Shown piece by piece: positions 1-43,040 of a DNA stretch of 43,040 bases; positions within the stretch are counted from its first letter, which is position 1; every line of letters starts with the position of its first letter. Source of the DNA: an uncultured bacterium. Its GTDB lineage: Bacteria > Patescibacteriota > Minisyncoccia > Phycocordibacterales > GWA1-40-21. The notes beneath the pieces are model-generated. The model was not told the DNA's origin, did no database searches, and saw nothing but the letters and a program-made list of their open reading frames with translations. Position numbers and translations under genes: made by a program. The DNA lies in NCBI GenBank assembly GCA_903850545.1, contig CAINLW010000018.1, positions 1 through 43,040 of the forward strand, written 5' to 3'.

Positions 1-27
1 GCTTCGCGCCTGGCCTTTTCTTTCTAT

Positions 28-1065
28 TTATTTAACCACCTCATACTTCCCGTCTTTGTTTTTTGTGAAAAATTTCTTATTCTGTAAATTAATAACAATC
101 GTATTTTCCTTTACATATCTTTCTTTCATAACTTTCTCAACAATTTCTTTCTTTGTCATCGGACCACTCTTTTCAATAACCTTTTTGATGACATCCTTAA
201 CGACTCCGCTCATATAACCCCATTCTGACAAAGCGTACAATCCTCGTCCAACTAAAACAAACCTGGAATCTTTTATTAGTTCGTTGTGGGTTGTAGCAAC
301 ATGTGCTTTCTTATTAAAAACGGTTGTAATAGCTTTTGCAACTTCTTTAAAGTGTATAGGTGAACCGTGTTTTCTAATTACCAAATATGCATAATCACGA
401 ACTCCTTTTGTGCTGATGTTAGGCGATGCTGTTTTTCCCCATTCACCCAAAGGATTTTTTGAAACTTTTTTTGATAAATTTAACCATCTCTTTGCAATTT
501 CCTCGGTTTTGTATTGTTCAGCAACACCTTCTACATAATTTAAAAAGTTTTTAATCATCTCTTGTTCAGTAACAAGTTCATCATCTTTCAAAGATTCATA
601 AAGTTTCTTCAAAGAAAGGTGTACTTTTTCAGCAAGACTATTATCTATAAACCATCTATGTTTAAAATCTTCATCTTCTTTAATTTTATTAAATGGATGT
701 CCAGTAACAAGCAAAAAGTTTACACAGCTTTGTGTACTTAAATCTTTTGAAACCATTTCAAGTAGTTCTTGCTCAACAATAATTCCACCTAGTTCTGAAA
801 TAAGCTTTTCAACCTCATCAAAAACTGGTTTTTCTTCAGCAAATTGTTTTGACTTTCTGATAGTAGCAATAGCGTGATTTTCAATCTGTCTGACTCTTTC
901 TCGAGTAATACCATAATTTTTACCGATTGCATCCAAAGTCATGTGACTTGGGTTCTTACCAAGACCATATCTTTTTATTATAATATCTCTTGACCTCTCT
1001 TGTAGTGCAACTAGAAGTTTTTTAACAGACTGTTTTGGCTTAAAGCTTAATGTAATTTTTGTCAT
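28..1065 (-). CDS. Sigma-70 region 4 / HARE-HTH fusion transcription regulator
   Basis: The 345-aa protein has a sigma-70 region 4-like HTH near its N-terminus (about residues 20-75; RYGLG then GITRERVRQIE, the classic region 4.2 -35-recognition helix). After a long helical linker, its C-terminal third resembles the HARE-HTH / RNA polymerase delta domain (HNELIKDSRFVLVGRGLYAL). Sigma regions 2 and 3 are absent, so it cannot be a complete sigma factor. By family knowledge it probably acts as a DNA-binding modulator of transcription. A GTG start at 1089 is possible but is preceded by AGGG at only 1 nt, so I chose the ATG at 1065. A good promoter lies upstream (1110-1138). Specific targets are unknown. 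Confidence 0.82.
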   Translation of the reverse strand: MTKITLSFKPKQSVKKLLVALQERSRDIIIKRYGLGKNPSHMTLDAIGKNYGITRERVRQIENHAIATIRKSKQFAEEKPVFDEVEKLISELGGIIVEQELLEMVSKDLSTQSCVNFLLVTGHPFNKIKEDEDFKHRWFIDNSLAEKVHLSLKKLYESLKDDELVTEQEMIKNFLNYVEGVAEQYKTEEIAKRWLNLSKKVSKNPLGEWGKTASPNISTKGVRDYAYLVIRKHGSPIHFKEVAKAITTVFNKKAHVATTHNELIKDSRFVLVGRGLYALSEWGYMSGVVKDVIKKVIEKSGPMTKKEIVEKVMKERYVKENTIVINLQNKKFFTKNKDGKYEVVK

Positions 1066-1109
1066 TTTTTTAATAAAATTAATAAACACGCCCTAATATC
1101 TATATAAGG

Positions 1110-1138
1110 ATACTATCATATAATAATAATAGAGTCAA
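1110..1138 (-). promoter_or_regulatory. Promoter of the sigma4/HARE gene
   Basis: Read on the minus strand: TTGACT (1133-1138), a 17-bp spacer, then TAGTAT (1110-1115). The predicted transcript starts near 1103 and gives a short leader before the ATG at 1065. Confidence 0.6.
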
Positions 1139-1152
1139 CAGCCTATTGACAA

Positions 1153-4100
1153 TCAAATAACAAAATTAATTATCTTGTTTTTAACGAAGATCTTCTTGAT
1201 TATCTGCTTATTATCAATCCATTTGACAACAACTTCATTTTTTAATGCTTCCTTCTCAACAGTCTCTTGAAGTGAATCATGAGGTACCTCAATCATGGTT
1301 CTAACTTTCCCATTTACTTGAACAACCATCTTTACTTTGGCAGAAGCAAGTTTGGACGCACTATATTTTGGCCAATCTTCTAAAACGATAAGTTTATTGC
1401 CTGCCCTGAGCTTTGTCGAATGATTGTCAAAATTATTCCAAATTTCCTCGCAGATATGTGGTGCAAATGGCGAAAGAATTTTAATAAAATCTAGGTAAGT
1501 TTTTTTACTAACCTTTTCTTGAGACTCAAAAAAATTACAAAGAATCATCATTGAAGAAACGGCGGTATTTAAATTGAACGACTCAGCGTCTTCTCCAACT
1601 TTCTTGATCGTCTGATTCAAAAGTAAAATGACTTCTTCTTTATCAATATATTTTTCATCCACCTTATCTTTCAATTTCCAAACTTTTTCCAAAAATCTTC
1701 TTGAACCTACCATACTGTTCGTACTCCAGGCAATTTCTTGACTAAATGGTCCCATAAAACACTCGTAAACTCTAAGTGTGTCTGCACCGACATTTTTTAT
1801 CACGTCATCCGGATTGACAACATTTCCCCATCTCTTGCTCATTTTCCTATTATCTGAGCCAAGTACCATTCCTAAATTTCTAAGCTGTCTAAATGGTTCA
1901 CTAGTACTAACAACGCCAATATCAAACAAAAATTTATGCCAAAAACGTGCATATATCAAATGTCTTGTTGCGTGTTCAGCTCCACCAACATACATATCAA
2001 CTGGTGCCCAATATTTTTCTTTCTTTGGATCAACCAAAGATTTATTATTTTTAGGATCCATATATCTCAAATAATACCAGCAGGAACCAGCCCATTGAGG
2101 CATTGTGTTTGTTTCTCTTTTTGCCACACTTCCACAAACTGGACATTTTACATTTACCCATTTTGAAATCACAGCAAGTGGAGATTCTCCTGTTCCGGTC
2201 GGTTCGTATGATTTAACTTTTGGAAGCTTCACAGGCAAATCCTTTTCAGGAACTGCAACAACACCTGAAGTTTCTACAACTGGAAAATTTTCTAAAATTT
2301 CACTAAATTCAAAAATACCGGCTTTCTTACTAAAGTGTCCCTTGCCTTTCAATAATATAGTTCTAGCTTTCAAATTTTTATAATCATTACCAACATTTTG
2401 ACAAATATAAGGATCGTTATCAGACAGATAAACTACACTTTCTCTAACAAATTTAGCTATTGCTGAAAGTTTTTTGCTTTCAACATTAAATGATTTAATC
2501 ATTTTTATCTGTTCATCATCAGCTCCGTCATTTTTTATATTACTCCAATTTTTAGCGTCCATACTAGGACCAGTTGGAGCAACCAAAATCATCTTACTAA
2601 TTTTGATTTTATTTTTTAATATATATTGACAAACTGTAGCCCCACCGAGACTATGTCCAACCAGAAAGACTGTTCTGTTTTTACTTATTTTCATCTTACT
2701 CAAATCACGAACCCACTCGTTAAGTTTTGGACGCTTTGAATTGGACAAATTTGGAATATACACTTCATAACCACGATCTTCCATTGTCTTTTTAAACCAT
2801 GGGAACCAAATTTCTTGATTATTACCTGCAAGTCCATGAGCAAGAATAACCAATGGTTTTTGTGCACAATTTTCACAATGAATAAGTGGAATAGGATCTC
2901 CCCAATATCTTTGTCTTGAAAAAACCCAGTCCTGAAGCTTGTAAGTTTTTGTCATTTCTCCACCTGCAAATTCTGTAATAGCTTTCATAGCCTCTTCGTT
3001 TTCCATTCCATCAAAATGTCCAGAATTATTCATAATTCCTCCTTCAGTATAAGCGTGTGGAGGATTAAAAAAACGATCGAGCCAAATTTTATATTCGCTA
3101 CATTTTACATTTATATCTTTTGAAATTTCATCCCATGATAACCAGACTACATCATGAATCCTTTTTTCTTCCTCAGACATCTCATTTCTTGTGTCATCAA
3201 TAAGCTCGAAAACAAGTGCGTTGAACATTGCTTTTCTATTTTCATCTTTATGACTTGCAAAAAAGTTTGATTCGACAGGACCTCCAAGTGTTTTGATATA
3301 TTTATAATTAACGTATCCGGTTTCTTCAGCAATTTCTCTTTTTGCAGCCTCAACAATATCTTCATCGTTTTCTACACCACCTGTAACAAACGTTGTCCAT
3401 GAAAACTTTTTCCAACGCAAACATAATACCTTTTTTGTTTTTGGATCAATAACAATGGCTTGAATAGCTCTTCGGGCCACTATTTTTTTATCTAATCTTG
3501 GAGGATCTGCATGATCAATAGTCTTAGGAATAATTACTTCTTTTATCGGTAAATTATATTTCTTTGCAAATGCATAATCCCTATCATCGTGTGCTGGAAC
3601 CGCCATAACTGCACCAGTACCATAATGACCCAAAACATAGTCGGAAATAAAAACTGGAATAATTTCTTTTGTAATCGGATGTTTTACAATCACTCCTTTT
3701 AGTTCAACACCGGTTTTTTCCTTTGTGTCAGTCGTACGTTCAATTTCTGTTTTATTTTTTGTTGTTTTAATATATTCTTCAACTTCTTTCCAATTTATTA
3801 TTTGACTCTTTAGTTTTTGGACCAATTCGTTTTCTGGTGCAAGAACAACATAAGTCACTCCGTATAAAGTGTCTGGACGTGTTGTAAAAACCCAAATTTT
3901 CTCATCAGAATTTGCAATATTAAACCAAAGCTTTGCACCTTCACTCCTACCAATCCAATTTCTCTGCAATTCTTTAATATGTTCCGGCCATTTCAATTCT
4001 TCTAAACCATCTAAAAGTCTATCAGCATAATTACGAATTTTAAGAACCCATTGTCGCATAGGTTTCTTTTCAATTACTGTTCCACATCTCTCACATTTGC

Positions 4101-4644
4101 CATCTTGCAAGTCTTCATTTGCAAGACCGGTTTTACAAGAAGGGCACCAATTTATCGGTGCAAACGATTCATAAGCCAAACCTTTTTTGAATAACTGCAA
4201 AAAAATCCACTGTGTCCATTTATAATATTTTGGATCAGTTGTGTTTATTTCTCTATCCCAATCATAATTTAATCCTATTCCTGAGATTTGTTCTTTAAAT
4301 CTTTTAACATTTTTCTTTACAGCAACTTCAGGATTTATTTTCATTTTTATTGCATACTGTTCCGCTGGTAGTCCAAAAGCGTCCCATCCCATTGGATGAA
4401 GAACATTGAAACCTTGCATCTTTTTAAGTCGTGAATATACATCTGTCGCAATATAACCCCTTGGATGCCCAACATGAAGGCCGTCACCAGATGGATAAGG
4501 AAACATATCCAGAACATAACATTTTGGTCTGTCTCCTTTTTCAGAAGTTTTGTTAACTTTATTCTTTTTCCAAATCTCTTGCCACTTCTTTTCAATTTTT
4601 AAATGATTATAAATTGTTTGCTTTGCAATTTTTTCTTTTTTCAT
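1153..4644 (-). CDS. leuS: Leucyl-tRNA synthetase with inserted Nudix and alpha/beta-hydrolase domains
   Basis: Class I LeuRS, which charges tRNA-Leu. Residues below are numbered from the chosen ATG. It has HVGH (57-60), a four-Cys zinc knuckle (CPSC...CERC, 167-187), CP1 editing motifs (TTRPDTLYG and the editing Asp in GTGAVMAVPAHDDRD), KMSKR (934-938) and the C-terminal VNGKVR. At 1163 aa it is about 300 aa longer than a usual bacterial LeuRS. The excess is two in-frame insertions: a Nudix domain at about 372-529 and an RBBP9/YdeN-like serine hydrolase at about 594-792. All aminoacylation and editing motifs are intact on both sides, so the enzyme is probably functional. An in-frame extension to 4716 was rejected: it would start upstream of the likely promoter and is not LeuRS-like. 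No SD is seen; a -10-like TATATT lies 8 nt before the ATG. Confidence 0.95.
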   Translation of the reverse strand: MKKEKIAKQTIYNHLKIEKKWQEIWKKNKVNKTSEKGDRPKCYVLDMFPYPSGDGLHVGHPRGYIATDVYSRLKKMQGFNVLHPMGWDAFGLPAEQYAIKMKINPEVAVKKNVKRFKEQISGIGLNYDWDREINTTDPKYYKWTQWIFLQLFKKGLAYESFAPINWCPSCKTGLANEDLQDGKCERCGTVIEKKPMRQWVLKIRNYADRLLDGLEELKWPEHIKELQRNWIGRSEGAKLWFNIANSDEKIWVFTTRPDTLYGVTYVVLAPENELVQKLKSQIINWKEVEEYIKTTKNKTEIERTTDTKEKTGVELKGVIVKHPITKEIIPVFISDYVLGHYGTGAVMAVPAHDDRDYAFAKKYNLPIKEVIIPKTIDHADPPRLDKKIVARRAIQAIVIDPKTKKVLCLRWKKFSWTTFVTGGVENDEDIVEAAKREIAEETGYVNYKYIKTLGGPVESNFFASHKDENRKAMFNALVFELIDDTRNEMSEEEKRIHDVVWLSWDEISKDINVKCSEYKIWLDRFFNPPHAYTEGGIMNNSGHFDGMENEEAMKAITEFAGGEMTKTYKLQDWVFSRQRYWGDPIPLIHCENCAQKPLVILAHGLAGNNQEIWFPWFKKTMEDRGYEVYIPNLSNSKRPKLNEWVRDLSKMKISKNRTVFLVGHSLGGATVCQYILKNKIKISKMILVAPTGPSMDAKNWSNIKNDGADDEQIKMIKSFNVESKKLSAIAKFVRESVVYLSDNDPYICQNVGNDYKNLKARTILLKGKGHFSKKAGIFEFSEILENFPVVETSGVVAVPEKDLPVKLPKVKSYEPTGTGESPLAVISKWVNVKCPVCGSVAKRETNTMPQWAGSCWYYLRYMDPKNNKSLVDPKKEKYWAPVDMYVGGAEHATRHLIYARFWHKFLFDIGVVSTSEPFRQLRNLGMVLGSDNRKMSKRWGNVVNPDDVIKNVGADTLRVYECFMGPFSQEIAWSTNSMVGSRRFLEKVWKLKDKVDEKYIDKEEVILLLNQTIKKVGEDAESFNLNTAVSSMMILCNFFESQEKVSKKTYLDFIKILSPFAPHICEEIWNNFDNHSTKLRAGNKLIVLEDWPKYSASKLASAKVKMVVQVNGKVRTMIEVPHDSLQETVEKEALKNEVVVKWIDNKQIIKKIFVKNKIINFVI
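2269..2865 (-). other. RBBP9/YdeN-like serine hydrolase domain inserted in LeuRS
   Basis: This sub-region of leuS encodes about 199 aa that interrupt the LeuRS segment IHCENC / VVAVPEKDLPVKLP. It starts LVILAHGLAGNNQEIWFPW, carries the nucleophile elbow GHSLGG, an Asp in SDNDPY and a His in GKGHF, so the Ser-Asp-His triad is complete. The layout matches the RBBP9/YdeN alpha/beta-hydrolase family. Catalytic competence is inferred from these residues; the substrate is unknown. Confidence 0.88.
3058..3531 (-). other. Nudix hydrolase domain inserted in LeuRS CP1 region
   Basis: This sub-region of leuS encodes about 155 aa between KKYNLPIKEV and AYTEGGIMNNSGHFDG, which are adjacent in ordinary LeuRS. 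It contains a perfect Nudix box, G-x5-E-x7-REI-x-EE-x-G-Y (GGVENDEDIV...REIAEETGY), followed by typical Nudix strands (NALVFELID, VVWLSWDE). Nudix enzymes cleave nucleoside diphosphates linked to another moiety; the substrate here is unknown. Confidence 0.9.
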
Positions 4645-4652
4645 ATACTTAA

Positions 4653-4678
4653 AATATACAGCAAAATCAGTTTTTATT
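4653..4678 (-). promoter_or_regulatory. Possible leuS promoter close to the start codon
   Basis: On the minus strand a weak TTTAAT, a 17-bp spacer and TATATT (4653-4658) end 8 nt before the ATG. A start about 7 nt downstream of the -10 would give a nearly leaderless mRNA. The -35 is poor. Confidence 0.35.
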
Positions 4679-4684
4679 AAACAC

Positions 4685-4712
4685 TTGACAACTAATAGAA
4701 AACGTGTAAGAT
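4685..4712 (+). promoter_or_regulatory. Promoter of small gene 4755-4949
   Basis: Consensus TTGACA (4685-4690), a 16-bp spacer and TAAGAT (4707-4712). It lies back-to-back with the leuS start. Confidence 0.65.
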
Positions 4713-4754
4713 GCACGTTGGGTGTGGTTAGATAGAAAATCAGTTGGAGGAATA

Positions 4755-4949
4755 ATGAAAAAAGGCTTCATAGAAAAAAGAATGGGTAATGGCGATAGAC
4801 GGGAAACAAATGTCCCCCCGCCTCGCCTCACAAAAAAAATCCTGAGCGAGTTCTTTGATGGGGATTTCAGCACCCAACCAAAAGAAACAAGGAAAATAAT
4901 GAAGGCTGAACTGCTGGAGTTTTTGAAGAACAAAGATCTTCGCTGGTAA
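4755..4949 (+). CDS. Small orphan protein (64 aa)
   Basis: I do not recognise this protein. It is hydrophilic and lysine-rich (MKKGFIEKRMGNGDRRETN...), with a PPPR motif and a predicted amphipathic C-terminal helix (ETRKIMKAELLEFLKNK). It has no membrane segment or signal peptide. The start at 4755 is fixed by GGAGG at 4746-4750; an in-frame ATG at 4722 lacks an SD. It is a complete transcription unit: TTGACA promoter at 4685 and a GC-rich terminator at 4979. It shares this layout with the small genes at 6943-8272, 10820-10960 and 32027-33790. Confidence 0.72.
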   Translation: MKKGFIEKRMGNGDRRETNVPPPRLTKKILSEFFDGDFSTQPKETRKIMKAELLEFLKNKDLRW

Positions 4950-4978
4950 GAAGTATTGAATTTTAGACGGGCACAAGA

Positions 4979-5018
4979 CGGTGGGGGGTAACATTACAAC
5001 TCCCCTCCGTTTTTTATT
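4979..5018 (+). terminator. Rho-independent terminator of gene 4755-4949
   Basis: ACGGTGGGG...CCCCTCCGT stem with one T-T mismatch, followed by a run of T. Confidence 0.8.
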
Positions 5019-5040
5019 TTTTTAAAAAAAATTAACAAAA

Positions 5041-5076
5041 CAAAAATCATTCGCCATTTTTGGCGAATGATTTTTG
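5041..5076. terminator. Perfect 16-bp hairpin, terminator of rmuC
   Basis: CAAAAATCATTCGCCA, loop TTTT, then the exact reverse complement. The A-rich/T-rich base lets it work on both strands. It sits just past the rmuC stop at 5096. Confidence 0.8.
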
Positions 5077-5095
5077 TTTGTATTAATTCCTCATT

Positions 5096-6151
5096 CTACT
5101 CATCTGTCTCGGGTTTTACCACATCCAACAATTCTATATCTGATTCTACCTCAGTAATTCTTACCACATCTTTATCTACTTTCTTAAATTCTTTATTTGA
5201 TGCATTAAAATGATTCACTGTGGTTGCAAGAGAATTGCCAAGTTTTATTTGATATTCTTCAAAACTCTTCAGATGTTTCTGTAGTCCTTCAACATTCTTC
5301 TTGATTTCTTTTGCTGATTCTTCTATTTGCATCGCCTTTAAACCCTGCAACACTGTCTGTAAATATGCAAGAAATGATGTTGGCGAAACAATAATAACTT
5401 TGTACTTATTTGCAGCACGCTGAATAAGATTGTCTGTTTCTTCCGTGATAGCACCTATCTTATTTACAAGTAAATCATAATAAATAGCTTCATGCGGAAT
5501 AAACATAAAAGCAAAGTCCATAGTTCCCTCTTTCGGACGAATATATTTTGCTGTCTCTTGAATTCTTAACTTTAAATCATTTACAAATGCTTTTTCCAAC
5601 TTTTCTTTTTCAGCTGGATTTTGTTCAACACTCAATTTATTATAATTTTCCAATGAAAACTTTGAATCGACGGGAATAATTTTATCTTTTACGAAAACCG
5701 CCGCGTCTACTATTTCTCCATTAGCAAAAGCATATTGCATCTTGTATTGTGTAGGCGCTAAAACATTTTGAAGTAAAGTTTCCAAATAATATTCTCCGAG
5801 TATTCCACGGTGTTTTGGATTTTTAAGAATATCTTGAAGAGATTGAAGTTGGTCTGCAAAAGAAACAACCTGTCTATTGGTCTCATCTAGCTTTGTAAGC
5901 CCTTGGGTAACGTCTTTGATAAGCTTTGCAGACTCAGTAAACTGATTACGAACAGACTCGTTCATATGTTTTGTACTTTCGCTTATTTTGCTATCAACGG
6001 TTCTATTGAGTTCATTAATTTGTTCAAGAATAAGCTTTAGACCAATATCTTCTCCTTTTTTCTCCTCTGTAGTATTTTTCCTTAACAACAGAAAAACCAC
6101 CAATCCTACGATTATTATAAACAAAAATAAAATGATGATTATTGAAGACAT
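5096..6151 (-). CDS. rmuC: RmuC-family DNA recombination protein
   Basis: The 351-aa protein has an N-terminal membrane helix (SSIIIILFLFIIIVGLVVF), a coiled-coil stretch (about 45-110) and the RmuC nuclease-like domain (HRGILGEYYLETLLQNVL, then DAAVFVKDKIIPVDSKF). RmuC proteins limit inversions at short inverted repeats; biochemical activity is inferred from the family. The annotatable ORF extends to 6208, but the extra residues (MDSCLRRNDK) translate a palindromic repeat, so the ATG at 6151 is preferred. TATAAT ends only 7 nt before this ATG, which suggests a leaderless transcript. Confidence 0.9.
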   Translation of the reverse strand: MSSIIIILFLFIIIVGLVVFLLLRKNTTEEKKGEDIGLKLILEQINELNRTVDSKISESTKHMNESVRNQFTESAKLIKDVTQGLTKLDETNRQVVSFADQLQSLQDILKNPKHRGILGEYYLETLLQNVLAPTQYKMQYAFANGEIVDAAVFVKDKIIPVDSKFSLENYNKLSVEQNPAEKEKLEKAFVNDLKLRIQETAKYIRPKEGTMDFAFMFIPHEAIYYDLLVNKIGAITEETDNLIQRAANKYKVIIVSPTSFLAYLQTVLQGLKAMQIEESAKEIKKNVEGLQKHLKSFEEYQIKLGNSLATTVNHFNASNKEFKKVDKDVVRITEVESDIELLDVVKPETDE

Positions 6152-6158
6152 AATATAA

Positions 6159-6186
6159 ATTATAGAATTAATATGTAATTTGTCAT
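6159..6186 (-). promoter_or_regulatory. rmuC promoter using repeat end as -35
   Basis: Minus strand ATGACA (6181-6186), 16 bp, TATAAT (6159-6164), then 7 nt to the ATG. The -35 hexamer is the terminal GGAATGACA of the adjacent palindromic repeat. Confidence 0.6.
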
Positions 6187-6253
6187 TCCTGCGAAGGCAG
6201 GAATCCATAATGAATTCAATTCAACCTGGATTCCCGTCTACACGGGAATGACA
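6181..6253. repeat. Palindromic intergenic repeat, copy 1 (TGTCATTCC family)
   Basis: Terminal inverted repeats TGTCATTCC / GGAATGACA enclose two small hairpins (ATTCCTGC...GCAGGAAT and ATTCCCGT...ACGGGAAT). A diverged copy is at 39564-39634. No ORF is inside; it is MITE/REP-like. Confidence 0.8.
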
Positions 6254-6368
6254 CATACATTATACCAATAAATTAAAAATATGATAATATATGAAAGTCC
6301 AATAATATAAATAATTTAATTTGCATCGCGCTAATAGGACGGTCGCGCGACGTGATTTCGCAAAATCA

Positions 6369-6821
6369 ATGTCATTACACAAACAAATAAAAGATGGAAT
6401 AAAAGAAGCTATGATCAAAAAAGATACGCTTCGACTTACTGTACTTAGAAATATTTCTTCAACTTTTATGAATGAGATGCTTGCTAAGAAAATTACAACA
6501 CCTGAACTAACTGACGAAGATGCTATCGCTATAATCCGAAGACTTGTGAAGCAAAGAAAAGATTCTATTGATCAGTTTACAAAAGGCAGTCGCATGGATT
6601 TAGTAAAAACTGAAAAAGATGAAATGGATATACTTGAAACTTTTCTTCCACAAATGATGAGTCGAGATGAAATAGAAAAAGTTGTTAAGGTTAAAATAGC
6701 TGAAGCTGGAACAGTGGATAAATCAAAGCTTGGAATATTTATGGGAGGAATTATGAAAGAATTAAAAGGAAAAGCCGATGGAATGCTTGTTAAAGAAATT
6801 CTGGAGGGATTAGTAAAATAA
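6369..6821 (+). CDS. GatB/YqeY domain protein
   Basis: The 150-aa protein matches the YqeY family throughout: LHKQIKDGIKEAMIKKD, LRLTVLRNISSTF, KQRKDSIDQFTKGSR, then DILETFLPQMMS and a C-terminal helical GatB-like module with GIFMGGIMKELKGKADG. The family shares the tRNA-binding tail domain of GatB but its role is not settled. I chose the ATG at 6369, where family similarity begins; the upstream in-frame extension from 6321 runs through a GC-rich non-coding stretch. No SD is evident. Confidence 0.9.
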   Translation: MSLHKQIKDGIKEAMIKKDTLRLTVLRNISSTFMNEMLAKKITTPELTDEDAIAIIRRLVKQRKDSIDQFTKGSRMDLVKTEKDEMDILETFLPQMMSRDEIEKVVKVKIAEAGTVDKSKLGIFMGGIMKELKGKADGMLVKEILEGLVK

Positions 6822-6841
6822 ATCTAAATCAACAACAATAA

Positions 6842-6872
6842 CAGTTTTTTATTAACAAACTGCGTTTTTTTG
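6842..6872 (+). terminator. Terminator after YqeY gene
   Basis: CAGTTT/AAACTG stem with an AT loop, followed by CGTTTTTTT. It directly abuts the next promoter. Confidence 0.65.
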
Positions 6873-6900
6873 TTGACATTATCTAATATTAAATGATAAC
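6873..6900 (+). promoter_or_regulatory. Promoter of small gene 6943-7269
   Basis: TTGACA (6873-6878), 16 bp, GATAAC (6895-6900). Confidence 0.55.
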
Positions 6901-6942
6901 GTAAATAACGGAGTTCTGTTTTGAATTTTATAAGGAGCAAAT

Positions 6943-7269
6943 ATGCCCAGTTATCTTTTAACAGATACGTCGTGCGTCTCGGTTGTAGCTCTTTCTTACC
7001 TCAAAAAAATCAGCATAAAAAAGAGGTTTAAAAGATCAAAAAAATATAGAAAAGACATTTGTCTTGCTGTAGATGCAAGATTTGGATACGAAGATGGCAC
7101 AACTGAATGCCATATAAAAAAACTTCTCCTTCTAAAAAAGGGTAAGGAAAGAGAAGGAAGTGTAGAAAAGAAAAAAAAGAAAAAGGTTTTTTTTCGAATT
7201 AAAAAAAGAGACAGAGACTGGTGTCCTGCACGTAATAATAGAGCATATCGTAAAAGAAGACGGCATTAA
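6943..7269 (+). CDS. Small strongly basic orphan protein (108 aa)
   Basis: I do not recognise this protein. It is extremely basic, with a Lys run in the middle and RAYRKRRRH at the C-terminus, so nucleic-acid or ribosome binding is a reasonable guess only. A central AVDARFGYEDGTTECHIKK resembles KVDALFGFPKNTMAKYFGKK of the gene at 7756, hinting at distant paralogy. The start is set by AAGGAG about 6 nt upstream. It is flanked by its own TTGACA promoter and a strong terminator (7284). First of four consecutive small units. Confidence 0.65.
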   Translation: MPSYLLTDTSCVSVVALSYLKKISIKKRFKRSKKYRKDICLAVDARFGYEDGTTECHIKKLLLLKKGKEREGSVEKKKKKKVFFRIKKRDRDWCPARNNRAYRKRRRH

Positions 7270-7283
7270 ATTGCCCAAAAAAA

Positions 7284-7307
7284 GGGTCTGGAAACAGACC
7301 CTTTTTT
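7284..7307 (+). terminator. Terminator of gene 6943-7269
   Basis: GGGTCTG, loop GAAA, CAGACCC, then six T. Confidence 0.9.
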
Positions 7308-7309
7308 GT

Positions 7310-7339
7310 TTGACATGGTATACAATGTTATGCTATATT
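7310..7339 (+). promoter_or_regulatory. Extended -10 promoter of gene 7386-7640
   Basis: TTGACA (7310-7315), 18 bp, TATATT (7334-7339) preceded by TGC. It begins 2 nt after the preceding terminator's T run. Confidence 0.75.
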
Positions 7340-7385
7340 ATCACGCGTAGTAGTTCTGTCAAAAAAATTTGATAAGGAGAAAAAA

Positions 7386-7640
7386 ATGGCAGATTTTAAA
7401 ACGCGTTTGATAGAGGCGGTGAAATACGTAAAATGTCAGCGAAAAATAGGCATAGATATCGGGCTGGCGATAAGTAATGCTTCTATAGAATGCGATGTCG
7501 ATCGGACTCAATTAGCACAAGAAATGTCCAGACTTGCAGCAGAAGTAAAAGCTGCGCGTATAAAAGCCAGAGCTGATGCAAAAGCGGCGAGGTTTGCTAA
7601 TTGGCATGCCATCGACGCTAGAAGATACGGGGACAACTAA
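7386..7640 (+). CDS. Small orphan protein (84 aa), helical, Ala/Arg-rich
   Basis: I do not recognise this protein. Its middle, ASIECDVDRTQLAQEMSRLAAEVKAARIK, reads like an HTH-type helix pair followed by an Ala/Arg-rich amphipathic helix. It has no signal peptide or membrane segment. AAGGAG at 7374-7379 precedes the ATG at 7386. It has its own promoter (7310) and terminator (7654). Its base composition is richer in G+C than the flanking housekeeping genes, by eye. Confidence 0.68.
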   Translation: MADFKTRLIEAVKYVKCQRKIGIDIGLAISNASIECDVDRTQLAQEMSRLAAEVKAARIKARADAKAARFANWHAIDARRYGDN

Positions 7641-7653
7641 TGCCGTATCGAAG

Positions 7654-7684
7654 GGGGGTCTGAGGTCAGACTCCCTTTTCGTTT
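7654..7684 (+). terminator. Terminator of gene 7386-7640
   Basis: GGGGGTCTG, loop AGGT, CAGACTCCC (one G-T pair), then TTTTCGTTT. The upper stem GTCTG/CAGAC is the same as in the preceding terminator. Confidence 0.85.
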
Positions 7685-7712
7685 GACATCATGAGTAACA
7701 AAATGCTACAAC
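7683..7712 (+). promoter_or_regulatory. Promoter of genes 7756-8272
   Basis: TTGACA (7683-7688), 18 bp, TACAAC (7707-7712) preceded by TGC; the same architecture as the promoter at 7310. Confidence 0.6.
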
Positions 7713-7755
7713 ATTATCTAGACGAACATGAAGCAATTCTCGTTAGGGGGTAAAA

Positions 7756-8049
7756 ATGCCAAAAATTAATGCCTCCAAATTAAAGAAGGCAGAAAAACTC
7801 GTTAATAAGCTAACTGAGAATGGTGAATATAGAGGGTACGTATTTGTAAAAGTTGATGCTCTTTTTGGTTTTCCAAAAAACACTATGGCAAAATACTTTG
7901 GAAAAAAGGAAAGTACTGCCAGTAAACGCAAAAAGAGGTTTCATAAAAACTATGGGTGTATATGCCTTTCCATAGAACCTAAAAAAGGAAGGAGGGACAA
8001 CCCGCACAAAAAGAAAAAAACATCTTTAAAAGGAGCAAAAAATGGGTGA
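7756..8049 (+). CDS. Small basic orphan protein (97 aa)
   Basis: I do not recognise this protein. It is Lys-rich (MPKINASKLKKAEKLVNKL...), with a central segment, VDALFGFPKNTMAKYFGKKES, that looks helix-turn-helix-like and resembles the gene at 6943. The C-terminus is disordered and basic (KKGRRDNPHKKKK). The start has a GGGGG SD at about 5 nt. Its 3' end overlaps the next gene by 8 nt (ATGGGTGA), so the two are translationally coupled and share the terminator at 8286. Confidence 0.65.
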   Translation: MPKINASKLKKAEKLVNKLTENGEYRGYVFVKVDALFGFPKNTMAKYFGKKESTASKRKKRFHKNYGCICLSIEPKKGRRDNPHKKKKTSLKGAKNG

Positions 8050-8272
8050 CAAACCAACCAAAGGGAGGAGGGACAGCAAACAAAAAGGTGAACAGGATGA
8101 TCCTAAGGAGAAGCTTCCTGGCGCTCAGGGTGGAGGGCTGGATAAAGTATATTCTGCCTTCATCAAAACAAGTAAAGAGGAGTTGCCCAAGCCGGGTAAT
8201 GTGCCGATAAGCAAGGCCGGCATCCGCTTTACTTTACCTGACAGAATCATGCGTATTATGAAGGGGAAATAA
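8042..8272 (+). CDS. Small orphan protein (76 aa), coupled to upstream gene
   Basis: I do not recognise this protein. The N-terminal half is charged and Gly/Lys-rich and shares GRRD-type segments with the end of its neighbour (KGRRDNPHK against KGRRDSKQK). The C-terminal half is more ordered (LDKVYSAFIKTS, then GIRFTLPDRIMRIMKG). AAAGGAG about 6 nt upstream fixes the start. It overlaps the upstream gene by 8 nt, so the pair probably forms one operon and may encode interacting partners (inference). Confidence 0.65.
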   Translation: MGDKPTKGRRDSKQKGEQDDPKEKLPGAQGGGLDKVYSAFIKTSKEELPKPGNVPISKAGIRFTLPDRIMRIMKGK

Positions 8273-8285
8273 AGAGAAGAGTAGA

Positions 8286-8330
8286 AAAGGGCGGGTGGCT
8301 GACCTATAGTAGGTCTCCCCCGCTCTTTAT
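8286..8330 (+). terminator. Terminator of the 7756-8272 pair
   Basis: GCGGG...CCCGC with an inner GACCTA/TAGGTC stem, followed by TCTTTATAATTT. Confidence 0.75.
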
Positions 8331-8375
8331 AATTTGTCCAAAACACCAAAAACTGTTATATTTGTTTTGTATTTA

Positions 8376-8410
8376 GAACTTTATAAACTTTTAACTTTAT
8401 AACTTTCTAC
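8376..8410. repeat. AACTTTATAA repeat cluster, copy a
   Basis: Repeats of AACTTTATAA with 10-11 bp spacing in intergenic DNA. Five similar clusters lie at 31818, 33931, 34992, 35121 and 42072. Confidence 0.6.
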
Positions 8411-8418
8411 TTATTAAA

Positions 8419-8626
8419 TGGCCTTATCGTCTGATGTGAGATTGGGTTGGGACCCAATCGCAAGATCGGAGCACGGCGGTGCGAGTCGGGGTCGGCATAA
8501 ATTTTCGGCAGAAAATTATATGTGACCCAAGCGAAAGACCTGTGATAGTTTTATATGAACGACAGTGAAATAAAAAACAGAACAGGTGTACAGCTTCTGT
8601 AAGAAGGTAAATTCGGGGTTCGAGGT
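8419..8626 (+). ncRNA. Candidate structured RNA upstream of tRNA-Glu
   Basis: This block starts with GGCCTTATCGTCT, identical to the first 13 nt of the tRNA-Glu 228 bp downstream, and ends with a T-arm-like TCGGGGTTCGA. Between them are stems: GATTGGGT/ACCCAATC, GGGTC/GACCC enclosing AATTTTC-GGCA-GAAAATT, ACCTGT/ACAGGT enclosing TTTTAT/ATAAAA, and ACAG-CTT-CTGT. The last part (8585-8607) is shared exactly with 36937-36959. No ORF of note. Whether it is transcribed is unknown. Confidence 0.45.
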
Positions 8627-8646
8627 TTGTTTGATAATTTAATATT

Positions 8647-8718
8647 GGCCTTATCGTCTAACGGTTAGGACACGGCCTTCTCAAGGCTGGAATCGGGGTT
8701 CGATTCCCCGTAAGGTCA
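8647..8718 (+). tRNA. tRNA-Glu (anticodon CTC)
   Basis: A 72-nt cloverleaf. The acceptor GGCCTTA pairs with TAAGGTC (one G-U). The D arm is GTCTAACGGTTAGGAC, the anticodon stem CGGCC/GGCTG with loop TTCTCAA (CTC at 34-36), and the T arm CGGGG-TTCGATT-CCCCG, with discriminator A. CCA is not encoded. The sequence closely parallels E. coli tRNA-Glu in layout. A terminator follows at 8727. Confidence 0.95.
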
Positions 8719-8765
8719 CAGTTTCAGGAAGCGCTTAAATAGCGCTTTTTGAACTTGTGACCTTA
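8711..8765. repeat. Long inverted repeat containing the tRNA 3' end
   Basis: TAAGGTCACA (8711-8720, including the tRNA acceptor strand) is exactly inverted at 8756-8765. Together with the inner arms this gives an about 25-bp imperfect hairpin whose tip is GAAGCGCT/AGCGCTTTTT. The tip (8727-8750) with its T run probably terminates tRNA-Glu transcription. Confidence 0.75.
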
Positions 8766-8806
8766 AGCAAACAAACTGCTTTGTTTGCGTCGGGGAATCG
8801 AACAGC
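8766..8806 (-). repeat. Inverted tRNA-Glu 3' fragment with hairpin insertion
   Basis: Read on the minus strand, GTTCGATTCCCCG (the tRNA T-arm 3' portion) is followed by a hairpin GCAAAC...GTTTGC and then TAAGGTCACA. It is a partial, reversed copy of the tRNA 3' end with a 24-nt insertion between T arm and acceptor strand. It has no 5' half, so it is not a functional tRNA. Confidence 0.6.
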
Positions 8807-8809
8807 GGA

Positions 8810-9069
8810 ACGATGTTTTTTCTGTAGAAAAAATGAGTGAGCTGGTGCCCAGACAAAGCTGAGTGACTACGAAGCTTTAGTCGAGGGAGATAAATGTACC
8901 CATGGTCTCTGTAGGGTCACAAAGCGTTAATAAATCTGCACTACTGCAGGTTTTTTAGCTTTGTGAAAGCGCAGGTATAATTTTTCAGTAGAAAAATAGC
9001 CGAGCTGGGGTCGCGAACACTTACATATTTTATGAGAGAAACGAAATAAAATATTTAGTGATTCGTGAC
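8810..9069 (+). ncRNA. Candidate structured RNA downstream of tRNA-Glu
   Basis: There is no ORF but stem follows stem: TTTTTTC-TGTA-GAAAAAA (8815-8832), GACAAAGCT/AGCTTTAGTC (8852-8882), TCACAAAGC/GCTTTGTGA (8917-8965) with an inner CTGCA/TGCAG, TTTTTC-AGTA-GAAAAA (8981-8996), and a large hairpin GTCGCGAA...TTCGTGAC (9010-9068) with an inner ATATTTTAT/ATAAAATAT. Two modules repeat the order 'TTTTTC-NGTA-GAAAAA, then GAGCTGG, then hairpin with purine-rich loop'. Strand and expression are unproven. Confidence 0.4.
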
Positions 9070-9097
9070 AACACAAGATATACATCCTCAGAATTTC

Positions 9098-9115
9098 GGC
9101 GCGACGCTTCGCGCC
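9098..9115. other. GC-rich hairpin GGCGCGA-CGCT-TCGCGCC
   Basis: A 7-bp perfect stem just upstream of the methyltransferase promoter. The first 10 nt of the window (GCTTCGCGCC) equal its right half, so a second copy probably straddles the window edge downstream of the gene at 28-1065. Confidence 0.55.
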
Positions 9116-9125
9116 TTACTTATGT

Positions 9126-9131
9126 TATACT
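9126..9131 (+). promoter_or_regulatory. Extended -10 close to ATG of the methyltransferase
   Basis: TG-T-TATACT with only 6 nt (TTCTTT) to the ATG at 9138; no SD. This is compatible with leaderless transcription. Confidence 0.5.
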
Positions 9132-9137
9132 TTCTTT

Positions 9138-9680
9138 ATGATAATAGTTTTAATTTTCTTGCAAATCATATTACTAATTATGATTGTTCTTATGTTTGGT
9201 TTTTTACTTAACAGTTTTTTTACTGACGCTCCATTTGTTCCAGTGAAAAAACGTGTTTTAGAAATAATTATTGACACTCTTAAACTTTCTCCAAATAGTG
9301 TATTGTATGATTTGGGTTGTGGTGATGCGCGCGTACTTTTAAAAGCAAATGAATCTTTTAAAAAAATTAAAAAAATTGGAGTAGAAAAAAACAGTGTTGT
9401 ATATTTATGGGCAAAATGGCTAACTAGAAATACAAACACCAAAATATATTGCGAAGATGCACACAAAACACAACTTAAAAATGCCACTCACATTTATCTT
9501 TATTTATTGCCAAAAATAATGGAGAAATTACAATCTAAAATTATAAATGAATGTAAACCCGGAACACGTATTGTTTCTTGTGATTTTAAATTTACGAATC
9601 TTACTCCTGACGAAATAATAAACCTTCCTGCATCAAAGGATAAAATGTGCAATAAATTATATGTTTATACATTAAAATAA
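9138..9680 (+). CDS. Membrane-anchored class I SAM-dependent methyltransferase
   Basis: The 180-aa protein begins with a hydrophobic helix (residues 1-27, MIIVLIFLQIILLIMIVLMF...). A Rossmann methyltransferase core follows, with motif I VLYDLGCGDARVLL (about 55-68), an acidic end of strand 2 (IGVEKN) and CEDAHK at the usual motif III position. It resembles small methyltransferases anchored to the inner face of the membrane. The substrate cannot be deduced. It lies 43 bp before the PRPP synthetase gene, which has its own promoter. Confidence 0.8.
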   Translation: MIIVLIFLQIILLIMIVLMFGFLLNSFFTDAPFVPVKKRVLEIIIDTLKLSPNSVLYDLGCGDARVLLKANESFKKIKKIGVEKNSVVYLWAKWLTRNTNTKIYCEDAHKTQLKNATHIYLYLLPKIMEKLQSKIINECKPGTRIVSCDFKFTNLTPDEIINLPASKDKMCNKLYVYTLK

Positions 9681-9688
9681 TTGTTGGT

Positions 9689-9717
9689 TTGTAAAAGACA
9701 CTTCTTAATGTTAAATT
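9689..9717 (+). promoter_or_regulatory. prs promoter
   Basis: TTGTAA (9689-9694), 17 bp ending in TGT, TAAATT (9712-9717), then 6 nt to the ATG at 9724. A leaderless start is likely. Confidence 0.5.
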
Positions 9718-9723
9718 AAGTAT

Positions 9724-10731
9724 ATGAATAATCTCAATCTTCCCTATCCAAAAAAAGTTTTTGTTTTTGGTAGAGATACAAGTCTTGGTAAAGAAATAGC
9801 CAGACTTCTTGAGGTTACTCCTGCTGATCACAATACTGTTTGTTTTCCTGATGGAGAAAGACTTCCTCATCAAACCAATACTGTTCGTGACAATGATGTA
9901 TATATAATATTTACAAGTTTAAATGGAAATGAAACAGACAAATGGTTTGTTGATTATTTACGTTTTGTTCGGTCAATTAAACATGGTCAGCCACACAAAA
10001 TAACAGTAGTAATGCCAAAACTTATTCAACAAAGACAAGATGTTGAAAATCGTCATTTACGATTACCAAAAATGAGTGATTTTTTCCCAGATTTATTAAA
10101 AACATCTGGCGCTGACCGTTTGGTTGTATGTAAATTACACAATCCTGCTAGCTGTACCACCAATCCATCGATGGAAAACCTAGATACAACAAAACTTATT
10201 ATTAATGAGATTAAATCAAAATTTCATAATCTTTCAAATGTTGTGATTGCTTCGGCAGATATGGGTGGATCAAAATATGGACGTAAAATTGCAGAAGAAC
10301 TAAGAGTCCCTTTAATTATTACGGACAAAGACCGAGATCCTCGAACTGGAAAAACAAGAGCAATGAAAGTATACATTCAAGGTGAAGTTTCAGAAAATAT
10401 TGATACAGTTATTTTCGTTGATGATTTAATTAGTACTTTTGGAACACTTCGTATAGCTGGTGAGGCCCTGTCAAAAGAATACCGCCATATAAAAAAATAT
10501 TTTGCTGTGGCAACTCACGCTGACTTTGGAGAAGAAACTTTACAAAACATTGTTGATTCAAAATTTTCTTCTGTTTGGGTAACTGATACTGTTCCAGTAG
10601 CTAAAGATTTTATATTAAAATTAAAGAAAATTAAAAAGAGTCTTGTTATTATTTCAGTGGCCAAACTTATTGCCCAAACAATAGACAATCTACATAATGG
10701 CGACTCGGTTTCAGATTTGTGGAAAAGCTAA
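9724..10731 (+). CDS. prs: Ribose-phosphate pyrophosphokinase (PRPP synthetase), divergent
   Basis: The 335-aa protein makes PRPP from ribose-5-phosphate and ATP for nucleotide synthesis or salvage. Visible motifs: CFPDGER (canonical FSDGE), the flexible-loop RQD in QQRQDVENRH, a KLHNPA segment at the position of the catalytic His region, SADMGGSKYGRKIAEEL, and the PRPP-binding loop VIFVDDLISTFGTL. The usual DDmidTGGT reads DDLISTFGT, so one loop glycine is Phe. The sequence is clearly in the family but far from the E. coli enzyme, so altered regulation is possible (inference). Confidence 0.88.
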   Translation: MNNLNLPYPKKVFVFGRDTSLGKEIARLLEVTPADHNTVCFPDGERLPHQTNTVRDNDVYIIFTSLNGNETDKWFVDYLRFVRSIKHGQPHKITVVMPKLIQQRQDVENRHLRLPKMSDFFPDLLKTSGADRLVVCKLHNPASCTTNPSMENLDTTKLIINEIKSKFHNLSNVVIASADMGGSKYGRKIAEELRVPLIITDKDRDPRTGKTRAMKVYIQGEVSENIDTVIFVDDLISTFGTLRIAGEALSKEYRHIKKYFAVATHADFGEETLQNIVDSKFSSVWVTDTVPVAKDFILKLKKIKKSLVIISVAKLIAQTIDNLHNGDSVSDLWKS

Positions 10732-10751
10732 AAACTCTTTTCCTGATAAAG

Positions 10752-10780
10752 TTGACATTTTATATATTATATATTAATAT
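10752..10780 (+). promoter_or_regulatory. Promoter of small gene 10820-10960
   Basis: TTGACA (10752-10757), 17 bp, TAATAT (10775-10780). Confidence 0.75.
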
Positions 10781-10819
10781 CTCAATCTGTGGTAAATTTT
10801 AAGTACTAAGGGGGACAAA

Positions 10820-10960
10820 ATGAATGATTTGTTATTAAAACACCCACAGGGATGTGTTATAGCCGGGTTATTAATCCTAATGAGTACCCTGGGATATATA
10901 AATGCCTTGCTGAAGGAAAGAGAGACCACTTCCAAAAAAACAAAGGAGGAGAAACAGTAA
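10820..10960 (+). CDS. Membrane microprotein (46 aa)
   Basis: Small gene of 46 codons: MNDLLLKHPQ, then one membrane helix (CVIAGLLILMSTLGYINALL) and a charged cytosolic tail (KERETTSKKTKEEKQ). I do not recognise the family. It is supported as a real gene by a consensus promoter (10752), GGGGGA 4 nt upstream of the ATG, and a perfect 10-bp GC terminator (10979). It has the same unit design as the other small genes in the window. Confidence 0.7.
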   Translation: MNDLLLKHPQGCVIAGLLILMSTLGYINALLKERETTSKKTKEEKQ

Positions 10961-10978
10961 ATTGCTCCTTCAAACCAC

Positions 10979-11014
10979 CGCCGGGGACGACTTTTGTCCC
11001 CGGCGTTATTATTT
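10979..11014 (+). terminator. Terminator of gene 10820-10960
   Basis: CGCCGGGGAC, loop GACTTTT, GTCCCCGGCG, then TTATTATTT. Confidence 0.9.
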
Positions 11015-11020
11015 AATAAA

Positions 11021-11046
11021 AAAAAGAGCTTTTTGGCTCTTTTTTT
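11021..11046 (-). terminator. Terminator of gene 11045-11410
   Basis: AAAGAGC/GCTCTTT hairpin with A/T tails, reaching the stop codon of the minus-strand gene. Confidence 0.75.
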
Positions 11047-11410
11047 AACTATTAGCGATTACTGGTTCTTCAATTTTACTTTCTAATTCTTTCAAAAGAT
11101 TTTCTACTACATCCTTATCTTTTTTTTCTTTTAACTCAAGCTTTAATTCTTTCAAAACCTTGACATAAACTGGCATTAGATTGCTTTCATTTTCTATGAT
11201 TGGCTTTACAATTTCATTTGCAAATTTAGGATTTTCAATAATTTTACCAACTGGTATAGCATATGCTTTTACCCAGGCACTTTCTGAATTCAAATCATGG
11301 AGTTTATTCACCATTTTTTCCATCAAATAGTGCTCAATGACAGATTTTGCCTTTGTTATATCAAGATTAGTAAATATTTTTTCGATTTGTTCTAAAGGCA
11401 TAAATGACAA
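11045..11410 (-). CDS. Hypothetical helical protein (121 aa)
   Basis: I do not recognise this protein. It is all-helical in appearance, with an acidic/basic C-terminal half (VKVLKELKLELKEKKDKDVVENLLKELESK). It has no membrane segment or signal peptide. Two Met codons are close together at the N-terminus (MSFM), and the longer form is listed. It is followed by a good terminator at 11021 and sits downstream of murF in the same direction, but about 140 bp away, so it may be separately transcribed. Confidence 0.6.
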   Translation of the reverse strand: MSFMPLEQIEKIFTNLDITKAKSVIEHYLMEKMVNKLHDLNSESAWVKAYAIPVGKIIENPKFANEIVKPIIENESNLMPVYVKVLKELKLELKEKKDKDVVENLLKELESKIEEPVIANS

Positions 11411-11546
11411 AATACTTACACAATTTTTTTATCATTTGAATAGACAAACACAAAAAACAATATCACTGTTCCATATACTATTTCCATATAATAATTTTAT
11501 ACTTAAAAACAAAGTAGTCAATATTAGTTATGAACAGACTAGTATT

Positions 11547-12845
11547 TTACTTGTTTTTCCACTCTTCTTCCTGCCGAACAAGCAAATCTATAGCGTTTTC
11601 AGGCTCTAACATCACTTCCGAAACTACTCGTTCCATTCTCATTGATTGAGAACCCTTTATAAGAACAGTATCATTAATATTCATCAACTCTTTACATGCT
11701 TTACCTACGCCCTCACAATCGTCAAATTGAAAAATTCTTCTATCTTCCATAAGTCCATCAAGCGCACCCTCAGCAATTTTTCTCGCTCTCAAACCAACAG
11801 TAATTAATAAATCGCAAGTTTCAGCACAAAGTTTCCCAGCTTTATAATGTTCTTCAACCGAATGTTTACCAAGTTCCATCATATCACCGAGCACAGCGAT
11901 TTTCTTGCAACCTTTTTTAGGTTTAATATCTTTAAGTGAATGCAGAGCAGAAGCAATCGCTATCGGTGAAGAATTATAAGTGTCATCAATAATTGTTGTC
12001 TGTTTAATTCCATCTAATATTCTCATTCTTCCCCTTGAAACTTTCATTTGAAGAAGGGCTTCAGCTGATTTTACTATATTTATTTTTTGAGAAAGACCAA
12101 CTGCGATCGCAGCGAGTGATGAATATATGTTTTTTGCTCCAAGAGATCCTTTTATAACAATAGGAACAATATTTTCTTGGTATTCAATTTTAAATGTAAT
12201 TCCTTCAATTGTTCCATCTTCTGAGTAATAATTATTGATTTCGGTGGCAATAAGATCTGATTTGTCATCTGTGCCATATATATATGAAATATTTTTAAAA
12301 GATTCCTTTATTTTCATACAATCTTCATCGTCACCATTTACTATTAATATTCCATCTTTTTTCAAAGCGTCAGCTAAATATTTTTTTTCTTTAACAACTT
12401 CATCTTTATCTTTAAAAAATTCAATATGTGTAGGAACCTTTGCAAAAGCTGTAATGACTACAATGTGCGGTTTCAGCCATTTTGTTATAGCTTTAATATC
12501 ATTTGGTCTATCAGCACCGACTTCCAAAATTAACCATTTTGGATAATTACAACTAAAGATTATCAGTTCTAGACCAGAAAATATGTTTTTTATCCAAAGA
12601 AACAGATTATACCATGCATTTGGACATCCTAAAATTGTAAGTGGAATTCCTATATCACTATTGAAACTTTTTTCACTTTTTCTAACAGAAAAAGTACTAG
12701 CCATAACTGCAAAAATAGCGTCTTTGGTTGAAGTTTTTCCAACGCTACCCGTAACAGCAATAATTTGCGGTTTGTATTTTTTAATAACTAAAATTGCTTC
12801 TAATTTGAGGATATTAAATATAATTTTTTTTATTAATTGTTTCAT
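11547..12845 (-). CDS. murF: MurF-like UDP-MurNAc-tripeptide:D-Ala-D-Ala ligase
   Basis: The 432-aa Mur ligase completes the UDP-MurNAc-pentapeptide in the cytosol. The ATP-binding P-loop is AVTGSVGKTSTKDAI (about 30-44), with FNSDIGIPL, LEVGADRPNDI, the ligase-typical TAFAKVPTHIEFF, RGRMRILDG and DDTYNSSP (MurF signature), and a C-terminal domain with AVLGDMMELG. Slightly shorter than E. coli MurF. Last gene of the dcw cluster. TAGAAT preceded by TGC lies 6 nt before the ATG, so it can also be transcribed on its own. Confidence 0.92.
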   Translation of the reverse strand: MKQLIKKIIFNILKLEAILVIKKYKPQIIAVTGSVGKTSTKDAIFAVMASTFSVRKSEKSFNSDIGIPLTILGCPNAWYNLFLWIKNIFSGLELIIFSCNYPKWLILEVGADRPNDIKAITKWLKPHIVVITAFAKVPTHIEFFKDKDEVVKEKKYLADALKKDGILIVNGDDEDCMKIKESFKNISYIYGTDDKSDLIATEINNYYSEDGTIEGITFKIEYQENIVPIVIKGSLGAKNIYSSLAAIAVGLSQKINIVKSAEALLQMKVSRGRMRILDGIKQTTIIDDTYNSSPIAIASALHSLKDIKPKKGCKKIAVLGDMMELGKHSVEEHYKAGKLCAETCDLLITVGLRARKIAEGALDGLMEDRRIFQFDDCEGVGKACKELMNINDTVLIKGSQSMRMERVVSEVMLEPENAIDLLVRQEEEWKNK

Positions 12846-12851
12846 AATATT

Positions 12852-12860
12852 ATTCTAGCA
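12852..12860 (-). promoter_or_regulatory. Extended -10 of murF
   Basis: Minus strand TGC-TAGAAT (12852-12860), 6 nt before the ATG at 12845. No SD. Confidence 0.45.
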
Positions 12861-12893
12861 TTAACTTGATATACTATAAAGATGTGTTTTTTC

Positions 12894-14636
12894 TTATCTG
12901 TCTGGTGGAATTTCGTAATAATTTATTAAATATTTTACGATTTCAAAAAATGGATCAGTTAAAGTCTGTGAAGCATAGTTTACATTTTTTGGTTCCACAG
13001 TATACAAAAATACTAGAAATCTAGGACTGTAAGCTGGAAAATATCCAAAAAATGAATGTAAATATTTATCCGGATAATACCCTCCTCCTTCTTTAATTGG
13101 TCTCGAAATTTGTGCAGTTCCAGTTTTCGCTGCAACGCTATAATTCTTTATTTTCATTTTGCCACCAGCCAAAGCTTCGTCAACTACTCGAACAAGCATT
13201 CTAGAAATTTCTTCAGATGTTCCTTTTTTTATTACTTGTTTGGCTTCCTCCACATATGAAATATTCTTAGAAAGTCCAACTTTATAATCAATTTTTTTGA
13301 TAACATGGGGAATTATTAATTTTCCTCCATTTGCTAAAACAGACAATGCCTTTACTGTGATTATTGGTGTCATTGAAATTCCCTGTCCAAAAGAAGCTGT
13401 AGCATATTCAATTTTTTTACTATTATTAAGATTGTTTAGTAAATTTCCAATATTACCCGCAGCCTCAGCAGGTAAATCAATTCCAGTTTCCGATCCGATT
13501 CCATACGCTTGAAAGTATTCAAGAAATTTTTCTTTACCGAGACTATTCATAACAAAAGTTGCTCCTACATTTAATGAATTGTTCAAAACACTCTGCATAT
13601 CTACTATTCCTCTTGCTTTTTTATCAAAATTATAAATTGTTCTACCATCCATCTCCAAATAACCCTTATCCATATACGTCGTCTTTGCTGTTACATCGCC
13701 ATCATCAAGCCCTGCTGCCATTGTGAGTGGTTTAATAATTGAACCCATTTCATAAGCATCGGACACAAGAGGATTAGAATATACACTTACATTTGTCTCT
13801 TTTTTGAAATTATTTAGATTAAAAGTTGGTGAAACCGCCATCGAATATATTTCCCCAGTCTTAGGATCAATAACTATTACACCTGTCATTTTTGAATTCC
13901 ATTTATTATTTGTACTATCAGCAACTTTCTGAACATAACTTTGAACCTCTGGATCTATAGAAGTAACAATATCAGCCTCCCTATCTTTATTTTGTATAAA
14001 ATTACTATTTATATTTGAAAATATTTCAGCAAAAGTATTTACATAAAGATTACTACTATCTCTTTTTAAATTATCATCATAATATTTTTCTAAACCATAC
14101 CTTCCTTCCAAGTTTATGCCGGTATCATCATATCCGACAAACCCAATAACATTTGATGCCAAACTATCACCAGGATAATATCTCCATTTTTCTTTTTCAA
14201 TTATCAAACCAGGAAGATTAAGGTCACTAATTTTTTTTATCTGAGCTTCAGGTATTTGTTTGCTTATTTCTTCATATGGATCATTTATTTTTGATGCTTT
14301 TGAATAAAAAATATCAGCATCAATTGGTATAATAGCTGAAATTTTCTTGTAATACATTTCAGTATCTGTTGCCATCATTTTTGTATTTAAAGCTAAAACA
14401 TAACCAGTTTTTATACTTGCTGCAGAAATCAAATCTGTATTTTTATTTTCGAAAAAAATATTACCTCTATTAAAAGTATCTACTGAGATACTTGTGTATT
14501 GTCTATCAGCCTTATCATTATAATCTCCGCCATTAACAACCTGTAAAAAATACAGTCTTATTATCATAATCAATGCAAAAAATGCAAAAAAACAAAACAA
14601 CAATCTTATTTTGTTTTGAAAAGTATTAGTTTTCAT
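12894..14636 (-). CDS. ftsI: FtsI/PBP3-type septal peptidoglycan transpeptidase
   Basis: The 580-aa class B PBP has an N-terminal membrane helix (about 9-32), a pedestal region, and a transpeptidase domain with S299-x-x-K302 (GSIIKP), S354-L-N356 and K504-T-G506 (KTGTAQ). It cross-links septal peptidoglycan with FtsW, which is not in this window. It overlaps ftsL by 11 nt and lies in the dcw order, which argues for FtsI rather than the elongation PBP2 at 19608. No PASTA domains are visible. Confidence 0.92.
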   Translation of the reverse strand: MKTNTFQNKIRLLFCFFAFFALIMIIRLYFLQVVNGGDYNDKADRQYTSISVDTFNRGNIFFENKNTDLISAASIKTGYVLALNTKMMATDTEMYYKKISAIIPIDADIFYSKASKINDPYEEISKQIPEAQIKKISDLNLPGLIIEKEKWRYYPGDSLASNVIGFVGYDDTGINLEGRYGLEKYYDDNLKRDSSNLYVNTFAEIFSNINSNFIQNKDREADIVTSIDPEVQSYVQKVADSTNNKWNSKMTGVIVIDPKTGEIYSMAVSPTFNLNNFKKETNVSVYSNPLVSDAYEMGSIIKPLTMAAGLDDGDVTAKTTYMDKGYLEMDGRTIYNFDKKARGIVDMQSVLNNSLNVGATFVMNSLGKEKFLEYFQAYGIGSETGIDLPAEAAGNIGNLLNNLNNSKKIEYATASFGQGISMTPIITVKALSVLANGGKLIIPHVIKKIDYKVGLSKNISYVEEAKQVIKKGTSEEISRMLVRVVDEALAGGKMKIKNYSVAAKTGTAQISRPIKEGGGYYPDKYLHSFFGYFPAYSPRFLVFLYTVEPKNVNYASQTLTDPFFEIVKYLINYYEIPPDR

Positions 14637-14964
14637 TTATAGACAATGATACATTTTTTGATGAAGAATCTATTATTGCATACTTGTCTGTTATCACTGA
14701 AATATAACCTTTTGATTTAGCAAAATCCAATGTTATGTTATTTTTAAGTCCAAGATATTCATATTCTAAAGAGTTTACGCTTGAATTTAATAAAGTTATT
14801 TGTTTTTCCATATTTTGCTTTGATACTCCATAAGAAAATGTGCAGTTTATTAAATAACCATAAGATACAACAAATAATACAAATACTGAAAAAAGAATCC
14901 AGATATATTTCTTCTCTTTATATTCGATTTTTTCTATTTGATTTTGTAATAATTGTGCGACCAT
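14626..14964 (-). CDS. ftsL: FtsL-like division protein
   Basis: The 112-aa bitopic protein has a charged cytosolic N-terminus, one membrane helix (YIWILFSVFVLFVVSYGYLI, about 20-40) and a coiled-coil-like stretch (MEKQITLLNSSVNSLEYEYLGLKNNI). FtsL sequences are poorly conserved; the call rests on size, topology and position between rsmH and ftsI, with an 11-nt overlap into ftsI. Confidence 0.75.
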   Translation of the reverse strand: MVAQLLQNQIEKIEYKEKKYIWILFSVFVLFVVSYGYLINCTFSYGVSKQNMEKQITLLNSSVNSLEYEYLGLKNNITLDFAKSKGYISVITDKYAIIDSSSKNVSLSINEN

Positions 14965-15084
14965 ATGATTTGTTATTAGGTTTTAGCTGTTAGCTTTTAG
15001 GTTTAATGCATTATTCGTTATATAAATTTTTGCATTTTAATTTTCGTAGGATTTCGTAATATTCGTAGTTTTTATTTTCGCATA

Positions 15085-15972
15085 TTATATTTTTTCGATA
15101 ACTCTCAATTTTGCACTTCTCGATCTTGGATTTTCTCTTATTTCTTCATCGGTTGGAATTATTGGTTTTTTATTTATCAATCTTCCTTCTCCCGTTTTTA
15201 CTAAATCTCTAAAATAATTCTTAACTTCTCGATCTTCTACACTATGAAATGAAATTACCGCCATTCTTCCTTCTTTGTTTAATAATTTCCAGCCCTTACT
15301 CATTCCTTCTTTTAACGCTGTGATTTCATCATTTACTGCAATCCTCAAAGCTTGAAATGTTTTTGTTGCAAAATGTGTTTTACCTTTTTGATATCCTATG
15401 GGTACTGCGTTTCGAATTATTTCTACAAGTTGAAATGTTGTTTCGATTGGTTTTGTCAATCTTGCTTGCACAATTGCTTTTGCAATTCTTCTTGAATATC
15501 TCTCATCTGAATAACCGTATAAAATATCAGCTATGGTTTCTTCACTCCAATTATTCAAAATAACTTGTGCGTCAACTTTTTGTTGCTCTTCAGAAAAGGT
15601 CATTAATAACGGCTCGTTGTTTCTAAAAGTAAAACCCCTACCAGATGCGTCCAATTGATCCGAGGAAAGTCCAAGATCTAGAAGTATTGCATTCACATTT
15701 TCTACTCCAAGATTTTTTAATACAGTATCTATGTTTCTATAATCTGAAAGAACCAAATTTGCTTTATATCCTAGGTCTATAAATCTTTTCTCCGCGTTTC
15801 TAATTGAAAGCATATCTCTATCCGTTGCAATTATTTTGACGGAACCTTCAAGGTCAGAACAAACTTTCAGACTGTGTCCGGCTCCACCAAGAGTTCCATC
15901 AAAATATATTGAACCTTTCTTTATATTTAAATTTTCAACCGCTTCATTTAAAAGAACTGTTTTGTGTATCAT
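15085..15972 (-). CDS. rsmH: 16S rRNA (cytosine-1402-N4)-methyltransferase RsmH
   Basis: The 295-aa protein, formerly MraW, methylates N4 of C1402 in the ribosomal P site using SAM. Family motifs are all visible: HKTVLLNEAVENL at the start, SAM loop YFDGTLGGAGHS, LLDLGLSSDQLDASGRGFTF, KTFQALRIAVNDE, SFHSVEDREVKNYF and NPRSRSAKLRVIEK at the end. Standard second gene of a dcw cluster. About 110 bp of AT-rich DNA separates it from mraZ. Confidence 0.97.
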   Translation of the reverse strand: MIHKTVLLNEAVENLNIKKGSIYFDGTLGGAGHSLKVCSDLEGSVKIIATDRDMLSIRNAEKRFIDLGYKANLVLSDYRNIDTVLKNLGVENVNAILLDLGLSSDQLDASGRGFTFRNNEPLLMTFSEEQQKVDAQVILNNWSEETIADILYGYSDERYSRRIAKAIVQARLTKPIETTFQLVEIIRNAVPIGYQKGKTHFATKTFQALRIAVNDEITALKEGMSKGWKLLNKEGRMAVISFHSVEDREVKNYFRDLVKTGEGRLINKKPIIPTDEEIRENPRSRSAKLRVIEKI

Positions 15973-16082
15973 AATTATGTTGTAGTAAATAGCTTTTTAG
16001 CTTATTAGGAATTTATTCAATTAATTATATTTAAGCTATGTGTATTTTCTAAGAAGCTAATAAGCTACCTCCTAAAAAGCTG

Positions 16083-16517
16083 TTATAACGCTCCGGCCTG
16101 ACCGAGTTTTTCTGCTAATTGATCGGCTTGTTTCTCAATAATTGTTTTGATATCTTTCCACACATCTTCATTCCAAATCTCTATTCTATTTTGGAGTCCG
16201 ACAACTGCGATCTTATTTTTCAAATTTGCTCTTGTTACCAAAAACTCAGGTAAAAGAATCCTTCCGATTGTGTCTACTTCCACTTCGGTAGCTGAACCAA
16301 ACATGTATCTATTAAAACTTCTGTTGTCTGCTTGGAGCATTGAAAAATCTGAAAGCTTATCTGATATTTTTTTCCACTGTGCAAGTGTAAATATCCACAA
16401 ACAATTATCTAAACCAGCAGTAATAATTATTTTTTTCCCAACTTCTTTACGAAATTTAACTGGGAGTGAGACTCTCTTTTTTTCATCTAATGTGTGAATA
16501 TATTCTCCAATTAACAT
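16083..16517 (-). CDS. mraZ: Transcriptional regulator MraZ
   Basis: The 144-aa protein has two tandem SpoVT-AbrB/MraZ folds: GEYIHTLDEKKRVSLPVKFR near the N-terminus and ATEVEVDTIGRILLPEFLV in the second half. MraZ represses or activates the dcw operon by binding direct repeats upstream of its own gene. Such repeats are visible here (GTGGG three times, 16545-16590), so autoregulation is likely. It heads the dcw cluster in the conventional order. Confidence 0.96.
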   Translation of the reverse strand: MLIGEYIHTLDEKKRVSLPVKFRKEVGKKIIITAGLDNCLWIFTLAQWKKISDKLSDFSMLQADNRSFNRYMFGSATEVEVDTIGRILLPEFLVTRANLKNKIAVVGLQNRIEIWNEDVWKDIKTIIEKQADQLAEKLGQAGAL

Positions 16518-16544
16518 AATGATTTTTTATTTAATAGTTTATTT

Positions 16545-16590
16545 CCCACTTCATCCCACGTACTATATATTTTATAACACTTTATCCCAC
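16545..16590 (-). promoter_or_regulatory. MraZ-box operator of the dcw cluster
   Basis: On the minus strand GTGGG occurs at 16586-16590, 16555-16559 and 16545-16549; the last two are exactly 10 bp apart. This fits the TGGG-type MraZ repeats known from other bacteria. An AT-rich -10-like TATAAA/TATAGT lies between the distal and proximal boxes. Confidence 0.7.
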
Positions 16591-16752
16591 AACACAACAA
16601 ACTTTTTCACTTTTATTCTCGTGTTGTACAACAAAAAAATGGCTAAATATATAGCTTATTTTGTGACAATAAATTCAAAATTTAAAAAAAATAAGTTATC
16701 AACAGTTTGATTATATATTTTGGTTAAAATACTATTTTCATTGCTTTATAAA

Positions 16753-16795
16753 ATACAAAAAAGAATTTTCGTTTTACGAAAATTCTTTTTTGTAT
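16753..16795. terminator. 19-bp perfect hairpin, terminator of the DUF1566 gene
   Basis: ATACAAAAAAGAATTTTCG, loop TTTTA, then the exact reverse complement; T-rich on the minus strand. It insulates the dcw operon promoter region from the gene at 16814. Confidence 0.8.
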
Positions 16796-16813
16796 TTATA
16801 TTTTTCTATAAAT

Positions 16814-17431
16814 TTATTTCAGACTACCAACATATACACATCTAGTTGCTGCAGAATTATTTACATCATTATAATAAACATTACCTTCCGAAAAAATTAC
16901 TGTGAACTTACTTCCAGGATGTTCTGCGGGTGAAGTTAGTGTCCAATATGGATCATTCGTTCCATAAAAAAAATTTTTATTAATGGACGGATTAAATGCT
17001 CCTGAATCTACAATAGATTGAAGTTCTTTTAAGTTTGGTAATCTCCATCCTTTTTTACCAGCAAAATCTAAATCTTCGCATTCAACTCTAGCTTTTGACC
17101 ACGCACGTTGAGATGGGCTTCCGCTTTTACAATCATTTCCTACCATCCCTTGAGGGCATTTTTTCCAAATTAAGCCAGTGTAATTGTCTGTGATAGTTCC
17201 ATTCTTATTATCTGTGTAATTTGTTGGTGATTCAGGAGGAAGAATAAATTTTTTTGCAGTTGTCATTGCTCTAGTTGATGTTGCGGTTGAAGTAGATAAT
17301 GCCGTCATAACAGTAGCGTATTGCTCATTATTATACGCAAAATTTAAACCTGGTATTTTGTCATATGCAATATATCCCAAACTAACAAAAGCCACAATCG
17401 AAACTAAAACAAAATATTTTTCATTATCCAT
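16814..17431 (-). CDS. Surface/secreted DUF1566 (Lcl C-terminal-like) protein
   Basis: The 205-aa protein has an N-terminal membrane helix (YFVLVSIVAFVSLGYIAY), a Ser/Thr-rich linker (TALSTSTATSTRAMTTAKK) and a DUF1566/Lcl_C domain: YTDNKNGTITDNYTGLIWKKC, KKGWRLPNLKELQSIVD, YWTLTSPAE and AATRCVYVG. Four cysteines suggest disulfides outside the membrane. Domains of this family occur on bacterial surface proteins, some collagen-binding. A role in host-cell contact would fit a CPR epibiont but is speculation. It lies 25 bp downstream of lysS. Confidence 0.8.
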   Translation of the reverse strand: MDNEKYFVLVSIVAFVSLGYIAYDKIPGLNFAYNNEQYATVMTALSTSTATSTRAMTTAKKFILPPESPTNYTDNKNGTITDNYTGLIWKKCPQGMVGNDCKSGSPSQRAWSKARVECEDLDFAGKKGWRLPNLKELQSIVDSGAFNPSINKNFFYGTNDPYWTLTSPAEHPGSKFTVIFSEGNVYYNDVNNSAATRCVYVGSLK

Positions 17432-17455
17432 ATATTTTATAATAAAATTTATAAA

Positions 17456-18910
17456 TTAGCCTTTTGGTCTCATAAATGGAAAAATCTGACATTCTCTAAT
17501 CGGTTTATCGCAAAGAAAACTAAATAATCTTTCTGATACTCCAAATCCACAAGTTGGTGGCATACCATATTCTAGCGCCTCAACAAAATCACCGTCCATC
17601 ATCTGAGCTTCTTCATCTCCTTCCTCTCTTAGTTTTGCCTGATCAGTAAATCTACCGAGCTGATCAATTGGGTCATTGAGCTCACTAAAACCCTTGCCAT
17701 TTTCTGAACCAGCGAGAATAACCTGAAATCTTTCAACGAGATTTTTATTTTTCTCCATTCTTTTTGCCAGAGGTTCCATCATGACTGGAACATTTATCAA
17801 AAATCCTGGGCCACCTATTTGTTTTCTGCAATATTTCCATAAAGAATCAATGGCTCTGTTTAAATTGAATCCTTTTCTATCATATTCAACTTTCAAATCT
17901 TGAAGTTTTTCTTCAATCTCTTTTAGGTCAGTTTTAAAAATATCTATACTTGTTTTTTCTTTTATTGTTTGTGCAAAATCATAAACTTCCCATTTTTTAC
18001 CCAAATCAATTTCAAAGCCCCTAATTTTAAATTTAAGCGTTCCAAAAGTCTCTTCGGCAATATATTTGTACATTTCTTCCACAAGTTTCATCCCGTCATT
18101 ATAATCAGCGTATGCCCAATAGAATTCCATGTGCATATAATCCTGAAGATGTTCAGCGTCTGCTCCTTCGTTTCTAAAAACTTTTCCAATTTCGTAAACT
18201 TTTGGAAAACCCGCAACCATAAGGCGTTTTAACCAAAGTTCTGGAGAAATTCTCAAATAAACATCCAGATCATAAGCATTATAATGCGTAACAAAAGGTC
18301 GTGCTTCGGCGCCACCTGCAGTATTTTCTAAAACTGGAGTATCCACTTCCATAAAATTTCTATCAGCAAGAAATTGTCTCATTGAACTAAAAAATTTGGC
18401 TCTTTTTTCTATTGTTTCTTTTACTTCGGGATTAAAAATAATATCTAAATATCTGTTTCGCAATCTACCCTCTTCATCTTGAATACCATGCCATTTTTCA
18501 GGCAATGGTCTCAAACTTTTTGTTAGCATTTTCCAATCTGTTATCTGAAGAGTTTTTTCACCTCTTTTCGTAATAAAAAGTTTACCGTTAATCTGAATAT
18601 AATCCCCAATATCAACAGTTGATTGAAATAGATCGAAAATTTTTGCTTCCATTTCATCTTTTTTTAATAATCCTTGAAAAATTCCAGTGCCATCATTGAT
18701 ATTAATAAAAACTAAACCTCCCTGACCCCTAATGGCCATAACTCTACCGACTAAATATATAGAACTTTTTTGGGATATTTCCTCGAAATTTTTTACTGTT
18801 TCAGATATATCATAATCTTTTTTTGAAATTGCAGGATATGGCTCCATACCCGCTTTTTCAAGTAGTTTTATTTTTTCGATTCTAATTTTTCTTAATTCTT
18901 CAAAAATCAT
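17456..18910 (-). CDS. lysS: Lysyl-tRNA synthetase (class II)
   Basis: The 484-aa enzyme charges tRNA-Lys. It has an OB-fold anticodon-binding domain (VGRVMAIRGQGGLVFININDGTGIFQ), motif 1 around RAKFFSSMRQFLADRNFMEV, motif 2 KVFRNEGADAEHLQDYMHMEF and motif 3 YGMPPTCGFGVSERL. The ending QIFPFMRPKG is at the family-typical position, so it is full length. It is followed by the DUF1566 gene. No SD; AT-rich upstream. Confidence 0.96.
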   Translation of the reverse strand: MIFEELRKIRIEKIKLLEKAGMEPYPAISKKDYDISETVKNFEEISQKSSIYLVGRVMAIRGQGGLVFININDGTGIFQGLLKKDEMEAKIFDLFQSTVDIGDYIQINGKLFITKRGEKTLQITDWKMLTKSLRPLPEKWHGIQDEEGRLRNRYLDIIFNPEVKETIEKRAKFFSSMRQFLADRNFMEVDTPVLENTAGGAEARPFVTHYNAYDLDVYLRISPELWLKRLMVAGFPKVYEIGKVFRNEGADAEHLQDYMHMEFYWAYADYNDGMKLVEEMYKYIAEETFGTLKFKIRGFEIDLGKKWEVYDFAQTIKEKTSIDIFKTDLKEIEEKLQDLKVEYDRKGFNLNRAIDSLWKYCRKQIGGPGFLINVPVMMEPLAKRMEKNKNLVERFQVILAGSENGKGFSELNDPIDQLGRFTDQAKLREEGDEEAQMMDGDFVEALEYGMPPTCGFGVSERLFSFLCDKPIRECQIFPFMRPKG

Positions 18911-19011
18911 AATGTTGGAAATGTTATATTTGTTATAATTGTTCTAATTGCAATAACTTATATTAGGCAATTACAACATTTAAAACAACTACAACAATTA
19001 TTATCTCTCTT

Positions 19012-19482
19012 CTACTTTACCTCGACAACTTTGTACTCCATTTTACCACTTGGTGAATTAAAATGAAATATATCACCTTTTTTCTTACCCAATACAGCAG
19101 AACCAATTGGTGATCTGTTTGATATTTTACCAGTTGCCAAATCTGACTCGGCAGATCCTACTATCATTAAAGTCATATTTTTTGAACCATCAATTTTTTC
19201 TACAACAACAGTACTACCAATAACAACATGATTACCATGTTTTTCTTCAACAACAATACAGTGTTTCAAAATTGATTCAATTTGAGTTATCCTTTCTTCA
19301 TTATCTGCTTGTTTTGTTCTTGCCTCATGATATTCGGCATTTTCTGACAAATCACCCATATCCCTAGCTGAATCCAAAGCTTCTGCAATCTCTTTTCTTT
19401 TAATATTTTTTAAATCGTCCAATTCGGCTGTCAATTCATTAAACTTCGCCTTTGTAAGATATTCATTTCTTTCTTCTGTCAT
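19012..19482 (-). CDS. greA: Transcription elongation factor GreA
   Basis: The 156-aa protein rescues backtracked RNA polymerase by stimulating transcript cleavage. It has the N-terminal coiled coil with an acidic tip (DLSENAEYHEAR, the signature) and a C-terminal FKBP-like domain (ISNRSPIGSAVLGKKKGD). Unlike most housekeeping genes here it has a textbook layout: TTGACC-17-TACAAT promoter (19544-19572), a leader of about 50 nt, and GAGGTGA (19493-19499) before the ATG. Confidence 0.96.
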   Translation of the reverse strand: MTEERNEYLTKAKFNELTAELDDLKNIKRKEIAEALDSARDMGDLSENAEYHEARTKQADNEERITQIESILKHCIVVEEKHGNHVVIGSTVVVEKIDGSKNMTLMIVGSAESDLATGKISNRSPIGSAVLGKKKGDIFHFNSPSGKMEYKVVEVK

Positions 19483-19543
19483 TGTTTTTTTATCACCTCA
19501 ATATTATTGATTAGATTTAGGTTTAATTAATAAAACTGTTCGC

Positions 19544-19572
19544 ATTGTAGCAAAAAATACCTATACGGTCAA
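19544..19572 (-). promoter_or_regulatory. greA promoter
   Basis: Minus strand TTGACC (19567-19572), 17 bp ending in TGC, TACAAT (19544-19549). Confidence 0.75.
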
Positions 19573-19607
19573 AGACGAATTTTTCAAACCAAAAATTCAT
19601 ATGTATT

Positions 19608-21320
19608 TTATTTTTTTAAATTCAGATATTCCGGCTTATAAATATACATCCAATCCAAAACTTGTCGCATAACATAAACTCCCCCAGTGGTATTTGTAAC
19701 AGGACCTTTTTCCATAATTATTGCAAAGGCATATTTAGGATTGTTATAAGGAAAAAATCCGGTTACCCACGAATTTACAAATTGTTTTTTTGATCCAAGT
19801 TCAGCTGTTCCAGTCTTTGCACCTAAAGTTAAATATCCTGTATTGAGTCCAGTTGCAACTCCTTCTTCTACACCGAGCTTCATACCTTCTCTAACAATTT
19901 TAAAATAATCTGGATTTAAATTTAACTGAGTAAATTTATCTGGATTTCCTCCAAAGAGAATTGATGGTTCTAACAACTTTCCATTATTAGCAATACTTGT
20001 TACAGCTCTCACTGCCTGTATTGGACTTACCTGAAAACCGTACTGTCCAATCGAAGTATGATAAGTGTCTCCAATGTTCCATTTTTCTCCATCAAAATTC
20101 TTTGCCTTCCACTCTGGGTCTGGAATAACTCCAGTCTTACCATTAAAAAAACCTTCTGGCATATTTTGACCAAAACCAAACATACTCATATATTTATCAA
20201 TAAGTGATATTCCAAGCCCTTTCTGATTTTCATAACCTCCTCCAACTTCATAAAAATAGACGTCGGACGAAACAGCTATTGCGTGTCTCATATCAACCCA
20301 ACCTTGGGCTCTCCAATCTTTAAAAACTGACGGCTTAGATGGATCGTAAATATTTGGTATTGAAATAGAACCAGTACTTAATATTTTTGTATTTGGATCA
20401 ATAATTTTTTCTGACAATGCAGCAATAGACATATATGGTTTGACTATTGAACCTGGCGCATACAAACCATCAATAACTCTGTCCAAAAATGGATTATTTT
20501 TATTTGCTAATAATTGCGATATAACTGTTTTGTTTTTTCCATCGGTCAAAATTTGTGAATCATATTCTGGATAACTTGTTAAAGCTATTATTTCTCCTGT
20601 GTTTACATCCATCATGACTCCTGCTCCACCAGTAAAACCAACTCTTTGTGCTAGGTCGGCAATAACATTGTAAATTTTATTTTGTAATTTTAAGTCAATA
20701 GAAAGTTTTAGGTTTTGTCCATCAACAGGTAAACGAGTAACGCTTTCCGATTGTACTTTACCAACAGCATCAACTTCAACAATTCTTAAACCGTTGCTAC
20801 CAGACATAATGTTGCTATAAAACTTTTCAACACCATCCTTTCCAACAAAATCTTGACTATAATAAAAACCGGAACTATCTTTTGATGGATATTTAACGTA
20901 ACCCAAAACATGTGAAAGTCCAGAAAGATCCGAATAACTTCTATAAGCAAATTCTGGATTAGTATCGCTTGAGACATTCCATGCCAACTTGTCGCCATTT
21001 CTGTCGAGTATTGTTCCGCGTTTAGCAAAAACCAAAGTATGCTTCAAACGATTATTTTCACTTTTATCCAAATAGTAAGCTCCTTTTGTCACTTGCAAAT
21101 TATACGATCTCAAAAAAAAGATAATGAAAACAAAAAAACACATTACACCAAAAGCAACAAAGGTATTAGTTGTAATGGGTTTTTCTATTCTTCCCTCAAA
21201 CTGATTAACATCAAAATTTGGCAAATTTTCTGAGTCCAAAAAAATCTCATCAGGATCAATATCATTGATCCTTTTCTCGTATGGATTTCCTCTGAAAGTT
21301 CTTTTTATTTTATTAAACAT
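19608..21320 (-). CDS. mrdA: PBP2-type (MrdA) elongation transpeptidase
   Basis: The 570-aa class B PBP has one membrane helix (about 52-72, VAFGVMCFFVFIIFFLRSYN), a pedestal with KRGTILDRNG, and a transpeptidase domain with S291-x-x-K294 (GSIVKP), S351-S-D353 (typical of PBP2) and K502-T-G504. It cross-links lateral-wall peptidoglycan with RodA. It is the last gene of the mreB-mreC-mreD-mrdA block, 10 bp after mreD, so it is probably in one operon. Confidence 0.94.
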   Translation of the reverse strand: MFNKIKRTFRGNPYEKRINDIDPDEIFLDSENLPNFDVNQFEGRIEKPITTNTFVAFGVMCFFVFIIFFLRSYNLQVTKGAYYLDKSENNRLKHTLVFAKRGTILDRNGDKLAWNVSSDTNPEFAYRSYSDLSGLSHVLGYVKYPSKDSSGFYYSQDFVGKDGVEKFYSNIMSGSNGLRIVEVDAVGKVQSESVTRLPVDGQNLKLSIDLKLQNKIYNVIADLAQRVGFTGGAGVMMDVNTGEIIALTSYPEYDSQILTDGKNKTVISQLLANKNNPFLDRVIDGLYAPGSIVKPYMSIAALSEKIIDPNTKILSTGSISIPNIYDPSKPSVFKDWRAQGWVDMRHAIAVSSDVYFYEVGGGYENQKGLGISLIDKYMSMFGFGQNMPEGFFNGKTGVIPDPEWKAKNFDGEKWNIGDTYHTSIGQYGFQVSPIQAVRAVTSIANNGKLLEPSILFGGNPDKFTQLNLNPDYFKIVREGMKLGVEEGVATGLNTGYLTLGAKTGTAELGSKKQFVNSWVTGFFPYNNPKYAFAIIMEKGPVTNTTGGVYVMRQVLDWMYIYKPEYLNLKK

Positions 21321-21330
21321 TAAAAAATTA

Positions 21331-21588
21331 TTATACCAATCTCAATATGGCCTTTAATTTAAATGAGGATAAATATACAACAAACACTATTATTAAATAA
21401 AAAAATGTTAAATGTATCCCCAAAACACCACCTCCAATATATAGAGTGTCGAGCAGAAAAGCCCAAAGGATAGATTCCACAAAATTATTTACAGAAAATA
21501 TTCCAATGATTATTAGTAGAGCAGAAATATAATTTGGTAAAAAGAATATTGTAAAAAAAATTATTATATTTAAAATAAGTCTTATCAT
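21331..21588 (-). CDS. mreD: MreD-like small membrane protein
   Basis: The 85-aa protein is almost entirely hydrophobic, with about three membrane helices (LILNIIIFFTIFFLP, ALLIIIGIFSV, FFYLIIVFVVYLSS). It is shorter than usual MreD (about 160 aa). The call rests mainly on position: its ATG overlaps the mreC stop (ATGA, 21585-21588) and mrdA follows. A longer form starting at 21621 would overlap mreC more and is less likely. MreD is a partner of MreC and the Rod complex. Confidence 0.7.
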   Translation of the reverse strand: MIRLILNIIIFFTIFFLPNYISALLIIIGIFSVNNFVESILWAFLLDTLYIGGGVLGIHLTFFYLIIVFVVYLSSFKLKAILRLV

Positions 21589-22400
21589 TGTTTCTTGTTT
21601 GATAAAATAACTTCCACCCACTTTAATTCTAATATATTTACTGGATTTTTAAACAAAATGTTTTGAAAAGAATCGGAATCTTTATATTCAACTTTCTCAA
21701 CAACTCCAAATACATTCAGTGAAACTGACGGTATAACAATAATATCGCCTTCTTTTACACCAATTTCTTTTGGAATCTCAATTTTAAAATTACCACCCCC
21801 AATACCAACGGCTTCCTTTTCTAAATTATTTCCTCCAACTAAAATCTTAACTTTTTCACCAGGAGAAGAATATAAAACAACCTTTGAAGTATTGTTGTAA
21901 ACCTCAGAAACATAACCAATAAAAACATTTCCATCGGCCAAAACCTTATCACCAACATTTACCAAATCGGACGAACCAACATCGATTATCAAAGTATCGT
22001 AAGCAGATAAAAATGGTTTAACTAGCACTGAGGAAAGCAACAATTTCTGACCATCTTTTTTTCTACCGAGTATTGTTTTTAAATCACCATTCTCGTTTTT
22101 CAATAAATTAAAAATCGCGAGATTCTTTTCATTTAATTTTATTTGTGTTCTTAATGACTCGTTTTGACTCAATAATAGTTTTTTTGTATATAAAACTCCA
22201 ATATTATCGGAAATATATGTATTTATACCATTCTTTATTATCCAAAAAGGTGAACCAACACCAAACAAAATGTTTTTTGCCCAAGGAAATGAAAAAATTA
22301 TTATAAACAAAATAACAAGAAAAAAAGATAGAAAAGTATTTTTCTTGCGCGGATTTTTACTTACAAAATTATTATTTTGTTGGCGGAAGATCATCTTCAT
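21585..22400 (-). CDS. mreC: Rod shape-determining protein MreC
   Basis: The 271-aa protein has a cytosolic basic N-terminus, a membrane helix (TFLSFFLVILFIIIFSFPWA), a coiled coil (about 70-105, LLSQNESLRTQIKLNEKNLAIF) and the beta-rich MreC domain (VLVKPFLSAYDTLIIDVGSSDLVNVGDKVLADGN...). It lines the periplasmic side of the Rod complex. The 5' end overlaps mreB by up to 29 nt; an ATG two codons downstream (22394) is an alternative start. Confidence 0.93.
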   Translation of the reverse strand: MKMIFRQQNNNFVSKNPRKKNTFLSFFLVILFIIIFSFPWAKNILFGVGSPFWIIKNGINTYISDNIGVLYTKKLLLSQNESLRTQIKLNEKNLAIFNLLKNENGDLKTILGRKKDGQKLLLSSVLVKPFLSAYDTLIIDVGSSDLVNVGDKVLADGNVFIGYVSEVYNNTSKVVLYSSPGEKVKILVGGNNLEKEAVGIGGGNFKIEIPKEIGVKEGDIIVIPSVSLNVFGVVEKVEYKDSDSFQNILFKNPVNILELKWVEVILSNKKQ

Positions 22401-23433
22401 TTTGGATTAATGACTCTCTATAAAGTTCCATATTTTCTAGAATAATTCCTGTTCCTCTTGCAACAGCAGTAAGCGGATCGTCCACAAATTGCACAGGAAT
22501 TTTTAAATATTCACTTAATAGTTTATCCAAACCTCTAATAAGTGCGCCTCCTCCAAACAAATAAATACCTTTTTGCATAATGTCGATTAAAATTTCAGGA
22601 GGTGTTGTTTCAAAAACTTCTTTTGTTGCATCAACCAAACTTTCAATTGAAGCTGACATTGCCTCTCTAATGTCTGAATCTGTCAAAATTACCTCTCGTG
22701 GCAAACCAGTAATCAAATCCCTACCACGAATAGGCGCTTCTAAATGCTCACCCGGAACAACCGCGCCAATAGCAATTTTAATATTTTCTGCAGTTTTTTC
22801 TCCAATCAAAATTTTAAATTCACTTCTAATATACGAGACGATATCATTGTTTAATTTATCACCTGCGATTCTTAAATTTTTAGATCTAACAATTCCACCC
22901 AAAGATATAACTGCAATATCTGTTGTTCCTCCGCCAATATCAATAACCATGCTTCCAACAGCTGAATTTGTAGGTAAACGAATACCAATAGCTCCAGCCA
23001 TTGGCTCTTCTACGATATGAACCTCCCTTGCACCTGCGTTTCTAGTTGCGTCGCGAACTGCGCGAATTTCTACATTTGTCACACCACTCGGCACACCAAC
23101 AACAACTCTTGGACCAAGTATTTTTGGAGAATATTCTTCAGCCTTTTTAATTAAATATGAGATCATTTCTTCAGTAACTTCAAAATCTGAAATAACACCA
23201 TCAACAAGTGGTCTTACGGCTACAATATGTGGTGGAGTCCTTCCGAGCATTTCTCTTGCCTGCATTCCAACAGCAACAACTCTTCCTGTTTTTTGATTCA
23301 TAGCAACAACGGATGGTTCATTAATAACAATTCCTTTTCCAGAAACATACACCAAAGTATTTGCGGTACCTAGGTCAATTCCAATATCATTTGATAAGTA
23401 TTTATTTATTTTTTTCTTGGTGTTTTCAAACAT
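22372..23433 (-). CDS. mreB: Rod shape-determining actin homologue MreB
   Basis: The 353-aa protein forms cytoplasmic filaments that guide lateral wall synthesis. Phosphate 1 loop GIDLGTANTLVYV, phosphate 2 loop MVIDIGGGTTDIAVISLGG and adenosine motif LFGGGALIRGLD are intact, as is the family string GVPSGVTNVEIRAVRDA. First gene of mreB-mreC-mreD-mrdA. A second homologue is at 33972-34985. The long leader holds a three-way-junction fold (23476-23537). Confidence 0.96.
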   Translation of the reverse strand: MFENTKKKINKYLSNDIGIDLGTANTLVYVSGKGIVINEPSVVAMNQKTGRVVAVGMQAREMLGRTPPHIVAVRPLVDGVISDFEVTEEMISYLIKKAEEYSPKILGPRVVVGVPSGVTNVEIRAVRDATRNAGAREVHIVEEPMAGAIGIRLPTNSAVGSMVIDIGGGTTDIAVISLGGIVRSKNLRIAGDKLNNDIVSYIRSEFKILIGEKTAENIKIAIGAVVPGEHLEAPIRGRDLITGLPREVILTDSDIREAMSASIESLVDATKEVFETTPPEILIDIMQKGIYLFGGGALIRGLDKLLSEYLKIPVQFVDDPLTAVARGTGIILENMELYRESLIQNEDDLPPTK

Positions 23434-23772
23434 GATTATTTTCTTGGCGAATGATAATGAGCTTTAGAAAATAATCACCCTGTGAAATATCCGTGTTTAG
23501 CGGATAAAATCCTTAAAGATTTTATTTCACTGGGGTGGCTCCCGCTACCCAATATCATCTATATAATTACACAAACTATCAATATTCATCGGATACTAAA
23601 CCTATTACTGCAACATAATCTACTAATGTGCCCAATATAGCACTTTTTGTTTAATTCTACAATTTATTTTTTCATATCCTTTTCTAATGATTCAATAATG
23701 TCAAGAACATTATATTGTAATATTTTTTGAATTAAATTAATTTAGTATATTTATAAAATTTTTTTCCAATAT
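23434..23772. other. Intergenic region between mreB and the ABC importer
   Basis: 339 bp without a convincing gene. The mreB-proximal part holds the three-way-junction element at 23476-23537. The rest is very AT-rich; an unstarted minus-strand reading frame ending near 23662 (…LDIIESLEKDMKK) could be a decayed tail of the ATPase gene, but it is too short to call. Confidence 0.5.
23476..23537 (-). ncRNA. Three-way-junction RNA element in the mreB leader
   Basis: CACCC-T-GTGAAA pairs with TTTCAC-TG-GGGTG, enclosing two hairpins: TCCG/CGGA with a 7-nt loop and TAAAATC/GATTTTA with loop CTTAAA. It lies 43-104 nt upstream of mreB. It could be a cis-regulatory leader, a terminator-like block or a dispersed repeat. 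Confidence 0.45.
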
Positions 23773-25188
23773 CTAAATTTCGATGTATCTATTACACATA
23801 TATTGTATTACCCTATCATCATGAGAAATTAAAATATAAGTCAGATTATATTTTAATTTTATTTTAAGTAATAATTCTAATATCTTATTCTGAGTTATAG
23901 TATCAAGAGAAGATGTCGGTTCATCAAGAATAATAACATCTGGACTACTTAATAAAGATCTAATTATGGAGATTATTTGTTTCTGTCCATCGCTTAATTC
24001 AGTAATATATTTATCTAATATGTCTATTGGTAAATTAAAATCAACAAAAAAACTAGATATAAATTCTCTAGAAAACTCATTTTTGTTATTTATATAATTT
24101 TCTTCATTTAGTATTTTGAATATTTTTTGATTATGATTTAGTGATAGGTTTGCATTTTGAAAGACCATTTCAATTTTTAATTTTTCGCGTGTTTTTATTA
24201 CACCAGATGATGGTTTATATATTCCCATTATCATTTTACAAATTGTTGTCTTACCAACCCCAGACTCACCAACTAAACCTACCGTCTCCCCCGTTTTTAC
24301 ATACATATTAAAATCTCCAACCACTAAATTATCTCCAAAATTTTTGCTAATCATATTTAATTCAATAATTTTTTGACTAAAAACAGCATCACCATTTTTT
24401 TTCACTTCTAACAAGGAACTTTTATATAAAAGTTTGGTATATTCACTTGATAATGATTCGTTTACTTTACATATTTCATCTACAATTTTATTGTCCTTCA
24501 TTATTAAAATCCTGTTGCAAATTTTTTTTGCTAATAATATGTCATGTGTAATAAAAACTACCGATATATTTTTTTTATGAACAATTTTATCTACAACCTT
24601 TAATATCCTTATTTTATTTTCTTTATCAATAGAAGCTGTAGGTTCATCCATTACTAATACACGAGGATTACTAATTAAACTTAGTGCTACATTAATCCTT
24701 TGATTCATACCATCACTTAATTCTAAAGGATATTTATTTAATATATCCTTATGATTATCTAAGGAAACCTCTTTTATAACCACTTCTATCAAATTATCTT
24801 GTAATTCCTTTTGTTTAATATTAAGAACATCTTTTAATACTAATCTAAACTGATTATGTATCTTCATTGTTAAATTTAATGAAGATACTGGATTTTGCAT
24901 AATCATACTTATAAAAGACCCTCTCAATTCATTAATTTTGGTGGGAAATAAATCTATTCTTTTATTATTAAGCAAATATTCTTCAATAAGAATTTCACTA
25001 CCAGCAGTATCTAGCGTCCCCAATAAGTAACGAGCTAGTGTTGTTTTTCCAGAACCAGATTCTCCAATAATACCCAATATTTCATTTTCAAATAATCTAA
25101 AATTAATATTATCTAAGGCTTTAATTTTATTATTACCTAACAAATAACTGACATTTAAGTTTTTTATTGAGATTATCTCTTTAGGCAT
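23773..25188 (-). CDS. Peptide-type ABC importer, fused double ATPase
   Basis: The 471-aa protein is two complete ABC ATPase domains in one chain, equal to an OppD-OppF/DppD-DppF fusion. Domain 1: Walker A GESGSGKT (about 42-49), signature LSDGMNQR, Walker B VLVMDEPTA. Domain 2: Walker A GESGVGKT (about 307-314), signature LSDGQKQ, Walker B VIILDEPTS. The usual Cys-rich C-terminal tail of OppD/F is absent. It starts at 25188 (ATG overlapping the permease stop by 8 nt); a longer in-frame start at 25242 is unlikely. Confidence 0.9.
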   Translation of the reverse strand: MPKEIISIKNLNVSYLLGNNKIKALDNINFRLFENEILGIIGESGSGKTTLARYLLGTLDTAGSEILIEEYLLNNKRIDLFPTKINELRGSFISMIMQNPVSSLNLTMKIHNQFRLVLKDVLNIKQKELQDNLIEVVIKEVSLDNHKDILNKYPLELSDGMNQRINVALSLISNPRVLVMDEPTASIDKENKIRILKVVDKIVHKKNISVVFITHDILLAKKICNRILIMKDNKIVDEICKVNESLSSEYTKLLYKSSLLEVKKNGDAVFSQKIIELNMISKNFGDNLVVGDFNMYVKTGETVGLVGESGVGKTTICKMIMGIYKPSSGVIKTREKLKIEMVFQNANLSLNHNQKIFKILNEENYINNKNEFSREFISSFFVDFNLPIDILDKYITELSDGQKQIISIIRSLLSSPDVIILDEPTSSLDTITQNKILELLLKIKLKYNLTYILISHDDRVIQYMCNRYIEI

Positions 25189-25996
25189 ATTCTTTTGTAT
25201 TTTTAATAATAATTTCACCAACAATATTAAATAGGAACACAATTAATATTATAGATATAACTGGCACAAATAATTCATGAGGATAAATTCTAAAAAATTT
25301 TAAACCATCAGATACCATTTTTCCTAGACTTGGGAATGGTGGTTGTATACCTATACCCACAAAACTTAAAAATGATTCAATAAATATAATTTGGGGTATT
25401 TTTTGAATTATTGTAATAATAATAATACTTTTTAAATTCGGTAATAAATGAAATTTAAGTATATGCCAAAAACTAGCGTTTTTAATAACAGCATAATTAA
25501 TATAATCTGAATTCATTATTTTTTTTGTCTCATTTATTATTATTCTGGACATATAAATCCACGAGACAGCAATTACTGCCATCAAAACTCCTAATATATT
25601 GCCTTTCTCAGTAAAGAAATTATTTAATAACACTAAAAATAATATAATCAAGAGAAAACTAGGTATACTTTCTAAAATATTTAGAAACATTACCATTTTT
25701 TTTTCAAATCTCCCCCCTTTATATCCTGCATATGTACCATATACTACTCCAATAAATAAACTACAAAAAACAGAAAAACAGGCAACAAATAGAGTATTCA
25801 ATACTGCATAACATGTTCGAATAAACAAATCTCTTCCTAAATAATCAGTACCAAATATATATTTTATACTCGGTGATAAATTTGGGTTAGATATAATATC
25901 ATAATATTTTACTGGATAGAAACATAAAAATAATACTAATAACAATATTAGAGCGGCGGTAAATATAAAAATCTTTTTTAAAAAATTAATTTTCAT
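25181..25996 (-). CDS. Peptide-type ABC permease (OppC/DppC-like)
   Basis: The 271-aa permease has an N-terminal membrane helix (FIFTAALILLLVLFLCFYPV), then YIFGTDYLGRDLFIR (the OppC-type GTDxLGRD motif) and a BPD_transp_1 domain ending in the EAA-like SFLSFVGIGIQPPFPSLGKMV. It forms the importer channel with the OppB-like protein. The ATG at 25996 overlaps the upstream gene by 11 nt and is preferred to the longer reading from 26029. Confidence 0.92.
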   Translation of the reverse strand: MKINFLKKIFIFTAALILLLVLFLCFYPVKYYDIISNPNLSPSIKYIFGTDYLGRDLFIRTCYAVLNTLFVACFSVFCSLFIGVVYGTYAGYKGGRFEKKMVMFLNILESIPSFLLIILFLVLLNNFFTEKGNILGVLMAVIAVSWIYMSRIIINETKKIMNSDYINYAVIKNASFWHILKFHLLPNLKSIIIITIIQKIPQIIFIESFLSFVGIGIQPPFPSLGKMVSDGLKFFRIYPHELFVPVISIILIVFLFNIVGEIIIKNTKEYA

Positions 25997-26939
25997 TTTT
26001 TTTATCCAGAACATTCCCTTTGTAATCAATAATTGAAATTAATATATTAAATAAGGTTGTTGTTATAATTAGTATAGAGGAAAAAAACACGGTAAGCCCC
26101 ATTACAACTGGATAATCTCTATTTATTATAGATGATATAAAATATCGTCCAAGCCCAGGTATGTTAAATATAGACTCAACAACAAAACTTCCAACGACAA
26201 AATTAGCGATTAATGGAGCTATGTATGACAATATAGGTGTTAAGGAATTTTTTAATATGTATATAAACATTATCTTTCTATTACTAATGCCTCTGGAGAT
26301 AGCCGCAATAACATAATTACTCTCTTTTAATTTTTTGATATTACTTTCAAGCATTCTACTAATAAAAATAGTTGGATATATACTCAATACTACTATTGGT
26401 AAAAAATACCCTATCATAGAGTTGTCCCAATAAACTGGAAATAATTTTATTACCACACATAATATATATTGTAAGAGAACGCTTAAAACAAATGTTGGTA
26501 TGCTTATTAATAATATTTCAACAATAAATATAAACCATCTTTTGTTTGATAATATTTTTGATTTTAACAAACCTAAAGCGATACCAAGAATTAAAGAAGA
26601 AAATATTGAAAAAACACCAATAGAGGCTGATATGGGGAATTTTTCTTTTATTATATCGTTTACGGCCCTCCCATCGTTTGTCACTGAATAACCAAAATCA
26701 AATGCTACAAAATTTTTAATAGTATTTAAATACCTATCAGGTAAAGAGTCGTTTAAATGATATTTATTTCTAATATTATTTATAACGTTCTCATTTTTTA
26801 TATAATCTAAATCATATAAATCACCTGGAATAGCGTCAAGCAAAAAAAACGTTACAGAAACTACAAAAAACAAAGACGTAAAGAAGGTAATTATATATGT
26901 CATTATCTTCTTAAATATATTCAGTTTCGAGTTTATCAT
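25986..26939 (-). CDS. Peptide-type ABC permease (OppB/DppB-like)
   Basis: The 317-aa permease starts with the OppB-type N-terminal helix (IMTYIITFFTSLFFVVSVTFFLLDAIPGDL), then several membrane segments and the EAA loop region (AAISRGISNRKIMFIYILKNSLTPILSY), ending SIFNIPGLGRYFISSIINRDYP, a signature of the family. Its ATG shares one nucleotide with the stop of the binding-protein gene (TAATG type), so the two are tightly coupled. Confidence 0.93.
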   Translation of the reverse strand: MINSKLNIFKKIMTYIITFFTSLFFVVSVTFFLLDAIPGDLYDLDYIKNENVINNIRNKYHLNDSLPDRYLNTIKNFVAFDFGYSVTNDGRAVNDIIKEKFPISASIGVFSIFSSLILGIALGLLKSKILSNKRWFIFIVEILLISIPTFVLSVLLQYILCVVIKLFPVYWDNSMIGYFLPIVVLSIYPTIFISRMLESNIKKLKESNYVIAAISRGISNRKIMFIYILKNSLTPILSYIAPLIANFVVGSFVVESIFNIPGLGRYFISSIINRDYPVVMGLTVFFSSILIITTTLFNILISIIDYKGNVLDKKNEN

Positions 26940-28552
26940 TATTTAACTTTTATCAAACGTGCTTTGGTGAAATTTAAACAACCAGTGACATCATAAAAAA
27001 AACCTTCTATATTACCAGAGGTTATATAGTATGTATTTTCATAATATAACGGTACCACAGCAAATGAATTCATCACAAGGTTTTCTGCAACATGAACCAT
27101 TTTAAATCTAGCAACAGGATCATTTTCTAACATAATATTACTAAAGATAGTATCAAATTTATTATTCTTAAATCCTGAATAATTATTTAGATCTGATGAT
27201 TTAAAACCATATAAATAACTAGTTATATCTGGATATTCAGCTGCCCAAGAAGCAGCAACAATATCATATTTTTTTTCTTTTCTATATGTATTAAAAATTT
27301 TCTTTTCTACCGCCACAATTTCAATATCAAGTCCTATTTTAGATAATTGATTTTTAATAATTTCTGCTAGTATTAGATTCGAGGAACTTGTATTTGTCAA
27401 ATATTTAATCTTTCCGTATTTTTTCACATCAATATCTTTCAATAATAATTCAGCCTCCTCAATATTATTAGTCTTATTTAAATAATCGGTATGATCGCTA
27501 TCTTCTGTGTAATCTTTTTTCTCTAAAATATTATAAAAACCATAAGGAATAAAACTCAATAGTGGTGAAGCTTGACTTCCAATTATTTTTGAAATTTCTT
27601 CTCTATTTAAAACTATAGATATCGCTTTTCTAAGTTTTATATCACTAAAAATAGTTTTATTTAAATTTAAAGATATAAACTTCGTAATTACAAAGCTCGA
27701 GTTCTTAATTTCGGAAACTTGTTTCATTTCTTCTGCTGTTAGTATATTACCTGCATAATCTATTTCGCCAGCTTCATATGAATTTAATATTGCGCTTGAA
27801 TCAGAAAACAATTTAAATACTATTCCTGGTAATTTTATGTGTTCTTTATTCCAATATAAATCATTTTTCATGACTGATATCTCTAGATCGTGTTTCCATT
27901 TATTAAGATGAAAAGCTCCATTAGAAACAAAACTATAGGAATTTTCAGTCCAACTATCACCATATCTTTCAATAATATCTTTCCTAATAGGATAATATGG
28001 TTGTAGTGCGGTCATACTAATAAAGAATGAACATGGATTCTCAAGAGTAACTTTTAATGTATTGTCATCTATAACGTCTATCCCAACATCATCTACTGAC
28101 CCAGTACCATTATTATATTTTTCAGCTCCTTTTATATAATACAAATAAGATGCCCAACCAGAAGCTGTTTCAGGATTTAATACACGCAACCATGCATATT
28201 TAAAATCATTTGCTATAACACGAACACCATCTGACCACATGGCATTATTTCTTAATTTAAAAATATATTCTGTATTGTTTGTATCTGAAGACCATTTATA
28301 GGCAACCCCATCTTCTATGAAGCCTTTTTCATCAATATTTACTAACCCTTCAAATAAATTTGATAAATAAGATCTTACGTCTATAGTTAAACTTTTGGCT
28401 GGATCTATAGACGATGGTTCAGTACCTAAAACAATTTTCGGTAAAACATTAACGTCTGTTAAATAATTATTTTTGTTAAAAGAGAAACAATACATAATTA
28501 CTAACACTCCCAAAACAAAGATTGATCCAGCAATTAAAAATTTATTTTTCAT
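26939..28552 (-). CDS. Family 5 extracellular solute-binding protein (OppA/DppA-like)
   Basis: The 537-aa protein has an N-terminal hydrophobic helix (FLIAGSIFVLGVLVIMYCF) followed by the SBP_bac_5 fold: LGTEPSSIDPAKSLTIDVRSYLSNLFEGLVNID, then ALQPYYPIRKDIIERYG, LRKAISIVLNREEI and DIVAASWAAEYPDITSYLYGF. There is a Cys at 22, but IMYC is a poor lipobox, so it is probably helix-anchored. It supplies oligopeptides to the permease, valuable for an organism without amino-acid synthesis (inference). First gene of the four-gene importer operon; TATAAT lies 4 nt before the ATG. Confidence 0.9.
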   Translation of the reverse strand: MKNKFLIAGSIFVLGVLVIMYCFSFNKNNYLTDVNVLPKIVLGTEPSSIDPAKSLTIDVRSYLSNLFEGLVNIDEKGFIEDGVAYKWSSDTNNTEYIFKLRNNAMWSDGVRVIANDFKYAWLRVLNPETASGWASYLYYIKGAEKYNNGTGSVDDVGIDVIDDNTLKVTLENPCSFFISMTALQPYYPIRKDIIERYGDSWTENSYSFVSNGAFHLNKWKHDLEISVMKNDLYWNKEHIKLPGIVFKLFSDSSAILNSYEAGEIDYAGNILTAEEMKQVSEIKNSSFVITKFISLNLNKTIFSDIKLRKAISIVLNREEISKIIGSQASPLLSFIPYGFYNILEKKDYTEDSDHTDYLNKTNNIEEAELLLKDIDVKKYGKIKYLTNTSSSNLILAEIIKNQLSKIGLDIEIVAVEKKIFNTYRKEKKYDIVAASWAAEYPDITSYLYGFKSSDLNNYSGFKNNKFDTIFSNIMLENDPVARFKMVHVAENLVMNSFAVVPLYYENTYYITSGNIEGFFYDVTGCLNFTKARLIKVK

Positions 28553-28569
28553 ATTTATTATAATTGCTG

Positions 28570-30048
28570 TTAATATGAAGTAGCAAAAATAACTTTTCTG
28601 TCTGCATCATTATTGCAACAAATACATTTTCCTTTATTATCTTCACCACCATTCATCGGAATACATCTCGCTGTAGCGCCTGTATCTTCCTTTATTTTTT
28701 CAGCGCATTTAGTATCTTTACATAAATGTGTGTAAACAAATCCTTTTTTATTTTTTAAGGTTTCCTTAAACTCTTCGTAACTTGAAACTTCGCGCGTATT
28801 TGTTTCTCTAAATTTTCTAGAATTTTCCAATAAAGTTTTTTGGATATTTTCCAATGTGTCTTTTACAAATTGAATTCTTTTTTCATTTGAAACAAATTCT
28901 TTTTTACCTAAAAGTCTATCGACAATCACAACTGAATTTTTTTGAATATCTTTTGGACCGATTTCCATTCGTAGTGGAACACCCTTCCTTTCCCATTCAA
29001 AATATTTAAATCCTGGTCGTCCTTCTCTAGCATCAACTTTATATGTAATTTCAATATTTTCTAATTCTGCTTTAATTTTTTCAACCTCTTCAAAAACAAC
29101 TTTCTTTTCTTCTTCATTTGTCCAAATAGGTATAATAACTACTTGATATTGTGCTATTTTTGGTGGAACAATAAACCCCTTATCATCCGAATGAGCCATA
29201 ACAAGTGCACCGAGAATTCTCGTTGAAACTCCCCAGCTGGTTTGCCATGCATATTGTTTTACTTGATTTTCATCCAAGAAAGATACGTTGAAAGATTTAG
29301 AAAAATTTTGTCCTAACATGTGTGATGTCCCAGCCTGTAATGCTTTTCCATCCTGCATCATGGCTTCTATTGTCGCTGTATAATCTGCACCAGGGAATTT
29401 TTCAGTCTCAGTTTTCTTACCGACAACGAGTGAGATGGCCAAATATTCCTCAAAAAATTTTCTGTAAACCTCTAGCATCTCCAAAGTTTTTGCATTTGCC
29501 TCATCTTTGGTGGCGTGAGCAGTATGTCCTTCCTGCCAAAGGAATTCTGAGGTACGAAGTAAAAGCCTTGGGCGCATTTCCCAACGCATTATGTTGCACC
29601 ATTGGTTTATTAATAAGGGTAAATCTCTATATGAATGAATCCATCTTGAAAATGAATCGTACATAATTGTCTCAGATGTTGGCCTAATAATGAAAGGCTC
29701 TTCAAGCTCTCCGGCTGGAACCAACTTTCCATCTTTTTCTTCTAACCTATGGTGAGTAACGACAGCACATTCCTTTGCAAATCCTTCAACGTGTTCTGCT
29801 TCTTTTTCTAGAAAACTTTTTGGTATCAGAAGTGGAAAATAGGCATTTTGCGTTCCAAGTTTTTTAAACTCTTTGTCCAAAAATGACTGAATTTTTTCCC
29901 ATATAGCATAGCCACATGGTTTAATAACCATACAACCTCTAACTGGAGAATTTTCAGCCAAGTCTGCCTCTCTAACAATATCTAAATACCACTGAGAAAA
30001 ATCCGTTTCTCTTGTTGTAATTTTTGTATCTTCATTGTTTTGTTTCAT
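28570..30048 (-). CDS. proS: Prolyl-tRNA synthetase, archaeal/eukaryote-type
   Basis: The 492-aa class II enzyme charges tRNA-Pro. It is the short type without the bacterial editing insertion: FSQWYLDIVREADLAENSPVRGCMVIKP at the N-terminus, motif 2 RWEMRPRLLLRTSEFLWQEGHTAH, AGTSHMLGQNFSKSF, WTNEEEKK anticodon-binding domain, and a C-terminal zinc-like domain with four cysteines (CAEKIKEDTG...CIPMNGGEDNKGKCICC) ending in Tyr, as in archaeal and eukaryotic ProRS. It lies 17 bp upstream of the binding-protein gene. Confidence 0.95.
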   Translation of the reverse strand: MKQNNEDTKITTRETDFSQWYLDIVREADLAENSPVRGCMVIKPCGYAIWEKIQSFLDKEFKKLGTQNAYFPLLIPKSFLEKEAEHVEGFAKECAVVTHHRLEEKDGKLVPAGELEEPFIIRPTSETIMYDSFSRWIHSYRDLPLLINQWCNIMRWEMRPRLLLRTSEFLWQEGHTAHATKDEANAKTLEMLEVYRKFFEEYLAISLVVGKKTETEKFPGADYTATIEAMMQDGKALQAGTSHMLGQNFSKSFNVSFLDENQVKQYAWQTSWGVSTRILGALVMAHSDDKGFIVPPKIAQYQVVIIPIWTNEEEKKVVFEEVEKIKAELENIEITYKVDAREGRPGFKYFEWERKGVPLRMEIGPKDIQKNSVVIVDRLLGKKEFVSNEKRIQFVKDTLENIQKTLLENSRKFRETNTREVSSYEEFKETLKNKKGFVYTHLCKDTKCAEKIKEDTGATARCIPMNGGEDNKGKCICCNNDADRKVIFATSY

Positions 30049-30170
30049 TATATTTTTTATGATATTTTATTAACAATAAGTAAAATATATTTAAATCTTA
30101 TGACTTAAATACTACATTATTTTAAGATAAAACAAAACACTTGACAATAAATAAATAATGATTCTTTTTA

Positions 30171-31250
30171 CTAAAATAATTTCACTATATCTTTATAAGT
30201 AATAAATAACATTAAAGAAATTAGAAGTCCGAAACCAATCAGATTTAGCCAATTTGCAATTACTGGTTTTATTCTTCTTCGAATGATAACTTCGACAAGC
30301 ACAAATAAAACTCTACCTCCATCAAGCGCTGGAAAAGGAACCAAATTAAGCATCGCGAGATTTAAGGAAATCATTGCGACAAAACCAAAAAGATATGACA
30401 AACCCATACTACTTGCCTGGCCAACCATTCCTGCAATTCCCACTGGTCCAGTCATTTGTGAGAGTAATCCGCTTTCACCTTTAAATGCTCCATATATAAA
30501 ACTACAAAGGCCTCCTGCAATATTTACTGTTTCTAAATAAGTAAGTTTTGCTCCTTCATAAAAAGACTGAAAAAATCCTAATTTAACAGTTCCAACTAAA
30601 GCCATTGATATTCCAATTTGTTTTACTGTTCCTGTTGCAACCATATCCAATGTGCCAGTTGCACTTCCTCTTAAATAATCAACTTTTATATTACTTTCGC
30701 TTTCAGCAATTGTGGTTTGAATTTCCAAAATGGTTGGATTAGGAATCCTAGTTTTTCCAGATTCAATGCCCAAAATTCTATCACCTTCTTTAAGACCTGA
30801 TTTATCAGACGGAGAATCTTTTAATACTGACAAAACCATTACTGAAACATCCTTAGCTTTATCTTTATATTGATCTTCAATGGAAGTCAACGAGCCAAGA
30901 TTAAAAGAAATCGAAATCAAAAACCAAGCAAAAATAATATTCATTATTATACCTGAAAGGAGCACGACTGTTTGTTTCCATTTTGAAGCGTTTACAAAAC
31001 TTCTACTACTATCTGGACCATTCATTGATTCTTCATCAGGATCTTCACCAAATATTTTTACATATCCGCCCAGTGGTATCATATTTAAATTATATTGAGT
31101 CTCTCCTCTTTTCCAGCCAAAAACTTTTGGCGGAAACCCAATGGCAAATTCATCCACACGAATACCAAAAAGCTTGGCCGAAACAAAGTGACCAAGCTCA
31201 TGAACAAATATTAAAATAGCGAGAACTATTAAAAATAAAATTACGGTCAT
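30171..31250 (-). CDS. rseP: RseP-type site-2 zinc metalloprotease
   Basis: The 359-aa intramembrane M50 protease has HELGH (17-21) in the first membrane helix, a central PDZ domain (VLKDSPSDKSGLKEGDRILGIES, about 130-160) and the second metal motif NLVPFPALDGGRVLFVL near the C-terminus, with a final membrane helix. The family cleaves anti-sigma factors or signal-peptide remnants in the membrane; the local target is unknown. It starts 1 bp after the frr stop, so the two form an operon. Confidence 0.93.
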   Translation of the reverse strand: MTVILFLIVLAILIFVHELGHFVSAKLFGIRVDEFAIGFPPKVFGWKRGETQYNLNMIPLGGYVKIFGEDPDEESMNGPDSSRSFVNASKWKQTVVLLSGIIMNIIFAWFLISISFNLGSLTSIEDQYKDKAKDVSVMVLSVLKDSPSDKSGLKEGDRILGIESGKTRIPNPTILEIQTTIAESESNIKVDYLRGSATGTLDMVATGTVKQIGISMALVGTVKLGFFQSFYEGAKLTYLETVNIAGGLCSFIYGAFKGESGLLSQMTGPVGIAGMVGQASSMGLSYLFGFVAMISLNLAMLNLVPFPALDGGRVLFVLVEVIIRRRIKPVIANWLNLIGFGLLISLMLFITYKDIVKLF

Positions 31251-31251
31251 T

Positions 31252-31803
31252 TTAGCTGTTTACTTCCTTTTCTTTTTTATTAAACAAAGTTTCAAGACTT
31301 GCGTTGCCGTCATCCACAATCTTTTGCATTTCTTTTTTATATCTAAATTTATCGTCTTCCCCCATGCCACCCTCCTTTTCTTTTGCTTCAATATCACTCC
31401 AAGTATCATCTCTGAAACCTCTAACATTTACTTTTGCATCTTCAAGTTTTGCTTTTGCAGTTTTAACAAGAAGAGTTCTCCTGTCTGTTGTAAGTTCTGG
31501 AAAAAACATTCTGACTCCTTTATCGTCTATTCCAACGGATACACCCAAATTTGCTACTGTGATAGCTTTCTCAATTGCTTTTGATTGTGTTTTGTCCCAA
31601 GGAGTAATTCTGATCACCCTTGCATCTTCAATTCCAATATTCGCAAGTTGATTTATCGGCATTCTAGAACCATAAACTTCAACGAACACACTATCCAAAA
31701 TAGACGGGCTTGCAATTCCAGTTCTTAATCCGGTGTATTCTTTCTTCAACCATTCTTCTACACCTTTTATACTTTCATTTAATTTTTTAAAATCGTATGC
31801 CAT
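31252..31803 (-). CDS. frr: Ribosome recycling factor
   Basis: The 183-aa protein splits post-termination ribosomes with EF-G. It shows LRTGIASPSILDSVFVEVYGSRMPINQLANI, TPWDKTQSKAIEKAI and LTTDRRTLLVKTAKAKLEDAKVNVRGFRDD, all family signatures, and its length is normal. Upstream of the ATG is an AACTTTATAA repeat cluster instead of an SD. It is followed directly by rseP. Confidence 0.96.
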   Translation of the reverse strand: MAYDFKKLNESIKGVEEWLKKEYTGLRTGIASPSILDSVFVEVYGSRMPINQLANIGIEDARVIRITPWDKTQSKAIEKAITVANLGVSVGIDDKGVRMFFPELTTDRRTLLVKTAKAKLEDAKVNVRGFRDDTWSDIEAKEKEGGMGEDDKFRYKKEMQKIVDDGNASLETLFNKKEKEVNS

Positions 31804-31817
31804 ATTATTAGTTTTAA

Positions 31818-31845
31818 TGTTATAAAGTTGAAAGTTATAAAGTTT
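31818..31845 (-). repeat. AACTTTATAA repeat cluster, copy b (frr leader)
   Basis: Minus strand: AACTTTATAAC-TTTC-AACTTTATAAC just before ACTAAT and the frr start codon. Confidence 0.6.
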
Positions 31846-31987
31846 ATTAATACCTTATAATATTATTAATTGTGCGCTTTCTACTTATTTAAAGTATAAC
31901 CCAAAAATGAATAAAAGGAAAATAACAATTCTTAGAGTTCAACAGGTATTTGTAACACTTTATGTAAAAAATAATACAAATAAATAT

Positions 31988-32017
31988 CCCGTCGCCTACC
32001 ATTTGGTAGGCGACGGG
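31988..32017 (-). terminator. Terminator of gene 32027-32242
   Basis: CCCGTCGCCTACC, loop ATTT, perfect complement; 13-bp stem, then an AT-rich tail on the minus strand. Confidence 0.85.
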
Positions 32018-32026
32018 GAATTTTGG

Positions 32027-32242
32027 TCACTTCACGATCGTAGTTTTGTGTTTACGCGGTTTGGCTTTGGTGTGTTTGGGCACTGAAAAAGTGTACTCCA
32101 AAAAATCCTTTTCGCTCCCATTCTTTACACCACACGACTTGTACAACAGCCCAATCCACTCGCGAAGTTTCTCTTTAGGAAACTTCAGATCTTTAAACAT
32201 GATTACTACGACGCCGGAAGTTACTCTTTTAGGTTTTGCCAT
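32027..32242 (-). CDS. Small basic orphan protein (71 aa)
   Basis: I do not recognise this protein. It is basic, with MAKPKRVTSG at the start, a compact middle (MFKDLKFPKEKLREWIGLLYKSCGV) and a Lys/Arg/His tail (PKHTKAKPRKHKTTIVK). No signal peptide or membrane helix. GAGGTGA lies about 5 nt before the ATG; a TTGATT-17-TACATT promoter (32276-32304) and the terminator at 31988 make it a complete unit between holB and frr. Confidence 0.65.
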   Translation of the reverse strand: MAKPKRVTSGVVVIMFKDLKFPKEKLREWIGLLYKSCGVKNGSEKDFLEYTFSVPKHTKAKPRKHKTTIVK

Positions 32243-32275
32243 TTTTCACCTCAGGGAACAGTTTTCTACGTGCAA

Positions 32276-32304
32276 AATGTAACACAAATATGTAAATTAA
32301 TCAA
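32276..32304 (-). promoter_or_regulatory. Promoter of gene 32027-32242
   Basis: Minus strand TTGATT (32299-32304), 17 bp ending in TGT, TACATT (32276-32281). It overlaps the 3' end of holB. Confidence 0.55.
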
Positions 32305-33010
32305 ATTTTGGCAAAAGTAAAGACAGGTGTTCTAAAAGCATTTTAAGAGATGGTGACTGCTCACCTGCGTACTGTCTCACATTCTCTAGATTCTCGAGAA
32401 TGTGCGCGGACTCACGCAGACTAGACGCGGACTGACGCAGAAATAACTCGGTCTCGATTGCATTTACAAACTTAATAGCTTCTATCTTGCTTTCTTCTTC
32501 GTCAGAAATACTTCCGCATATTTTTTTTACAACTTCTAGTCTTTTTCCTATCGGCATTTTTAAAAATTCCTTCGGGTTAATAATTTGACTGCACTCCTCT
32601 AGGCCTTGCCTAGAGGTTTTTTCGCCAATAACAAAAAGTCTTGATCTAAAAGTCGGAATAATGTTATTTAAAGAAGGCAAAATCAAAAAAAAGTGCGTAT
32701 CACCCCTTGGTTCTTCAAAGAGTTTGAGCATCGCGTTTTGAGCTTTTTCAGTGATAAAATTTGCACTAATCACAAAAATCTTTTTGTCACCAGTGGTCGG
32801 TTTATTTTGATGTAAAATTTTAATCGCTCTTCCGTCGGCTATATCCATGACATCAAATTCTCCTCTCCAAAAATCTGGATTGTTTTTTGTTGAAAATTTT
32901 AACTCTTTTAAAAAGAATTTTTCCAATTCTTTTACGACATCTTCTGCATTACCCAAAATGCAATACGCGTGGTGCAAATTATTACTTTTTATAGATAAAT
33001 TTAAATTCAT
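32297..33010 (-). CDS. holB: DNA polymerase III delta-prime (HolB-like) clamp-loader subunit
   Basis: The 237-aa protein resembles the AAA+ part of delta-prime: HHAYCILGNAEDV, DVMDIADGRAIKILHQ, KIFVISANFITEKAQNAMLKLFEEP (the characteristic sensor region) and FFLILPSLNNIIPTFRSRLFVI (with the SRC-like arginine region as SRL). No Walker A is present, which is normal for this subunit. It is short because the collar domain is reduced. A GC-rich 18-nt direct repeat (32404-32441) in the C-terminal part encodes LRQSA-SS-LRESA. Confidence 0.85.
   Translation of the reverse strand: MNLNLSIKSNNLHHAYCILGNAEDVVKELEKFFLKELKFSTKNNPDFWRGEFDVMDIADGRAIKILHQNKPTTGDKKIFVISANFITEKAQNAMLKLFEEPRGDTHFFLILPSLNNIIPTFRSRLFVIGEKTSRQGLEECSQIINPKEFLKMPIGKRLEVVKKICGSISDEEESKIEAIKFVNAIETELFLRQSASSLRESAHILENLENVRQYAGEQSPSLKMLLEHLSLLLPKFD
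32404..32441. repeat. GC-rich 18-nt direct repeat inside holB
   Basis: CGCGGACTCACGCAGA and CGCGGACTGACGCAGA occur in tandem 18 nt apart. They stand out from the AT-rich gene around them. Confidence 0.7.
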
Positions 33011-33044
33011 TAGTTAGTATCATATCAAATATGGACAATTTAAA

Positions 33045-33098
33045 AAGGGTTCGAAAAGTATCTGCTTGCAGTAATTACTTTTCGAACCCTTCTCTTTT
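33045..33098. terminator. Large hairpin terminator between holB and gene 33111-33257
   Basis: AAGGGTTCGAAAAGTA / TACTTTTCGAACCCTT, a 16-bp perfect stem with a 15-nt loop; T run on the plus side and TTTTTAAA on the minus side. Confidence 0.8.
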
Positions 33099-33110
33099 TT
33101 TATTCTCCTT

Positions 33111-33257
33111 TTAGATTTTATCACATTGGAACTCTTTCCACTCAGCTTCATGAAAAATGTAAGAGTTCATTAAATCAAAATATAAACAAAGGAACACGAG
33201 AGCAGCTACGACTGCCATTGTAACAATATTCATTAAACGAAGAACGAAACGTTTCAT
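33111..33257 (-). CDS. Membrane microprotein (48 aa)
   Basis: Sequence MKRFVLRLMNIVTMAVVAAL then VFLCLYFDLMNSY and an acidic tail (FHEAEWKEFQCDKI): one membrane helix with a basic N-terminus, so N-in topology is likely. I do not recognise the family. GGGAGGA lies 5 nt before the ATG; a TTGTTA-17-TATATT promoter (33294-33322) and the terminator at 33045 complete the unit. Confidence 0.7.
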   Translation of the reverse strand: MKRFVLRLMNIVTMAVVAALVFLCLYFDLMNSYIFHEAEWKEFQCDKI

Positions 33258-33293
33258 TTTTATTCCTCCCTCAACGCTTTTAGTCTGGCAGAG

Positions 33294-33322
33294 AATATAT
33301 CTTATTACTTATAATTTAACAA
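33294..33322 (-). promoter_or_regulatory. Promoter of gene 33111-33257
   Basis: Minus strand TTGTTA (33317-33322), 17 bp, TATATT (33294-33299), immediately after the preceding terminator. Confidence 0.6.
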
Positions 33323-33330
33323 ATTAAAAA

Positions 33331-33357
33331 GCCCGGCGTTCGTCACAACCGCCGGGG
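33331..33357 (-). terminator. Terminator of the 33375-33790 pair
   Basis: CCCCGGCG / CGCCGGG stem, then CTTTTTAA on the minus strand. Confidence 0.85.
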
Positions 33358-33374
33358 TTTAATTATCACATAGA

Positions 33375-33623
33375 TCATGGAAGTAGGCCGAATGCTATCC
33401 CAAAAATGATAGCGGTCGCCACGTTCCAGCATATGAGTCGTTTCAGTGTTTTTCCCCGCCACTCTTGGCCAAGAAAGACGATCATCCAGAAGCCACTCAT
33501 GCCCATAAGCGCTCCGCACACAGCATGAAAGATTTTGAGACTGTTAGGATGTCCGTTCAGCAACATACCTACTGCTAACAACAGGAGGCAAATAACACCA
33601 ACTACTTTTTCCCAAGTTTTCAT
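33375..33623 (-). CDS. Small membrane protein (82 aa), paralogue of its neighbour
   Basis: The protein starts MKTWEKVVGVICLLLLAVGM and has about three membrane helices (VGVICLLLLAVGMLL, FHAVCGALMGMSGFWMIVFLG, VATAIIFGIAFGLL). Family unknown. Its N-terminus closely matches the gene at 33650-33790 (MKTW-K/E-KV-I/V-GV...GH), so a tandem duplication is likely. GGAGGAG about 7 nt upstream fixes the ATG at 33623. The longer in-frame reading from 33782 passes through the neighbour in another frame and is rejected. Confidence 0.7.
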   Translation of the reverse strand: MKTWEKVVGVICLLLLAVGMLLNGHPNSLKIFHAVCGALMGMSGFWMIVFLGQEWRGKTLKRLICWNVATAIIFGIAFGLLP

Positions 33624-33649
33624 ATTTTTCTCCTCCTCCCTACCTGGTT

Positions 33650-33790
33650 TTAAAGAGCCCTGCCAAATGCACCCGTCACTCCATATGCAAACACCAGCAG
33701 AAAAAACATCCATATTGAGTGTCCGCTCAGAAACGCGCCTCCTGCCAACAGGAAACAAAGAACACCAATTACTTTTTTCCAAGTTTTCAT
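33650..33790 (-). CDS. Membrane microprotein (46 aa), tandem paralogue
   Basis: Sequence MKTWKKVIGVLCFLLAGGAF then LSGHSIWMFFLLVFAYGVTG and AFGRAL: two short membrane helices. Family unknown. AAGGAG lies 6 nt before the ATG and a TTGACA-17-TACTCT promoter is upstream. The next gene (33623) follows 26 bp after its stop and begins with nearly the same 13 residues. The two share the terminator at 33331. Confidence 0.72.
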   Translation of the reverse strand: MKTWKKVIGVLCFLLAGGAFLSGHSIWMFFLLVFAYGVTGAFGRAL

Positions 33791-33848
33791 ATCACTCCTT
33801 ATAAAATAGTCCGTTATTTACTAAAACAGACTTAACAAATTCGCGTTA

Positions 33849-33877
33849 AGAGTACACTACATTAGATATTCTGTCAA
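33849..33877 (-). promoter_or_regulatory. Promoter of the paralogous microprotein pair
   Basis: Minus strand TTGACA (33872-33877), 17 bp ending in GTG, TACTCT (33849-33854). Confidence 0.65.
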
Positions 33878-33887
33878 CAAAAATAAG

Positions 33888-33910
33888 GGTTTTCAGCTTT
33901 GCTGAAAACC
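33888..33910 (-). terminator. Terminator of the second mreB
   Basis: GGTTTTCAGC, loop, GCTGAAAACC, then CCTTATTTTTG on the minus strand. Confidence 0.75.
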
Positions 33911-33930
33911 TGTATTTTGTATTTGAATTT

Positions 33931-33966
33931 ACTTTATAACATTATAACTTTCAACTTTATAACTTA
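33931..33966. repeat. AACTTTATAA repeat cluster, copy c
   Basis: ACTTTATAACATTATAACTT followed by TCAACTTTATAACTT, between the terminator and the 3' end of mreB2. Confidence 0.6.
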
Positions 33967-33971
33967 TTCCT

Positions 33972-34985
33972 CTATCTTTTTGTGATAATACTCTTCTTAT
34001 AAACATCCAAATGCTCGAGCGCGGTTCCCGTTCCTTTTGCCACACAATATAGTGGATCTTTTGCCACGACAGCTTTTACTCCAATTCTTCTAAAAACTAA
34101 TTCGGCAAGATTCCTAAGCTGAGAAGACCCTCCTGTCATAATAATACCGGTATCAATAATATCCGCAGCAAGTTCTGGCGGAGTTTCCTGCAAAACATCT
34201 TTTATAGCCTTTATCATATCTTTTAATTCCTTTGAAATCGCCTTCACAATTTCGTTTGTTTTAATTTCAGTTGAACGAGGAAGTCCAGTCAAAAAATCTC
34301 TTCCTTTAATAATCACAGAAAGCTCTTCTTCCATCGGTACTGCACTTCCAATAGTAATTTTTATTTGTTCAGCAGTCTTATCTCCAATAGCAAGGTTAAA
34401 TGTTTTTTTAATATAATCTGCAATTGCAGCATCAATTTTATTTCCTGCACATTTTACAGATATAGAAGCAACGATTCCTCCAAGTGAAATAACTGCAACA
34501 TCTGTAGTTCCGCCCCCAATATCTACAATCATATGTCCCATCGGTTCATAGATTGGAATTCCAGCACCTATAGCGGCGAGAATTGGTTCTTTAACCACAT
34601 ACGCATTTTTTGCTCCTGCACGAATAGCTGCTTCAACAACAGCCCTTCTTTCTGTAGAAGTAATTCCTGCTGGAACTGACACCATAACTTCTGGTTTAAA
34701 AATATTCCATTTTCCGAGAGCTTTATCAATAAAATATCTAAGCATAGCTTCGGTAACGCGATAGTCAGCAATAACACCGTCTTTCATAGGTCTGTAAGCA
34801 ATAATACTATCCGGAGTTTTTCCTATCATTTTTTTTGCTTCAACACCAACAGCAAGAATTTTGTTATCTTGTTCAGAAATAGCAACAACAGAAGGTTCAA
34901 AAAGAACCACGCCTTTTCCAGGAACAAACACAAGCGTGTTCGCAGTTCCCAAATCGATACCGAGTTTTCTAACAAAAAATGACAT
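33972..34985 (-). CDS. mreB: Second MreB/actin-like protein
   Basis: The 337-aa protein has intact nucleotide loops: GIDLGTANTLVFVPGKG, MIVDIGGGTTDVAVISLGG and IIMTGGSSQLRNLAEL. It is similar along its whole length to the mreB at 22372 but clearly diverged (MVSVPAGITSTERRAVVEAA against VVGVPSGVTNVEIRAVRDA). It is monocistronic, without mreC/D. It could be an Mbl-like second filament. The leader has the AACTTTATAA repeats and no SD. Confidence 0.93.
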   Translation of the reverse strand: MSFFVRKLGIDLGTANTLVFVPGKGVVLFEPSVVAISEQDNKILAVGVEAKKMIGKTPDSIIAYRPMKDGVIADYRVTEAMLRYFIDKALGKWNIFKPEVMVSVPAGITSTERRAVVEAAIRAGAKNAYVVKEPILAAIGAGIPIYEPMGHMIVDIGGGTTDVAVISLGGIVASISVKCAGNKIDAAIADYIKKTFNLAIGDKTAEQIKITIGSAVPMEEELSVIIKGRDFLTGLPRSTEIKTNEIVKAISKELKDMIKAIKDVLQETPPELAADIIDTGIIMTGGSSQLRNLAELVFRRIGVKAVVAKDPLYCVAKGTGTALEHLDVYKKSIITKR

Positions 34986-34991
34986 TTGAAT

Positions 34992-35029
34992 TAGTTATAA
35001 AGTTTTAAAGTTAAAAGTTATAAAGTTAA
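34992..35029 (-). repeat. AACTTTATAA repeat cluster, copy d (mreB2 leader)
   Basis: Minus strand repeats of AACTTTATAAC/AACTTTAAAAC ending TATAACTAATTCAA just before the ATG. Confidence 0.6.
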
Positions 35030-35120
35030 TATAAAATACAACATAAACCTTATAACCACATCTTAGCTTTTTTTTAAACAAATGCAAAGAATTGAAATTG
35101 TAGTTTTTCTGTGTTGCATT

Positions 35121-35152
35121 ACTTTAAACTTTATAACATTATAACATTTAAC
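35121..35152. repeat. AACTTTATAA repeat cluster, copy e
   Basis: ACTTTAAACTTTATAACATT and ATAACATTTAAC in the mreB2-murA divergent region. Confidence 0.55.
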
Positions 35153-35221
35153 TATTATATTTATCGCACATATGCTATAATCATTTTGCATTATTAAAAA
35201 TAATTTATTATATTTAACATT

Positions 35222-36724
35222 ATGACAAAACTATCACAAATTGGAAAATTAATAGCTGAGATTAGAGAGCGTAAAGGGCTGACTCAATCATTTTTTGCAG
35301 AAAAACTTGGAACCACACAAAGCGTTATTGCTCGAATAGAAAGTGGTGAACAAAACCTAACCACTGAAATGATATCAAAAATAAGTGAGGCGCTTGGTAG
35401 CGAAATCGTTAGTCTTTCAAGAGGTGCAATAAACTTTGAAGTTGACGGCGGTAATCCTCTTTCAGGAAACATTGTAACAAAAACATCTAAAAATGGTGCG
35501 ATGGGTATTATTCCAGCATCATTAATGAACAAAGGAAAAACTATTTTGAAAAATGTTCCAAAAATAGAAGAAGTTTATAGGATGATAGAAGTACTTACCA
35601 GTATCGGGGTCTCAATAAAATGGAATGGAAATGATCTTGAAATAGAAACAAAAAATATCGATATTAAAAACATAGACAGCGAATCAGCAAAAAAAACTCG
35701 CAGTGTAATTATGCTCATCGGCCCACTAGTTCATTTGTTTAAAAAGTTCTCACTCCCCCATTCTGGCGGATGTAAACTTGGCAAACGAACAGTCACGCCT
35801 CATTTTTTTGCATTAGAAAATTTTGGTATTGATATTAAGACAAAAACTTCTAAATATGACATCTCTTGGAAAAAATTAAAAACGGCTGAATTTGCTTTGT
35901 ATGAATCCGGTGACACTGTCACAGAAAACGCTATTATGGCTGCGTCACTAATTCCAGGAAAAACGACAATAAAATTTGCCTCATCAAACTATCAAATTCA
36001 AGATCTTTGTTTCTTCTTACAAGAACTAGGTGTTCAAATTGATGGAGTAGGTACAACAACTCTAGTTGTTCATGGAGTTGAAGAAATAAACAAAAACATT
36101 ACTTATTATTTAGCTGAAGACCCTATTGATTCAATGTTTTTTATTACCACTGCTGTTGTTACAAAATCTTGTATTACGATTGAAAGATGTCCGATTGATT
36201 TTTTGGAAATCGAATTACTTAAACTCAAAAAAATGGGTTTTAAATATAAAATATTAAAAAAATACAAAGCTTTAAATGGAAAGACAAATCTAGTGGATAT
36301 AAAAACTTTTCCATCAAACCTTACAGCGCTTCATGATAAAATAGAATCTAGACCATATCCTGGACTAAATATAGACAACCTTCCGTTTTTTGCACTCATA
36401 GCAACTCAAGCAAAAGGTCAAACACTAATTCATGACTGGGTTTATGAAAATCGCGCAATTCATTATAAAGAATTAGACAAACTTGGAAGCGATACTATCT
36501 TGGCTGATCAACACAGACTATATGTAAACGGAAAAACTGAATTAAAACCAGCTGAAATAATTTGCCCACCAGCATTAAGACCAGCCGCAATTATTTTAAT
36601 AGGAATGCTTGGTGCAAAAGGTAAATCAATTTTAAGAAATGTTTACAGCATTAATCGTGGATACGAGGATATTGCAAAGAGACTAAACTCGTTGGGAGCA
36701 AAAGTTAAAATACTACATGACTAG
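35222..36724 (+). CDS. murA: MurA-like UDP-GlcNAc enolpyruvyltransferase with N-terminal XRE HTH
   Basis: The 500-aa protein combines a Cro/XRE HTH (about 5-62: IRERKGLTQSFFAEKLGTTQSVIARIESGEQNL) with an EPSP-synthase-fold MurA domain (about 75-500). Key MurA residues appear conserved: Lys90-Asn91, the loop cysteine C184 in SGGCKLGKR with its Arg, Asp385 in GLNIDNL and Arg453 in LRPAAIILIG, plus the ending SINRGYEDIAKRL. MurA makes UDP-GlcNAc-enolpyruvate, the first committed step of peptidoglycan synthesis. The HTH suggests DNA binding, perhaps feedback control of wall genes (inference). TATATT lies 7 nt before the ATG; no SD. Confidence 0.92.
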   Translation: MTKLSQIGKLIAEIRERKGLTQSFFAEKLGTTQSVIARIESGEQNLTTEMISKISEALGSEIVSLSRGAINFEVDGGNPLSGNIVTKTSKNGAMGIIPASLMNKGKTILKNVPKIEEVYRMIEVLTSIGVSIKWNGNDLEIETKNIDIKNIDSESAKKTRSVIMLIGPLVHLFKKFSLPHSGGCKLGKRTVTPHFFALENFGIDIKTKTSKYDISWKKLKTAEFALYESGDTVTENAIMAASLIPGKTTIKFASSNYQIQDLCFFLQELGVQIDGVGTTTLVVHGVEEINKNITYYLAEDPIDSMFFITTAVVTKSCITIERCPIDFLEIELLKLKKMGFKYKILKKYKALNGKTNLVDIKTFPSNLTALHDKIESRPYPGLNIDNLPFFALIATQAKGQTLIHDWVYENRAIHYKELDKLGSDTILADQHRLYVNGKTELKPAEIICPPALRPAAIILIGMLGAKGKSILRNVYSINRGYEDIAKRLNSLGAKVKILHD

Positions 36725-36759
36725 GTTCTAGTTTCTAATAATAAATATTAAAAAACATA

Positions 36760-36798
36760 AAATACGGTGGACTTGCCAAAGGCAAGTCCACCGTATTT
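36760..36798 (+). terminator. murA terminator
   Basis: AAATACGGTGGACTTGCC, loop AAA, perfect 18-bp complement, then CTTTAG. Confidence 0.85.
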
Positions 36799-36864
36799 CT
36801 TTAGTTGAAAAACATTCACTTTTCTGACATGATTAGTACATTGAAGTATTTATTGGTGTATTTC

Positions 36865-36976
36865 TGTCTTTGCGAGTGAGGAAGTGAAAGTATTCACTTC
36901 CGCAAGACCTTGAACGCTTTGTAATCAAAGAGTGAAAGGTGTACAGCTTCTGTAAGAAGAAGCGTGGCAATCCAGA
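36865..36976 (+). ncRNA. Structured element in the priA leader sharing a 23-nt block with the tRNA-Glu locus
   Basis: GTCTTTGC/GCAAGAC closes a hairpin GGAAGTGAA-AGTA-TTCACTTCC. Then ACCTT/AAGGT encloses CTTTG-TAAT-CAAAG, and ACAG-CTT-CTGT follows. The segment 36937-36959 is identical to 8585-8607. The ends GTCTTTGCGAG and GCAATCC also occur at 39505-39540 as a shorter repeat. Confidence 0.5.
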
Positions 36977-36978
36977 TA

Positions 36979-37012
36979 ACCCCAGTCAAATAAAAATTCA
37001 ATTTGACGGGGT
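36979..37012. other. Hairpin before priA
   Basis: ACCCC-A-GTCAAAT, loop AAAAATTCA, ATTTGAC-G-GGGT. It lies 40 bp upstream of priA; no T run on the plus strand, so a leader structure is more likely than a terminator. Confidence 0.6.
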
Positions 37013-37051
37013 GATGATTTTCATAATCGCTCCGCTCATTAAAAATCAATC

Positions 37052-38995
37052 ATGCGAATCCTAGAAGTAATTCCAATTGCTCGTGGTATAAACAAAGACA
37101 CTCTTTCCTATTTTACTGGAAGCGATATTCCTGTTGGTGCGATCATTAAAGTACCGTTAAGAAAAAGGGTTGTTCCCGCATTGGTAATAAACTCAAAAGA
37201 TGTTGGGGATGAAAAAGTTGAAATTAAAAATTCTTCTTTTCCTCTTAAAAAAATTGCAAAAATAAAACACGCAAGTTTACTTACAAAAAGTTTTGCCGAT
37301 GCTGCAGAAACCACAGCAGATTATTACGTTGGCCACATAGGTTCCGTATTAAATTCTATTGTTCCAAAATCGATACTTGAAAATATAGAAAAAATCGATC
37401 TTTCAGAAATCAACTCAAAAAGTCACCTCGACCAAACAAAAAATCAATTTGACGGAGCAAGAAAAACAACCAAAGCCGAAAAATTTGTTATCCAATCTAG
37501 CGACGAAGATAGATACGCCCAATATAAAAGTATTATAAGAGAAGAGTTTGCAAAAAATTCTTCAGTTTTTTTCTGTTTACCTACAATACAAGATATAAAA
37601 AAAGCAAAGGAAACTCTTCAAAAAGGAATAGAACCTTTCACTTTTGTTTTACATAGTTCACTCAATAAAAAGGAAATCGTAGAAACAATAAATAAAATTT
37701 TGAAAGAAAAACATCCACTACTCATTATTGGTACAGGGGGGTTTTTGTCCATTCCAAAAGATAACATAAGTACGATTATTTTAGATAAAGAAAATTCTAG
37801 GTCTTACAAAACACAAGTTCGCCCATATATTGATATAAGAAAATTTGCTGAAATATTTGCGGAAAAGATGAATTCAAAAATAATTTTTGGCGATTTATTG
37901 CTTCGAACCGATACAATTTGGAAGCAAAAAAACGGAGAACTTGTTGAGCTCGCGTCCTTAAAATTTCGTTCACTCACAACATCAACGCAGGAAATAGTGG
38001 ATATGCGTTCAATTCAAAAAGAAACAGAAGAAAAAGAAAACAAAAATGCTTTCAAAATATTAAGTGAGACACTTGAACAAAAAATAAAAGATAATATAGA
38101 AAATAACGAACATATGTTTATATTTACCGGTAGACGTGGTCTATCTCCTTCTACTGTCTGTGCTGATTGTGGAAATATTGTTAAATGTAATTATTGTGGA
38201 GCTCATATAGTACTCCACAAATCAGCTGTTGAAAATTTCTTCCTTTGTCATAAATGTGGAGAAAGAAGAAGTGCGCTTGAGAAATGCTCATATTGTAATG
38301 GCTGGAGACTCACTACTTTGGGTATCGGTTCTGAAATGGTAGAAGAAAAGATAAAAGAGCTATTTCCAAAAGCAAACATTTACAGAATTGATGCTGATAC
38401 TGCAACGACACACAAAAAAGCCCAGGATACGGCTGATAAATTTTACAACTCTCCACAAGGAATACTTGTAGGCACAGAAATGGCACTTTTATATCTTACA
38501 GAAAAAATAGAAAACACTGCTGTTGTTTCCATAGACTCATTTTTTTCTATACCAGATTTTAGAATCAATGAAAGAATACTAAATATTCTTCTAAAAATTC
38601 GCTCAATTACAGATAAAAATTTTATTATTCAAACCAGAGATATCGCACAAAAAGTTTTTGATTATGCAGTAAAAGGAAATCTGGTTGATTTTTACAGAGA
38701 TGAAATAGAAGACCGACAAAAATTTAATTTTCCTCCTTTTGCCACACTACTTAAAATATCTATTTGTGGAACAAAAAATGAAGTACTAGAATGGGTGGAG
38801 AATATTCAAAAAATGATTGAACCTTATGAAATAGATGTTTTTCCTGCTTTCATTCCTCAAGCAAAAGGAAAATATGGCGTAAATGGAATTATTAAAATTC
38901 CGCAAGGAAAGTGGCCAGACAAAGAACTATATGAAAAATTAAAAAATCTTCCAATGGATGTGTTGGTAAACGTAGATCCGGATTCATTAATATAG
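37052..38995 (+). CDS. priA: PriA-like primosomal protein with degenerate helicase core
   Basis: The 647-aa protein aligns with PriA along its length: an N-terminal 3'-DNA-binding region, a helicase-like middle (VLHSSLNKKE, LLIIGTGGFLSIP), an eight-Cys zinc cluster (C370, 373, 379, 382, 399, 402, 412, 415) and a C-terminal region (FYRDEIEDRQKFNFPPFATLLKI). ATPase motifs are lost: GSGKT is replaced by QSSDEDR, DEEH by DKEN (245-248), and the arginine-bearing QVAGRAGR by ILLKIRSITD. It probably loads replisomes structurally rather than unwinding DNA (inference). No SD is visible. Confidence 0.88.
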   Translation: MRILEVIPIARGINKDTLSYFTGSDIPVGAIIKVPLRKRVVPALVINSKDVGDEKVEIKNSSFPLKKIAKIKHASLLTKSFADAAETTADYYVGHIGSVLNSIVPKSILENIEKIDLSEINSKSHLDQTKNQFDGARKTTKAEKFVIQSSDEDRYAQYKSIIREEFAKNSSVFFCLPTIQDIKKAKETLQKGIEPFTFVLHSSLNKKEIVETINKILKEKHPLLIIGTGGFLSIPKDNISTIILDKENSRSYKTQVRPYIDIRKFAEIFAEKMNSKIIFGDLLLRTDTIWKQKNGELVELASLKFRSLTTSTQEIVDMRSIQKETEEKENKNAFKILSETLEQKIKDNIENNEHMFIFTGRRGLSPSTVCADCGNIVKCNYCGAHIVLHKSAVENFFLCHKCGERRSALEKCSYCNGWRLTTLGIGSEMVEEKIKELFPKANIYRIDADTATTHKKAQDTADKFYNSPQGILVGTEMALLYLTEKIENTAVVSIDSFFSIPDFRINERILNILLKIRSITDKNFIIQTRDIAQKVFDYAVKGNLVDFYRDEIEDRQKFNFPPFATLLKISICGTKNEVLEWVENIQKMIEPYEIDVFPAFIPQAKGKYGVNGIIKIPQGKWPDKELYEKLKNLPMDVLVNVDPDSLI

Positions 38996-39030
38996 CTTTT
39001 AGCTACTAGCTGTTAGCTGATAGAAAATCC

Positions 39031-39083
39031 AATTCAAAACAACAAAGTGTTTGCCTTCGGCAAACCCTTTGTTGTTTTGAATT
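39031..39083. terminator. Bidirectional terminator between priA and gene 39101
   Basis: AATTCAAAACAACAAAG-T-GTTTGCC, loop TTC, and its complement: a 17+7-bp stem with one mismatch, suited to both convergent genes. Confidence 0.85.
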
Positions 39084-39100
39084 ATTAATTATCTTTGTTT

Positions 39101-39418
39101 TTATCTACTCTTATTTTTTCCAACAATCCAACCAATCAATGCACCAAGTAAAATAAAAATTATAATTGTGAAAATATATCCTAAAATTTGTGATGTATAG
39201 CAACTTTCCGTTTTAAACGGACATTTTATAATGCCAAAAGTGCTAGTTAAAACAAAAAGTAAACTAGAAATCATAAAAGGAAGCAAAATTAATTTTATTA
39301 GCGGAACAACTGATATATTTAGAGATGAAAAAATGAACGCAAAAAATGAACCAGTAAAACCAACTACCCCTCCAATAATTCTTCCTTTTTGTATATAATT
39401 TTTATCTTTCCAGTTCAT
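39101..39418 (-). CDS. Hypothetical membrane protein (105 aa)
   Basis: I do not recognise the family. It has about three or four membrane segments (IIGGVVGFTGSFFAFIFSSL, LIKLILLPFMISSLLFVLTS, ILGYIFTIIIFILLGALIGWIVG) and two cysteines in an outer-loop-like stretch (GIIKCPFKTESCY). A longer start at 39457 is possible; MNWKDKNY at 39418 is preferred because it places a short charged tail before the first helix. Confidence 0.6.
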   Translation of the reverse strand: MNWKDKNYIQKGRIIGGVVGFTGSFFAFIFSSLNISVVPLIKLILLPFMISSLLFVLTSTFGIIKCPFKTESCYTSQILGYIFTIIIFILLGALIGWIVGKNKSR

Positions 39419-39504
39419 ATGATTGTTTTTAGATTTTATATTATTAAATCTGACCATATTTTAATAGCTTACCACAGATGAGACTATTTGTAAGCAAAAA
39501 AACA

Positions 39505-39540
39505 CGTCTTTGCGAGAAGGTAATCAGACGTTGCAATCCA
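39505..39540. repeat. GTCTTTGCGAG/GCAATCCA repeat
   Basis: CGTCTTTGCGAG...CAGACGTTGCAATCCA; CGTCT/AGACG can pair. The same ends bound the longer element at 36865-36976. Confidence 0.65.
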
Positions 39541-39563
39541 TGTTAAAAAATTATTTATTTGTA

Positions 39564-39634
39564 TCATTCCCACGGAAGCGGGAATCCAGAATTAATTAAA
39601 CCCAACCTAGATTCCTGCCTCCGCAGGAATGACA
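39564..39634. repeat. Palindromic intergenic repeat, copy 2 (TGTCATTCC family)
   Basis: TCATTCC...GGAATGACA ends with inner hairpins ATTCCCAC...GCGGGAAT and ATTCCTGC...GCAGGAAT; homologous to 6181-6253. Confidence 0.8.
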
Positions 39635-39672
39635 CAGTCTAGATTCATCTTATTTCTCACAGTGACAAACGC

Positions 39673-39702
39673 AAGGCAATTCAGCCATGGCTGAATTGCC
39701 TT
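39673..39702. repeat. 30-bp perfect palindrome
   Basis: AAGGCAATTCAGCCA and its exact reverse complement with no spacer, 54 bp beyond the ftsQ stop. It may act as a terminator hairpin for ftsQ, but the T run is weak. Confidence 0.7.
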
Positions 39703-39756
39703 TAGTTAATTATTCGTAGCCATTCGTATCATTCGTTATATTCGTATATTTGTATA

Positions 39757-40578
39757 TTATTTTAATTCAAAATTCACCTTATTCCCAAACCTCAAATCAA
39801 TATATTTTATTTTTTTAAGAGACTCGACGTCATTTTTTATATATTTATTATCCACAAGTGCCTGTAAATTTGTCAACGATGATTCAAAACTCTTTTTGTC
39901 ATTTATTAAAATCCTTCCTCCACCAACAATATAAATTTCATACTCATGCTCGTTTACAGTATTAAAATTAATTGGTTGAAATGACATTTTTTCAAATGCA
40001 GAAAATAAACCTGTTATATCTTTAAATTTATTTATTAAATATGTCTGACCTATTGGATTCTCGTCTAAAATCAAACCAAAATATTCCGTAAATGCATCTT
40101 CAGAAAAAACCGGTGCTCTTTCAAAAACAAACCCCTCAGTATCCATAAAATAACAATCTTTTTGACTTATCGGCGTGCCTTTGCACCACAAATATTTTAC
40201 TTCCCTTTCTGTAACTGTTATTTCTATTTTGTTTATTCCGTGAATTGAGATATCGACTGAATTGATTTTTTTAAAATTATTTAGAATATGATTTTTGATT
40301 TCAGATCTTCGTAATAAGATAATATTGTCAGTAGGAATAATCCATAAATATTTTACGTTCAAACTATTTTCAACAATTTCCATTATTTTATCAGTTAAAA
40401 CTGTAGAGTTGCCTGATATTTCAATATTGTTTATACGAACTTTTTGATTAGTCAAACCCAAATTTGCAAGAGAAAGAAAAAATAGAATAAAAACAAAATA
40501 TGCGCCAAACTTTTTTATTCGGCTCAATTTTCTTTTTCTATTTAAAGATGCGCCTATGTTTGATTGCAATGAAGCCAT
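39757..40578 (-). CDS. ftsQ: FtsQ/DivIB-like division protein
   Basis: The 273-aa bitopic protein has a basic cytosolic N-terminus (NRKRKLSRIKK), one membrane helix (FGAYFVFILFFLSLANLGL), a POTRA-like domain (VRINNIEISGNSTVLTDKIMEIVE) and an FtsQ-type beta domain (VTEREVKYLWCKG...CYFMDTEGFVFERAP, with a Cys pair). It bridges FtsB/FtsL in the divisome. It lies outside the dcw cluster, downstream of serS. TATAAT lies 24 nt before the ATG. Confidence 0.85.
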   Translation of the reverse strand: MASLQSNIGASLNRKRKLSRIKKFGAYFVFILFFLSLANLGLTNQKVRINNIEISGNSTVLTDKIMEIVENSLNVKYLWIIPTDNIILLRRSEIKNHILNNFKKINSVDISIHGINKIEITVTEREVKYLWCKGTPISQKDCYFMDTEGFVFERAPVFSEDAFTEYFGLILDENPIGQTYLINKFKDITGLFSAFEKMSFQPINFNTVNEHEYEIYIVGGGRILINDKKSFESSLTNLQALVDNKYIKNDVESLKKIKYIDLRFGNKVNFELK

Positions 40579-40621
40579 ACTAATTTAAATATTATTTTCT
40601 TTATTATACTAGATTTTTATA

Positions 40622-40677
40622 AAATTCATACGAAAAAAGAGGTTTCGCTACGCGAAACCTCTTTTTTGTATGAATTT
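40622..40677. terminator. serS terminator
   Basis: A 26-bp, nearly perfect stem with tip GAGGTTTCGC-TAC-GCGAAACCTC and A/T flanks usable on both strands. Confidence 0.85.
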
Positions 40678-40793
40678 CTTCTTTGGATTTTTTTATACTT
40701 ATTACAAAAAAATTTCAAACACTTTGTGTTTTCATTTCTTTTTGCCCGATTTTTCGTAATGGAAAAAAATCGACTAAATACTTATACTGTATA

Positions 40794-42068
40794 CTATTTT
40801 CCAATATACTCTTTTCCTCCCATATATTTTCTAAGTACCTCAGGAATTTTAACCGATCCATCCGCCAGCTGATTATTTTCGAGTAACTGAATAAGAATTC
40901 TCGGCATTGCAACTGCTGTATTATTCAATGAATGTGTAAATTTCATTTTTCCATCCGCATCTTTATATCTTATATTCAATCTTCTTGTTTGAAAATCATG
41001 GAAATATGAACAAGAATGTGTTTCTCTATATTTATTTTGTGATGGTACCCAAATTTCTATATCATATTTTTTAACTTGGCCGAGTCCAAGATCTGCTCCA
41101 CAATTTACAACAACGTGGTATGGAAGTTTTAATGATTGTATTAACTCTTCTGCATTCAAAAGTAATTCCTCATGATGTTTAACACTCACTTCATGCGAAG
41201 CCTCACAAAGAATAATTTGTTCTAATTTATAAAATTCATGGACTCTCATTAAACCTTTAGTGTCTTTACTATAACTTCCGGCTTCTCTTCTAAAACATGG
41301 CGAAAAAACCAACATTTTTTTAGGCAATTCTTCTTTTTTTAATGTTTTGTCTGCATAATAACTCATACTTGGTACCTCTGCCGTTCCTGATAAATAATCA
41401 GCATCCTGAGTTTTATATATTTCTTCTTCAGCTTGTGGCAAGTATCCAGTTCCCATCAAAGTTTCTCTTTTTACCAAAGATGGAACTATCATGAAAGAAT
41501 ATTCCGGATGTTTTTCTCTGAACAAGTCTACAGTTAATTGCATAATAGCAAACTCAAGTTCGGCACCTTCATTTTTCAAAAAATATCCTCTGAAACCAGA
41601 AACCTTTGTACCTGTTTCAAAATCAGCTAGGTCTAATCTTTCCATGATCTCAATATGATCTTTTGGTGTAAAATCAAATTTTGGAATCTCACCCCAAGTT
41701 TTTACCTCCTTGTTTGCCTCATCAGTGTCGCCGTCAGGAACAGAAATATCAGGAATGTTTGGGACTTGAAGCATAAGAAGTTGCCATTCTTTCATTACTT
41801 CTTTCAATTTTTCTTCTTCGGCTTGCAATTTCTCTTTCAAAATTTTCATTTGACCAATCAGCTCGGCTTTTTGTCCTGCTTCTTTAAGTTGTGGCAATCT
41901 AAAAGACACCTCGTTTTGCTCGGCTCTCATTTTTTCTATTTCTGTCAAAAGCTCTTTTCTTTTGTCATCGGCTTTAATAAGATCTGTAGCATCAAATTTT
42001 ATATGTTTTTTCTTTGCACCTTCATTTACAAGGTCTTTATTTTCTCTGATGAATTTTATATCAAGCAT
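40794..42068 (-). CDS. serS: Seryl-tRNA synthetase
   Basis: The 424-aa class II enzyme charges tRNA-Ser. N-terminal coiled-coil tRNA-binding arm (about 25-105, with EIEKMRAEQNEVSFRLPQLKEAG), motif 1 region FLKNEGAELEFAIMQL, the substrate loop GTAEVPSMSYYADKTLKKEELP, motif 2 FSPCFRREAGSYSKDTKGLMRVHEFYKLE and motif 3 TAVAMPRILIQLLEN. Normal length. AACTTTATAA repeats sit directly before the ATG and no SD is present. Confidence 0.97.
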   Translation of the reverse strand: MLDIKFIRENKDLVNEGAKKKHIKFDATDLIKADDKRKELLTEIEKMRAEQNEVSFRLPQLKEAGQKAELIGQMKILKEKLQAEEEKLKEVMKEWQLLMLQVPNIPDISVPDGDTDEANKEVKTWGEIPKFDFTPKDHIEIMERLDLADFETGTKVSGFRGYFLKNEGAELEFAIMQLTVDLFREKHPEYSFMIVPSLVKRETLMGTGYLPQAEEEIYKTQDADYLSGTAEVPSMSYYADKTLKKEELPKKMLVFSPCFRREAGSYSKDTKGLMRVHEFYKLEQIILCEASHEVSVKHHEELLLNAEELIQSLKLPYHVVVNCGADLGLGQVKKYDIEIWVPSQNKYRETHSCSYFHDFQTRRLNIRYKDADGKMKFTHSLNNTAVAMPRILIQLLENNQLADGSVKIPEVLRKYMGGKEYIGK

Positions 42069-42071
42069 AAT

Positions 42072-42110
42072 TAGTTATAAAGTTGAAAGTTTTAAAGTTA
42101 TAAAGTTAAA
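42072..42110 (-). repeat. AACTTTATAA repeat cluster, copy f (serS leader)
   Basis: Minus strand AACTTTATAACTTTAAAAC then TTTCAACTTTATAAC, followed by TAATT and the serS ATG. Each TATAAC could be a -10 box. Confidence 0.6.
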
Positions 42111-42144
42111 AATATATATTCAGCTTTCGTTTAATAATAGCAAA

Positions 42145-42153
42145 TGTTAGAAT
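42145..42153 (+). promoter_or_regulatory. Extended -10 of dprA
   Basis: TG-T-TAGAAT (42145-42153) with 7 nt to the ATG at 42161; no SD. A leaderless start is likely. Confidence 0.5.
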
Positions 42154-42160
42154 AAACTCA

Positions 42161-43033
42161 ATGTTAAAAGACTTTGAAATAAAAACTCTTATCGGCGAAG
42201 AAATTCCTGAAATGCTTCGTGAGATTTCTGATGCTCCCGAAAAACTTTATCTGCAGGGTAAACTTCCTTCGTCTGATACAAAAATACTTTGTGTTGTTGG
42301 CTCTCGTAAATATACCCAATATGGAAAGGATGTTTGCGAAAAACTTATTTCTGGACTTCGCGGATATAACATTTGCATTGTTTCTGGACTAGCACTTGGT
42401 ATGGACGGTATAGCTCATAAATCTGCCTTAGATGCGGGTATAAAGACGATTGCAGTACCTGGATCGGGACTTCACGAATCAGTTCTTTATCCAAGCTCAC
42501 ATAGGCAACTTGCAGAAAAAATACTAGAAAAAGGCGGGGCACTAATTTCTGAATTTGAACCAAAATTTCGAGCTACTCCATACAGCTTTCCGCAAAGAAA
42601 CAGAATAATGGCAGGGATGTCCCATGCGGTACTCGTCATTGAAGCAGAGATAAAATCTGGTACTCTCATTACCTCAAAATTTGCAACAGAATACAATCGT
42701 GACGTTCTCACAGTTCCCGGCTCAATCTTTTCCAAAAACTCTGAAGGACCAAACATGCTTATTCGTCTCGGTGCAACTCCTGTACGAAACAGCGATGATA
42801 TTTTGGAAGCTCTTGGATTTAAAATTAATGAAACTCCTCAAAACCTAGAGTTAAAATACTCTGACTGTTCCCCCGAAGAGATGCTTGTTGTCAAGATACT
42901 TGACACGCCACTCGAAAAAGACGAACTTATCCGCCAGATGAAAATGTCCGTTTCAAAAGCGAGTACGGTCATTTCAATAATGGAGATTAAGGGATTGATT
43001 AAAGAGAGTATGGGCGAAATAAGATTAATATAA
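42161..43033 (+). CDS. dprA: DNA-processing protein DprA
   Basis: The 290-aa protein protects incoming single-stranded DNA and loads RecA during natural transformation. Rossmann-like domain: CVVGSRKYTQYGKDV, IVSGLALGMDGIAHKSALDAG, PQRNRIMAGMSHAVLVIEAEIKSGTLITSKFATEYNRDVLTVPGSI, and GPNMLIRLGATPVRN, all family hallmarks. A C-terminal winged-helix-like tail follows (PLEKDELIRQMKMSVSKASTVISIMEIKGLIKE). The N-terminal SAM-like domain of longer DprA is missing. It fits CPR bacteria, which commonly keep competence genes for DNA uptake. Confidence 0.95.
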   Translation: MLKDFEIKTLIGEEIPEMLREISDAPEKLYLQGKLPSSDTKILCVVGSRKYTQYGKDVCEKLISGLRGYNICIVSGLALGMDGIAHKSALDAGIKTIAVPGSGLHESVLYPSSHRQLAEKILEKGGALISEFEPKFRATPYSFPQRNRIMAGMSHAVLVIEAEIKSGTLITSKFATEYNRDVLTVPGSIFSKNSEGPNMLIRLGATPVRNSDDILEALGFKINETPQNLELKYSDCSPEEMLVVKILDTPLEKDELIRQMKMSVSKASTVISIMEIKGLIKESMGEIRLI

Positions 43034-43040
43034 AATATTA

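Follow-up and report, generated by a model that had tools for sequence, protein, structure and literature searches.

Palindromic modules nested around a Patescibacteria tRNA-Glu gene, probably mobile and framed by copies of the tRNA tail

Anatomy of the tRNA-Glu locus

The locus studied here lies within a DNA stretch of 43,040 nt (referred to as the window) and comprises an intact tRNA-Glu(CTC) gene with closely packed hairpins on both sides of it, followed by a gene at 9138-9680. The density of hairpins, to which a preliminary description of the sequence had drawn attention, proved to be real, as the stretch from 8270 to 9140 folds at -308.8 kcal/mol compared with -224.7 ± 6.2 kcal/mol for dinucleotide shuffles (z-score of -13.5). 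In agreement with the same description, no ORF of at least 60 aa was present between 8350 and 9124, and among the Rfam families compared (GOLLD, ROOL, HEARO, T-box and others) only tRNA reached its gathering score. Just upstream of the locus, the window carries a run of small ORFs of higher GC content without Pfam matches (6943-8272).

Four hairpins of the form TTC-NGYA-GAA had been reported from the region, and three of them were recovered; the fourth (CTTCTGTAAGAAG), whose true position is 8594-8606, has the loop CTGTAA instead and belongs to a different type of module. The motif TTTC-NGYA-GAAA occurs three times in the 43-kb window, each time within the region (at 8503, 8819 and 8983), against an expectation of 0.16. 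The two downstream modules built from such a hairpin, GAGCTGG and a longer hairpin could be confirmed as direct repeats (D1 and D3), and GAGCTGGNG was found in the 43-kb window at 8839 and 9002 only (expected 0.25). Pieces of tRNA-Glu, which the preliminary description did not mention, recur around the gene as well (at 8419, 8613, 8757-8803 and 8906-8921). The stretch from 8419 to 9115 consists of at least four separate modules rather than one RNA; these were defined from the recurrent pieces and are referred to as modules A, B, C and D (Table 1).

Table 1. Features at and around the tRNA-Glu gene, with positions in the window
Feature	Position	Strand	Basis
Upstream block shared with the empty orthologous locus	8332-8362	+	87% identical to G002
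Promoter-like site in the upstream block	8334-8362	+	Consensus match alone
Repeat of the initial 14 nt of tRNA-Glu in direct orientation, bounding the upstream insertion on the left	8419-8432	+	100% identical to 8646-8659
Small hairpin GATTGGGT-TGGG-ACCCAATC, a spacer hairpin recurring at these loci	8436-8463	+	
Module A	8464-8527	+	Dispersed copies; covariation in 18 copies
Module B: AAGACCTGTGATAG - hairpin - ACAGGTGTACAG - CTTCTGTAAGAAG	8535-8606	+	Dispersed copies; covariation in 29 copies
Partial T-arm copy of tRNA-Glu, TCGGGGTTCGA, in the right part of the upstream insertion	8611-8626	+	Identical to 8693-8703
tRNA-Glu (CTC), intact	8647-8719	+	ARAGORN and Rfam RF00005, 58.8 bits
Terminator-like hairpin immediately 3′ of tRNA-Glu	8720-8756	+	Inverted repeat 8711-8735 / 8741-8765; fold
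Inverted copy of the acceptor 3′ strand of the tRNA, GTGACCTTA	8757-8765	+	Repeat comparison
Inserted hairpin within the inverted copy, where acceptor and T stem meet	8766-8790	+	Near-constant length, variable stem sequence
Inverted copy of the T-stem 3′ strand and T loop of the tRNA, with its end at T54/G53	8791-8803	+	13/13 nt
Module C: CAGCGGA - hairpin - GAGCTGGTGCCC - hairpin - GAGGGAGA	8803-8890	+	Covariance model R1, 95.1 bits
3′ end of tRNA-Glu in direct copy, with slight decay (TCTCTGTAGGGTCACA against TCCCCGTAAGGTCACA)	8906-8921	+	Repeat comparison; fold
Second-level fold-back: TCACAAAGC - terminator-like hairpin - GCTTTGTGA	8917-8966	+	Inverted repeat I16; fold
Terminator-like site inside the second fold-back	8932-8953	+	
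Module D: AGCGCAGG - hairpin - GAGCTGGGGTCGCGAAC - long hairpin - GTGAC	8968-9069	+	Copies in G000 C17 and G007
GC-rich hairpin with T-rich tail, terminator-like	9098-9115	+	Consensus match alone

Module A is composed, in this order, of a short stem, GGA, a hairpin, GA, the stem, GG, a second stem with the TTTTC-GGCA-GAAAA hairpin, and GTGACC; its copies were gathered together with those of module D. The hairpin immediately behind the tRNA and the inverted copy of the tRNA 3′ end, which spans 8757-8803 overall, form one long continuous palindrome, and the three changes in the direct copy preserve G-U pairing with the inverted copy. Both the second fold-back and module D come after this direct copy. 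A second layout was observed upstream of tRNA-Glu genes, in which the 5′ part of the tRNA is duplicated with module B (with or without module A) between the copies; it is seen at 8419-8646 in the window and at loci L052, L055, L056 and L083. The layout of the T-arm copy at 8611-8626 is also present in genomes G002 and G004.

Modules and their covariation

When 8290-9140 was used as a query, the own genome (G000) returned 56 partial matches, nearly all of them to single sub-stretches, and 59 of the 60 related genomes gave matches, many to tRNA-Glu itself and the others to sub-stretches. Every module was found alone elsewhere in the genome and in many relatives from the order (Paceibacteria), which bears out one of the two readings offered in the preliminary description, i.e., a nest of small palindromic elements. 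The other reading, an undescribed ornate non-coding RNA, does not agree with modules that occur singly elsewhere, nor with an orthologous locus that lacks them.

Modules A, C and D share a common plan (short stem, GGA or GCA, hairpin, GA, closure of the stem, GG and a second hairpin), and module B consists of a long hairpin, then GTGTACWG, then a short hairpin with the loop CTGTAA. Module starts read CAGCGGA, AGACGGAG, AAGACCT and AGCGCAG. The modules were seen singly, in tandem (with tandem units at tRNA Trp-CCA and Phe) or one inside another. Specifically, at the tRNA-Cys of G000 the first hairpin of module A encloses a spacer hairpin and module B; a B-type module encloses an A-type one at tRNA-Gly(GCC).

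For module C, 37 copies from Patescibacteria were aligned; the sequence of locus L163, which comes from a bacterium outside this group and probably matched by chance, was left out. In these 37 rows, 23 of the 28 consensus pairs were changed on both sides, although the outermost pairs were partly set by the search pattern, the inner helices being free of that selection. Moreover, 95.8% of the cells pair (vs. 75.2% after shuffling), and the covariation score amounts to 0.580 (vs. 0.193 after shuffling). Covariation was also found for 9 of 10 pairs in module B (29 copies) and for 15 of 20 pairs in module A (18 copies, the first stem having formed part of the copy selection). These compensatory changes indicate that modules A, B and C are real structures. 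The preliminary description had held that a lack of covarying homologues would speak against its proposal; homologues with covarying pairs do exist, at the level of the modules. Since G-U is common and A-C scarce in module C (28 vs. 6 cells, P of 0.0002), the tRNA-sense strand is indicated as the strand that folds, either as RNA or as single-stranded DNA.

The covariance model of module C found matches in 34 of the 60 genomes of the order and in 13 of 287 genomes sampled across the phylum. Named matches fall mostly in Paceibacteria (Kaiser-, Taylor-, Nomura-, Zambryski-, Vogel- and Yonathbacteria), and the gap lengths and hosts of the matches outside Patescibacteria suggest that many of these are chance hits of a loose pattern. 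A viral origin was considered and set aside, with the module C pattern present in five viral contigs and the module A pattern in none.

Occupied and empty loci

Genome G002, from the same genus, carries an identical tRNA-Glu(CTC) without the hairpins. Its downstream gene, an orthologue of the gene at 9138-9680 (64% protein identity), starts about 15 nt after the tRNA, and the block corresponding to 8332-8362 lies 75 nt before the tRNA in G002 vs. 284 nt in the window. Genome G001 likewise has the identical tRNA-Glu(CTC) without hairpins. The preliminary description had named such loci, which keep tRNA-Glu while lacking the hairpins, as an argument against an RNA of the whole locus, and these two congeners now provide it.

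Comparable differences were found at other tRNA genes. The locus of a tRNA-Tyr with identical 83 nt is empty in G000 (L236) and filled in a relative (L184) and in G002, and one Leu-CAA locus holds module B in G000 and module A in G002. Both the presence and the type of module vary between orthologous loci of congeners and, since congeners have the identical tRNA-Glu or tRNA-Tyr without the unit, the modules are insertions. At tRNA-Arg(CCT), both copies track the host tRNA, which differs between G000 and G002. This insertion seems ancestral and common to the two genomes; the tracking could reflect selection or ongoing conversion instead of neutral decay, and quasi-palindrome correction would also account for it.

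The tRNA-derived frame

Units downstream of tRNA genes lie on the strand of the tRNA and follow a fixed order, i.e., the tRNA, a terminator-like hairpin, an inverted copy of the tRNA 3′ end that stops sharply at T54, a module and, often, a direct copy. The frequency of this frame was determined in an unselected census of G000 (42 tRNA genes), in which the reverse complement of each gene's own T-stem 3′ strand and T loop had to match at no fewer than 11 of 12 positions within 150 nt downstream. By this measure, 19 of about 37-41 testable tRNA genes carry their own inverted T part. When the queries of other tRNAs were used as a control, a score of 11 was reached in 26 of 1324 comparisons and a score of 12 never; upstream of the G000 tRNAs there was no inverted T-part copy, the best score being 9/12. 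Similar results were obtained for G002 (8 of 39 tRNAs) and G046 (11 of 30 sampled).

Across 86 tRNA loci the inverted copy has a sharp edge, with a match of 1.0 at position 54 and 0.08 at position 52; C-type loci also match at position 53, because module C begins with a C. From its start, the inverted copy runs through the acceptor 3′ strand, a hairpin of ~24 nt at the border of acceptor and T stem, and then the T stem and T loop, and the stretch with the border hairpin measures 26 nt (one T-stem base counted) in 41 of 49 loci. Where acceptor pairs are G-U or mismatched, the inverted arm is complementary to the 3′ strand at each of the 22 informative sites, which rules out the tRNA 5′ strand as its source.

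Behind the module, tRNA positions 61-72 recur as a direct copy with at least 10/12 matches in 54 of the 86 loci, most of these at 12/12; in the other 32 no copy attains this threshold, and the window's own locus scores 9/12. Among 26 positions at which direct copies depart from their tRNA, 10 can still form a G-U pair with the arm, 15 are unpaired and one is Watson-Crick paired; pairing between arm and direct copy was set aside as the main selected feature, these departures not being decisive. The idea that insertion exchanges the tRNA tail for a foreign one was likewise discarded, the acceptor and T stems being about equally paired with and without the unit.

The association with tRNA genes was pronounced for module C, which lies within 350 nt downstream of a same-strand tRNA in 9 of the 10 listed matches in G000 (P of about 1e-18) and in 6 of the 6 listed matches in G002 (P of about 1e-12). 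An orphan unit was also encountered in G000 (L038, C47:1-3500), with copies of a tRNA-Leu(TAG) tail and modules, and with no tRNA adjoining.

Discussion

The arrangement and distribution described above suggest that the region is probably a nest of small, non-autonomous mobile palindromic modules on both sides of tRNA-Glu, inserted by fold-back copying of the tRNA tail. In this scheme, of which the fold-back step is a reconstruction from the locus anatomy, a strand whose end is formed by the hairpin that follows the tRNA would fold back and copy the tRNA tail up to the T loop. Synthesis would then switch to a module copy elsewhere, aided by the nearly universal T-loop sequence TTCRA, and would come back to the T-loop/T-stem region that it had left, which would give rise to the direct copy. 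Because its own 3′ end is kept, the tRNA would remain intact. We read the modules as mainly selfish or neutral, with nothing pointing to a benefit for the host. No enzyme could be tied to them, and genes for RAYT and reverse transcriptase are missing from complete genomes that are rich in modules.

A bolder proposal, which we put forward tentatively and consider rather doubtful, is that the element builds its own ends from its target by copying the tRNA 3′ tail in both inverted and direct form. Its RNA would mimic an acceptor-T minihelix, in which the border hairpin would stand for the D and anticodon arms and the module would replace the T loop; as far as sequence goes, the inverted arm and the direct copy can pair into a helix that has a hairpin where the acceptor and T parts meet. 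Such likeness to a tRNA would permit maturation by the tRNA-processing machinery, and self-primed copying at the terminator hairpin would spread the element.

Among known repeats, the REPs, including RPE-4 and RPE-6 of Rickettsia, are palindromic repeats tagged with GTAG or CGTC, of which the CGTC repeats have no dedicated transposase and are recognized by the CGTC tag and a stem of 8-9 bp with a CCA-like tail (PMC3733652). Like the modules, they are small, dispersed, intergenic, palindromic and non-autonomous, and some REP families nest in other palindromes (PMC3733652). However, the modules are larger (double hairpins of about 60-110 nt), have neither a constant GTAG (or GGAG) foot at their palindromes nor a CGTC tag, and are framed at tRNA genes by inverted and direct copies of the host tRNA 3′ end. 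The modules act like small palindromic mobile repeats but lack the tags and the transposase association of REPs. Modules A and B are also found inside CGTCTTTGCGAG..GGCAATCC palindromes, and these harbouring repeats do resemble the CGTC-REPs (PMC3733652). The window itself contains a CGTC-type palindrome (GTCTTTGCGAG..GGCAATCC) enclosing a shortened module B (36866-36965) and a second, empty one at 39506.

Bacterial MITEs (e.g., ERIC, NEMIS and RUP; PMC3733652) are short non-autonomous repeats folding as RNA, as are the modules. MITEs, however, bring terminal inverted repeats of their own and short target duplications, whereas the "terminal repeat" of the modules is sequence of the target tRNA: the flanking inverted sequence follows each neighbouring tRNA and not the element, and the direct copy of the tRNA 3′ end stands alongside this inverted copy. 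Another likeness is offered by the mitochondrial hairpin elements of sponges and Allomyces, which are clustered intergenic hairpin modules, patchy in close relatives, with RNA intermediates suggested for Allomyces and with a tRNA-templated frame unmentioned in the part of the source consulted (PMC2800124). The modules described here are patchy between close relatives as well; the mitochondrial elements are organellar, and the likeness would be one of similar working and not of common descent. What is new is the placement of modules on tRNA genes, between an inverted and a direct copy of that tRNA's 3′ end; no prior description of this tRNA-templated layout was found in the literature searched, and one may exist elsewhere.

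Several other explanations were weighed. The layout might represent a cis-acting RNA switch on tRNA supply, in which the inverted copy would pair either with the tRNA 3′ end (destroying the tRNA) or with the direct copy (freeing it), the module sensing something. In the minimum-energy fold of 8647-8920, the inverted copy indeed takes up the 3′ end of the tRNA while the direct copy is paired with its 5′ strand, the arms and direct copies are mostly close matches to their tRNA, and the arms at tRNA-Arg(CCT) track the changed tRNA. Such a switch is nevertheless unlikely, as the unit is present at only about half of the tRNAs, is patchy in congeners with differing modules per locus, is missing from sister genomes with identical tRNA-Glu and tRNA-Tyr, and sits behind a terminator-like hairpin, while similar modules exist away from tRNAs too. 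Spread by reverse transcription, in which the terminator hairpin of the tRNA transcript would self-prime, a reverse transcriptase would copy the tail until it reached the modified T loop and the resulting copy would integrate, appears distinctly unlikely. The stop in the T loop fits self-primed copying of a mature, modified tRNA, there is a sense-strand bias, and reverse transcriptases occur in 30 of the 60 relatives, including G000. However, the module-rich and complete genomes G020 and G036 have no RVT_1 match, and the reverse transcriptase of G000 resembles the type of diversity-generating retroelements. At L032 (G000 C26:4000-9000), this DGR-like reverse transcriptase was observed near variable-repeat-like ORFs; it is followed by a module B, which lies about 300 nt from it inside a CGTC palindrome and looks coincidental, and by a uvrA-like gene seemingly with an in-frame palindromic-repeat insert.

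Mobilisation of the modules as REP-type repeats by RAYT (Y1) tyrosine transposases is in our judgement very unlikely: Y1_Tnp proteins are present in 39 of the 60 relatives, with two in G000, but no module sequence lies near any of 26 Y1_Tnp loci inspected, G020 (100% complete) combines 9 copies of module C with zero Y1_Tnp, GTAG has no fixed place in the modules, and the RAYT gene of G000 has its own repeat, ACTTGGAAGCAAGGCTTCCAAGT. At L246 (G000 C13), this repeat was seen before, within and after the RAYT-like gene. Integrative elements targeting tRNAs make use of the 3′ end of the gene, which stays intact and gains a direct copy downstream, and attachment-site scars of such elements, formed via a tyrosine integrase, would fit both the target and the direct copy. 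We hold this to be highly improbable, as one attP could not match about twenty different tRNAs, the insertions of about 200 bp (with a cargo of about 100-200 bp) are gene-free and use many tRNAs per family, no integrase lies beside the tRNA copy (no ORF of at least 60 aa within the region), the inverted copy and the acceptor/T-border hairpin are foreign to attL and attR, and the plan is identical in dozens of loci. GOLLD and ROOL are ornate RNAs forming large structured regions near tRNAs, and the high overall stability and the tRNA neighbourhood would suit a single large non-coding RNA of this kind over 8419-9069. This explanation receives the least credence from us, since Rfam at relaxed thresholds gives nothing beyond tRNA above chance level, the whole module order was present in no homologue found, the orthologous locus lacks the region, and matches are piecewise, as in a mosaic of separately dispersed pieces. 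The weak relaxed-threshold hits to mir-9457 and MicX were dismissed as simply reflecting long hairpins.

The mobile modules, as we read them, are of wider interest in that units occupy about half of the tRNA genes of a reduced bacterial genome and in that one recognition rule, i.e., an inverted copy of the tRNA's own tail that stops at T54, holds across an order of Patescibacteria. They provide a searchable and countable system for the movement of short palindromic repeats without a transposase, a question that also concerns CGTC-REPs, RPEs and mitochondrial hairpin elements. They also advise caution, as sequences called "ornate RNA" and regions flanking tRNAs may be mosaics of insertions in genomes of this kind.

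Two further observations concern individual genes. At L247 (G000 C23), an IS200-like gene lies on a sequence whose left part looks Bacteroidetes-like by eye, possibly reflecting contamination or a chimera in the assembly. In the window, an ORF of 1187 aa for a leucyl-tRNA synthetase (1153-4716, minus strand) seems, by eye, to contain NUDIX-like and alpha/beta-hydrolase-like stretches.

Follow-up and report, generated by a model that had tools for sequence, protein, structure and literature searches.

In the window, that is the whole 43,040-nucleotide stretch of DNA analysed here (part of a genome of 985 kb in 64 contigs), one 23-mer, AGGTGTACAGCTTCTGTAAGAAG, occurs identically at 36937-36959, in the leader of priA, and at 8584-8606, close to a tRNA-Glu gene. 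Both copies are on the forward strand, as are all the window features given below, and no match is expected in shuffled sequence. The preliminary description of this DNA had reported the identity, placing the second site one position too high, at 8585; it had also drawn stems upstream of the 23-mer, and these are present at both sites (ACCTT/AAGGT with an inner CTTTG/CAAAG at priA, ACCTGT/ACAGGT with TTTTAT/ATAAAA at tRNA-Glu). When the genome and its relatives are searched for the 23-mer, dispersed copies of a structured family are recovered; they represent a three-hairpin element that has the 23-mer as its conserved 3' end.

The two copies in the window

In the priA leader, the whole element (type I, TGAG...AGAAG) extends over 36877-36959, its ends being taken from interrupted duplicates elsewhere, and a covariance model of the family, R2, matches it at 36903-36959. 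It begins with the P1 hairpin, TGAG-GAAGTGAA...TTCACTTC-CGCA (36877-36904), read from the sequence and the type I pairing; there follow the P2 helix, ACCTT...AAGGT with an inner GCTTTG/CAAAG stem (36907-36940), placed by covariation and R2, and the P3 hairpin, CTTCT-GTA-AGAAG (36947-36959), placed by covariation. The left flank, GTCTTTGCGAG (36866-36876), is the 5' arm of a dispersed palindromic host repeat that is also present at loci L003 and L110, and comparison with L003 indicates that this repeat continues in the right flank, GTGGCAATCCA (36963-36973). The arm of the palindromic repeat in which the element sits is GTCTTTGCGAG...GTGGCAATCC, and the arrangement is the same at L003 in the same genome; because of this position, the element and the host repeat may have arrived at priA together. 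The palindromic repeats themselves (GTCTTTGCGAG...CTCGCAAAGAC; 36866-36976 in the window, L003 and L110) are a distinct dispersed family in which copies of the element reside.

Upstream of the element lies a promoter-like stretch of priA, TTGAAA...CTGACATGATTAG (36803-36838), which was recognised by comparison with five related genomes (G001, G002, G006, G009 and G011). In this comparison, which concerns the single locus priA, the promoter-like stretch of the five relatives abuts the priA start and the site is empty, whereas in the window's genome the two are separated by an insert of about 200 bp that holds the element. In three further genomes (G003, G004 and G007; loci L242, L241 and L243), different inserts, some of them palindromic, lie between the promoter-like stretch and the start. 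To judge from these sequences, the priA leader looks as if it were an insertion hotspot.

At the tRNA-Glu locus, the 5' part of the element (TGAG, P1 and CGCAAGA; 8437-8465), identified from its sequence and from the intact copy at L013, is split from the core by a second dispersed repeat nested at 8466-8533 (ends approximate, from comparison with L006, L013 and L044). The core, which consists of P2, GGTGTACAG and P3, occupies 8534-8606. On the two sides of the element, alignment identifies parts of a single tRNA-Glu copy: a truncated 5' end, GGCCTTATCGTCTGATG (8420-8436), which forms a 14-nt direct repeat with the intact gene, and a T-arm remnant, AATTCGGGGTTCGA (8607-8625); since both belong to one copy, the element interrupts a second tRNA-Glu. 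The intact tRNA-Glu (CTC), an Rfam tRNA match in the window, follows directly downstream (8647-8719). Beyond it, the 3' end of tRNA-Glu is repeated in antisense (8757-8803), with a hairpin where acceptor and T stem meet and no element core, and a module of this kind precedes the type II copies of the family. The nested repeat, GGAGCACGGCGGTGCGAGTCGGGGTCG...TTTTCGGCAGAAAA...GTGACC, has relatives at L006, L013, L044 and L144, and at L044 the element is inserted into such a relative.

Architecture and covariation of the family

An alignment of 60 diverse copies gives AAGACC-P2-GGTGTAC[A/T]G-P3, and the consensus of the whole element, about 80-110 nt long, is RRG|TGAG-P1-CGCAAGACC-P2-GGTGTAC[A/T]G-P3|, where P3 is NNYCT-GTA-AGRNN. 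Since the copies were gathered by means of the 3' motif, its conservation is in part a product of the search, which placed no constraint on P1, on the N positions of P3 or on the 5' strand of P2.

The proposal that pairing is kept in spite of sequence change is borne out by these 60 sequences: for P2 and P3 jointly, 88.9% of the cells are paired, as against 73.1% with shuffled partners and at most 58% with slid ones, and both sides are changed in 175 cells versus 61 with shuffled partners. P2, a long helix whose length varies, contains GA-rich internal loops and has both-side change in 12 of its 16 pairs; it was tested with an explicit structure drawn from the same 60 sequences, since RNAalifold alone missed it because of gaps. 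The strongest covariation of the family is found in P3, in which 99% of the cells are paired and the three outer pairs are altered on both sides in 31, 24 and 16 of the 60 sequences. Its motif is fully paired in 170 of 184 copies, and the sequence of its loop (C-UGUAA-G) resembles a T-loop. The P1 hairpin (TGAG...CGCA), which lies upstream of the core in many copies, pairs in 87% of the type I copies, with 4.32 of 5 pairs formed versus 2.13 after shuffling (78 type I copies). R2 scores the copies in the window at 65.2 bits (8534-8606) and 51.8 bits (36903-36959), both of which belong to the 60 copies on which the model was built; because of this training, it is the covariation over the 60 sequences that provides independent support. 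The upstream stems, whose loss in other copies had been foreseen as an objection to a structured family, are preserved across the order.

Rfam 15 at its curated thresholds found only tRNA in the window and no family for the element, and in E-value mode, at ten loci, no family over the element rose above its gathering score. An integron attC site was considered and rejected, the RYYYAAC and GTTRRRY boxes being absent from the alignment consensus. No description of the element was found in the literature searched, in which subscription journals and preprints are thinly covered, and a small three-hairpin element in an order of ultra-small Parcubacteria apparently has no earlier description.

The preliminary description had seen in the 23-mer a bistable regulatory switch, since two mutually exclusive hairpins can be drawn from it, and at priA the position of the element between the promoter-like stretch and the start would suit such a role. 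However, the alternative hairpin, ACAG-CTT-CTGT, cannot form in 100 of the 184 copies (which have GTACTG or GTACCG there) and is without covariation, whereas P3 covaries strongly; moreover, relatives lack the element at priA and there is no consistent downstream gene. We therefore consider a switch in the priA leader highly improbable. Among the flanking ORFs, 46 are co-directional with the element, 30 are opposite and 44 are otherwise arranged, and no coherent downstream gene set, such as would mark a riboswitch or a cis-regulatory RNA, was seen among them. Because relatives are without the insert, and because neither downstream gene nor orientation is consistent elsewhere, there is no support for regulation of priA by the element. 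Of the suggestion that this is a mobile or regulatory RNA family, what finds support is a structured family with mobile-like behaviour (dispersal, a filled and an empty site, interrupted tRNA duplicates).

Distribution, ends and targets

The window's own genome holds at least 17 copies; with up to three mismatches allowed, the exact pattern gives six and a looser pattern ten. Pattern matches occur in 43 of 98 related genomes, and a reversed control pattern has almost none. With the covariance model, the element is detected in 160 of 297 genomes of the order, with a patchy presence within genera, and in a phylum-wide sample of 286 genomes there are six positives, all from the same order. No more than 16-17 candidates were scored per genome, under strict filters, so these copy counts are lower bounds. 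Scanning 84,980 species genomes with a pattern yielded at least 114 stretches; among the matches listed, those with informative names are nearly all Parcubacteria (Nomura-, Zambryski-, Kaiser-, Taylor-, Lloyd- and Vogelbacteria), and there is one bin labelled Woesebacteria. A match labelled Paludibacter (L080) and the sole match on a viral contig (L158) both lack the P2 helix and are false, and a phage origin was rejected accordingly. As far as sampled, the element is confined to one order of Parcubacteria. At three loci (L193, L068 and L280) it occurs in tandem together with a flanking tRNA-derived or gene-derived hairpin, with a spacing of about 155-160 nt at L193 and L280.

The ends of the element were placed from loci at which one of two copies of a sequence is interrupted, and they are concordant among independent interrupted duplicates (L287, L144, L135, L046 and L111). 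At L287, the first 49 nt of a tRNA-Gly, an identical duplicate, stop at GGCGGG|TGAG; after P3 the tRNA resumes at its T-loop, TTCGATTCTCCC, and an intact tRNA-Gly then follows. At L144 the insertion lies after the anticodon arm of a tRNA-Val (45-nt duplicate), at L090 and L115 it lies after the D arm, and at L135 and L046 the interrupted duplicates are outside tRNAs; partial tRNAs and gene starts are both interrupted by copies. The left flank is RRG (GGG, AGG, GAG or AAG) in 81 of 86 copies, its last G being fixed by the search. Logos of the ends have TGAG on the left and a variable paired foot on the right, and in most of the interrupted-duplicate comparisons the P3 foot replaces about 2 nt of the target. 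In one genome (G389), copies that share a core differ in their flanks or sit within other repeats. A composite transposon between close pairs of elements was rejected, since the intervening ORFs, judged by their translations alone, look ordinary.

A tRNA lies within 350 nt of 82 of the 184 copies, and 77 of these 82 are on the strand of the tRNA; only 6.4% of random positions away from the elements lie so close to one. For 62 copies there is an upstream tRNA on the same strand, at a median of 127 nt from the conserved GGTGTAC and with 30 anticodons represented. The order there is tRNA, palindromic trailer, antisense segment from T loop to acceptor, core, and sense copy from the T loop. The antisense segment has a hairpin at the acceptor/T-stem junction, the sense copy sometimes has a small hairpin, and both resemble the tRNA of their own locus more closely than they resemble other tRNAs (p about 1e-9 for the antisense and 1e-15 for the sense pieces). 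That many tRNA-linked copies lie between antisense and sense versions of the 3' end of their own tRNA suggests a fold-back chemistry on single strands. About half of the copies have no tRNA nearby.

The same arrangement could be read as that of a functional RNA module, in which type II copies would be a 3' appendix of the tRNA transcript, the antisense segment would regulate or process the tRNA by pairing either with its 3' half or with the sense copy further downstream, and the other copies would have spread by recombination. The fixed distance and strand downstream of tRNAs of so many anticodons argue for this, as do the conserved layout, whose hairpins recur at the same junctions of the tRNA, the RNA-like covariation and the tandem GA motifs. 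Conservation of the core sequence across families could also mean selection for function, and it counts against a mobile element. But the copies away from tRNAs, the partial tRNAs and gene starts that are interrupted and the patchy presence within genera all speak against such a module, and the pairing of the inverted copies is no evidence of selection, because copying from a tRNA gene yields it automatically. For the family we regard a functional module as unlikely, and for the type II copies a functional tRNA-linked RNA is possible.

A probable mobile element and its possible mechanism

A non-autonomous mobile element accounts for the dispersal, the patchiness, the empty site and the interrupted duplicates, and we think it rather probable that the copies are short (about 80-110 nt) three-hairpin elements of this kind, MITE- or REP-like, with a preference for tRNA genes. 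The element is probably a genomic parasite and not a switch that controls priA. It would insert after RRG, preferentially in tRNA genes, at the boundaries of the D arm, the anticodon arm or the T-loop and on the same strand, with the replacement of about 2 nt of the target in comparable cases; the survivors would be those in which the split partial copy is accompanied by an intact tRNA. Its movement or copying may proceed through a folded single strand and depend on an enzyme provided in trans. Fold-back copying around an element single strand joined at the T-loop position would generate the inverted tRNA copies, and recombination in the palindromic trailer could then yield the observed order of tRNA, antisense, core and sense. 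The priA leader copy would be one such insertion, carried within another palindromic repeat. The most specific form of this reading we put forward as a long shot: the element, without a protein, would insert copies of itself into tRNA genes as folded single strands, and T-loop fold-back would give it an antisense flank on one side and a sense flank on the other, custom-fitted to each tRNA.

In the search for a mobilising enzyme none was found. Host Y1 transposases (IS200/IS605 or RAYT-like) might move the elements as a REP or MITE family; the hairpins at both ends would fit, and Y1 genes are present in 44 of 59 carriers versus 16 of 39 non-carriers (Fisher p = 0.0014, uncorrected for phylogeny), a rough test in which carriers are model plus motif matches and genomes outside the covariance-model sample count as non-carriers. 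However, R2 has no match within 1.5 kb of 30 Y1 loci, and 40 further loci gave four, of which two lay in stretches that had been selected because they span a known element; Y1 is absent from 15 of the 59 carriers, including three with 15-16 scored copies each (G020, G041 and G048); and in place of GTAG the element has TGAG at one end and a variable hairpin foot at the other. Compared with an IS200/IS605-derived MITE, the element has P1 and P3 at its ends and RRG on the left, but its right end is without a fixed cleavage motif and about 2 nt are replaced there. With so weak an association and no linkage, mobilisation by host Y1 proteins, with RAYT/Y1 as the cognate enzyme, seems to us doubtful. 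Reverse transcriptase (RVT_1) is not associated either (31 of 59 carriers, 18 of 39 non-carriers), and eight carriers have neither gene. One copy in the window's genome has a same-strand reverse transcriptase gene some 300 nt upstream of it (G000, contig C26, 6034-6106 and 6412-7023), which we take as chance.

Among known systems, REPs with GTAG tags and REPINs, with their RAYT transposases, are short dispersed hairpin repeats inferred to be non-autonomous mobile DNA (PMC3733652, PMC3116915). Like the element, they form hairpins, are dispersed and are patchy between relatives (PMC3733652, PMC3116915); unlike them, the element has three hairpins, 80-110 nt, no GTAG tag, no position flanking Y1/RAYT-like genes, and a strong preference for tRNA genes and for their strand. 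CGTC-tagged REPs and the Rickettsia palindromic elements are likewise palindromic, without a dedicated transposase and also found inside genes (PMC3733652), but the element lacks the CGTC tag, has another structure and other hosts, and is accompanied by sense and antisense tRNA copies. The Dada DNA transposons of animals also target multicopy small RNA genes (tRNA and snRNA), which limits harm to the host, although they are protein-coding and eukaryotic and the element is gene-less and bacterial (PMC3706591, PMC8869645). The repetitive hairpin elements of sponge mitochondria are reported to be small hairpins that invade intergenic DNA; they are organellar, and the likeness considered here is one of form (PMC2800124). 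The nearest known kinds are therefore REPs/REPINs and Rickettsia-type palindromic elements, the tags and RAYT linkage of which are not encountered here, and among small mobile hairpin elements the targeting of tRNAs is unusual.

Because the ends and targets of the element are defined, its mechanism and enzyme are directly testable. The genomes of Parcubacteria are very small, and dispersed non-coding repeats are usually regarded as uncommon in them. A structured element that reaches 15 or more copies in a genome of under one megabase, targets tRNA genes and is maintained order-wide would represent a new cause of genome change in these bacteria, as well as a source of extra, interrupted and antisense tRNA sequence.
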